The translations under genes and the position numbers were made by a program. The notes beneath the pieces were generated by a model, which did no database searches, had not been told where the DNA came from, and was given only the letters and a program-made list of their open reading frames with translations. From Methanosaeta sp. PtaB.Bin039 (lineage in GTDB: Archaea; Halobacteriota; Methanosarcinia; Methanotrichales; Methanotrichaceae), in assembly GCA_002067795.1 (NCBI GenBank), contig MVQI01000016.1, forward strand, positions 1 through 40,854: a stretch of DNA of 40,854 bases, given 5' to 3'. How positions within the stretch are numbered: the stretch's first letter is position 1; the number at the start of each line of letters is the position of its first letter. Shown piece by piece: positions 1-40,854 of this stretch.

Positions 1-354
1 CACTGATTTCTATTTAAATCTTCAGGCCGGTGAACCTGGATTGCAGAGTCTCAAAGCTCGGCATTTGAGGCACTGTTAATCGATATGATAAAAGAAAAAT
101 TTGCTCGAGAGGATCAACGGATGACAGGATCACCGGTGATCTGCAGGACAACTCCTAAAAGGACAACTCCTAAAAGGACAACTCCTAAAAGGACAACTCC
201 CAAAGCGCCATCATAAAACGGCCGAAGACATATCAGAATCTTCGCAAGATATGTGCGCTTGGTTTTTCTGGAGTGCTCACGATCCAATACGTGATCCTCG
301 CCAAAAGGATTAAAGCAAACCCATGCTGCGATACTGGGGAGGAGACGCGTTCAT
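1..354. other. Non-coding left edge
   Basis: No convincing gene is seen here. One frame is open from base 2 to a TAA at 77-79 and could be the tail of a gene that starts outside the window, but 25 codons are too few to call. A 43-codon ORF (85-216, +) contains the short tandem repeat listed separately. The last 30 bases carry a GGGGAGGAG stretch that serves the HEAT-repeat gene at 355. Confidence 0.4.
145..204 (+). repeat. Tandem repeat, 4 x 15 bp
   Basis: The 15-base unit AGGACAACTCCTAAA occurs four times head to tail, with one change in the last copy (T to C). Because the unit is a multiple of three, it reads as RTTPK four times inside a 43-codon ORF that starts with ATG at 85 and stops at 216. 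Whether that ORF is translated is unknown. Confidence 0.9.
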
Positions 355-1317
355 ATGGACCCTTCAGAGGAGATTGCCAGGCTGGCCAGCTCTGATTACT
401 TCGAGAGCCAGAAGGCCGCCTGGACCCTTGTCAACATTGGGGCATCTGCGGTTGAGCCGCTGCTCCTGGTGCTGCACCAGGCCGAGAACGATCCTACACG
501 CTACCGCGCAGCCTGGGCTCTCGGAAAGATAGGGAGCGTTCAGGCCATAAGCGGACTGGGCCAAGCTCTGCTGGAGGACCCAAGCGAGGTGGTGAGAGAA
601 TGGTCGGCTGCTGCTCTTGAGGCTGTGGGGGATAGCTCTGCAGTCCCATATCTGGTAAGCGCGGTGACCTCGGATCCTTGCGGGGATGTGCAGCTTCGAG
701 CGGCTGTATCCCTGATGGGGCTCAATGCATCAGAAGCCCTCCAGAGCCTTCTGAAGAGCCCCAACCGACGAACAAGAGGATACGCTATAACCGCCCTGGC
801 TCGCATGCAACATGCCGACTCCTTCCACATGGTGTCCGAACTTCTGAATGATCCCGATCCAGAGGTGCGCAGGCGTGCGGCCGCCTTCATGGGAGAGCTC
901 GCCATCCCAGATGGAGATCTGCTCTTGCAGCCGCTGCTTGAGGACGGCTCATTCGCTGTGAGAGAAGAAGCGGTCAAGGCACTTGGCCGCATCAGGACCG
1001 GATCTGCATGTAGCCTTGTTGTTGCTGCCTTAAAAGACCGCGACCCAGAGGTTCGCCTGCTGGCAGTCACAACGCTTGGAGAGATGGGAGATCCAATGGC
1101 ACTGGACCCACTGATAGAGGTTTTGTTCGGAGAGGACAGGGAGGATATACGAGCCTGGGCTGCCTGGTCTCTTGGAGAGCTGAACCTGCCAAATGCAGTA
1201 AAGCCCCTGCAGAGGGCCTGCCAGTGCTGTCCGCCAGGAGTCAGGGAAAAAGCAGCCGACTCGCTGCGGGAGATCTACGGCCTTAGCGTGGAGATTGGCG
1301 AAGAGAACAAGATGTAA
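355..1317 (+). CDS. HEAT-repeat (PBS-lyase type) protein
   Basis: A 320-residue protein made almost wholly of about ten 30-residue helical HEAT repeats of the PBS-lyase type. Each has the pattern of a helix ending in an acidic/Pro turn followed by 'VR..AA..LG.L/I', for example around residues 168-180 and 230-245. There is no signal peptide or membrane segment, so it is a cytoplasmic solenoid, expected to act as a protein-protein scaffold. ATG 355 is preceded by GGGGAGGAG about 8 bases upstream. The next gene, a formate-dehydrogenase-type subunit, begins 216 bp downstream on the same strand. PBS-lyase HEAT proteins often accompany redox enzymes, but a partnership here is inference only. A Cys pair near residue 290 (QCC) could bind metal; the function is not known. 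Confidence 0.85.
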   Translation: MDPSEEIARLASSDYFESQKAAWTLVNIGASAVEPLLLVLHQAENDPTRYRAAWALGKIGSVQAISGLGQALLEDPSEVVREWSAAALEAVGDSSAVPYLVSAVTSDPCGDVQLRAAVSLMGLNASEALQSLLKSPNRRTRGYAITALARMQHADSFHMVSELLNDPDPEVRRRAAAFMGELAIPDGDLLLQPLLEDGSFAVREEAVKALGRIRTGSACSLVVAALKDRDPEVRLLAVTTLGEMGDPMALDPLIEVLFGEDREDIRAWAAWSLGELNLPNAVKPLQRACQCCPPGVREKAADSLREIYGLSVEIGEENKM

Positions 1318-1533
1318 GAGGAGACCAATGCCATATCCCGGGCTAAGGCGACCGGATACTCATTTGCTCAGATCTCAGCTTTCCATTTTTCCAAAAAGTC
1401 AGCGGAAAGGTTATGGACAGGCACAGACCTATGTAGATTCAGATCCTAAGCCAGGTCCGGCCCGGCTAATCATCGCCTGATCTGGCCCTACCTGCGGCGG
1501 CCAAAAAGGCCTCATCCATGGCGGTGATCCCAA

Positions 1534-3555
1534 TTGCAGACAATCCCCACCACCTGTATCTACTGCGGCTGTGGCTGCGGTCTTATGCTGCACGTCGAGG
1601 AGGGGAGGGTGGTGGCGGCCTCGCCCCAGATTAACCATCCCCTCTCCCAGGGCCACCTGTGCCTGAAAGGCTGGCTGGCATACCAGTTCCTGGACCACCC
1701 TGACAGGCTCCGACGCCCCATGATCAGGAAAGGGGAGAGGCTTGTCCCGTCCTCCTGGGACCAGGCGCTTGATCTGGCAAGAGACGAGCTCTCCACTCTT
1801 CTAAGGGAAAGCGGACCCGCATCCCTGGGGGTCCTCACCTCGGCAAAAGCCAGCAACGAGGAGAACTTCCTTCTGATGAAGCTTGCCAGGGCCGGGCTGA
1901 AGACCAATAACGTCGATCACGTCGCCCGCCTCTGCCACGCCCCCACCCTGGCAGCGCTCAGCTCTGCCCTTGGCAGCGGCTCGATGACCAACCCAATCGT
2001 CAGCCTGCGCAAGTCGGACATGATCCTGGTTGCCGGCTCAAATACCACCGAGCAGCATCCTCTGGTGGCCTTCCACATCCTGCAGGCCAGGAAGACAGGA
2101 GCTGAGATCGTTGTGGTCGATCCACGCCGAACCGCCATGGCAAGGCTCGCCGACCTCCACCTCGCTCCACTTCCAGGAACCGATGCTGCCTGGATCAACG
2201 GGCTGCTCAGAGCAATCCTGGACCTGGGTCTTGAGGACCGGCAGTTTATAGAGGCCAGAACAGAGGGCTTTGAGGAGGCAAGAGCAGCTCTCGATCCGTA
2301 CACTCCCCAGATGGTGGAGCAGGTCACGAACATACCGGCTGACGACCTTGTGCTTGCTGCCAGCAAATTGGGATCCGCCAATCGTGCGGCCTTTGTATAC
2401 GCCATGGGAATAACCCAGCATTACTGGGGGACGGACAATGTGCAGGCCCTGGCCAACCTGGCTCTTGCTACCGGAAACGTAGGGAGGGATGGGACCGGCA
2501 TCTACCCGCTGCGAGGCCATCAAAACGTCCAGGGAGCCTGCGACATGGGCGCCCTTCCAGATTACTACTCTGGATATCAGCCGGTCTCAAGCTCAAGATC
2601 GCGTTTCGAGAGGGCCTGGAAGACCGACCTGCCAGCTGAGATTGGCCTGACCGCGGTTGAGATGATGGATGCAGCCCAGGCAGGCCGGATCAAAGGGATG
2701 ATCATCTCCGGCGAAAATCCCATGCTCAGCTTTCCCGACCAGACGCAGGTCAGGGCTGCCCTGGAGGAGCTGGACTTCCTGCTTGTGGTGGATATATTCC
2801 CGACCGAAACAGCACGGTTGGCCAACGTTGTCCTGCCGGCTGCCTCATTTGCCGAGAAGGAAGGGACGTTCACCTCAACCGAGCGGCGTGTACAGCTGGC
2901 CAGAGGGGCTGTTTCCCCGCCGGGTGAGGCCTGGCCTGAATGGCGGATATGGGCAGACCTCCTGACCAGGTTCGAAGTTGACTGCCTGTACGAATCGGCT
3001 GCCCAGATCATGGAGGAGATAGCATCCCTCACGCCCAGCTATGGTGGGATCAGCCACAGCCGGCTTGGGACTGGGGGTCTTGTCTGGCCCTGCCCAAATC
3101 ACGACCATCCCGGCACCCCGATCCTCCATGTGGACAGCTTTCCGATCGGCAGGGCCAGGTTTCGGCCGGTGGAGTACAAGGCACCGTCTGAGAAGCCGGA
3201 TGAGGAGTACCCGTTTCTGCTTACTACCGGAAGAAGCCTGTTCCAGTTCCATACCGGCACGATGACAAGGAGGGTCCCCCTTCTGGAGAGGGAAGTCCCA
3301 GAGCCGTTCCTTGACATAAGTCCACCGGACGCCAGGCAGCTTGGCCTGAAGGATGGCACCTACATCTCAGTTGAGTCCAGGAGGGGCAGGCTGATAGCTA
3401 GGGCCAGGGTAACACCTGATGTCAATCCCGGCCACCTCTTCCTTCCCATACACTTCCTGGAAGGCCCGGCAAACCTGCTGACCTCGCGCTACAGAGACCC
3501 GATCTCCGGGATGCCTGCGCTCAAGGAGGCCGCGGTCCGGCTCAGGAGGCTTTAG
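1534..3555 (+). CDS. fdhA: Formate dehydrogenase-type molybdopterin oxidoreductase, catalytic subunit
   Basis: A 673-residue Mo/W-bis-MGD enzyme of the formate dehydrogenase family (FdhF is about 715). The N-terminal 4Fe-4S site is Cys8, Cys11, Cys15 and Cys43. The metal ligand lies in the motif ARLCH (Cys134), matching the Sec/Cys-His of formate dehydrogenases, and a GHQNVQGACDMG stretch follows the active-site Arg as in the family. The C-terminal MGD-binding domain is present from about residue 545. There is no Tat signal, so it is cytoplasmic. TTG at 1534 is preferred because GGTGA lies 7 bases upstream and the first Cys motif follows directly. The stop is 2 bp before the next ATG, so the gene is in an operon with the two subunits downstream. 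It probably interconverts formate and CO2; another Mo/W substrate is possible. No F420-dependent FdhB (FrhB type) is next to it. Confidence 0.88.
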   Translation: MQTIPTTCIYCGCGCGLMLHVEEGRVVAASPQINHPLSQGHLCLKGWLAYQFLDHPDRLRRPMIRKGERLVPSSWDQALDLARDELSTLLRESGPASLGVLTSAKASNEENFLLMKLARAGLKTNNVDHVARLCHAPTLAALSSALGSGSMTNPIVSLRKSDMILVAGSNTTEQHPLVAFHILQARKTGAEIVVVDPRRTAMARLADLHLAPLPGTDAAWINGLLRAILDLGLEDRQFIEARTEGFEEARAALDPYTPQMVEQVTNIPADDLVLAASKLGSANRAAFVYAMGITQHYWGTDNVQALANLALATGNVGRDGTGIYPLRGHQNVQGACDMGALPDYYSGYQPVSSSRSRFERAWKTDLPAEIGLTAVEMMDAAQAGRIKGMIISGENPMLSFPDQTQVRAALEELDFLLVVDIFPTETARLANVVLPAASFAEKEGTFTSTERRVQLARGAVSPPGEAWPEWRIWADLLTRFEVDCLYESAAQIMEEIASLTPSYGGISHSRLGTGGLVWPCPNHDHPGTPILHVDSFPIGRARFRPVEYKAPSEKPDEEYPFLLTTGRSLFQFHTGTMTRRVPLLEREVPEPFLDISPPDARQLGLKDGTYISVESRRGRLIARARVTPDVNPGHLFLPIHFLEGPANLLTSRYRDPISGMPALKEAAVRLRRL

Positions 3556-3557
3556 GG

Positions 3558-4637
3558 ATGATCTCATACCTCAAAAAAGCCGACCTCCCAGACCTGCTAC
3601 AGGCCTGGGCTGACAAAATGGATGTGCTGGCCCCAATTCTCGAGGAGGGCCAGATCAGCTTCACAACCTGGAAGGGCCAGCCTCTGGACCTCTCGGCCAA
3701 CGCCCTGGTCTCCCCGGCAAAGATCATCTCGCCCCGGGAGGAGATATTATTCCGCTACATCCAGGAGAGCGGAACCTACCGGTTCTTGCGTCCTGATCAG
3801 AAGCCCCGTCTCATCTTTGGAATGAGGCCCTGCGATCTGCGGGCCTTGCAGGTTCTTGACCGCATCTACGGTGCACCGCCGCCTGACCAGGCTTATCTCG
3901 ACCGGCGCAGATCCGCTGTTCTGGCGGTCTTAAACTGCACCAATCCCGGACCAGGCTGTTTCTGTGCTGCGCTTGGGGCAGGGCCGGATGCGGATGAGGG
4001 ATACGACCTGCTGTTCACCGATCTTGGCAACGGATACCTGGTGGAATCGGGATCGCCAGCAGGAATTGTGCTGATTAAGAACTCACCGGACCTGCTGCCG
4101 GCTGTTTCCGACCTGGCGGATTCCCTACTGACAGATAAGGGAAGGGTTGTCGGTCTGTGCCGGGACCAGGTCATCTCCTCATTTCCCGGCATGTCAGTTG
4201 AGCGGATAAGGGAAGGCATGGAGAGCGCCGAGTGGGAGCGGCTGGGACAGATCTGCTCTTACTGCGCAGGGTGCAGCTTCGTATGTCCAGTATGCCACTG
4301 CTTCACCATTTACGACCGGGGAGTTCCTGACGGGCAACGAATCCGATGCGCTGATAGCTGCATGACCTCCGGATTTTCGCGTCTCACATCAGGCTCCAAC
4401 CCTCGACCAAGCCAAGGGGACAGGTTACGCAACTGGTATCTGGATAAGTTCGAGTATATACTCGCCCGGACTGGCCTTGCCGGATGCGTCGGCTGCGGCA
4501 GGTGCAGCCAGGTCTGCCTCTCCCCTGACATCTGCCTGAGGTCCTTTCTCGAGAGTCTGTGCAGCAGGGAGATGACGACCAACAAATTCGCCGACGCTGG
4601 AGAAAGCAAAGGCGAAGGCAAATCCATCAGGAAGTGA
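3558..4637 (+). CDS. AsrA/HydB-like 4Fe-4S electron-transfer subunit
   Basis: A 359-residue iron-sulfur protein of the family that includes anaerobic sulfite reductase subunit A and the beta subunit of archaeal sulfhydrogenase. The family signature GMRPCDLRAL is at about residues 88-97. Two cluster regions follow: Cys233, 236, 239, 243, 246 and 248, then Cys310, 313, 316 and 320 (CVGCGRCSQVC), enough for two 4Fe-4S clusters. It would pass electrons between the Mo/W subunit upstream and the flavoprotein downstream. The ribosome binding site AGGAGG (3544-3549) lies inside the end of the upstream gene, and the start is 2 bp after that stop, so translation is probably coupled. HydB is normally paired with NiFe hydrogenase; pairing with a formate dehydrogenase subunit is less usual. 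The last 20 residues are Lys/Glu rich. Confidence 0.85.
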   Translation: MISYLKKADLPDLLQAWADKMDVLAPILEEGQISFTTWKGQPLDLSANALVSPAKIISPREEILFRYIQESGTYRFLRPDQKPRLIFGMRPCDLRALQVLDRIYGAPPPDQAYLDRRRSAVLAVLNCTNPGPGCFCAALGAGPDADEGYDLLFTDLGNGYLVESGSPAGIVLIKNSPDLLPAVSDLADSLLTDKGRVVGLCRDQVISSFPGMSVERIREGMESAEWERLGQICSYCAGCSFVCPVCHCFTIYDRGVPDGQRIRCADSCMTSGFSRLTSGSNPRPSQGDRLRNWYLDKFEYILARTGLAGCVGCGRCSQVCLSPDICLRSFLESLCSREMTTNKFADAGESKGEGKSIRK

Positions 4638-4643
4638 GCATCA

Positions 4644-5450
4644 ATGGATGGCAGAGAGATGAGGGATTACATACCGTACCAGGTCGAGATCGTGGATATC
4701 GACAGGGTTACCTCCGACTCGTACCTGATATCCCTTCAGATACTGGACCGGGAGGTTTTCCGGTATCGTCCTGGCCAGTTCATCATGGTATCGGTCTTCG
4801 GCCTGGGCGAGTGTCCCATATCGATCGCCTCCACCCCGACCAGGAACACGCTACAGATATGCATCCGCCGGGCAGGCAAGATAACCTCGGGCATCATGGA
4901 CTCCATGATAGGCGATGTCCTGGGAGTGCGTGGGCCATGCGGAAACGGATTTCCGCTTGATTTTATGAAGAAGGACATCCTGATAGCAGGAGGAGGTTCT
5001 GGATTTGCCACTTTGCGTTCCCTTATAAACTTCATAGCCGACCGCAGGGAGCAGTTCGGCAACGTGGCTGTGGCCTACGGAGCCCGTACGAGGCAGGACC
5101 TGTACTTCATGCAGGAGTATAAGGGGTGGCAGATGGCGGGCATACAGGTGGCGGTGACGGTTGACGTTGGAGATCAGGGATGGACCGGCAACGTGGGGAT
5201 GGTCACCTCCCTATTGGACCGCCTGGAGATCCCCCCGGGTTCAGCCGCGATATGCGGACCTCCGGTGATGATCAATTCAGTAGCTGCCCGCCTGATGGAG
5301 AAGGGATTTCAGCTTCCCGACATATTCGTCTCCCTTGAGAGGCATATGAAATGCGGGGTGGGCAAATGCGAGCACTGCATGATCGGTCCCCATCACGTCT
5401 GCATGGAAGGCCCGGTCTTCTCCTACGATCGCGTCAGGCAGTATCTTTGA
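4644..5450 (+). CDS. AsrB/HydG-like FAD/NAD(P)-binding reductase subunit
   Basis: A 268-residue flavoprotein of the ferredoxin-NADP reductase superfamily, close to sulfhydrogenase gamma (HydG) and anaerobic sulfite reductase B. Residues 1-100 form the FAD-binding barrel, with RPGQF near residue 41. The NAD(P)-binding half starts with GGGSGFATLRSL at about residue 116. The C-terminal 2Fe-2S site is Cys237, Cys242, Cys245 and Cys253 (CGVGKCEHC). It most likely exchanges electrons with NAD(P)H and hands them to the iron-sulfur subunit upstream. The gene starts 6 bp after that subunit, with AGGAAGTGAG as ribosome binding site, and is the last in the operon. Which nicotinamide is used cannot be read from the sequence. 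Confidence 0.87.
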   Translation: MDGREMRDYIPYQVEIVDIDRVTSDSYLISLQILDREVFRYRPGQFIMVSVFGLGECPISIASTPTRNTLQICIRRAGKITSGIMDSMIGDVLGVRGPCGNGFPLDFMKKDILIAGGGSGFATLRSLINFIADRREQFGNVAVAYGARTRQDLYFMQEYKGWQMAGIQVAVTVDVGDQGWTGNVGMVTSLLDRLEIPPGSAAICGPPVMINSVAARLMEKGFQLPDIFVSLERHMKCGVGKCEHCMIGPHHVCMEGPVFSYDRVRQYL

Positions 5451-5853
5451 TGATCGGCTGCTATGCACGTGGCCAGGGTTTGGCATGACCGGGAGTCGGG
5501 CGACCGACCTTATGGAATTCGTAACTTAAACAGTCTGGATTTGAAGTCACGATGTTTTCTCGTTAGGGATAGATCCTAAATCCTCCGAGACTTGCCTGAC
5601 GGAAAAGAGCTGCCAAATCCGCGTGTCCGCGACCAATCCCGGATAGCTCAGGAGCAAACAATCCATCTTCATGTCTTTGCCTGCCGAGAGCTCGATTATC
5701 AAGCGTTTTTTTCGAAAATCCGGAATTTCGGAGGGATATGGCCGTTTGATCCGGCATTTTATTTTATAACTTTAATTTTTTAAAATAATTCCATAGCTTG
5801 ACAGCCCTCATGTGGCAAACGTTATATGCCGCTTGAATATGCACTCATAACCC
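5451..5853. other. Intergenic region, AT-rich, with promoter
   Basis: 403 bp with no credible gene. It holds a T-run (5705-5712) that could end transcription of the Fdh-type operon, an imperfect 18-bp palindrome (5713-5730) with 2 mismatches, a very AT-rich block (5755-5793), and the promoter of the acyl-CoA synthetase gene just before 5854. Confidence 0.55.
5821..5828 (+). promoter_or_regulatory. TATA box of acyl-CoA synthetase gene
   Basis: GTTATATG lies 26-33 bp before ATG 5854, the archaeal spacing that puts the transcript start almost at the start codon. No ribosome binding site is seen, which fits a leaderless mRNA. Confidence 0.5.
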
Positions 5854-7563
5854 ATGCCAGGCGAAGCAGCCCCCAGCTATGTTTTTAGGGGTTCCGATAA
5901 GCCGCTTATTGGCAGGACCATAGGCGAGATGTTCGATGAGATTGCCGAAAGCCACCCTGATAACGACGCCCTCGTATCCTTGCACCAGGGCTTGAGGTAC
6001 ACCTACCGGGAGCTGAAAATAGAGGTGGATCGGGCTGCCAAGGGGCTCCTGAGCCTGGGGATGAAGAAGGGCGACCGCCTTGCGATCTGGTCCACAAACA
6101 TGGCCGAATGGATAATTGCCCAGTTCGCCACTGCCAAGGCAGGCATAATCCTGGTTAACATCAATCCAGCCTACAGGACTCATGAGCTGGAGTACGTGCT
6201 CAAGCAATCTGAGGCCCAGGCACTGATCCTCATGGACCGATTCAGGACCTCGGATTATCTGGAGATGTTCTACCAGATCTGCCCCCAGGCCAGGGATGCA
6301 AGACCCGACGAGATCGAGTTGCAAGAGCTGCCTTTCTTAAAGACTCTGATACTGATCAAGGGACCCAGGCAGCCGGGCATGCACATGTGGGATGAGGTGC
6401 AGAAGATGGGTGACCAGGTGCCAGACCATGTCCTGGAGGAGGCTGGCAGAGCCCTGGATTTCGACGATCCCATAAACATTCAGTACACCTCGGGAACAAC
6501 CGGCTTTCCAAAGGGCGTGGTCCTCACCCACCATAACATACTGAACAACGGATTTTTCATAGGCGAATGCATGAAGTTCACGAGCAAGGATCGCCTGTGC
6601 ATACCGGTACCATTCTACCACTGTTTCGGCATGGTCTTATCCAATATGGCATCGGTCACTCATGGAGCCACCATGGTTCTGCCTGCTGAGCACTTCGATC
6701 CCGTAGCAACTCTGACCGCTGTCGAGAGGGAGAGGTGCACAGCGCTTCACGGAGTTCCAACCATGTTCATATCTGAGCTTGAACATCAGGACTTCCCCAA
6801 GTTCAACCTCAAATCGCTGCGTACCGGGATAATGGCAGGTTCTCCATGCCCGATTGAGGTCATGAAGAAGGTAAGCAGCCTGATGAACATGACGGAGGTG
6901 GTCATCACCTACGGCCAGACCGAATCGTCTCCAGGCCTGACCATGTCATCAACCGACGACACGCTCATGCAGAGGGTATCAACCGTTGGCAGGCCCATGC
7001 CGCACACCGAACTGAAGATAGTCGATCCTCAGAGCGGAAAGATCGTCCCCCGGGGCCAATCCGGAGAGATCTGTGCAAGAGGCTACGCCATCATGAGGGG
7101 ATATTACAACAATTCTGAGGCTACCGACATAGCTGTCGACGATGCAGGCTGGCTGCATACCGGAGACCTGGGGATACTCGATCAGGACGACTACTGCAAG
7201 ATCACCGGCCGGCTCAAGGACATGGTCATCAGAGGAGGGGAGAACATCTACCCGAGGGAGATCGAGGAGTTCCTCTACACGCACCCCGACGTCAGCGATG
7301 TTCAGGTGATAGGAGTGCCGGATGCCAGGTATGGGGAGGAGCTGATGGCCTGGGTCATGCTGAAAAAGGGCTGCTCTGCCACCCCTGAGGAGATCAGGGA
7401 CTACTGCCGGGGCAGGATCGCACACTACAAGATACCCCGCTACATCAAATTCGTTGACTCTTTCCCGATGACCGTTACAGGCAAGGTTCAGAAGTACCGG
7501 ATGAGAGAGGCCTCCATAAAGGAGTTGGGGCTGCAGCACGCAGCCGGCATAGATACCGCCTAG
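5854..7563 (+). CDS. AMP-forming acyl-CoA synthetase (fatty-acid-CoA ligase-like)
   Basis: A 569-residue ANL-superfamily adenylating enzyme that joins a carboxylic acid to CoA through an acyl-AMP. The P-loop-like motif YTSGTTGFPKG is at about residues 210-220, the ITYGQTE motif near 352, the hinge region TGDLG...GRLKDMVIRGGENIYPREIE at about 432-472, and the catalytic Lys in TVTGKVQK near residue 548. Similarity in layout is to medium/long-chain acyl-CoA synthetases rather than to the 650-residue acetyl-CoA synthetases used for acetate activation. Acetoclastic Methanothrix species carry several ANL enzymes; the true substrate cannot be told from sequence. The gene stands alone, leaderless, with a convergent CBS gene downstream. 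Confidence 0.88.
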   Translation: MPGEAAPSYVFRGSDKPLIGRTIGEMFDEIAESHPDNDALVSLHQGLRYTYRELKIEVDRAAKGLLSLGMKKGDRLAIWSTNMAEWIIAQFATAKAGIILVNINPAYRTHELEYVLKQSEAQALILMDRFRTSDYLEMFYQICPQARDARPDEIELQELPFLKTLILIKGPRQPGMHMWDEVQKMGDQVPDHVLEEAGRALDFDDPINIQYTSGTTGFPKGVVLTHHNILNNGFFIGECMKFTSKDRLCIPVPFYHCFGMVLSNMASVTHGATMVLPAEHFDPVATLTAVERERCTALHGVPTMFISELEHQDFPKFNLKSLRTGIMAGSPCPIEVMKKVSSLMNMTEVVITYGQTESSPGLTMSSTDDTLMQRVSTVGRPMPHTELKIVDPQSGKIVPRGQSGEICARGYAIMRGYYNNSEATDIAVDDAGWLHTGDLGILDQDDYCKITGRLKDMVIRGGENIYPREIEEFLYTHPDVSDVQVIGVPDARYGEELMAWVMLKKGCSATPEEIRDYCRGRIAHYKIPRYIKFVDSFPMTVTGKVQKYRMREASIKELGLQHAAGIDTA

Positions 7564-7759
7564 AATCAAAAGAGATCATAAAACGAGTCGATCATTAATC
7601 GGCTGCACCGCAACCTTGGTGATGGGCGGCTTTTTGGCATCGGGCGATTTGTCCGGACGCTTTGCCGCCATCACCACCTGGACGATGGAATCTTTTTTCC
7701 TGCCAGGCAGGCCCTGTTTAGCTATCTATTGGCTGGTCTGCCCTCCCAAATGGGGCAGT

Positions 7760-8605
7760 CTAACTGCTCATGATCATGGCCTGGATCAGGTTCCTATCGG
7801 TGAGAAGTCCGATCAGCTTCTGGTGAGAGCTGACCACGGGCAGCTGGTCTATCTTGTTGCGACGCATGATCATGGCGCATTCGCTCACCTTGCTCGATTT
7901 TATGGCGGTTATGGCCTTGACCATTGCCTCACTCACCAGTATATTGCGAAGCGTTATCCTTGATACCTGATAGAACCGGGACATGGTCTCCTTGCTCTCC
8001 CAGCTCCACTCATCCATCTCAGGCCCGGAGTTCATGTCCGCCCGCTCAACCGTCTCTTCGATAATGCTCTTGGCGATCAGATCCCGGTCGCTGACCATGC
8101 CTACGAGCTGTAGCTGGGAGTTGATAACTGGAGAGGCCTGAACTGCGGCATACTCCATAACAGCGCCAGCCACAGGAAGGGGCATCTCATCCCACACCAC
8201 GACTACGCCGCGCTGGAAGTGACGGTCTATCGGCATATCAAGATCCATCTCTGAGATTGCCCTGATCACGTCGGCCACGGTTATTATCCCCACCAGACGG
8301 GAGTCCTCCACAACCGGCAGACGCCTTATGTCATGATCCGCTAGGAGCCGGGCCGCCTCCACCAGCGTCTGATCCGGCCGAACTGTATAGGGATTCCTGG
8401 TCATGAGCATGGCTATCTGGTCCTCTTCGGGATTTCTGAGGAGGTCGGTACGGGTAACCATGCCCACCACCTTTCCGCCCTTTAGGACCGGAACACCGGA
8501 GACCCACCGCTCCTTCAGCACCTTGAGGACCTCATCCCGGTAGCCGGGAATCGTGACATAGGCCACATCCCCAACCATCACATCCCTGACCAGGGTACCA
8601 TCCAT
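7760..8605 (-). CDS. Protein with four CBS domains
   Basis: A 281-residue protein made of two tandem CBS pairs (Bateman modules), residues about 1-125 and 130-281. Repeating 'V...M......V.......A...M.......LPVV' patterns with '[10 protein letters not shown]' and '[10 protein letters not shown]' ends are clear. CBS pairs usually bind adenosine nucleotides or SAM and report energy status; no catalytic domain is attached. A purine-rich GGGGGACTG stretch precedes the ATG. The stop of the UspA gene is 6 bp upstream, so the two are co-transcribed; a CBS protein next to a UspA protein suggests a shared stress or energy-sensing role, which is inference. Confidence 0.9.
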
Positions 8606-8611
8606 TTGGTT

Positions 8612-9055
8612 TCAGTCCCCCTTCCGCTCCCCTGGAACGGTCATTACCGGGATGTGAGCGTGCTGGACCACCTTTTCAGCAACGCTTCCAAGCAAGAACC
8701 GGTCCAGGCCGCTGCGGCCGACGCTGCCCATGACCAGGAGCTGCGCGCCAACCTCACGGCAATACTTCAGGATCTGGTCGCTTGGCCTGCCCTCCACAAC
8801 CTTCCTCTCGCACGCCACCCCGGCTTTCTCCGCCAGACCGCATACATAACCGGTGGCCTCCTCGCCCTCTTTAATTAGCAGCTCCTTTATGCTGACCAAG
8901 ACCATGTCGTCGGGCAGGTGGCTCAGCCGTCCGGTATCAGCCACGTAAAGGGCTACGACCTTTGCTCCCTGGGCCCGGGCAAGCTCTATGCCAGCCTGGG
9001 CTGCCTTCTCGCTCGTCTCCGATCCATCTGTAGCGATGATTATCTTTTCGAACAT
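8612..9055 (-). CDS. Universal stress protein, UspA family
   Basis: About 147 residues, the usual length of a single Usp domain. The fold signature begins with IIIATDGSE, and the ATP-binding motif G-2x-G-9x-G-S is seen as GSVGRSGLDRFLLGS near the C terminus, so this is probably an ATP-binding type. It is cytoplasmic. Two starts are possible: GTG at 9061 and ATG at 9055. The ATG is preferred because AGGTG sits 5 bases before it. It is the first gene of a pair with the CBS protein, 6 bp apart. The exact stress signal is unknown. Confidence 0.9.
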   Translation of the reverse strand: MFEKIIIATDGSETSEKAAQAGIELARAQGAKVVALYVADTGRLSHLPDDMVLVSIKELLIKEGEEATGYVCGLAEKAGVACERKVVEGRPSDQILKYCREVGAQLLVMGSVGRSGLDRFLLGSVAEKVVQHAHIPVMTVPGERKGD

Positions 9056-9180
9056 CTCCACACCTATGGTCCCTGATATCTCCTCGGCAGGCCCGTTTTT
9101 AGATCAGCCCTGGCAATCCCTGGATGAAAATCCCGAAAAACCCCGCCCAGATATCGCATCTGTTCCTAGGACACTAGGCC

Positions 9181-10293
9181 CTAAAACACCGCCAGGATGT
9201 CAGAGGGTTCTGCTCTTCTTACAAGACTGGCCAGCGGGTCACGGGACCCTTTCATATTTCTGGAGCTGGCAGAGACCACCATGATTCGTGCCGCTTTGCC
9301 GACCTCTATGGACCCGATCTCCTGCTCCAATCCAAGGGCTTTTGCTCCATTTAGCGTGCACATCTTAAATACCTGTCTGTCATCGTGCAGCAACGCCTTG
9401 CTGATCAGTTCCATCTCCCGGAAGAGGTTGGTGGAGTTCAGCATCAGGTTGTCCGAGCCCACGCATACATTGATCCCCAGCCCGACCATGGCCGAAATAT
9501 CCGGAAGGCCGCAACCTGTGGCCAGGTTAGATCTGGGACAGACCGCAACGCTTGCCCCAGTGCCTGCCACCTTCTCAAGGTCGGCCGGCGTGGCAGATGT
9601 CAGATGAATCAGGAGGTCTGGCTGCAGTGACAGTGCAGACTCGATATCGTCCCTGCCAGATTCGCCTGCATGAACTGCCAGATGCATTCCCCTGGACCTG
9701 GCAGCTACTGCTGCCCGCTTCACCCATTCCCATGGATGATCCCGGGTGCTGGATAGCCCCAGGCCGAAGCAATCGGGGTGGATATCGGTTCCGCCCGGAT
9801 CAGGGCGGCCGAAGATGCGGGAGATCAGAGGCAATCCATGCAGAGCATCAAGCAATAGTGAGACTCCGGATGGCCCTCCCTCTCGAAAATCGGCAAATGC
9901 GCAGGTTCCCCCATCCAGCATCTCCAGGGCTGCACTGCGCATAGACGATCTCAGCTCCTCACAACTGGCAGATTCCAGCAGCCTGTGCTTGAGGCCGCCT
10001 GGACCAACAAGCTGGGATAGAGGGGCGTAAGGCGGGTCTTTGGACAGGCCGTCGGCCAGGTGGGTATGGGAGTTGACCAGTGCCGGGGCGATTATATGCT
10101 CTTCCATCCTCGTCCTCTCCTGGCCCACCTCCTTGATCCTCCCTCCCTTCAGGCAGACGTAACCCGGATGGACCAGAAGATCGTCTCCGGATATCACCAT
10201 TCCCGATAGGATTATCTCATCGGACCCATCAGAACTCTGGTCACCTGACGAAATGGGCCTGCCAAAGGTCAGATGGTCTTGCCAGCGCCTCAT
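9181..10293 (-). CDS. Amidohydrolase-family metal-dependent hydrolase
   Basis: About 370 residues of the amidohydrolase (cytosine deaminase/SAH deaminase-like) TIM-barrel family. The first metal motif NSHTH lies about 75 residues in, the second is HAGE, a third His is in LLIHLTSA, and the metal Asp is in GSDN. A C-terminal beta-sandwich strand (IGSIEVGKAARIMVV) closes the fold. It likely hydrolyses an amino or amide group on a ring compound; the substrate is unknown. ATG at 10293 is favoured by GGTGAT four bases upstream; an in-frame ATG at 10362 would add 23 residues but has no ribosome binding site. It lies downstream of herA on the same strand, so may be co-transcribed, without an obvious functional link. 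Confidence 0.82.
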   Translation of the reverse strand: MRRWQDHLTFGRPISSGDQSSDGSDEIILSGMVISGDDLLVHPGYVCLKGGRIKEVGQERTRMEEHIIAPALVNSHTHLADGLSKDPPYAPLSQLVGPGGLKHRLLESASCEELRSSMRSAALEMLDGGTCAFADFREGGPSGVSLLLDALHGLPLISRIFGRPDPGGTDIHPDCFGLGLSSTRDHPWEWVKRAAVAARSRGMHLAVHAGESGRDDIESALSLQPDLLIHLTSATPADLEKVAGTGASVAVCPRSNLATGCGLPDISAMVGLGINVCVGSDNLMLNSTNLFREMELISKALLHDDRQVFKMCTLNGAKALGLEQEIGSIEVGKAARIMVVSASSRNMKGSRDPLASLVRRAEPSDILAVF

Positions 10294-10389
10294 ATCAATC
10301 ACCCAATTGTCGGACCAGCGCGCGGGAAAAGGAGATTCGACAAGCCTTTCTACATTGCCCATCCCACGCCAGGAGAGGCCACACGTCGG

Positions 10390-11934
10390 TCAGGCTCGCC
10401 TGGGGCCGAATACCTTCTTCAGGATGGAGCCGGAAGCACGGGACGGCGGCCTTCTGCCTGAAGCTTCGCCTTCGGCAATCCCGGGGCGCGCAAGCGGTTC
10501 TTCGGCCACGATGGGGGTGCTGATGCCGCCATGCCTTGATTTTCGCGGCCGAACCGCCACAACCACAGGTCGTTCGATCTCGTTGCTGACCAGCATGGCT
10601 GTGCCGGGAGCGAGCCGCTTGATCTCCTCCTCCAGCTCTGCCGTCATCCCCTCGAGGCCCTTGGAAAGCGCCTTCAGATCGTTGGGGTTTGTAACCCGCA
10701 TAATTATCTGGGTATTGCACTGGGATATCACGTTCTTATCTACCCGGGCCGGCCTCTGGCTTATGATCATGAGTCCCAGTCCGAACTTTCGCCCCTCGGC
10801 AGCTATCGTCCGAATTATGCTTGTTGAGGCTGCCCTCCCACTTCCTCTCTCCGGGATATAGTTATGAGCCTCCTCGACGACCACCATACCCGGAGCCACG
10901 CGGCCCATCTTCCTGGCATCGAAGAGCTCGGAGAGCACCCTGGCCACGATCATCGACTGCATCTCCGGCAGCACTCCGGTCATATCAAGTATGGCTGCTC
11001 GACCCCGCTGCAGAAGCTCGGATGGATGTGTCGGCTCACCTGAGAATATGCCTGCCTCAAGAAGGGACTCAAGTTGGGATATGAGCGCCCATTTTCCCTT
11101 GGAGGTGGACTTCTCAACCTGACGGATTATATCCTCAAGTTGGTATGTGTCTGCCTCAGCGCTCAGCGCCGAGATGGCCTCGTAGAGCAGGCCCAAGGAA
11201 GCGCTGCTCTCCTCAGGCATCATGCGGGATAGATCGCGCGCTGTCAGGTTCATCCCGTCGAATCGGAACGGTCGATCGGCTTTGGGATTGAGGACCTGGT
11301 TGGCCGGGGTATAGACAACCACGTCGTACCCCCTGGGCTTGATCTTGAAGCGGGCGAACTGGCCTTCGCGGTTTGGCAGGCGCATGGAAGAGTACTCGCC
11401 GTGGGTATCGATAACCAGCAGGGCTACGCCCCGCTCAAGCAGCTCCTCGAGTATCACAGCTGCGGTATACGATTTTCCGCTCCCTGTCTTGGCCAGCACG
11501 CTGCAATGCTTCTGTACGAGCGTGTTTGCGTCGAGGGTCACCCTCAGGTCATAGCCTCGCAGCAGACCGATATACATCTCGCCTCTGGTAAGGCCGAGAC
11601 ATGAGGAGATCATCTTCTCCTCGGCCATAAAGACCTCGTCACCCGGCCGTGGCGGGCTGCTCGGCAAGCGCAGGTGGCCGCTGTGACCCACGCCGAGCAC
11701 CCTTGCCTCTGCCACCACCCACTCCCGTGACGTGGTCGGCGCCCCGGCCCTCTCCATGTGGGCCAGGTTGAACGCTGAGTTGGACCTCTTGATCTCCTCC
11801 ACCTGAGCCAATACGAAGTCCCGCCCCTCGATCTTCACCTTGACATAATCCCCACGGCCGATGGTTCTGGTGATCAGGAACTTGAACTGAACCGGGCTTG
11901 TCTCGCCCACGATGATGCCTACTGAACCCTTCAA
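10390..11934 (-). CDS. herA: HerA-type DNA translocase/helicase ATPase
   Basis: A 514-residue HerA-FtsK superfamily ATPase. An N-terminal HAS-barrel (residues 1-100) is followed by Walker A KTGSGKSYT near residue 151, LLVIDTHGEYSSM (an IDTHGEY motif typical of HerA), Walker B-like GMVVVEEAHN near residue 325, and the arginine/sensor region ISQRP. HerA forms hexameric rings that, with the nuclease NurA, resect DNA ends in archaeal recombination. The start is TTG 11934, with GGTGAT 6-7 bases upstream. No nurA is next to it in this window. The C-terminal 40 residues are Arg/Pro rich and probably disordered. Confidence 0.87.
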   Translation of the reverse strand: MKGSVGIIVGETSPVQFKFLITRTIGRGDYVKVKIEGRDFVLAQVEEIKRSNSAFNLAHMERAGAPTTSREWVVAEARVLGVGHSGHLRLPSSPPRPGDEVFMAEEKMISSCLGLTRGEMYIGLLRGYDLRVTLDANTLVQKHCSVLAKTGSGKSYTAAVILEELLERGVALLVIDTHGEYSSMRLPNREGQFARFKIKPRGYDVVVYTPANQVLNPKADRPFRFDGMNLTARDLSRMMPEESSASLGLLYEAISALSAEADTYQLEDIIRQVEKSTSKGKWALISQLESLLEAGIFSGEPTHPSELLQRGRAAILDMTGVLPEMQSMIVARVLSELFDARKMGRVAPGMVVVEEAHNYIPERGSGRAASTSIIRTIAAEGRKFGLGLMIISQRPARVDKNVISQCNTQIIMRVTNPNDLKALSKGLEGMTAELEEEIKRLAPGTAMLVSNEIERPVVVAVRPRKSRHGGISTPIVAEEPLARPGIAEGEASGRRPPSRASGSILKKVFGPRRA

Positions 11935-12249
11935 TTAAAATCACCGTTGATCTTGATGGCCATTTGGTCCCAAACCCCCTGGAGGGTAATACTCTTGACC
12001 TTATCCTTTTTATTTTTTTCCCGCCAAGAAGCCGCTTACAACAAAATAATCGAGACATGTACCGTGAAAAGGCGAACGACGAACACTGCCCTGCGAGCGG
12101 CTCTCCGTCTTCTTGTGACAATTCCGTCAGGCAAATCCCTTTGGAAATAGGAAGCAAGCGACATGGTGGTCGGTGCAGCATATTCCCAAGACGGCAAGGG
12201 CACAGTCCGGGGCAGGTCGGCCCCGGAGGAGCCTCAGATCGTATCCCTT
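11935..12249. other. Intergenic region upstream of herA
   Basis: 315 bp with no credible gene. It contains the GGTGAT ribosome binding site of herA next to 11940, and an AT-rich block (12000-12018) that on the minus strand could hold the herA promoter. ORFs here are short and lack starts with a ribosome binding site. Confidence 0.4.
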
Positions 12250-12978
12250 CTAGTAGCTCCCTCTTCGACCCAGCATGTTTCCAAATAGAAGGCCTGCCCC
12301 AAGCCCTGCCAGATGGGCCATATGCGCTATGCCGTCTGAGCCGCCCAGGCTCATCTGATAGAACAGATCGATGGCCGCGAAGAGGATGATTGCAACGGTG
12401 ATGCTGATTGGAAGCGGAATCGGAAATATGATCACCCTTATCTCCGGCGCCAGCAAGGCCAGGCAGCCCATTACCCCCATGACCGCACCGCTTGCCCCCA
12501 TGATGAATCCGCTGGAGAATAGAACCTCGGCCAGACCGCCCACCAGCCCCGAGACCAGGAATACCATTAGAAATCTGCGCTCACCTATCCTGTTCTCCAG
12601 CTGCGTCCCGAAGAAGAAGAGGGCGAGCATATTCCAGAAGAGATGGGAGAAGTCTGCATGGACGAAGATATGGGTTAATATGGTCCAGGGACGCACCGAA
12701 AGCAGGCTTCCTTTGAGTGCCAGCTGGGTATAGACCAGGCCTGGGACAGCCAGGGAAAAGAGCATAACCAGCACGCAGATCCCGATTATCAGGAGCACAG
12801 GGGTTACGGGCAGCTCAAACTCGTCGCTCTTGCCGGACGACCGATCCCACTGCCTCTCATCCCACCTATCGTCATCCCAGCGATCCGAGTCCGATCCCTT
12901 CTCCCATCCCGACCTGGATAGGCGGACCGGACCTGAAGGACTATCGTTGTCAGTTGCCGCATTTCCCAATGAGCTCAC
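12250..12978 (-). CDS. Rhomboid-family intramembrane serine protease
   Basis: A 242-residue membrane protease. The first 70 residues are soluble and rich in Asp, Arg, Ser and Trp. About six membrane segments follow. The family signatures are HLFWNMLALFFFG (the H...N pair in TM2), the catalytic Ser in GASGAVMG near residue 160, and the catalytic His in HMAHLAGLGAG near residue 220, so the enzyme should be active. It cleaves membrane proteins within or near the bilayer; its targets are unknown. Its ATG overlaps the stop of the NYN gene by 4 bases, so the two are translationally coupled. Confidence 0.92.
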   Translation of the reverse strand: MSSLGNAATDNDSPSGPVRLSRSGWEKGSDSDRWDDDRWDERQWDRSSGKSDEFELPVTPVLLIIGICVLVMLFSLAVPGLVYTQLALKGSLLSVRPWTILTHIFVHADFSHLFWNMLALFFFGTQLENRIGERRFLMVFLVSGLVGGLAEVLFSSGFIMGASGAVMGVMGCLALLAPEIRVIIFPIPLPISITVAIILFAAIDLFYQMSLGGSDGIAHMAHLAGLGAGLLFGNMLGRRGSY

Positions 12979-13460
12979 TCCGTAACGTACTCTCCGTTGC
13001 GCAGGACTATGACGTAATCTGCCGAGTTCTTAAGGGCTACAGAGAAGCCGGGCTCAGCCCCGAATATTATAGTCTCCTTGCCATGCTCCATGGCTTTCAT
13101 CAGGACAGGCTTGAGATCGGCATCCCGAGTTACCAGGGCCAGGGTATCTATGACCGGGTTGTATATCATGTCCACTCCTTCAACAGCCATCCGGACATCC
13201 ACATCGCTGCTGCATATGATCGGTTCAAAACCCTGGTTCTCCACCGCCTCCACCAGCTTCTCCGAGGCATACTGATTGAGAAACACCTTGCCCACCTTGA
13301 TATCTCCATAGTCCCTAAGGAGATCCCGGATCTCCTCTAGGTCCATCTGGAACTCCTTTCTGAGCATATTTGGGCCATCGACAAGGAGGCCGATCTTCTT
13401 TCGGCCTTTCTCTTTCTTTGATCCCAGATACTTCAAGATGTGCTCGAAGTTGATCGCCAT
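12975..13460 (-). CDS. NYN-domain (LabA/DUF88-like) putative RNase
   Basis: A 161-residue protein of the archaeal NYN family (PIN-like fold, TIGR00288-type). The metal-binding acidic residues are visible in GLLVDGPNM (about residue 25), SSDVDVRM (near 84) and LVTRDADLKPVL (near 110). NYN domains are predicted ribonucleases acting on RNA in the cytoplasm. It lies second in a likely operon: a 69-residue ORF 4 bp upstream, and the rhomboid gene overlapping by 4 bp at the 3' end. This RNase-protease pairing has no known purpose. Confidence 0.88.
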   Translation of the reverse strand: MAINFEHILKYLGSKKEKGRKKIGLLVDGPNMLRKEFQMDLEEIRDLLRDYGDIKVGKVFLNQYASEKLVEAVENQGFEPIICSSDVDVRMAVEGVDMIYNPVIDTLALVTRDADLKPVLMKAMEHGKETIIFGAEPGFSVALKNSADYVIVLRNGEYVTE

Positions 13461-13464
13461 CAGA

Positions 13465-13674
13465 TCACTGATCCGACCACGAAGTTCTTATGTATCGCTC
13501 AAATAATTTTCCGTATTCGCTGCATTTCCAAAAGGACATATCGGAAAGATCCCTCACCCGGCCCTCTGGCAAATCCTCCTGGGAAGAGGTTTCAAGCGGT
13601 CCATGTTGCACGCCGCCCACCATGATTAGATTCAGGCTGCCCGCGGTTTGGGTGCGGATTAGGACCTTTGCCAT
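13465..13674 (-). CDS. Small hypothetical protein, 69 aa
   Basis: An unrecognised 69-residue protein. It has a beta-rich N terminus (MAKVLIRTQTAGSLNLIMVG) and a C-terminal part with W-K-C-S-E-Y and FERYIRTSW. No membrane segment is present. Support for a real gene: a strong TATA-like element 37-46 bp upstream with nothing else to serve, and the 4-bp distance to the NYN gene. Against it: no ribosome binding site before the ATG and no recognised family. It would be the first gene of a small ORF-NYN-rhomboid operon. Confidence 0.5.
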   Translation of the reverse strand: MAKVLIRTQTAGSLNLIMVGGVQHGPLETSSQEDLPEGRVRDLSDMSFWKCSEYGKLFERYIRTSWSDQ

Positions 13675-13710
13675 TGCTGGGTTATTCTCTATCTTGAAGG
13701 ATCGATCTCG

Positions 13711-13720
13711 AATATACTTT
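13711..13720 (-). promoter_or_regulatory. TATA box of the NYN/rhomboid operon
   Basis: On the minus strand GGAAAGTATATTCG resembles a BRE plus TATA box. It abuts the TatD stop codon (13723-13725), and places transcription start near 13687, about a dozen bases before ATG 13674. Confidence 0.5.
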
Positions 13721-13722
13721 CC

Positions 13723-14484
13723 TCAGATTCCGTAGATCCTCCTGGTGTTGCGGACGGTGGCATCTGCCAGTGCTTCGGGCGTCATCCCACGAAGGCGTGC
13801 GATGAGCTGCACGGAGTCCAGCACGAAGGCGGGCTCGTTTCGCCCCCTGCGAGGGGAGAGAAAAGGGCTGTCGGTCTCTATCAGAAGCTGGTCTATCGGA
13901 ACCTGGCGAGCCACTGCCTGGTGCGGGACTGAGCGGCAGACCACGGTGGCTATGGAAATGTAGAAGCCCTTATCGGCGATCTGCTTCATGGTGGCAAGGG
14001 AGCCGCTATAGCAGTGAAACACGACCTTCTTTTGGTCTTTCACCATCTGAAAGGCCTGCTCTTCGGTATCCCTGGCGTGGATGACCAGCGGCTTGTCCAG
14101 CTCTGCAGCCAGGTCGATCATCTGCTGAAAGACCGAGACCTGCCTCGCCCGCAAGGCCGGATCTGTCACACGATAGTAGTCAAGGCCCGCCTCGCCAACA
14201 CCGATGATATCGTCAGCCTGTGACCGGATGAAGTCCTTGAGTTCGGACATATCGCGATTGCTGAACCTTTCCAGCGAGTTTGGGCTCAGGCCCAATGTGG
14301 CGTGCAAGAAGGGGTACTGACGAACGAGCTCCATGGTCCGGCGGTTGGTTGGCAGATCGACACCGGAGTTTATCATCTCCACAATCCCTGCTGACCTGGC
14401 TCTATCCATCACCGCCGCTCTGTCCTTGCTGAAGTGCTTGAAGTCCAGATGACAGTGGGCATCGATAACTGAAACGCTGTTCAA
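13723..14484 (-). CDS. tatD: TatD-family metal-dependent hydrolase
   Basis: A 253-residue TatD-type enzyme of the amidohydrolase fold, a metal-dependent DNase/phosphoesterase of the cytoplasm. Metal ligands are visible as DAHCHLD near residue 9, GEAGLDY (Glu near 98), VIHARD (near 133), FHCYSG (near 155) and ETDSPFL (near 202), all intact. The start is TTG 14484, supported by GGAGGT eight bases upstream. It is flanked by the leuA/cimA-type gene upstream and the NYN operon downstream. Confidence 0.9.
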   Translation of the reverse strand: MNSVSVIDAHCHLDFKHFSKDRAAVMDRARSAGIVEMINSGVDLPTNRRTMELVRQYPFLHATLGLSPNSLERFSNRDMSELKDFIRSQADDIIGVGEAGLDYYRVTDPALRARQVSVFQQMIDLAAELDKPLVIHARDTEEQAFQMVKDQKKVVFHCYSGSLATMKQIADKGFYISIATVVCRSVPHQAVARQVPIDQLLIETDSPFLSPRRGRNEPAFVLDSVQLIARLRGMTPEALADATVRNTRRIYGI

Positions 14485-14611
14485 TGTAGCTATACCTCCG
14501 ACATTTGAGATGAAAGGACTTGATGCAATCGGAAAAGAAAATATGGCGGGGCATTGCAGGGCGCTGCCTGAAAGATCCCTGCCTGGCAGCTCCTGAGCCC
14601 TGGCAAAGTCT

Positions 14612-16246
14612 TTATCGTGCTTCCCTCTCCTCCAGAAGAATCAGGCGATTGATGGCGCTTACCAATGCTTCCACCGAGGCCATGACAATGTCCTCCCTGG
14701 CGGACCGGGCCGAGACCTTCCTGCCGGCCTCGTCCTCCATTGCGATTATCACCTCGGCCAGCGCGTCTGAGCCCCCTGTGATCGCCTCGATTCGGAAGTC
14801 CCGCACACGCATGAGGCTGTCCTGTCCCAGAAGCCCGCGAACTGCCTTTACTGCTGCGTCAACAGGCCCCACCCCTATGTTGGCCACTACCCGCTCCTCT
14901 CCCCTCACAAGTGCCCGCACCGTAGCGGTTGGGGTTATTATGTTTCCGGTCATCACCGATACCTCCTTGAGGACCAGGGCCTGATGACCTCTGTCCACCT
15001 CTCCTAAGACGACCTCGGCGATTGTCTGGAGATCGGCATCTGTGACCTGCTTTCCTTTGTCGCCAAGATCCTTGATGCGCTGAAGTATCTCGCCGAGCTG
15101 CTCCTCGCTTGGGAAGTAGCCAGCAAGGTCCAAGACCTGCTTGACTGCATGGCGGCCTGTGTGCTTGCCAAGCACTATCCTCCTCTTGTGGCCTACCATC
15201 TCAGGCGTCATTATGCCAGGCTCGAAGGTATCGCTCCGCTCGATTACGCCATGGCTGTGTATCCCGCTCTCGTGGGAAAACGCGTTCTCCCCAACTATGG
15301 GAGCGGTTATGGGTATTCGGGCCTCGGTGAGCCGCTCGACCAGCCTGGCGGTCTCCACCAGGAACTCGGTGCGGATATTGGTCCGCGCCCCATAGATCGA
15401 GTGAAGGCTCATGACCGTCTCGGCGAGGTTGGCGTTACCGGCACGCTCCCCAAGACCGTTGACCGTTACCTGCACCTCCCGGGCTCCGGCTTCAACTGCT
15501 GCCAGGCTGTTTGCGACAGCCAGGCCGAAGTCGTTATGGCAGTGGACATCGACCGGGACCTTCATGTAGCTGCAAACTTCCCCGACCAGACCATAGAAGA
15601 CCGATGGGGCCATAACTCCAACAGTGTCAGGAACGTTGACCGTATCAGCCCCTGCCTGCTGCACCGCCAGGAATATCTGGCGGAGGAAGTCGGGCGATGT
15701 GCGAGTGGCGTCCATGGCTGAGAAGAGACAGGGTACACCATGCTGCTTGACCATATCCACGGCCGCGACCGCCTCCTCCACGATCTGTTCCTTGCCCTTC
15801 TTGATAGTATGGGCAATCTGAATGTCAGACGTGGAGACGAAGACGTGCACCATGCCAACCCCAGCATCAAGACAGGCCGAGATATCCCTGGGCATGATCC
15901 TGGCCAGGCCGCAGACGGTGACTTCCAGACCCTCTCCGGCTATGCTGCGCACCGACTCGAACTCGCCTCTGGACGAGACCGGAAAGCCGGCCTCGATTAT
16001 GTCTACCCCAAGCTTGTCGAGCTGTCTGGCGATCACCAGCTTCTCCTCAGGGGTGAGAGATACGCCAGGCGTCTGCTCGCCGTCCCGGAGAGTGGTGTCG
16101 AAAACAGAAATCTCTTTTCCGCGAAGCTGTTCAATATTGTAGAAAACGATCCCACGCAGAGGATTCTTGCTGCATGGATATGAGGAAGACAGCTCCGCCG
16201 TATATACTTTTTCGTCTAAGCAGCCCATTCGAAAAAGCCCTGCCAT
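14612..16246 (-). CDS. 2-Isopropylmalate / (R)-citramalate synthase family enzyme
   Basis: An acyl-CoA:2-oxoacid condensing enzyme of leucine or isoleucine synthesis. The catalytic TIM barrel starts at [14 protein letters not shown] and has the HCHNDFG motif and the GLGERAGNA motif; the C-terminal LeuA dimer/regulatory domain covers the last 130 residues, so feedback control is likely. LeuA-like features (FSAMDATRT) favour isopropylmalate synthase, but citramalate synthase (CimA) is possible. The start is uncertain: ATG 16246 gives 544 residues but has no ribosome binding site, and a good TATA box (16200-16209) lies inside its first codons. The likely transcript starts near ATG 16175, whose frame stops at 16131; one T less in the run at 16143-16146 would join it to this frame. 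Confidence 0.85.
16200..16209 (-). promoter_or_regulatory. TATA box inside the annotated 5' end of the leuA/cimA-type gene
   Basis: On the minus strand AAAAAGTATATACGG is an excellent BRE/TATA match. It predicts transcription from about 16178, next to ATG 16175, which argues that the longer 5' end up to 16246 is not translated. Confidence 0.5.
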
Positions 16247-16601
16247 AAAGGAGCATGTCGAAGCGTCCCCACAAGAGCCGCGAGAGTGTGCTCATCCACT
16301 CCTCTTTCGCCAAAAAAACCGGCCTCCAATCCCCTCAAATCCCGGTGAATGCAGATCCTGCCACGCCAGACCGAACTATACAGGTGGCGAAGACAGCCAA
16401 AGATTGCCGGCAGAAGGATGGGAGCGGACTATTTACGCCATACGAGACAAAGCGATTGAGTTTTTCAAGAGAAGGACAGGTTTCCAACGATCATCGGAAA
16501 CGGTTGAGTGCTGAAGGGAAATGCCGTGAAAATCCGGATTCGTGGAGATTTTCTATTCAAAAAGAAAGGACGATTTTTCGGCCCTATCAGGCCAAAGACG
16601 C
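16247..16601. other. Intergenic region between leuA/cimA and FKBP genes
   Basis: 355 bp without a credible gene. A plus-strand ORF (16255-16686) runs through it, but it continues antisense into the FKBP gene and has low-complexity, unconvincing sequence. No terminator or tRNA is seen. Confidence 0.4.
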
Positions 16602-17357
16602 CTACTGCTGGCCAGGCCCCTCAGCCGCAGCCAGATCAGGCTCGCTCTTGGAAGGAGGCGAGATCAACTGGGACGTGACCCGCTGACCGGTGTGGGTCTC
16701 CACAAAACGCACCTCTTTTAGCTCCAAGGTGCGCAGGATCATATCTGCCAGACCTCGCCTGATCATGACCCATTCCTGGTAATAGGAAAGCTCCCAGGGT
16801 GTCTGGATCTCGGCCGCATCATCGATTATCCTGGCCTGCAGCTCGAGGCGGGCAAAGGCCTTGATCATCCCTTTGAGCTTCTCCTCCCGATCCTCGATCT
16901 GGCCCTGGATCTTGTAGTCGAAGGTCACATCCTGACCGGCCAGAGGGTGATTGAAGTCTACGGTTATACGCCGTCCAATTATCCTTGAGACTACGCCCAT
17001 CTTTCCGTCCAGTGAAACCCTCATGCCTGGAAGCGGCTTCTCCTGCTTGAAACGATTGGCCATGACCGTCTGGACATTGGCTGGATCGGTAACTCCATGG
17101 GCTTTCTCCGGAGGTACCTGCACCGTGCCAGAGAACCCTACCTCCTTTCCCAGCAGCTCCTCCTCAAGCCCGGCCACAACCTGCCCGGCTCCCAGTATTA
17201 TAATGCGAGGCCCATAAGAGGCTTCCTCGTCAAATATGCCCTTATCCTTGGCAAGCTGCTCATCTGTGGTCAGTATGGGCACTCCACCCACGCTCTCCGT
17301 ATAGTCCAGCAAGATGAAATCGCCATTCTTGAGAGTCATCCGAGATACCATCCTCAT
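16602..17357 (-). CDS. FKBP-type peptidyl-prolyl isomerase, long archaeal type
   Basis: A 251-residue FKBP/SlyD-like isomerase and chaperone of the cytoplasm. The FKBP domain begins at NGDFILLDYTE and has the LGAGQVVAGLEEEL segment of the active site; the inserted chaperone (IF) flap is at PPEKAHG...; the second half of the FKBP fold ends at VDFNHPLAGQDVTFDYKI (residues about 155-175). The remaining 75 residues are a C-terminal extension found in long archaeal FKBPs. Three close ATGs are possible (17357, 17351, 17339); 17357 is given because a TATA-like AGATATAAG lies about 35-40 bp upstream, but 17339 matches the usual family start best. Confidence 0.9.
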   Translation of the reverse strand: MRMVSRMTLKNGDFILLDYTESVGGVPILTTDEQLAKDKGIFDEEASYGPRIIILGAGQVVAGLEEELLGKEVGFSGTVQVPPEKAHGVTDPANVQTVMANRFKQEKPLPGMRVSLDGKMGVVSRIIGRRITVDFNHPLAGQDVTFDYKIQGQIEDREEKLKGMIKAFARLELQARIIDDAAEIQTPWELSYYQEWVMIRRGLADMILRTLELKEVRFVETHTGQRVTSQLISPPSKSEPDLAAAEGPGQQ

Positions 17358-17625
17358 CTAACAAAATCGATCTTCAGGCAGATCTTCCCTTACTTATATC
17401 TACCCATCATAAGCCTCGCTTGCGCCTGACCCATACCGGCACAGCCCCCATCAAGACTGTGAATTGGGCGTTCAAGATCCAGATGGTTTAAGCTCATCGA
17501 TCTCTGACTGAGAGATCCCTGTGATGGCCATCAGGTCGAAATAAGGCCTCACTCGGATCTCTTCGGAGAAGAACAGCCAGCTTGAGCGCGGTGCAGGGAT
17601 GCAGGTTCTTTTTCAAAGACAGACT

Positions 17626-18096
17626 TCAGATCAGGAAGTCGGCTATCCGTTCTGTCAGCGGCAGGTCGCAGTACATGCAGCGCAGCTGCACCGGACGCTT
17701 CTCCCGAACCTGCATCTGAGGACGGATAGGCTCTGATGAGTTCGATATGCAGTTCGGATTTTGGCACCGGACGACGCCGACGATCAGGTCTGGCAGGTCA
17801 ACAACATATTTTTCTGCGACCTCAAAGTCCCTCACTATGTTGATCGTGGCCCCAGGAGCTATCAGGGCGATCTTGTCCACCTCCTCAGAGAGCAGCTCCC
17901 GATCCTCAACCTTCACTATATCCTTCTTGCCAAGCTTTGGGCTGTCCACGTTCATAAGCACGCTGACCGTGGCCCCAGCTCCAGTGGTCCTGGATATGCC
18001 CAGGATCTTCAGGACGTTTAGGGCCTGCCCGCCAGGGATATGATCTATGACAGTTCCATTCCTGATCGGCCTGACCTTCAGCTCCTTCTCAGCCAT
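17626..18096 (-). CDS. pyrI: Aspartate carbamoyltransferase regulatory subunit
   Basis: A 156-residue PyrI, the nucleotide-binding regulatory chain of aspartate transcarbamoylase in pyrimidine synthesis. The allosteric domain begins [17 protein letters not shown], and the zinc site that contacts PyrB is formed by CQNPNC (near 105-110) and CMYC near residue 140, all four Cys present. ATG 18096 is chosen because GGAGTGAT lies seven bases upstream; a longer start at 18123 would overlap pyrB. It follows pyrB by 7 bp, so the two form an operon giving a 1:1 complex. Confidence 0.95.
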
Positions 18097-18103
18097 TGGA
18101 AAA

Positions 18104-19940
<1,837 letters not shown>

Positions 19941-19956
19941 GACTTCGAATATGCGA

Positions 19957-21348
19957 TCAGGATTTAAAGAATTTCTTTATGTCATCCGCCCTATTTGGGA
20001 TAGTGGTCTCCTTTGATGACCGCCAGGAAGGAACCTTGACTGCGGCCATCTTTAAAGCCTGCTCTTGAGCCTCTTGTGCCGTCGAGGATTCGCCTTGAGC
20101 GTGGTTCTCAGATCCGTCCGGTCCGATGAGAGAGATGGTCTCGTCAAGGCGCCCTGCTGTCTGGACCGATCCAGCGGCGTCTGGCAGGATGTCATCGAGG
20201 CTCAGGTTGAGCAGCCAGAGATCTTCGCTGCACCGCATGGAGCTGATTCCCAAAACCAGACATGCAGTGCCTGTCAGCAGCAACGATGTGCCCATATCCG
20301 GGCCAAGGCCGCCAAATGTGCGGGACCACTGCAAGAGGCCATCCGAATCTGTCCTGATCAGCAATAAGTCCCGGTTTTTGGAGGGGGTCTCTGTCCATCC
20401 GGTAAGCAGCAGACCGCCATCTTCTGTCGTGGTCACCGCCAGAGCTGACTGGTTTCCAGGACCGCCAATGTTACGCGACCAGATCTCATCGCCAAGATCG
20501 CTGATCTTCATGAGCAGGACATCCCTGTCGCCACCCACCTCGGTCCTGCCAGCCAGAACCAGCCCGTCATCGACCCGAACCATCGATAGGGCGGCGGAAT
20601 CGCCATGATCCCCGAAGGTACGGTTCCAGAGGAGAGAGCCGTCCTCGTCAGTCATAACCACATATACATCCTCATCCCCACCGCCGAAAGACCGGCTATA
20701 CCCTGCTGCCACGTACCCTATGGGATGAGGAAGGACCGAGAAGCCCACATCGTCTCCGCTTCCTCCAAAACGCTCAGACCATACGGGCATCCCAAAGGAA
20801 TCGAGCCGCAAGAGCCAGAGGTCTTTGCCACCTGCAGAATCTGAGCGCGTGTAACCGGTTATCACATAGCCGTCGGTCGTCTCTCTTATGGACCAGGCAC
20901 CGTCGCCTGATGATGTCACAAATCCGCCATAGCTGCGCTCCCAAATCAGGCTGCCGTTGTAATCGACCTTGGCCACCCACAACCTCTCCCCGCCGACCGA
21001 GTAGGACTCGGTGCTGCCAGCCAGTACTATGCCGTCTGATACCGTTTGCAGGGCTGTGGCAGAGTCGTCCTCAGATCCCCCCATGATTCGGGACCAAACC
21101 ATGCCGCCGCTGGAATTTATCTTAAGCAGGTAGATGTCGCTTCCCTGGCCCCGCACAGTGTAGCCGGCCGCCACATAATCCCCATCGGGGCAGAGGCCTA
21201 AGGACCACCCGCCGTCTGCATGGGGCCCCCCATAGAGCTGGCTCCACATCAACTGGCCCTGGACACTCAAGACGGATGCTGCAAGCAAAAACAGTATCAG
21301 AAATGACTGTAGAGCTGCCGACGAGGCTCTCGGCCGGATCTTATTCAT
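19957..21348 (-). CDS. Exported beta-propeller-like repeat protein
   Basis: A 463-residue secreted protein. The N terminus has a signal peptide (hydrophobic SFLILFLLAASVLSV, cleavage near VQG). Seven or so repeats of about 50 residues follow, each with 'GGyvlaGyT.s.gaGd.DlwllkiD..G...Ws..fGG', typical of beta-propeller blades seen in archaeal surface proteins. The last 90 residues are Ala, Gln, Glu and Ser rich and end in a Lys-rich tail, with no membrane anchor seen. Role unknown; propellers usually bind ligands or partners at the cell surface. Start ATG 21348: the in-frame extension to 21627 is repeat-derived, low complexity, and would hide the signal peptide. Its upstream region carries a 12-copy 14-bp repeat. 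Confidence 0.8.
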   Translation of the reverse strand: MNKIRPRASSAALQSFLILFLLAASVLSVQGQLMWSQLYGGPHADGGWSLGLCPDGDYVAAGYTVRGQGSDIYLLKINSSGGMVWSRIMGGSEDDSATALQTVSDGIVLAGSTESYSVGGERLWVAKVDYNGSLIWERSYGGFVTSSGDGAWSIRETTDGYVITGYTRSDSAGGKDLWLLRLDSFGMPVWSERFGGSGDDVGFSVLPHPIGYVAAGYSRSFGGGDEDVYVVMTDEDGSLLWNRTFGDHGDSAALSMVRVDDGLVLAGRTEVGGDRDVLLMKISDLGDEIWSRNIGGPGNQSALAVTTTEDGGLLLTGWTETPSKNRDLLLIRTDSDGLLQWSRTFGGLGPDMGTSLLLTGTACLVLGISSMRCSEDLWLLNLSLDDILPDAAGSVQTAGRLDETISLIGPDGSENHAQGESSTAQEAQEQALKMAAVKVPSWRSSKETTIPNRADDIKKFFKS

Positions 21349-21757
21349 GTTTGATTTTTCCCGCTTGCGTTCTTTTTTTTTTCGAAGTAGCCAGTCAAGG
21401 GCAGGTCCATTTTCGAGTTGGTTATGTCTGGTCCTGCCGATATGATCCTGCTGATATGATCTTGCCGATATGATCTTGCCGATATGATCCTGCTGATATG
21501 ATCTTGCTGATATGATCTTGCTGATATGATCTTGCTGATATGATCTTGCTGATATGATCCTGCTGATATGATCTTGCTGATATGATCCTGCCGATATGAT
21601 CCTGTTGATATTATACGGTTCAAACACACCAACTCAGTCGCTCTTCACCTCTTTTGAACGATATTCCCTAACTGCCGAATGTGAGGTATCTTTCAGCCCA
21701 CCAAACGCCACATCTTCATACCCGATCAGCCGATGACAAGAGCATCGCGATTTTCCC
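21349..21757. other. Intergenic region with repeat array
   Basis: 409 bp between the propeller gene and the Cys-rich gene, both on the minus strand. A 14-bp repeat array fills nearly half. The remainder has no ORF with a credible start; ORFs read through the array in two frames are repeat-derived. Confidence 0.6.
21439..21615. repeat. Tandem array, 12 x 14 bp plus partial copy
   Basis: The unit GATATGATC(C/T)TGC(T/C) repeats at exact 14-bp spacing 12 times (21439-21606), with a truncated thirteenth copy. Variation is limited to C/T changes at positions 10, 13 and 14. Each unit holds a short dyad, GAT-ATG-ATC. The array starts 91 bp upstream of the propeller gene start. Fourteen is not a multiple of three, so it cannot code a regular peptide repeat. 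Confidence 0.95.
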
Positions 21758-22555
21758 TCATGAAGGCGGCTCGTGGAACATTACCGATCTCTGCACATCG
21801 AAATCTCCGGCCAGTGAGGTTCTGGAGTCGATCCTGGTCCCGCCAAAGCCACCTTTTCTGGACTGCATGACCCAGTTCGCGGCCGACGAACCGGTCTGGG
21901 CAGTGGAGAAGGATGCCAAGCCCGGGCCAGCGATACTGGAGGATTGCACCATCACAGGCCGCAGCTCTTCTTTAAAGGATGACAGCGCAGTCCCTCGGCC
22001 AATCGCAAAGCCCGACGGGATGAGGACCGAGATCTCCTGGCCAGCCTGCTGGCTGGTGGTTGGTTTGGTTGCAGAGCAGTTGATGCCGCACGACTGTTTG
22101 TCTTCGCAGCTCAGGCTGCCGCAATCCACGCCTGAGCAGTCGGCCGAGGAACAGTTCGCGTCGATGGAAGACATATTGTCGCCCACTCGCCCGTTGCAGC
22201 AGCATGAGATCTGGCTGCAGTTTATTGCCGGCGGTTCTGCTGGCGGCTGTTGTGAATCGGAGTCAACCGTTCTCTTGTCGATCCTCGTCGGATCAGGCAG
22301 CTTTGCCGTGGATATACCAACGCCAAAATCCATATACTGTATCCTTTCAGTGGCTGACGACCCTCCTGCGGAAAGCTCAAAAGTCGCTGCCTCACCGAAG
22401 GTCTGCTGAAGCGAAGATAGGACCTTATTCTCCATGCTGGATGAGCTTGAAGAAGAAATGCTGCCAGGATCAGCCCAAAATCCAGGAGATTTGTCGAACT
22501 CCACGCCCATTGCTATCCCAAATATCACAGATGCCGTTGCCATAAGAAGGAACAT
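21758..22555 (-). CDS. Exported cysteine-rich protein, unknown
   Basis: A 265-residue protein of no known family. The N terminus is a signal peptide (MFLLMATASVIFGIAMG). A Ser-rich stretch follows, then a Gly/Ser-rich globular part, then a Cys-rich segment (about residues 107-161) with eleven Cys in 55 residues, including CCC and spaced ADC/VDC/LSC steps. The C-terminal 100 residues are Ser/Gly rich with few charges. No anchor or cell-wall motif is visible. The Cys cluster may form disulfides outside the cell or bind metal. ATG 22555 is preferred: a TATA box (22589-22600) puts transcription start near 22567, downstream of an in-frame TTG at 22576. Neighbours on both sides are also exported proteins. 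Confidence 0.65.
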   Translation of the reverse strand: MFLLMATASVIFGIAMGVEFDKSPGFWADPGSISSSSSSSMENKVLSSLQQTFGEAATFELSAGGSSATERIQYMDFGVGISTAKLPDPTRIDKRTVDSDSQQPPAEPPAINCSQISCCCNGRVGDNMSSIDANCSSADCSGVDCGSLSCEDKQSCGINCSATKPTTSQQAGQEISVLIPSGFAIGRGTALSSFKEELRPVMVQSSSIAGPGLASFSTAQTGSSAANWVMQSRKGGFGGTRIDSRTSLAGDFDVQRSVMFHEPPS

Positions 22556-22996
22556 GGCCGGAATTACACCCTTCAATTATGCCACCCCAGATATATTACT
22601 CCACCATCACAATTTCAACCTTTCTGTACCAGACATCCTTAATCGGCACAAAAAGCTGCAGAGTGCGGGCTTTGGCATTAGAGGAATCGCCGCGACTGAT
22701 GGCCTGCTGAGACATGGGGCGCTGGGATCCGAAATAGCGATCCGGTTATGCATTTAAGGATTCCAAGAGGCATCTTTGCACTCTCCTGGATTTCGCGCTC
22801 CTCTCGTACCTCGTTCGGCCTGCAGGCAAATTGCTTAAGAAAGCTGAAGCTGCGATCGGACCAGGGTTTGCCAAATGCAGAGCTTTTGGATACTCGCCTC
22901 TTTTCAGTCCTGCCGTCCGGCAGAATGAATCAGATGCCGGTGATTGGGGTCTGATTATGAGGAGCAATGAAGTTAAAAAAATATATTATATACAAA
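22556..22996. other. Intergenic region
   Basis: 441 bp without a credible gene. It contains a minus-strand TATA box (GTAATATATCTG, 22589-22600) for the Cys-rich gene and an AT-rich tract (22973-22996) just after the stop of the fusion gene; its A-run reads as a T-run on the minus strand and could end that transcript. Confidence 0.45.
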
Positions 22997-24151
22997 TCAC
23001 ATCCTCATCTCAAACGGGTAAGGGAAGATCTCAGAGATCATTCTCGTCGTGTAGTCTCCGTCCTCTCCCAGCACCACCAGGATGTCCCTGCCGAACTCAA
23101 AGAGTATCTGGCGCTCGTCTCCAGTAGGCGCAGCAGCCCTTCCGCCAGGGAGGCAGTTGGCGACTGCCCGAATGTTTCCGTCGCCCTCGGATATCGCCTT
23201 GAAGATGGCAACCTTCAGAGCACTTGTGGACAGGCCAAAAAGTGCGTTTTCGACGTTGCAGCCGGAGTAGATCCTGCCTGATGCGGTGAGCACTGCCGCG
23301 CCCACAGAATATCTGGAGTAAGGCGCATAGGCGTTTTGGCTGGCCAGGTGCGAGGCGTTCACCAGCGACTCGATCTCCGATTCGTCAAGCTCAGTCACGA
23401 ACCATCTGCGGTAGAGCTGGTCATACCTCCCATCCTGCATGAGACGCTGCATGCCCTCGTCAATGGACTTCATAAGCTGTGGGTCCCTGACACCGAAGTA
23501 TACAGAGTGCATCTCCCAGGGCATGGCCAGGGCCCTGATGTTGGTGATATTTTGCTGCTTTATCCGAAACCATGTGGTAGAGCTTCCACCCACGAAAGCA
23601 TCGGCATCTCCCCTGAGGATCGCAGAAAGGCCCTCGCCCTCGGAATCGAAAGCCAGGACCTCGATGCCGGTCTTAGCATTCAGCAGGGCCTGAGAGATTG
23701 TTCCGTTCTGAACCGCAACCTTTCTGCCCAGCAGCATGTCTGCGGATCTGATCTCGCAGTCATCCAAAACGAACGTCAGTATATCGAAGGTCCCGTGGGG
23801 TTGGGCTGTGAAGTTGTACTGCTTCAGCCTCTCCTCGGTCCTGACCATTCCGCCGATCACGTCAGCATCTCCCCTCTGGAATGATAGCTGAGCCAAAGAC
23901 CAGATCATCGGCTTTAAGGTCAGATTGAATCCCGCCTCCTCTGCCAGCAGCTGCAGCAGCTCCACCTCAAAGCCGTATGTTGAACCGTTTTCCTCATAGC
24001 TGAAAGGCGCAAAATCGCGGTCGAATACGAAAGTTGCCGAGGATTCATCATCCGCCTGGTCGAGGGTGACGTCAGAGGAGACGAACTCCGCAGATCCGCC
24101 AGCGGCATTGATTATGAATATCAAGACGAGAAATTTCGAGATGAGTCTCAT
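22997..24151 (-). CDS. Exported solute-binding protein fused to a dead cytidine deaminase domain
   Basis: A 384-residue single reading frame with two domains. A signal peptide (residues 1-22) precedes a family 3 solute-binding domain (about 40-255), recognised by FAPFSYEENGSTYGFEVELL, the 'GDADVIGGM..T.eR' motif and the GRYDQLYRRWF end. Residues about 262-384 form a complete cytidine deaminase fold: AYAPYSRYSVGAAVL, then YSGCNVENALFGL, then IFKAISEGDG, ending FPYPFEM. The zinc motif C-A-E is replaced by S-A-L, and P-C-x-x-C-R-Q by P-T-G-D-E-R-Q, so all zinc ligands and the catalytic Glu are gone, while the ribose-binding N-x-E-N is kept. It probably binds rather than deaminates. A TATA-like GAATTTATTC about 25 bp upstream suggests a leaderless transcript. 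No permease or kinase adjoins it. Confidence 0.85.
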   Translation of the reverse strand: MRLISKFLVLIFIINAAGGSAEFVSSDVTLDQADDESSATFVFDRDFAPFSYEENGSTYGFEVELLQLLAEEAGFNLTLKPMIWSLAQLSFQRGDADVIGGMVRTEERLKQYNFTAQPHGTFDILTFVLDDCEIRSADMLLGRKVAVQNGTISQALLNAKTGIEVLAFDSEGEGLSAILRGDADAFVGGSSTTWFRIKQQNITNIRALAMPWEMHSVYFGVRDPQLMKSIDEGMQRLMQDGRYDQLYRRWFVTELDESEIESLVNASHLASQNAYAPYSRYSVGAAVLTASGRIYSGCNVENALFGLSTSALKVAIFKAISEGDGNIRAVANCLPGGRAAAPTGDERQILFEFGRDILVVLGEDGDYTTRMISEIFPYPFEMRM

Positions 24152-24419
24152 AAATTAGCATAAGAAGTTGACAGAATAAATTCTTTGTCGGTCCAGAATC
24201 TTGTAGCATGCTCCAAATTGCCGATTGTCCCTGCACATGCAAGGCCGACTTCGGAAAAGACTGGAGGTCGAATCATTGAGGTCCGCCACGTCGCTTATCC
24301 TGATGAGTACGATGTCTGACGCCGGCGACCTTTTCGAGATTTTTGCTGCCTGCAGTAATTGAAAAGGAGGCATCTGCAACTCCCAGGCGCATGAAATGCC
24401 GGAGAGCATTGATTAAATG

Positions 24420-24491
24420 TGCGGCTGCCGGGAATCGAACCCGGGTTACGAGCTTGGGAAGCTCATGTCATAACCGCTGGACCACAGCCGC
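24420..24491 (-). tRNA. tRNA-Gly (anticodon CCC)
   Basis: A 72-base cloverleaf on the minus strand, including the discriminator A. The acceptor stem is GCGGCTG with CAGCCGC, the T stem-loop CCGGG-TTCGAAT-CCCGG, and the anticodon stem closes on a seven-base loop TTCCCAA, giving anticodon CCC at plus positions 24456-24458. CCA is not encoded. No intron. Confidence 0.93.
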
Positions 24492-24557
24492 TCAAGGTCA
24501 GCTTTCAGGCCTGCCACCCACTTAAACCTTATGCTCCTTGACTCAAGCCGATAACAA

Positions 24558-24866
24558 TCACAGCCTGTCCAGCGCCTGCCTGCCAGACATGCCCACCTCG
24601 ACACCCAGGCGCTCTGCTGCGGAGTTGACCTCCACAATCTGGCCCTCCAGCAGATCCGAAACAGTGGATATCGAGCTCTTCCCAACTGCCTTTGCCTTGG
24701 CAGCAGGATAGCCGTGCCTGTCAAGGGCAGAGACATCGTAAGCTCCGCATCCCACCATACCCCTGTCGGTGACAACGTTCACCAGATTAACCGACCCAAG
24801 GCCGATCACATACCCGTCAGCAATCTTGCCGCCCAGTTGAACTATCTCGTGGATCAAGCGAAACAT
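24558..24866 (-). CDS. DUF1805 family protein
   Basis: A 102-residue protein matching the DUF1805 (YunC-like) family in its TDRGMVGCGAYDV and 'A.a.G....V..LL.g.I..v...A..LGV..GM.GR.AL' pattern over the whole length. Function unknown; cytoplasmic. A GGATGAGGGGGT stretch abuts the ATG. It lies 66 bp downstream of the tRNA in plus coordinates, transcribed toward it. Confidence 0.8.
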   Translation of the reverse strand: MFRLIHEIVQLGGKIADGYVIGLGSVNLVNVVTDRGMVGCGAYDVSALDRHGYPAAKAKAVGKSSISTVSDLLEGQIVEVNSAAERLGVEVGMSGRQALDRL

Positions 24867-25146
24867 ACCCCCTCATCCGGCCGTCATCCTTGGAGCCGCC
24901 CTTTACAGGCACCCTTTGCCAAGTAGGGCGACTTTGCATTGAACTAGGCCCTCTTCTGAAATTTGGCGTTTCTGGTAGAAGCCATTGTCCATCGATCCTG
25001 AGCCGCGGGAGATTGATGTGGGCGATGAACGCCAGGCTACACACCCTATCGCCGGTCGGTCGTTGCCGAAATCCTGCGTCCCTCGGACCACGACGTCTGA
25101 CTATTTCGGGAGAATGGCAGAAAGAAGACACACAAGTCCGCCTCCC

Positions 25147-26310
25147 TCAACTGGTCTCATCTGCGACAGTCGCCGGATAGGCAGCCATAATATCTGCGAA
25201 CGCTGCTGCCACCGTCTCGAGCTCCTCCCACGTCAACTGATAAGTGCTGAGCTTGAACTGCCTTGTGAGACCTGCCTTTATGCCGCAGATCCCGCGATCT
25301 TTCAGGTCGCGATAGAGGAAATAGCGGCCTTTCTTGGCCTGGTTGGATATCTCGTAGAGCCGATCGGAGACAAAGAACATCAGGTCATGGCGGTGGGGCC
25401 GCTCCCCCTGCTGGACCATTCCCAGCTCCTCAAGTCGTGCGGATAGCCAGCGTGCCTTCTCAACCTCCTCCTGCCACCTGGCCACGCGCTCGACTACGTG
25501 AGAGAAGCTGGCCATCATGGTGAGAATTCCAGCACCTCGAACTGTGCATCCAAGGAGCTCGACGTCCTTGTTCTTCTTCATCTTGGATCGGCGGAAGATC
25601 AGGCCGGCGTACTCCTCGCAGACGCCCAGTACCCCGATAGGCCCGGAGCTGGCCATCGACTTGTGCCCGCTGCCCACCAATACGTCTGCTCCAAGATCCC
25701 GGGCGCTAACAGGCATCCTTCCGACAGAATAGGCGCCGTTGACCATCAGCGGTACGCCTTCCTGATGACAGATGTCTGACACCTTCCTCGCATCCACAAG
25801 GTTTCCGTAATTTCCGTCCGGATAGGTCAGGACTGCCATGCTGACCCGGCCGCCCATATCATTGATCTTCTCGATTGCCTCAGCATATCCATCAGGGGAT
25901 ATTATGTACTCCGGCTGTCCGCTGGAAGGGACGAACTCGATGGATAGGCCGGCTCGCTCCGCAGCCAGGATGGTTGTATAATGGGAATTTCCATCGACCA
26001 CAACGTAGTCGCCTCGATCGCACATGGAGTTCATGGCTGCGTACATTCCCTCGCGGGCACCGTGGGTAATCCGAACCTGGTCGATCTTCAGGAACTCAGG
26101 GAGGGCCTGATGCACGAACTCCTCTATCGGCGGATTTCTTATGCGATCCATCTCACCGCCGCAGAAATCACAAACTGAGTAGCCGTCTCCCCACTCAACA
26201 AGGGCTTCCCTGGCTTCTGGCGTAAGTAGCCCGCCTCTTTGCAGTGGGTCCAGGTTTATTTTGGCCACGCTTCTCTTCAAGCATCTGAACTTCTCAAGAT
26301 TATCCGGCAT
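25147..26310 (-). CDS. pscS: Sep-tRNA:Cys-tRNA synthase
   Basis: A PLP-dependent enzyme that converts phosphoseryl-tRNA(Cys) to cysteinyl-tRNA(Cys) in methanogens, the second step of tRNA-dependent cysteine synthesis after SepRS. Family marks are [13 protein letters not shown], the conserved Cys pair in [40 protein letters not shown] and the PLP lysine in [12 protein letters not shown] near residue 219. Length from ATG 26310 is 387. A TTG at 26373 would add 21 residues, but a TATA-like AGTATTAATA centred near 26341 predicts a transcript starting just before 26310, so the shorter form is preferred. SepRS is not in the window. The gene diverges from the GDPD gene. Confidence 0.93.
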
Positions 26311-26378
26311 CAGGAGATCAAAGGGGACGCGCCCGCTATTAATACTTGCCCTGTCGATCTGTAGCCTCCCCAAAGAAA

Positions 26379-26388
26379 GATATAGAAA
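26379..26388 (+). promoter_or_regulatory. TATA box of the GDPD gene
   Basis: AGATATAGAA lies about 20-25 bp before three consecutive ATG codons (26402, 26405, 26408), suggesting a leaderless transcript. It is part of a compact divergent promoter region with the SepCysS gene. Confidence 0.45.
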
Positions 26389-26401
26389 ACCAGGCCACCT
26401 G

Positions 26402-27418
26402 ATGATGATGCCTTATATCATCGGGCACCGGGGAGCTAGGGCGATGGCTCCTGAGAATACCCTGAAGGGACTTCGGGCAGCCTTCGACTGCGGAGCAGAG
26501 CTTGCAGAAGTGGACGTACGTCTGAGTTCGGACGGCTGCCTGGTGCTGATGCACGACGAGACCGTCGATAGAACCACCGGTGGACAGGGCCGAATTGAGG
26601 ATCTGACTCTTGACGATCTCAAGGCGCTCTCGGTGGGAGGAGAACCCATCCCAACCCTGCAAGATGCCCTGTCACTGGCCGAAGCGATGGGGCGATCCCT
26701 GGTCGTGGAGATGAAGGAGGAGGGGCTCGAAGAGCTTATGCTCGAAGCCTTGACAAAGTGCAGGCAGCAGGGTTCCATAGTGGCATCGTTCTACCACAAT
26801 AGCCTCCTCGACCTTCGGGAGCTATGGGAAAAGAAGCGCCACGGCGAGCAGCTTCATACCGGGATCGTCATAGCCTCTCTGCCGATCCGACCGATTGACC
26901 TGGCAGAGAGCGCCCGAGCAGATATGATATTTCCGGCCCGCGTCTCCTCAAGCCTATTCAAGGCCGCTCATCGCCAGGGGATCCGGGTATTTCCATGGAT
27001 CGTAAACCAGGAGGATCAAGCGGCATGGCTCATCAAGCTTGGGGCTGACGGCCTGGTAACAGATTACCCGTGTCGCCTGAGGGCGGTAGCCTCTGCCCCG
27101 CCCAGTGAAACCGGGAAGGAGAACTGCCGCTACTACCCATGCCATCACTTCGGAGAGCAGGACTGCACCCATTGCTTCTGCCCGCTCTATCCCTGCCGGG
27201 ACGACCGGTTGGGAAAGTTCGTCCGGACCAGGAAAGGCAAGAGGGTATGGACCTGCATAGACTGCCGGCTTGTCCACATCCCCCTCGTAGCCAGGTACCT
27301 ATCTGATAATCCCGGCGCCAAACCCGATGAATTGATGAGACTGGTGCCGGAAGGGTGTCAATTCGGAGCTGCTAACGACGCTGGAACTCGTGGATCGATA
27401 CGATCCTTTCAGAAATGA
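26402..27418 (+). CDS. Glycerophosphodiester phosphodiesterase with Cys-rich C-terminal domain
   Basis: A 338-residue protein. Residues 1-230 form a GDPD TIM barrel: the start motif [13 protein letters not shown] (catalytic His), [11 protein letters not shown], the second His in [12 protein letters not shown], and a C-terminal [10 protein letters not shown]. It would hydrolyse glycerophosphodiesters from lipid head groups. There is no signal peptide, so it is cytoplasmic. Residues 242-295 hold an added domain with Cys spacing C-x4-C...C-x2-C-x-C-x4-C...C-x2-C, resembling the cysteine-rich small domain of archaeal proteins (PF04071-like), probably metal-binding. I know of no common GDPD carrying this. 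An in-frame extension upstream to 26261 overlaps the divergent SepCysS gene and is not used. Confidence 0.85.
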
Positions 27419-27507
27419 AGCTCCAGGGATACGACAAGAACATCGAACGGCGATGAGAGTTGATATTGGGGATCAGGGCGAAGATATATCGCCTTACCTG
27501 AGGGAAG

Positions 27508-27538
27508 CATGACAGGCCAGCAGACAGATCCTGTCATG
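27508..27538. repeat. Inverted repeat, 9-bp arms
   Basis: CATGACAGG and CCTGTCATG are perfect arms separated by 13 bases, about 90 bp after the GDPD stop. It may be a transcript-end hairpin or an operator; no T-run follows. Confidence 0.5.
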
Positions 27539-27660
27539 ACAAAAATACACATCTCTGCGACAGTTCAGGCCGGCTGCTGCCCTGATACCACAGCCATCTC
27601 CAATGGATCGCCCATTGTTTTCCTGAAAAAGCCTGCCGAAGATCCCGCATCCAATGGAAA

Positions 27661-27668
27661 GCTTTATC
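27661..27668 (+). promoter_or_regulatory. TATA box of the small exported repeat protein
   Basis: GCTTTATC, preceded by GGAAA (BRE-like), lies 26-33 bp before ATG 27694, which fits a leaderless transcript. Confidence 0.45.
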
Positions 27669-27693
27669 CCCTTCTTTAGATAATCCGCCTAAC

Positions 27694-28119
27694 ATGAAGA
27701 ATATACTGCTCGCACTGATCGCCTTATCCGTCTTGGGCCTGGGCCTGGCAGGGTCGGGTCTTGCCAAGACCAGTTTCTTCGCCTCGGAGACCGAGGTCCC
27801 GACTACGACGTCCATATCCGAATTCCTAAACGACTCCTGGAAGCCGGTTCCTTTCCTGGCGCCGATCTACTACGCAACCTGGCCTGATAAGAACAGGACT
27901 CTGCAGAACACCAGCGATGAGATCTACAAGTTGCTCAACGACAGCTACAAGCCATCCGGTTTTGAGGCCCCATTGCTGCAGGCAGTCTGGCCTGGCAAGG
28001 ACGGAACCCTGGCAACCACCGGATATGCCATTCACGACTTCATGAGGGACGACTGGACACCAGCTGATGCGGTACCGATGGTGACCAGGGGCGACTATAA
28101 ACTGCGCCAGATGAACTGA
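27694..28119 (+). CDS. Small exported protein with triplicated motif
   Basis: An unrecognised 141-residue protein with a clear signal peptide (hydrophobic segment to about residue 19, cleavage near GLAK). The mature part repeats a motif three times at roughly 35-residue spacing: SEFLNDSWKP, then YKLLNDSYKP, then HDFMRDDWTP, each followed (first two) by 'f.aP...A.WP.K..TL..T'. It resembles no family I can name. The short repeat and Trp/Pro-rich turns suggest a stable extracellular binding module. It stands alone with its own promoter and a hairpin just past the stop. Confidence 0.75.
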   Translation: MKNILLALIALSVLGLGLAGSGLAKTSFFASETEVPTTTSISEFLNDSWKPVPFLAPIYYATWPDKNRTLQNTSDEIYKLLNDSYKPSGFEAPLLQAVWPGKDGTLATTGYAIHDFMRDDWTPADAVPMVTRGDYKLRQMN

Positions 28120-28507
28120 GGTTCAAAGAACTGAAAAATTGAGCCGGTCTGTTTTTCAGGCTAGGGCGTGAGGCGTGCCTCAAGGAAGGCCGTCACTTCC
28201 GCCCAAGCTATTTTATGTTCGATCGGATTTGCGGTTGTTTTCTCTCTTTCCCGAAAAGGCGAAGGATATGCACGTCTCTTGCAGATGAGCTATCGGTCAT
28301 AGAACAGAAAGATCCGGTATCCTCAGACAGGCATGGTTTATCGCGAATGTTTGACTGAGCTTTTGCGAGAAGAGCCGATCGGTTCAGGGAGGACGCCGAT
28401 CGCTTCGGTATCGATACCTTCTTCTCTGACGATCCATTTTTCCTGAACTCAGACGAAAGCTGGCGGATCTTCGGTCCTCTTCTGCTGATCTATCATCCTT
28501 GCGCCCT
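28120..28507. other. Intergenic region between convergent genes
   Basis: 388 bp between two convergent genes, with no credible ORF. A hairpin (28131-28159) lies 11 bp after the small exported protein's stop. The rest is featureless. Confidence 0.45.
28131..28159 (+). terminator. Terminator-like hairpin
   Basis: CTGAAAAA and TTTTTCAG are perfect 8-base arms with a 13-base loop, 11 bp after the stop codon. The second arm supplies a T5 run, which could itself promote archaeal termination. Confidence 0.45.
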
Positions 28508-30262
28508 TCAGCCTTCCAGGTAGCGTCTCCTATCCAGGCTTACCAGGTCGTACGGGATATTATGTCTACGATGGCTGAGCCAGCGATCCAGCGCGCCGGC
28601 CTCAGGAGAGTATCTCTTCACAATCCTGGAAGAGTAGGCAAGCCCCTCGGAGGTGAGCATGTACTCGTACCTCTGACGCCAGCGCCCCGAAACCTGATAC
28701 TGCCTCACGTCCTGGTAAACCATGCCCACGGCAACCAGTATCTGCAGGTCTTCAAAGAGCCGCTCGCTATAGGGAAATCCAAAGACGTTGCTGAACGTAT
28801 AATCGAATAGCCCTGCCAGATCCTCAGCAAACTCCGTCCTCAACTCCTCCACAGTCCGATATATCCAGGTGATGTTTCGTATGCGAGGTACCAGGATACG
28901 TTGGCCGAAGTCCTGGCATAGCATTGTGTGAAGGGATGAGAAGAGCAGGAGCAGGCCGTCTATTGACAGGTAGCTCTCATCTCTCATAAAGTCCATGAGA
29001 CGACCTGCCAGCTGGTCCACCTCTGTCAGAGGGATCTGGGAGGCGGATTCCTGGCAGGAGAAGAAGGAGATGGCTATCTGGCCGGTCAGATGCTTGGTCA
29101 ATCCCGCGGCCAGGGCCGACTCGTCGTAAAGAAAGGCATCAGATGTTCGCAGCGACCTTGGAACCCCGCTCCCGGTTGACAGATCCACCAAGGCCCCAAA
29201 CCTCTTCTGCAATCCGGACTCGAATATCTGCCTCATCCTGCCGTTCCTGGCGATTGTGGAGAGGGCCATCCGGGTTTTGGGAGAGATCTGACGGGGGCCG
29301 AAACGGGCTGCAAGGCTCAGAGGCTGGCCCAACAGCAGCTTTTCAAGAATGCGGGCGGCTGATCCGCGCACCCGGGCTTTGAGAAAGGCTATCAGATCGC
29401 CATCGTTGAACTTGGTGAAGAACTGAAAGACGGCTTTCCTGGCGTCGTTTGGATCGCTGTCTTTCAGCACGTCCTCTATGCAATAAAGCAGCATGGCCCT
29501 GGCCGACTGGACATTTGGATGGTGGATGAGGGCACTGTAATGGTGGGCCCGTGCGACAAGGAGCGACTCGGCTGCGGTCAGCGACATATCCATCCGAAAG
29601 TCCCCGTCTCCAGCCAGAACAACCCTGCCATCCCTCACCTCCAAGGCGCCCATTATCTGATCCAGATCCACCAGCCCCAGGCTGACACCGCTGTGATGGG
29701 AGTCTCTCAACAGAAAGTCTATCCGGTCTGCATCGATATCCCCGGAGACCAGCTGCCCAAGTGGAAGGCTTTGCCCATCGATTATGGCGGCCACACTATC
29801 AAGGGCGGATGTGCCCAGCTCCTGCTCCACCATCTCAAGTGCTTGAGAAGGAAACTCGCGACTGGCCAGCAGATGGGCGGTGAACTGCTCGTGACGGGAT
29901 ATGAGATCCCTTCCAATAATCGGTTGAAAGTCTGGATTGCGGGCCAGCAAGAGCTCAACTGCATGAGAAAACGCCGAGTGGCCGATATCGTGAAGAAGAC
30001 CGGCAAGCCTCACCAGACGCACATCTTCTAAGGAGAGGGAGAGCTTTGTGGCCATCATGCCTGCCACATGCATGGTGCCAAGGCTGTGCTCGAAGCGGGA
30101 ATGAGTGGCACCTGGATAGGCCATATCAACCAGGGCCAGCTGGCGGATGCCCTTGAGCCTCTGGAGAGGCGGGCTGGCTATGAAGAGGGACTCCAGCCTA
30201 TCGGGAAATACCGATCCGTGCACCGGATCGCGCACCGGATTTAGCCTGTCGGAGCTGGCCAT
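28508..30262 (-). CDS. HD-domain phosphohydrolase (dNTPase/SAMHD1-like)
   Basis: A 584-residue HD-superfamily phosphohydrolase. The metal-binding motif is HSRFEHSLG (His54, His59), then LLHDIGHSAFSH with the HD pair at residues 91-92 and more His after it; a further Asp is at about residue 178 (DIDADRIDFLLRD). Family members include dGTPases and the archaeal YdhJ/COG1078 type; substrates here are unknown. Residues 330-584 form a long helical C-terminal extension common in the group. Cytoplasmic. The ATG lacks a ribosome binding site. It lies between a convergent exported-protein gene and the NAC gene. Confidence 0.88.
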   Translation of the reverse strand: MASSDRLNPVRDPVHGSVFPDRLESLFIASPPLQRLKGIRQLALVDMAYPGATHSRFEHSLGTMHVAGMMATKLSLSLEDVRLVRLAGLLHDIGHSAFSHAVELLLARNPDFQPIIGRDLISRHEQFTAHLLASREFPSQALEMVEQELGTSALDSVAAIIDGQSLPLGQLVSGDIDADRIDFLLRDSHHSGVSLGLVDLDQIMGALEVRDGRVVLAGDGDFRMDMSLTAAESLLVARAHHYSALIHHPNVQSARAMLLYCIEDVLKDSDPNDARKAVFQFFTKFNDGDLIAFLKARVRGSAARILEKLLLGQPLSLAARFGPRQISPKTRMALSTIARNGRMRQIFESGLQKRFGALVDLSTGSGVPRSLRTSDAFLYDESALAAGLTKHLTGQIAISFFSCQESASQIPLTEVDQLAGRLMDFMRDESYLSIDGLLLLFSSLHTMLCQDFGQRILVPRIRNITWIYRTVEELRTEFAEDLAGLFDYTFSNVFGFPYSERLFEDLQILVAVGMVYQDVRQYQVSGRWRQRYEYMLTSEGLAYSSRIVKRYSPEAGALDRWLSHRRHNIPYDLVSLDRRRYLEG

Positions 30263-30364
30263 ATCTGGAGATCTGATACGAATGAGATTTGCAAAGCCCT
30301 GGCTCCCGAGCCAGTTTTGGCTGAGCCGAAAGCAAGCGAGCTGTACCTGGAGACTTGAGCCGGC

Positions 30365-30721
30365 TTAATCTTCCGGTCGGGAGATGCGGACTATGGCCTC
30401 CGCCAGATCGCCTTTTGACTGAATCAGAGCTGCCCGGGCGGTATCATGGTCTGTGCCGGTCTGGGCCATGACCAGCTCGATATCGCTGTCGGGTATGGTC
30501 AGGCGGGGTTGCTCCGTTACCTCTCCGGATATCTGGAAGCTGCGGCTACCCTGGGCATCCATAATCGCTACCTGTGCATCTCGGATCACGATATCCCTGT
30601 CTGATGTCCGGATGATCACTTCCTCAACACCCTCGACCTCGTCGATGTTTATGCCCATGCTCTTCAGCATGCCTTTCATCTTCTTGGGGTTCATGCCCCG
30701 GCCGCCTATTCCTGGAAACAT
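30365..30721 (-). CDS. nac: Nascent polypeptide-associated complex protein
   Basis: A 118-residue archaeal NAC (alpha type), a homodimeric ribosome-associated chaperone that shields new chains. The NAC domain runs from residue 10 (NPKKMKGMLKSMGI...) to about 72, with VEEVIIRTSDRDIVI. The C-terminal UBA domain (75-118) has VMAQTGTDHDTARAALIQSKGDLAEAIV. ATG 30721 is preceded by GAGTGATC five bases upstream; an in-frame extension to 30817 has no support. It diverges from the XPD-type helicase gene with about 100 bp between. Confidence 0.94.
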   Translation of the reverse strand: MFPGIGGRGMNPKKMKGMLKSMGINIDEVEGVEEVIIRTSDRDIVIRDAQVAIMDAQGSRSFQISGEVTEQPRLTIPDSDIELVMAQTGTDHDTARAALIQSKGDLAEAIVRISRPED

Positions 30722-30827
30722 AAGATCACTCAAGACGTTGTTCTTTCCACTATTGGTAGGTAAACCTATCCCAGGAAAGTCGGCCGATGGGCAAGATTCA
30801 TCAGGGACAAGGCCCAATCCCGAAATT

Positions 30828-32972
30828 GTGTACCTGGACTACTTCCCATATCCGGCGCTGCGACCGTACCAGGACCGCATGCTTGACGCAGTCTATGACG
30901 CTGTGAGGGACGGCGGGCATAGCGTCCTGATGATAGATGCACCTACCGGCTGTGGAAAGACCAGCTGCCTCTCTGCAGCCCTATCTGCTGCTCCCGGAAA
31001 AGTTGTGGTTGCTGTGCGCACCGTCAGCCAGATAGACATCTACCTGGACGAGGTTCGCCGTATCTGGTCAAAGACGCGACACCAGCCAGAGATATCGTAC
31101 CTTGTGGGAAAACAGAAGGTTTGCCCGCTCGCCAACGAATTTCGCGGAGAAAGCGTATATTCAGCCTGCTCTCGTCTGAGAGACTGGTCCAAGAACTACA
31201 TGACTTCCCGCATGAAGAAGCAGAGGGATAGCATCTACGATCCCGTCAAAGACCAGATAGCAGAGGAGGAGGCAGGATGCCGCACATTCTGCCCGTATTA
31301 TATTCGCAGCCGGGAGGCATTCGAGGTAAACGGCAAGGTCTATTTCCGCCGTTCCACAGGCGCAGTTGAGGCAGCCGAGAAAGTCCGGCACCGTGTGATA
31401 CCGGCAGATGAGCTGCCAAAGCACACCGGCGGAGCATGCCCCTACGAGGTTATGAGCCTGTGTGCGAGAGCCAGCCAGATCATAATAATGAACTATCATC
31501 ACTTATTCAGCCCTGATTTTCAGGATGCCGTCTTCGAGTGGCTGGAACTCGATGCCGAGGATCTTACCCTGATCGTCGACGAGGCTCACAACCTGGGAGA
31601 TGCAGTCCGCAGCATGAACTCGAGGGCGCTTGCCATCCGAAACATAGATCTGGCGGAGCGGGAAGTTGAGAAGTTCGAGAAAGCCCTGGGACAGTCAAGG
31701 CTCGAGGAAGGAGGATCGTCTTCCTGGAGGCGAGAGGGTGTCAAGAATATCAGGATTCTGCTGCCCCGCCTGAGGAAGTTTCTGGCCAGCCGTGAGAAGC
31801 GAGGCAGCGAGGGAGAGTCTCTGCTGGATAGCGACCTGTTCCGGGAGTTCCTCTACCAGGGGATACCGGACATAGATATGGCACTCTCGTACTTCGGAGA
31901 CGTGGCGGTTGCGGTGGCGGAGATGAAACTTGCTGAGGGAGACTCGGAGACCGCCTCAGGTGAGCTTCAGCCAAGCCTGGCCACAGCACTCCTCTTTTTG
32001 CGTGATATAGAGGATGCTGAGAACGATTCGTCAATGCAGAGCAGAGTGAGCGTATCGGTGATTGGGAATCGGCGATTTGCCCGTCTGGAAGTCGTCAGGA
32101 TAGATCCTGCCCCAGTTGTGAGAAGGGTGGTCGATAATATCCATGCCACAGTTATGCTCAGTGGAACATTCTCGCCCCTGGAAGCCTACGAGCTGTACCT
32201 ATTCGGCGAGGAGGGTCGGGCCAGGAAGCTGAGCCTTCCAAATCCATTCCCAGCAGAAAACCGGCTGATCCTAGCAGCCAGCCAGGCCACTACCCAGCTC
32301 GAGGCGAGGGACGATTCGTCCAACCAGAAGGAGATAGCAGAGCATATTCAGGCGATAATTGAGACCGTCCCTGGAAACGTTGCTCTGTTCTTCACATCCT
32401 ATTCCATGATGAGCAGCCTGGTACCGATCTGCCAGAAGTCGGCAAGGCGGGCTGCAAAGAGGATCTTCAGGGAACCGCGATTAGCCGAGGAGGTCCCTTC
32501 GATGCTGGACGAATTCTTCCTGCAGGGGAGGAAGAGGGGAGGAGTCCTGCTCGGCGTATCAGGCGGCAAGCTGGCAGAAGGGATAGATTACAAGGGGGAA
32601 GCGCTTCAGGGTGTTGCTGTTGTGGGACTGCCTCTTGCAGTCTTCGACGAGATCCAAAGGGAGATAATCAACTACTATACCCGAAAGTATGGACGCGATA
32701 AGGGGATGCTGATAGCATATATCCTCCCGGCGATAAACCGCGGGCTTCAGGCTGCAGGCCGGGTCATCCGGGCGGAGACCGAAAGGGGAGTGATGCTCTT
32801 CTGCGATCGGCGCTTCTGCTCATCAGGTCCTGGAGGGGTATTGCCGTTTCTGCCGAGTTGGGTGCAGGAAGAGATGGTGGAGGTGGATGGATCAGGAACT
32901 GCCGAGGCCATAAGGAGAAAACAGATCGATTGGCAGGCGGACGCCGCCTCCTGTCCGGCGCCAAGAGGCTAG
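30828..32972 (+). CDS. XPD/Rad3-type (DEAD_2) DNA helicase
   Basis: A 714-residue Fe-S superfamily 2 helicase. Walker A (DAPTGCGKTS, residues 37-46), the DEAH box (VDEAHN near 250) and helicase motifs V/VI (GGKLAEGID; QAAGRVIRAETERG) are intact. Four Cys for the 4Fe-4S cluster are seen at 99, 114, 151 and 155. XPD-type helicases unwind DNA 5' to 3' in repair. The start is unsettled: GTG 30828 begins VYLDYFPYPALRPYQ, which matches the family N terminus; no ribosome binding site precedes it. A TTG near 30760 is an alternative. The reading frame open back to 30453 is antisense to nac and is not coding. Confidence 0.88.
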   Translation: MYLDYFPYPALRPYQDRMLDAVYDAVRDGGHSVLMIDAPTGCGKTSCLSAALSAAPGKVVVAVRTVSQIDIYLDEVRRIWSKTRHQPEISYLVGKQKVCPLANEFRGESVYSACSRLRDWSKNYMTSRMKKQRDSIYDPVKDQIAEEEAGCRTFCPYYIRSREAFEVNGKVYFRRSTGAVEAAEKVRHRVIPADELPKHTGGACPYEVMSLCARASQIIIMNYHHLFSPDFQDAVFEWLELDAEDLTLIVDEAHNLGDAVRSMNSRALAIRNIDLAEREVEKFEKALGQSRLEEGGSSSWRREGVKNIRILLPRLRKFLASREKRGSEGESLLDSDLFREFLYQGIPDIDMALSYFGDVAVAVAEMKLAEGDSETASGELQPSLATALLFLRDIEDAENDSSMQSRVSVSVIGNRRFARLEVVRIDPAPVVRRVVDNIHATVMLSGTFSPLEAYELYLFGEEGRARKLSLPNPFPAENRLILAASQATTQLEARDDSSNQKEIAEHIQAIIETVPGNVALFFTSYSMMSSLVPICQKSARRAAKRIFREPRLAEEVPSMLDEFFLQGRKRGGVLLGVSGGKLAEGIDYKGEALQGVAVVGLPLAVFDEIQREIINYYTRKYGRDKGMLIAYILPAINRGLQAAGRVIRAETERGVMLFCDRRFCSSGPGGVLPFLPSWVQEEMVEVDGSGTAEAIRRKQIDWQADAASCPAPRG

Positions 32973-33239
32973 ATAAAGCACGAGATAAAATTGGCATGAG
33001 ACGATATCTCAAAGGAGTAAGGTGATCCAGGAACGGACGATCTCCCTCCTTGCCCGGCTATAGCACAGCCACATCCGGCTTTTCGGTTCTTATCCGATAT
33101 CCGGGACCCAGATTCGGCGGCGCGGCAAAAACAGCACAAGGTCGGTGTCACAAAACATAAGCCCTCCTCGAAGATGCATCTAGAAAGGTCGGAAAAGAAT
33201 TGCCTGTTAGAGAGCTGAGATTCCTATGGATGGCCCTGA

Positions 33240-33584
33240 CTATTCCAGCTCCTCGACTGCCACCATCCTCAGCGGGATGGAGCCCAGGGCTTTGCCTATC
33301 ATGGACTTCGCTATGCGAGAGGCGTGCTCCTCGCTCTCGGCGTTGAAGATCTTCATCTGAAAGATAAGGCCAACAAGGCCTGTCCCGGCCACCAGGAATA
33401 CCCCATCCAGGGGCTCCTCGCAGCTCGGACAGTAGCTCTGCCCCACCTCTACCTCCACATAGTCCATCTTCTTCTGATTCAGTCGCTTGCCTGACTCGGA
33501 AATCGCCACACCTATGGCATCGTCCGGAGACTGGACGTCCCGTACCAGCCAGGCACCCTCAAGTGTTACCGTGAAGTTGGGCAT
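33240..33584 (-). CDS. UPF0212 (DUF555) family protein
   Basis: A 114-residue archaeal protein of the UPF0212 family, whose function is unknown. The start MPNFTVTLEGAWLVRDV, DDAIGVAISESGKRLN, and the CPSCEEPL zinc-binding-like Cys pair are family hallmarks. AGGGGTC lies just before ATG 33584, so this start is used rather than an upstream one at 33605. It stands alone. Cytoplasmic. Confidence 0.85.
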   Translation of the reverse strand: MPNFTVTLEGAWLVRDVQSPDDAIGVAISESGKRLNQKKMDYVEVEVGQSYCPSCEEPLDGVFLVAGTGLVGLIFQMKIFNAESEEHASRIAKSMIGKALGSIPLRMVAVEELE

Positions 33585-33770
33585 CGACCCCTGCCTGTGT
33601 AGCACCTTGAATATCTAGCTTTTCTCTGTCTTGGGCCATCCTCATTTAGAATGAAGCAAATTTGGGAGAGAGCAAGCTTAGATGAGGCCCTTCGACTGGC
33701 GTCTTATCCAGGAAAGACGGTTGCATAAGAATCCTGTGCCTGCTCAGATCCGATTTCCTGGGAGAAAATC

Positions 33771-34535
33771 ATGAAGATCGTGTATTCAGATGCATTTGCC
33801 GCAAAGTACCTGTCCAATCCTGTTGAGAGCCCGTCGCGGGTGGCTGATGCTTCGCAGCTGCTTCGCCAGCGATATCCGTTTTTAGAGCCGACAGCCGCCC
33901 AGCCTTCAGATATCTCAGCAGTGCACGAAACAGCTCATATCCAAAGGGTGATGGATCGGGGCATGTACGAGCCTGCGGCACTGGCTGCCGGTGGGGCAAT
34001 AGCCTCCATGGAGCTCGCCCTGAAAGGAGAGCCTGCATTTGCCCTGGTGCGACCCCCGGGGCATCATGCCTCAGCCGGCCATGCCTGGGGGATGTGCTTC
34101 TTAAACAGCATCGCCATAGCGGTTAAGAGGGCTCTTCCAAGGGCAGGAAGGGTCATGATACTCGATATGGATCTTCATTTCGGCGACGGTACGGCAAGCA
34201 TATTCCGCTGGACGCCCCAGGTACGCGTGGTCAATCCGGGAGCTGTCGATCCCAACTTCGATTATATCGGCCTGGACGCAGGCGCCTATATTGAGCAGGT
34301 GAAGTCCAGCATTGAGGAGGCGAGCTACGACCTGCTGGCAATCTCTGCAGGTTTCGACACTTATGTGGAAGATTGGGGCGGCCTTCTCACCCTATCCGAT
34401 TTTCGGGAGCTTGGCAGGATCACGAAAGAGGCTGCTCAGAAGAGCTGTGATGGGAGGAGGTTTGCGGTGCTTGAGGGAGGATACCACCCGGACCTCAAAT
34501 ACTGCATAGCAAGCTTTCTGGACGGTTTTTCATGA
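33771..34535 (+). CDS. Histone deacetylase-family enzyme
   Basis: A 254-residue member of the HDAC/acetoin utilisation/acetylpolyamine amidohydrolase family, shorter than the usual 300-370. The catalytic PPGHHAS motif is near residue 95, zinc ligands are in DMDLHFGDGT (near 130) and the Asp of SAGFDTY near residue 194; all appear intact. It hydrolyses an N-acetyl group from a lysine or polyamine; the true substrate is unknown. A GGGAG stretch precedes the ATG. It is not tightly linked to neighbours. Confidence 0.88.
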   Translation: MKIVYSDAFAAKYLSNPVESPSRVADASQLLRQRYPFLEPTAAQPSDISAVHETAHIQRVMDRGMYEPAALAAGGAIASMELALKGEPAFALVRPPGHHASAGHAWGMCFLNSIAIAVKRALPRAGRVMILDMDLHFGDGTASIFRWTPQVRVVNPGAVDPNFDYIGLDAGAYIEQVKSSIEEASYDLLAISAGFDTYVEDWGGLLTLSDFRELGRITKEAAQKSCDGRRFAVLEGGYHPDLKYCIASFLDGFS

Positions 34536-34620
34536 GATCGGCCTCGATTTGATTGATGCGATCGACTGTCAGATTCTGCATCAAGATAAGAGGGGCCCAG
34601 AGATATTGCGAAGGCCCAAA

Positions 34621-34640
34621 GATATTTATAACATTTTATA
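34621..34640 (+). promoter_or_regulatory. Promoter of the 98-aa hypothetical gene
   Basis: An AT-rich region with TTTATAAC and ATTTTATAA. The second lies 25-30 bp before ATG 34664, consistent with a leaderless transcript. Confidence 0.5.
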
Positions 34641-34663
34641 ATGAGAATATGTGGTAGAGGCCT

Positions 34664-34960
34664 ATGACAAGATTTCTCACGATGTGGAAGATGAATCCAG
34701 ATATGGTGCCGAAAGATCCCGAGGAGAGGATGAAACTTTGGCTCTCGATGATGGATATGATCAAGGCCAGTCTGAGATCGGGAGAGATATTAGACTGGGG
34801 AGAGTTTTGTGATCTGTCGGGCGGATATACTATTAGCGAGGGAGATGATATGGACCATCTGATCGGATTCATGAGGTATACGCCGTATGTGATCTTCGAC
34901 GCCAAGCCGGTTCTTTCAGCGGACCAGGTCATAGAGGCGATTCGTAAAGCAGCTTCGTGA
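34664..34960 (+). CDS. Hypothetical protein, 98 aa
   Basis: An unrecognised 98-residue acidic, Met-rich cytoplasmic protein (MTRFLTMWKMNPDMVPKD...). It looks like a small alpha/beta fold: helix (residues 15-40), then DWGEFCDLSGGYTISEG, then an FMRYTPYVIFDAKPVLS strand, and a C-terminal helix, a pattern resembling ferredoxin-like ligand-binding domains. No Cys cluster (a single Cys). A strong TATA box supports it being real. No operon partner. Confidence 0.7.
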   Translation: MTRFLTMWKMNPDMVPKDPEERMKLWLSMMDMIKASLRSGEILDWGEFCDLSGGYTISEGDDMDHLIGFMRYTPYVIFDAKPVLSADQVIEAIRKAAS

Positions 34961-35006
34961 GGAAAAGCGGACCTAGCTGTCGAGCTGCGAGATGGGCATT
35001 ACCCGA

Positions 35007-35043
35007 TCGGCCACGGCAGGGGATCCTTGAATCCCCGGGCCGA
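35007..35043 (+). repeat. Two-tier hairpin upstream of cbiQ
   Basis: TCGGCC/GGCCGA form an outer 6-bp stem, GGGGAT/ATCCCC an inner 6-bp stem, with a CCTTGA loop. It lies 47 bp after the 98-aa gene and 170 bp before cbiQ. No T-run follows, so it may be a regulatory or processing structure rather than a terminator. Confidence 0.5.
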
Positions 35044-35182
35044 TGCAGCCCTCATGCAACAGGATCGATATCGTAAAAGACAAGGGGGGCGCTTCTTTTG
35101 GCAGCCTGCGCCACTCGCTCGCACAATCCTGTCACGAAAGGCCGCAAAGCTCTTAAGATATCCGCCCGAAGAAGCCCCAAGT

Positions 35183-35197
35183 CTGCGGCTGCCGCAG
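35183..35197. promoter_or_regulatory. Perfect palindrome before cbiQ
   Basis: CTGCGGC-T-GCCGCAG is a perfect 7+1+7 palindrome ending 14 bp before TTG 35212. Its place suggests an operator for a metal-sensing repressor, or a hairpin near the ribosome binding site. No match to a named operator is claimed. Confidence 0.4.
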
Positions 35198-35211
35198 GGA
35201 TGTGAGATGGA

Positions 35212-36132
35212 TTGATACCGGGCTGGATGACGAAGGTGGATGATAGCCCCTGGCCAAGCTGCCAGGCCCAGGGCGGGCGCAGGGACTTCGTCAGAAAGAC
35301 CCTTGACGGGATACTATCTTTCCTGCAGGAGGCCTTCGTAACCCGGGAAATCTCCAGCAAAAAGGGACTGCTGCAATCTCTTGATCCCCGCATAAAGCTG
35401 ATCTCGGTCCTGGCTCTGGTCTTTGCCCTGACCACTGTGCGAGATCTGCGAGTTATTCTGATCTTCTATATGATCACGATTGTCATTGCCCATCTCAGCG
35501 GAATTAGCCTCTCCTTCTTCGTGAAGCGGGTCTGGCTCTTCATCCCCATCTTTACAGGTGTGATCGCCCTGCCAATGATATTCAACGTCTTTCTGCCCGG
35601 GCAGCCCCTCTACCACCTTCTGTACCTTGGACCGTCCGCAAGCCTCGGCCCATTTGCCCTTCCAGAAAGCATATACATCACAAGGGAAGGTGTCTGGTCT
35701 GCCTGCGTCTTCACACTGCGAGTAGCAGCCTGCGTCTCCGCGGTGGTCCTGCTCTTCCTGACCACCAGCCAGGCAGTGCTCTTCAGGTCTCTGCGCTCCG
35801 TAGGTGTTCCCAAGGTCTATGTGCTGACCCTGGAGATGGCCAACCGCTACGTCTTCTTGTTCCTGGAGATAATCAGGGACCTGTACACAGCCAAGCGCAG
35901 CCGGACCATTATCAGCCGGGGAACGTGGGCTGAGCAGAGATGGGTGGGGGGGCGGATCGGATACATGCTGATCAAGTCCCTTGACCTGAGCGAGAGGGTG
36001 CACCAGGCCATGATATCTCGCGGTTTCAATGGAGATGTGAAGATCATTGAGGAATATAGAATCGGCTTGCCGGACTACCTGGCGGGCGCCCTGGCTCTGG
36101 CCTCCTCTGCCCTCATGATACTGTACGATTGA
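35212..36132 (+). CDS. cbiQ: ECF transporter transmembrane subunit, CbiQ/NikQ type
   Basis: A 306-residue integral membrane protein, the T component of an energy-coupling-factor cobalt/nickel importer. An amphipathic start (GLLQSLDPRIKL, the EcfT signature) leads to about five membrane segments, and the coupling motif HQAMISRGFNG near residue 270 contacts the ATPase. TTG 35212 has GTGAG about five bases upstream; ATG 35227 is an alternative without one. cbiO follows 33 bp later on the same strand, while the partner subunits cbiM/cbiN are 2.6 kb further on. The N-terminal 40 residues before the family start are unusual. Confidence 0.85.
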   Translation: MIPGWMTKVDDSPWPSCQAQGGRRDFVRKTLDGILSFLQEAFVTREISSKKGLLQSLDPRIKLISVLALVFALTTVRDLRVILIFYMITIVIAHLSGISLSFFVKRVWLFIPIFTGVIALPMIFNVFLPGQPLYHLLYLGPSASLGPFALPESIYITREGVWSACVFTLRVAACVSAVVLLFLTTSQAVLFRSLRSVGVPKVYVLTLEMANRYVFLFLEIIRDLYTAKRSRTIISRGTWAEQRWVGGRIGYMLIKSLDLSERVHQAMISRGFNGDVKIIEEYRIGLPDYLAGALALASSALMILYD

Positions 36133-36165
36133 AAACATGCCCCCAAACAACAATAATGACCTGAC

Positions 36166-37032
36166 ATGCAACCCATCCTAGACTTGAGAGACGTCTCATA
36201 CTCGTACCTGGGAAGGCAAAACGCCCTCTTGGACATCACCCTTCAGATCGGGCAGGGCGAGCAGGTGACCTTTATGGGAGCCAACGGCTCGGGCAAATCC
36301 ACCCTCCTGGCCATCTTGAACGCACTCATCTATCCCACTGAGGGGGAGTTTCGAGCCTTTGGCAACCTGGTCCGTCCCGAGGTCTTCGACTCCCTGAAGG
36401 AAGACCGGTTCAGAAGCTTCTTCCGCCGCAAAGTGGGCTTCGTATTCCAAAACTCCGATGTACAGCTCTTCTCATCTACCGTTTATGATGAGGTAGCCTT
36501 TGGTCCTCTGCAGCTGGATCTGCCAAGGGATGAGGTCAAGGCAAGGGTGGAAGAGCTGATCGATATGATGGATCTCGGCAAGCTGCGTGATCGTGCTCCG
36601 CATACGCTGAGCGGTGGGGAGAAGAAGAAGGTGTGCATAGCCTCCGTCCTGGCCATCAATCCCGACGTCCTCCTGCTCGACGAGCCCACCGCCGGCCTCG
36701 ATCCCCGCACCCAGTTGTGGCTGATCGAGCTTCTCCAGGAGCTGGGCAGGTCTGGAAAGACTGTCGTCACTGCCACCCACGACCTGGACATCATTGAGCA
36801 GATCGGCCAGAGGTCAGTCGTTATCGGTGAGGACCACAGGATCGTGGTCGACAGGCGAACCGACCAGGTGCTCAACGACCTGGACCTGCTGCTGGCTGCC
36901 AACCTGATACATCGGCATATGCATCGTCACGGAATCCTGCTTCACCAGCATGTCCACAGCCACGGGGAGGAGCACAAGCACCGTCATGAGCAGGACCATG
37001 ATCACGGCCGCCCGCATGATAAGGCAAAATGA
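36166..37032 (+). CDS. cbiO: ECF transporter ATP-binding subunit, CbiO/NikO type, His-rich tail
   Basis: A 288-residue ABC ATPase that powers cobalt/nickel uptake with CbiQ. Walker A GANGSGKST at residues 38-46, Q-loop at VFQNSD, signature LSGGEKKKV near 150, Walker B LLLDEPTAGLDP, and switch His in THDLDI. The last 40 residues contain about sixteen His, in HxH and HxxH patterns with Asp/Glu, which should bind Ni or Co ions. Such tails are known on metal-handling proteins and may store or sense the metal. Downstream is the ICL/PEP mutase gene, not the rest of the transporter. Confidence 0.9.
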   Translation: MQPILDLRDVSYSYLGRQNALLDITLQIGQGEQVTFMGANGSGKSTLLAILNALIYPTEGEFRAFGNLVRPEVFDSLKEDRFRSFFRRKVGFVFQNSDVQLFSSTVYDEVAFGPLQLDLPRDEVKARVEELIDMMDLGKLRDRAPHTLSGGEKKKVCIASVLAINPDVLLLDEPTAGLDPRTQLWLIELLQELGRSGKTVVTATHDLDIIEQIGQRSVVIGEDHRIVVDRRTDQVLNDLDLLLAANLIHRHMHRHGILLHQHVHSHGEEHKHRHEQDHDHGRPHDKAK

Positions 37033-37062
37033 CAGGGGCTTTTGGACTTCTACTGAAAAGAA

Positions 37063-37070
37063 ACGATATA
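37063..37070 (+). promoter_or_regulatory. TATA box of the ICL/PEP mutase-family gene
   Basis: CGATATAG about 45-50 bp before ATG 37114 would start transcription near 37092, giving a short leader that includes the GAGGT ribosome binding site (37104-37108). Confidence 0.4.
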
Positions 37071-37113
37071 GTCGCCCAATCTATGGGGTTTTTCGATCAA
37101 CTCGAGGTATTAG

Positions 37114-37992
37114 ATGATCAAGCCCACGACCCTTCTTCAGAGCTATATCAGGGAAGAAGATATCCTGATGTTGCCTGTGGCCCATGATGCCCTGTGTGCC
37201 AGAATCGCTATGCAGATCGGGTTTAAGGCGATTGCATGCGGAGGATATTCCAGCACAGCCGCCCTGCTTGGCTGCCCGGACGTATCGCTTCTCACGATGA
37301 CCGAGATGGCTGAATGGGCAGGCAGGCTGGCCGAGGCATCTGGCCTTCCCGTGTTGGCGGACGGGGATACCGGCTATGGCGGAGTGCTGAACGTTATCCG
37401 AACAGTGCGGTGTTATGAGCGGGCTGGGGCAGCCGGCATAATTCTGGAAGATCAGTCCGAACCAAAGCGTTGCGGCCACATGAGCGGAAAGAGGGTCATA
37501 CCCTCCCAGGAGATGGCCGGGCGGATCTTGGCAGCGCTTGAAGCCAGGAGCGATCCGGATTTCGTGATAGCCGCCAGGACCGATGCCCTTGAGGTGCTGG
37601 GTCTTAAAGAGGCAATCCTTCGAGGAAACCTCTACCGAGAGGTTGGAGCCGACCTGATCTTCGTTGATGCGCCCACATCTATAGAGCAGATGAGGCAGAT
37701 AGCCAGCGAGATTCGCGCTCCTACGATGGTAAACATGATCCCTGGTGGAAAGACTCCCCTTATGCCAGCATCGGACCTTCAGGAGATGGGATTCTCTGTG
37801 GTGGCGTACGCCACGTCCTGCACATATGCGATAGCCCGGGCTGCAAGAGACATGCTTCAAAGCCTGCGGATGGATGGCAGAACTGATGGGGCAGAGCTTA
37901 TGGATTTTGACGAGTTCAACGACCTGGTGGGTCTCGAGGAGATCAGGGCCCTTGAGAGGAGATATCTGAAAGACGAGACCCCACTGCCATAA
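37114..37992 (+). CDS. Isocitrate lyase / PEP mutase superfamily enzyme
   Basis: A 292-residue TIM-barrel enzyme of the ICL/PEPM superfamily, which breaks or forms bonds next to a carboxylate (methylisocitrate lyase, oxaloacetate decarboxylase, PEP mutase and others). Mg-binding ADGDTGYGG is near residue 88, the active-site Cys motif PKRCGHMSGK near residue 120 (KRCGH as in methylisocitrate lyases and oxaloacetate decarboxylases) and IAARTDA near 158. It does not have the KxxN start of PEP mutases. Exact substrate is unknown. GAGGT lies five bases before the ATG. It sits between cbiQO and cbiMN, on the same strand. Confidence 0.85.
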   Translation: MIKPTTLLQSYIREEDILMLPVAHDALCARIAMQIGFKAIACGGYSSTAALLGCPDVSLLTMTEMAEWAGRLAEASGLPVLADGDTGYGGVLNVIRTVRCYERAGAAGIILEDQSEPKRCGHMSGKRVIPSQEMAGRILAALEARSDPDFVIAARTDALEVLGLKEAILRGNLYREVGADLIFVDAPTSIEQMRQIASEIRAPTMVNMIPGGKTPLMPASDLQEMGFSVVAYATSCTYAIARAARDMLQSLRMDGRTDGAELMDFDEFNDLVGLEEIRALERRYLKDETPLP

Positions 37993-38149
37993 GGGCCATG
38001 TTGCAGGAAATGCCCTGTGAAAATGAGCTTGCCTGTACGAGGCAATTTTTATGGATTATAGCCCATAAATAAGGGCCGCAAAAAGCCCCATTCGGATGTT
38101 TAGTTCCGGCCATTGATGCCATGGGCGTGGAGCCTTGCGCCCGTCTTCA

Positions 38150-38287
38150 TCATATGACATCTCTGCCGCCGGACGAGGCCAGGAAGAGAACGGCGAATGC
38201 CAGGTTCACTGTCGCCAGCAGGATGTGGTTGAAGTAACGATGATGCTGAATCTCCCAAAGTCCGCAGCTGCGTCGCTCTTCTGACAT
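38150..38287 (-). CDS. Small single-span membrane protein, 45 aa
   Basis: A 45-residue ORF below the size most gene finders report. Residues 1-19 are charged and soluble (MSEERRSCGLWEIQHHRYF), then one strong membrane segment (HILLATVNLAFAVLFLAS) and a short polar end. It is AUG-started with a TATA-like GCTATTTATCC about 28 bp upstream, the leaderless spacing used by neighbouring genes, and its codon use matches them. Family unknown. It lies in the gap between the ICL-type gene and cbiM, on the opposite strand, and could be an accessory to the metal transporter, but this is a guess. Confidence 0.5.
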   Translation of the reverse strand: MSEERRSCGLWEIQHHRYFNHILLATVNLAFAVLFLASSGGRDVI

Positions 38288-38686
38288 GGTTCAATAAAGC
38301 CTCTCTTTCGGATAAATAGCCATTTGAGAAGCGTTCACATGTCTTATGAACCAGGGCCCAAAGATCAGCTATGTCAACGAGTTATTCGATTTTGCGAAAA
38401 AAAGTCATTTGGCCGCTCATGCGTTTCCTTTGACGTCCTTACAATGAGTCCTGGTTTCTTTTTAAAAATAATAGAATGCCAGAAGCCCCGGGAGCCGATC
38501 TCTTGGCTCTTCTTGACAGATTTGCAACTGCAAGTCACATCGAATAATATAATGGTCCTATAGGCAGGCTTGACGTATTATTGACTGCACTTCGCCATTC
38601 TATTATTGCTAAGACATCATATCGTCAAGCTACCTTCTACTAATCAATATAGAAATCATCTTACTAAGTAAACATCATCGACAATC
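38288..38686. other. Intergenic region upstream of cbiM
   Basis: About 400 bp, AT-rich toward the right, no credible gene. A plus-strand ORF (38324-38563) has no ribosome binding site or family. It holds the minus-strand promoter of the 45-aa protein (38308-38320) and the palindrome TTACT-A-AGTAA (38661-38671) 16 bp before the cbiM TATA box. Confidence 0.45.
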
Positions 38687-38694
38687 TTTTATAC
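38687..38694 (+). promoter_or_regulatory. TATA box of cbiM
   Basis: CTTTTATA lies about 32-39 bp before ATG 38726, predicting a transcript that begins a few bases before the GGTGA ribosome binding site. The palindrome TTACT-A-AGTAA just upstream (38661-38671) is a possible regulator site. Confidence 0.5.
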
Positions 38695-38725
38695 GAAAAT
38701 GCTCCCTGAGAAGAGTGGTGAATCG

Positions 38726-39436
38726 ATGCACGTTCCTGATGGATATCTGGGACCGCATACTTACATCCCGTTGTGGATATTGATGATCCCGATCTGGGCG
38801 TATGCAGCCCGCAGGCTCAGCGAAGAGCTGCGATCAAGGCAGGTCCCGCTCCTGGCCCTGTCTGCAGCATTCTCATTTGTGATAATGATGTTCAACGTTC
38901 CAATACCCGGTGGCAGTACAGGCCATGCGGTCGGTGGGGCCATAGTCGGCATAGTCCTTGGCCCATGGGCAGCGGTGATATCCATCTCGGTAGCTCTGGT
39001 CCTTCAGGCCCTTATGTTCGGCGATGGAGGGATAACCGCAATTCCAGCCAACTGCCTGACCATGGCAGTATTGATGCCTTTTTCTGCCTACTACATATAC
39101 CGGATCATAAGCGGAAAGAGCGATATTCTATCATCCCGCCGGGTGGCGGCAGCCGCGGTGGCAGGCTACGTTTCCCTGACTCTTGCTGCTGGAGCCACGG
39201 GTTTTCTCTTCGGAATCCAGCCCATTTTGGAGCAGGATGCAAGCGGAATGCCCCTCTATATGCCATACGGCCTCAACGTGACGATGCCTGCTATGCTCAT
39301 CGAGCATGTGCTTGGATTCGGCTTTCTTGAGGCTCTTGTGACCGCCTTGATATTCGCTTACATTCAGAAGGCTGATCCCAGCCTGCTGATTGGTGCAATG
39401 CGAGGCCCAAGAGGCAATTCGGCCAGCTCGGGGTGA
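38726..39436 (+). CDS. cbiM: Cobalt/nickel ECF transporter S component, CbiM/NikM type
   Basis: A 236-residue membrane protein that binds and passes Ni or Co into the cell. The N terminus MHVPDGYLG is the family metal-chelating start, in which the free N terminus and His2 bind the ion, so ATG 38726 is certain in preference to an upstream one at 38699. About six membrane segments follow, with FNVPIPGGSTGHAVGG (the second metal-site His) and a GDGGITAIPANC motif. GGTGA sits four bases before the ATG. cbiN follows, with its ribosome binding site overlapping this stop. Ni or Co specificity cannot be decided from sequence. Confidence 0.92.
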   Translation: MHVPDGYLGPHTYIPLWILMIPIWAYAARRLSEELRSRQVPLLALSAAFSFVIMMFNVPIPGGSTGHAVGGAIVGIVLGPWAAVISISVALVLQALMFGDGGITAIPANCLTMAVLMPFSAYYIYRIISGKSDILSSRRVAAAAVAGYVSLTLAAGATGFLFGIQPILEQDASGMPLYMPYGLNVTMPAMLIEHVLGFGFLEALVTALIFAYIQKADPSLLIGAMRGPRGNSASSG

Positions 39437-39446
39437 GGTGATCGCT

Positions 39447-39770
39447 TTGGACAATAAGACCTTAAGAAACATGCTCATCGGCCTGGCAGTTCTGGTGATA
39501 CTGACCCCACTGGGGCTGCTGGCCATAGGCGAGACCTTCGGCGAATGGGGCAATGAGGAACTGAAGGATAAGATCGGCTATGTGCCGGAGGGTATGGAGA
39601 AGATCTCCTCCCTGTGGGAGGCTCCGCTGCCAGATTACGCTCTGCCCGGATTTGAGAATTTCAGCGCCTCAGCCATCATTTATATCATATCAGCACTGCT
39701 GGGTGTGGCCATATGCGGTGGTTTGCTCTACTATTGGGGCAGACGCGTCACAAGGGACCGGCCGGATTGA
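39447..39770 (+). CDS. cbiN: CbiN/NikN-like PDGLE-domain transporter subunit
   Basis: A 107-residue membrane protein with two predicted membrane helices, near residues 9-27 and 72-92, flanking an extracellular loop with the family motif APLPDYALPGFE (PDGLE-type domain). It helps CbiM load the metal. TTG 39447 is chosen because GAGGTGATC, a near-perfect complement to the 16S 3' end, is four bases upstream, over the end of cbiM; the longer ATG at 39390 overlaps cbiM fully. Operon with cbiM. Confidence 0.85.
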   Translation: MDNKTLRNMLIGLAVLVILTPLGLLAIGETFGEWGNEELKDKIGYVPEGMEKISSLWEAPLPDYALPGFENFSASAIIYIISALLGVAICGGLLYYWGRRVTRDRPD

Positions 39771-39811
39771 AGGAGCTCGGTGAAGAGGAACGCTTTTGTC
39801 AGGCCGAAATA

Positions 39812-39851
39812 GATGGTGGAGCCTGGTGGTATTTCCTGGGGCTCCTCCATC
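39812..39851. terminator. Hairpin between cbiN and the convergent CMD gene
   Basis: GATGGTGGAGCC (39812-39823) pairs with GGCTCCTCCATC (39840-39851) with one mismatch, 16-base loop, about 40 bp after the cbiN stop and before the stop of the convergent gene. Likely a transcript-end structure for one or both genes; no T-run is seen. Confidence 0.45.
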
Positions 39852-39976
39852 TTGGTCTCCCTTAATTAAGGCCAGCTCAATTCAGGCCAGACCTCACATC
39901 ATGCCGCTTGAAGATACTGTCGCGTCAATGGTCACAACCGTGGTAGAGTCGGCTGATCGATGCCACAAGATTCCGT

Positions 39977-40300
39977 CTATTTTTCTACAAGGTCGTTTAG
40001 TATCTTCATAGCCTTGGTAAATGGCGGCATCCCGGATGTCAGGAGGACTATCCTCAGGACGTCCACAATCTCATCCCGGCTCACACCGAACTCCTTCATG
40101 GCGCTCATCATCTGCTTCTTGACCGCCCTATCGTCTGAGGCTGCCGCGTTTATGCCCAGGGCTATCAATTTCTGCGTCCTGTAGTCAATGACCTTGCCGG
40201 TGTAGGTGGCCTCGTTCAACCCCACGATGGCCTGGTAAAGATCTGGATACTCCTTCTTCACCATGGCCATCCCTTCTCCAAAGAAGACCTCTTCCTTCAT
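39977..40300 (-). CDS. Carboxymuconolactone decarboxylase (AhpD-like) family protein
   Basis: A 107-residue small helical protein of the CMD/AhpD family, with YQAIVGLNEATYTGKVIDYRTQKLIALGINAAASDDRAVKKQM matching the core. The redox CxxC of AhpD is absent (AASDD in its place), so peroxidase-type disulfide chemistry is not expected; function unknown, perhaps CoA- or small-molecule-related. ATG 40300 has GGTGA about seven bases upstream; a GTG at 40315 adds five residues. It is convergent with cbiN. Confidence 0.85.
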   Translation of the reverse strand: MKEEVFFGEGMAMVKKEYPDLYQAIVGLNEATYTGKVIDYRTQKLIALGINAAASDDRAVKKQMMSAMKEFGVSRDEIVDVLRIVLLTSGMPPFTKAMKILNDLVEK

Positions 40301-40444
40301 AGTTATCTCACCCACTATTGGTTATGCATCTCATGATTCATAGCCTTTTTCGTGGGCTATTGTGAATCGGTCTTTCAGGCCAGCCGAAAGGATCTGCAAT
40401 AAAGGTTGGGCCTGGCAAGGCAAGATCTATTTAGGACGAACTCA

Positions 40445-40482
40445 GGGCTAATCCCCGCCAATTCATTGGCGGGATACAGCCC
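40445..40482 (+). repeat. Structured hairpin upstream of tnpB (possible IS left end)
   Basis: GGGCT (40445-40449) pairs with AGCCC (40478-40482), and inside it CCCGCCAAT (40454-40462) pairs perfectly with ATTGGCGGG (40465-40473) around a two-base loop. It lies 50 bp before tnpB, where IS200/IS605 elements carry subterminal hairpins at their left end. Confidence 0.55.
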
Positions 40483-40531
40483 GTATCTACGACCGTAAGA
40501 CTTACTAGGCAATAAATTCTATATCTAAAAG

Positions 40532-40854
40532 ATGCCTAAAGTGTTTCGTTATAGATTGAAGCCAACAAAGATCCAAATTGCCACATTGAACAGGCATCTT
40601 GATCTATGCCGGTGGGTCTATAACGAAACACTTGCTTTGCGAAAGAATGCTTGGGAGCAAGAAGACCGATCAATAAGTTACTTTGAGTCCAAGAGGATGC
40701 TTCCTATCTGGAAAGATGCAAAGCCAGAGCTTAAAGAAGTTTACTCTCAAGTTCTCCAGGAATCTGTCCAGAGGGTAGACCTAGCTCTCAAAGCCTTTTT
40801 CAGAAGGGTCAAAAATGGAGAATTTCCAGGGTATCCTCGTTTCAAGGGCAGAGG
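40532..40854 (+). CDS. tnpB: TnpB of IS200/IS605 family, 5' part
   Basis: The first 107 codons of an RNA-guided TnpB nuclease, cut by the window edge, with no frameshift so far. The N terminus MPKVFRYRLKPTKIQIATL, followed by HLDLCRWVYNETLALRK and FEFPGYPRFKG-like text, is the HTH-OrfB region of IS605 TnpB. The DED nuclease residues and the zinc ribbon lie beyond the end. No tnpA is present in the 215 bp to the left, so it is probably an IS1341-type element with TnpB alone. The 3' end and guide RNA are outside the window. The base composition is more AT-rich than its neighbours, as expected for a transferred element. Confidence 0.9.
   Translation, partial: MPKVFRYRLKPTKIQIATLNRHLDLCRWVYNETLALRKNAWEQEDRSISYFESKRMLPIWKDAKPELKEVYSQVLQESVQRVDLALKAFFRRVKNGEFPGYPRFKGR

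Follow-up and report, generated by a model that had tools for sequence, protein, structure and literature searches.

A putatively exported fusion of a family-3 solute-binding domain and a cytidine deaminase fold lacking its zinc site in Methanotrichaceae

The locus and its surroundings

The window, i.e. the whole stretch of 40,854 nucleotides analysed here, harbors on its minus strand a gene for a fusion protein of 384 amino acids (ATG at 24149-24151, coding part 23000-24151, stop codon at 22997-22999). A preliminary description of this DNA had placed one uninterrupted frame, joining a signal peptide, a family-3 solute-binding domain and a cytidine deaminase fold, at 22997-24151. Frame and coordinates were right, the strand being minus: the single open frame is free of internal stops, and the plus strand read in the same phase is interrupted by stops. 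The features are:

22997..24151, minus strand: gene of the 384-aa fusion (frame and orthologs)
24086..24151, minus strand: predicted signal peptide, about residues 1-22 (read from the sequence; same pattern in orthologs)
23396..24031, minus strand: family-3 solute-binding domain, residues 41-252 (Pfam SBP_bac_3 and PDB matches)
23828..23830, minus strand: Arg108, kept (alignments)
23585..23587, minus strand: Gly189, replacing the amino-group-binding Asp (alignments; orthologs)
23006..23380, minus strand: zinc-site-less cytidine deaminase fold, residues 258-382 (Pfam, NCBIfam, AlphaFold, Foldseek)
23246..23257, minus strand: N-V-E-N, residues 299-302, kept (alignment with ordinary deaminases)
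23216..23224, minus strand: S-A-L (residues 310-312) where active deaminases have C-A-E, followed by K313 replacing Arg (alignment)
23108..23128, minus strand: P-T-G-D-E-R-Q (residues 342-348) where active deaminases have P-C-x-x-C-R-Q (alignment)
23012..23014, minus strand: Phe380, kept; this C-terminal Phe is invariant in the deaminase fold (alignment; orthologs)

Downstream on the same strand lies a frame of 272 aa that has a signal-like beginning and belongs to no known family, followed, again on that strand, by genes for a beta-propeller-like repeat protein and a PD-(D/E)XK nuclease and by pyrB; the next frame is, by our own reading, a probable pyrI. Upstream of the fusion gene are a tRNA-Gly, a DUF1805 protein and an enzyme of the SepSecS family, which we read as a putative SepCysS. 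Across the contexts compared, neither a conserved neighbor nor a transport operon was found, a common neighbor being limited to close relatives. Since no neighbor recurs elsewhere, the proximity of pyrB/pyrI is not used as evidence. Elsewhere in the window, a 14-base tandem repeat (TGCTGATATGATCT, 12.6 copies) occupies 21435-21611, either ahead of the frame 19957-21627 or translated as part of its N terminus, and a gene at 26261-27418 (plus strand) encodes a glycerophosphodiester phosphodiesterase with a cysteine-rich zf-like domain (PF04071).

Domain architecture and export

The binding part matches SBP_bac_3 at residues 41-252 (Pfam, E 1e-24), and the deaminase part matches PF08211 (E 5e-13) better than PF00383 (8e-6). 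Residues 257-382 are assigned to the cytidine deaminase model NF004064 of NCBIfam (E 2e-29, 102 bits vs. a cut-off of 74); passing this equivalog cut-off constitutes an annotation trap, leading to automatic naming as an active 'cytidine deaminase'. The AlphaFold model of the whole chain has a mean pLDDT of 78, with low values in the signal peptide and in the loop 210-215. The two domains are joined by a short linker: helix 242-251 closes the binding domain, and helix 257-272, the first of the deaminase part, comes immediately after it. The complete deaminase fold claimed earlier is borne out by structure prediction: modeled alone as a monomer, this part is confidently folded (mean pLDDT 94.8) and matches tetrameric cytidine deaminases. 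All its top PDB matches in Foldseek are cytidine deaminases (TM 0.80-0.89), headed by the mouse enzyme (TM 0.85-0.89). The solute-binding part matches AncQR, Thermotoga ArgBP and GlnBP and shows the type II periplasmic binding fold (PF00497).

The predicted signal peptide consists of a basic start, a hydrophobic core and small residues at its end, with no lipobox Cys, and signal-peptide-like N termini are read from the sequences of all orthologs. The binding part of the window protein is rich in N-x-S/T sequons (5 observed vs. 0.9 expected, p 0.0005; 2-6 in that of the orthologs), an excess that fits an extracellular glycoprotein. The designation as an exported fusion is supported. The signal peptide would deliver the protein into the space bounded by S-layer and sheath. 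A proteinaceous sheath encloses Methanosaeta cells (PMC6242892), and a periplasm-like space bounded by the sheath is described for Methanospirillum (PMC10593813).

Residues lost and kept in the deaminase part

The loss of all three zinc ligands and of the catalytic Glu, through replacement of C-A-E by S-A-L and of P-C-x-x-C-R-Q by P-T-G-D-E-R-Q, was reported in the preliminary description and is confirmed by alignment. Relative to 82 ordinary deaminase domains, in which 38 columns are conserved at a level of at least 85%, none of the five zinc/catalytic columns (310, 312, 313, 343 and 346) is kept. The replacements are C310S, E312L, R313K (the zinc-sphere Arg), C343T/A and C346E. Among the 33 other conserved columns, 24 are unchanged throughout the six full-length fusions, 6 are kept partly and 3 have changed to similar residues. 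The loss is concentrated on the chemistry columns (0/5 vs. 24/33 kept, Fisher exact p ~0.004, calculated by hand), i.e. the selective loss of chemistry proposed before holds also in numbers. The three Cys ligands are absent from every full-length ortholog, with S310, T/A343 and E346 in their place, and the catalytic Glu is replaced by L312 in all six of these orthologs as well as in both partial ones. The lost Cys residues and the kept N-x-E-N are common to all homologs; none with an intact motif was seen, nor is the fusion confined to one assembly. E346, S310, L312 and K313 are fixed among orthologs at 63-71% identity to the window protein. The fusion protein is predicted to be incapable of deamination by the known mechanism. 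An alternative metal site composed of S, T and E is unlikely, as two orthologs have Ala at the second position.

Several residues of the pocket type (N299, E301, A311 and F380) are invariant among the fusions, including both ribose-contact residues of N-x-E (N299 and E301), and position 305 is Phe or Tyr. E56, Tyr60 and Phe137 of human/mouse cytidine deaminase line the pocket as well. N299 aligns with N54 of the mouse enzyme, for which a contact to the 3' oxygen of the sugar is described (PMC7611903).

Bacterial and animal homotetrameric Cdd, whose active site is shared between subunits (EC 3.5.4.5; mouse 1ZAB/2FR6, B. subtilis 1JTK; NF004064, TIGR01354) share the fold (TM 0.85-0.89), approximately 40-50% identity, N-x-E-N, the C-terminal Phe and most conserved columns with the fusion. 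In contrast to them, the fusion is devoid of the zinc ligands, the catalytic Glu and the zinc-sphere Arg, is placed behind an exported binding domain and is probably extracellular.

A natural dead deaminase fold is found in the C-terminal half of E. coli Cdd, and it serves as a yardstick for what such a fold retains. In the alignment, this half has S-Y-A-E-N at the site of C-N-V-E-N in active enzymes; the ribose-contact Asn and the C-terminal Phe are both missing from it. Its retention of E-N implies that part of N-x-E-N may be kept for structure. The fusion, unlike the E. coli dead half, keeps the Asn and the Phe together with E-N, which favors a kept pocket but does not prove it. The two also differ in placement: the zinc-less domain of E. 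coli-type dimeric deaminases belongs to a cytoplasmic enzyme, in whose chain it follows a catalytic deaminase domain, whereas that of the fusion follows SBP_bac_3.

The solute-binding part and the missing permease

The preliminary description regarded the first domain as a small-ligand binding domain and had missed the loss of the residue that binds the amino group. Arg108 (in T-E-E-R) occupies the position of the ligand-carboxylate-binding Arg of GlnBP/HisJ-type proteins. In these proteins, the Asp of 'TDN' or 'TDS' holds the amino group of the ligand. AncQR, AncCDT-1 and ArtJ carry this Asp, and all fusions have Gly189 there. Given this loss, the binding part of the fusion is no ordinary amino acid binder. 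Among archaeal family-3 relatives, the Asp is kept throughout the stand-alone transport-type clade. The five multi-domain proteins sampled, which contain PAS, GAF or histidine kinase domains, lack it, as does the fusion. The fusion falls outside the transport clade (support 98/97) in a tree of archaeal sequences only that has long branches, so this placement is suggestive.

No polar-amino-acid permease (TIGR01726) scored over the cut-off in 50 Methanotrichaceae genomes, and the seven fusion-bearing ones lack even a weak match; the positive control was found in Methanosarcina acetivorans. The earlier remark that no transporter is adjacent can be extended accordingly to the absence of this permease from every fusion-bearing genome, each of which encodes other ABC permeases (PF00528). 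Taken together, the loss of the Asp, the position outside the transport clade and the absent permease favor a non-transport role. The family-3 proteins of polar amino acid ABC transporters (PF00497; GlnH, ArtJ, AncQR) share fold, family and the carboxylate-binding Arg with the fusion, which differs by Gly for Asp, by the lack of a cognate permease in the genome and by the C-terminal fusion itself.

Exported chorismate mutase-cyclohexadienyl dehydratase fusions, for which a signaling role was suggested, likewise are rare and combine a domain derived from family 3 with an enzyme fold usually found in the cytoplasm (PMC10520331). They are active enzymes, in contrast to the present case, where the deaminase is dead and the key Glu of the dehydratase is missing. 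Glu173, the general acid, is listed among the key residues of cyclohexadienyl dehydratase (PMC10520331); in the alignment to AncCDT-1, no Glu lies near its position (F-V-G-G-S-S-T-T-W-F), and a function of the binding domain as such a dehydratase was rejected.

Further family-3 matches occur in these genomes. The window's own genome encodes a sodium:dicarboxylate symporter (SDF) with a C-terminal SBP_bac_3 domain (L138:1-2235:+, G000:C32) and a 767-aa frame with a Glycosyl hydrolase family 1 match and a split SBP_bac_3 match (L140:208-2508:-, G000:C11). Broken fragments at G017:C105:8875-9148, approximately 46% identical to the fusion's binding domain and containing a stop, are probably a decayed second copy.

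Distribution, selection and origin

The same domain pair was found in 7 of 50 Methanotrichaceae genomes, covering 3 of 11 genera (G000, the genome of the window, G010, G012, G017, G034, G035 and G036, the last with the fusion split across two contig ends). Its full-length orthologs are 63-71% identical to the window protein, and the same architecture and losses recur in six further genomes. One copy resides on the closed chromosome of the cultured strain M. harundinacea 6Ac (G010), at about 832417-833568 on the minus strand; M. concilii (G015) and M. thermophila (G046) lack the fusion. This patchy presence implies a function that is dispensable for the family. Outside Methanotrichaceae no fusion was detected, either in a 394-genome sample of the phylum, where all full-length matches came from this family, or among the best 80 of 547 matches of a genome-contig scan, where fusions came solely from two methanogen MAGs, one of them Methanothrix.

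Both parts are under purifying selection, with constraint on the deaminase part no weaker than on the binding part. Pairwise dN/dS values, which are rough as many dS are large or saturated, amount to 0.09-0.24 for the binding part and to 0.05-0.14 for the deaminase part in all computable pairs but one, the outlier (0.36) being the closest pair (dS 0.11). A long stem leads to a single clade (100/100) of the fusions' deaminase domains, which falls outside that of the CofE-linked deaminases (99/95). Fast change along the stem followed by conservation is the pattern that a change of function would leave. Descent from the family's own intact deaminase, which is fused to CofE, is not supported, the two falling into separate clades. 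In the window's own genome, this intact cytidine deaminase is joined to CofE (F420-0:gamma-glutamyl ligase; Pfam; L002:1489-2640:-, G000:C46 near 21795-22160), and long frames ending in an intact deaminase exist in nearly all genomes of the family (L011-L033).

Possible roles of the fusion

Our preferred reading, held tentatively, is that of a Methanotrichaceae-specific exported pseudoenzyme, i.e. an extracellular protein that binds, senses or captures a ligand and is neither an enzyme nor a classical transport subunit. After export, the deaminase fold would oligomerize, probably into a tetramer as its relatives do, and so present several binding domains; the emptied active site might still hold a pyrimidine nucleoside or a similar ligand, and the solute-binding domain's state could be coupled to binding there. 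The extracellular nucleoside sensor of the preliminary description stands as far as the exported fusion, the loss of chemistry and the missing transporter are concerned; nucleoside binding by the deaminase part is a point that we only infer. The fusion contains no transmembrane or signaling domain and offers no visible signal route. The more specific model of a tetrameric protein with two ligands, in which the zinc-stripped deaminase acts as a nucleoside receptor, either controlling four solute-binding domains or being read out by them, is rather unlikely. A link to BmpA-type nucleoside binding proteins was considered and dropped owing to their inconsistent presence: they occur in four fusion-bearing genomes and not in G000, G010 and G012.

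The main rival, a serious one that we judge somewhat unlikely, is a pure oligomerization scaffold, with the deaminase fold merely clustering four solute-binding domains outside the cell and binding nothing itself. The nearest relatives by fold and sequence are indeed tetrameric deaminases, PF08211 is the better Pfam match, and E. coli Cdd demonstrates that a zinc-less domain with E-N can exist naturally. However, the ribose-contact Asn and the C-terminal Phe that this domain has lost are invariant here, and the fixation of E346 and S310, at the third and first ligand positions, seemingly exceeds the needs of a scaffold.

A binding subunit of an uptake system, whose permease would belong to another family and lie at another locus, is improbable. 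It would agree with the signal peptide and the solute-binding fold, with the PF00528 permeases in every fusion-bearing genome and with the symporter fused to a family-3 domain in the window genome, but the usual family-3 partner permease and a conserved adjoining transporter gene are both absent, the amino-binding Asp is lost and a bulky domain is attached.

New chemistry is quite improbable as well, be it zinc-free catalysis by E346, S310 and K313 in the emptied site or an enzymatic solute-binding domain resembling cyclohexadienyl dehydratase. We know of no zinc-free chemistry in a cytidine deaminase fold, the second ligand position varies between T and A, and a counterpart of the dehydratase Glu is lacking, as described above. 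The invariance of E346, S310, L312 and K313 across orthologs speaks for it, as does the precedent of family-3 domains turned into enzymes (PMC7683729, PMC10520331).

An assembly or sequencing error, or a pseudogene in decay, as a draft assembly and an odd architecture might suggest, is ruled out for practical purposes by the low dN/dS and by the recurrence in seven genomes, which include a closed chromosome.

Significance

The fusion is a new domain architecture built from known parts, and no description of it was found in the open-access literature, which is a weak negative. It represents a clear natural case of an exported enzyme fold that has been stripped of its chemistry with nearly everything else held fixed, and its fused binding domain has itself drifted from amino acid binding. 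With a cultured host of closed genome, M. harundinacea 6Ac, the question is testable. If nucleosides are bound, the fusion would be a compact, ready-made nucleoside-binding module and would show that aceticlastic methanogens, which depend almost entirely on acetate, sense or capture nucleosides outside the cell.
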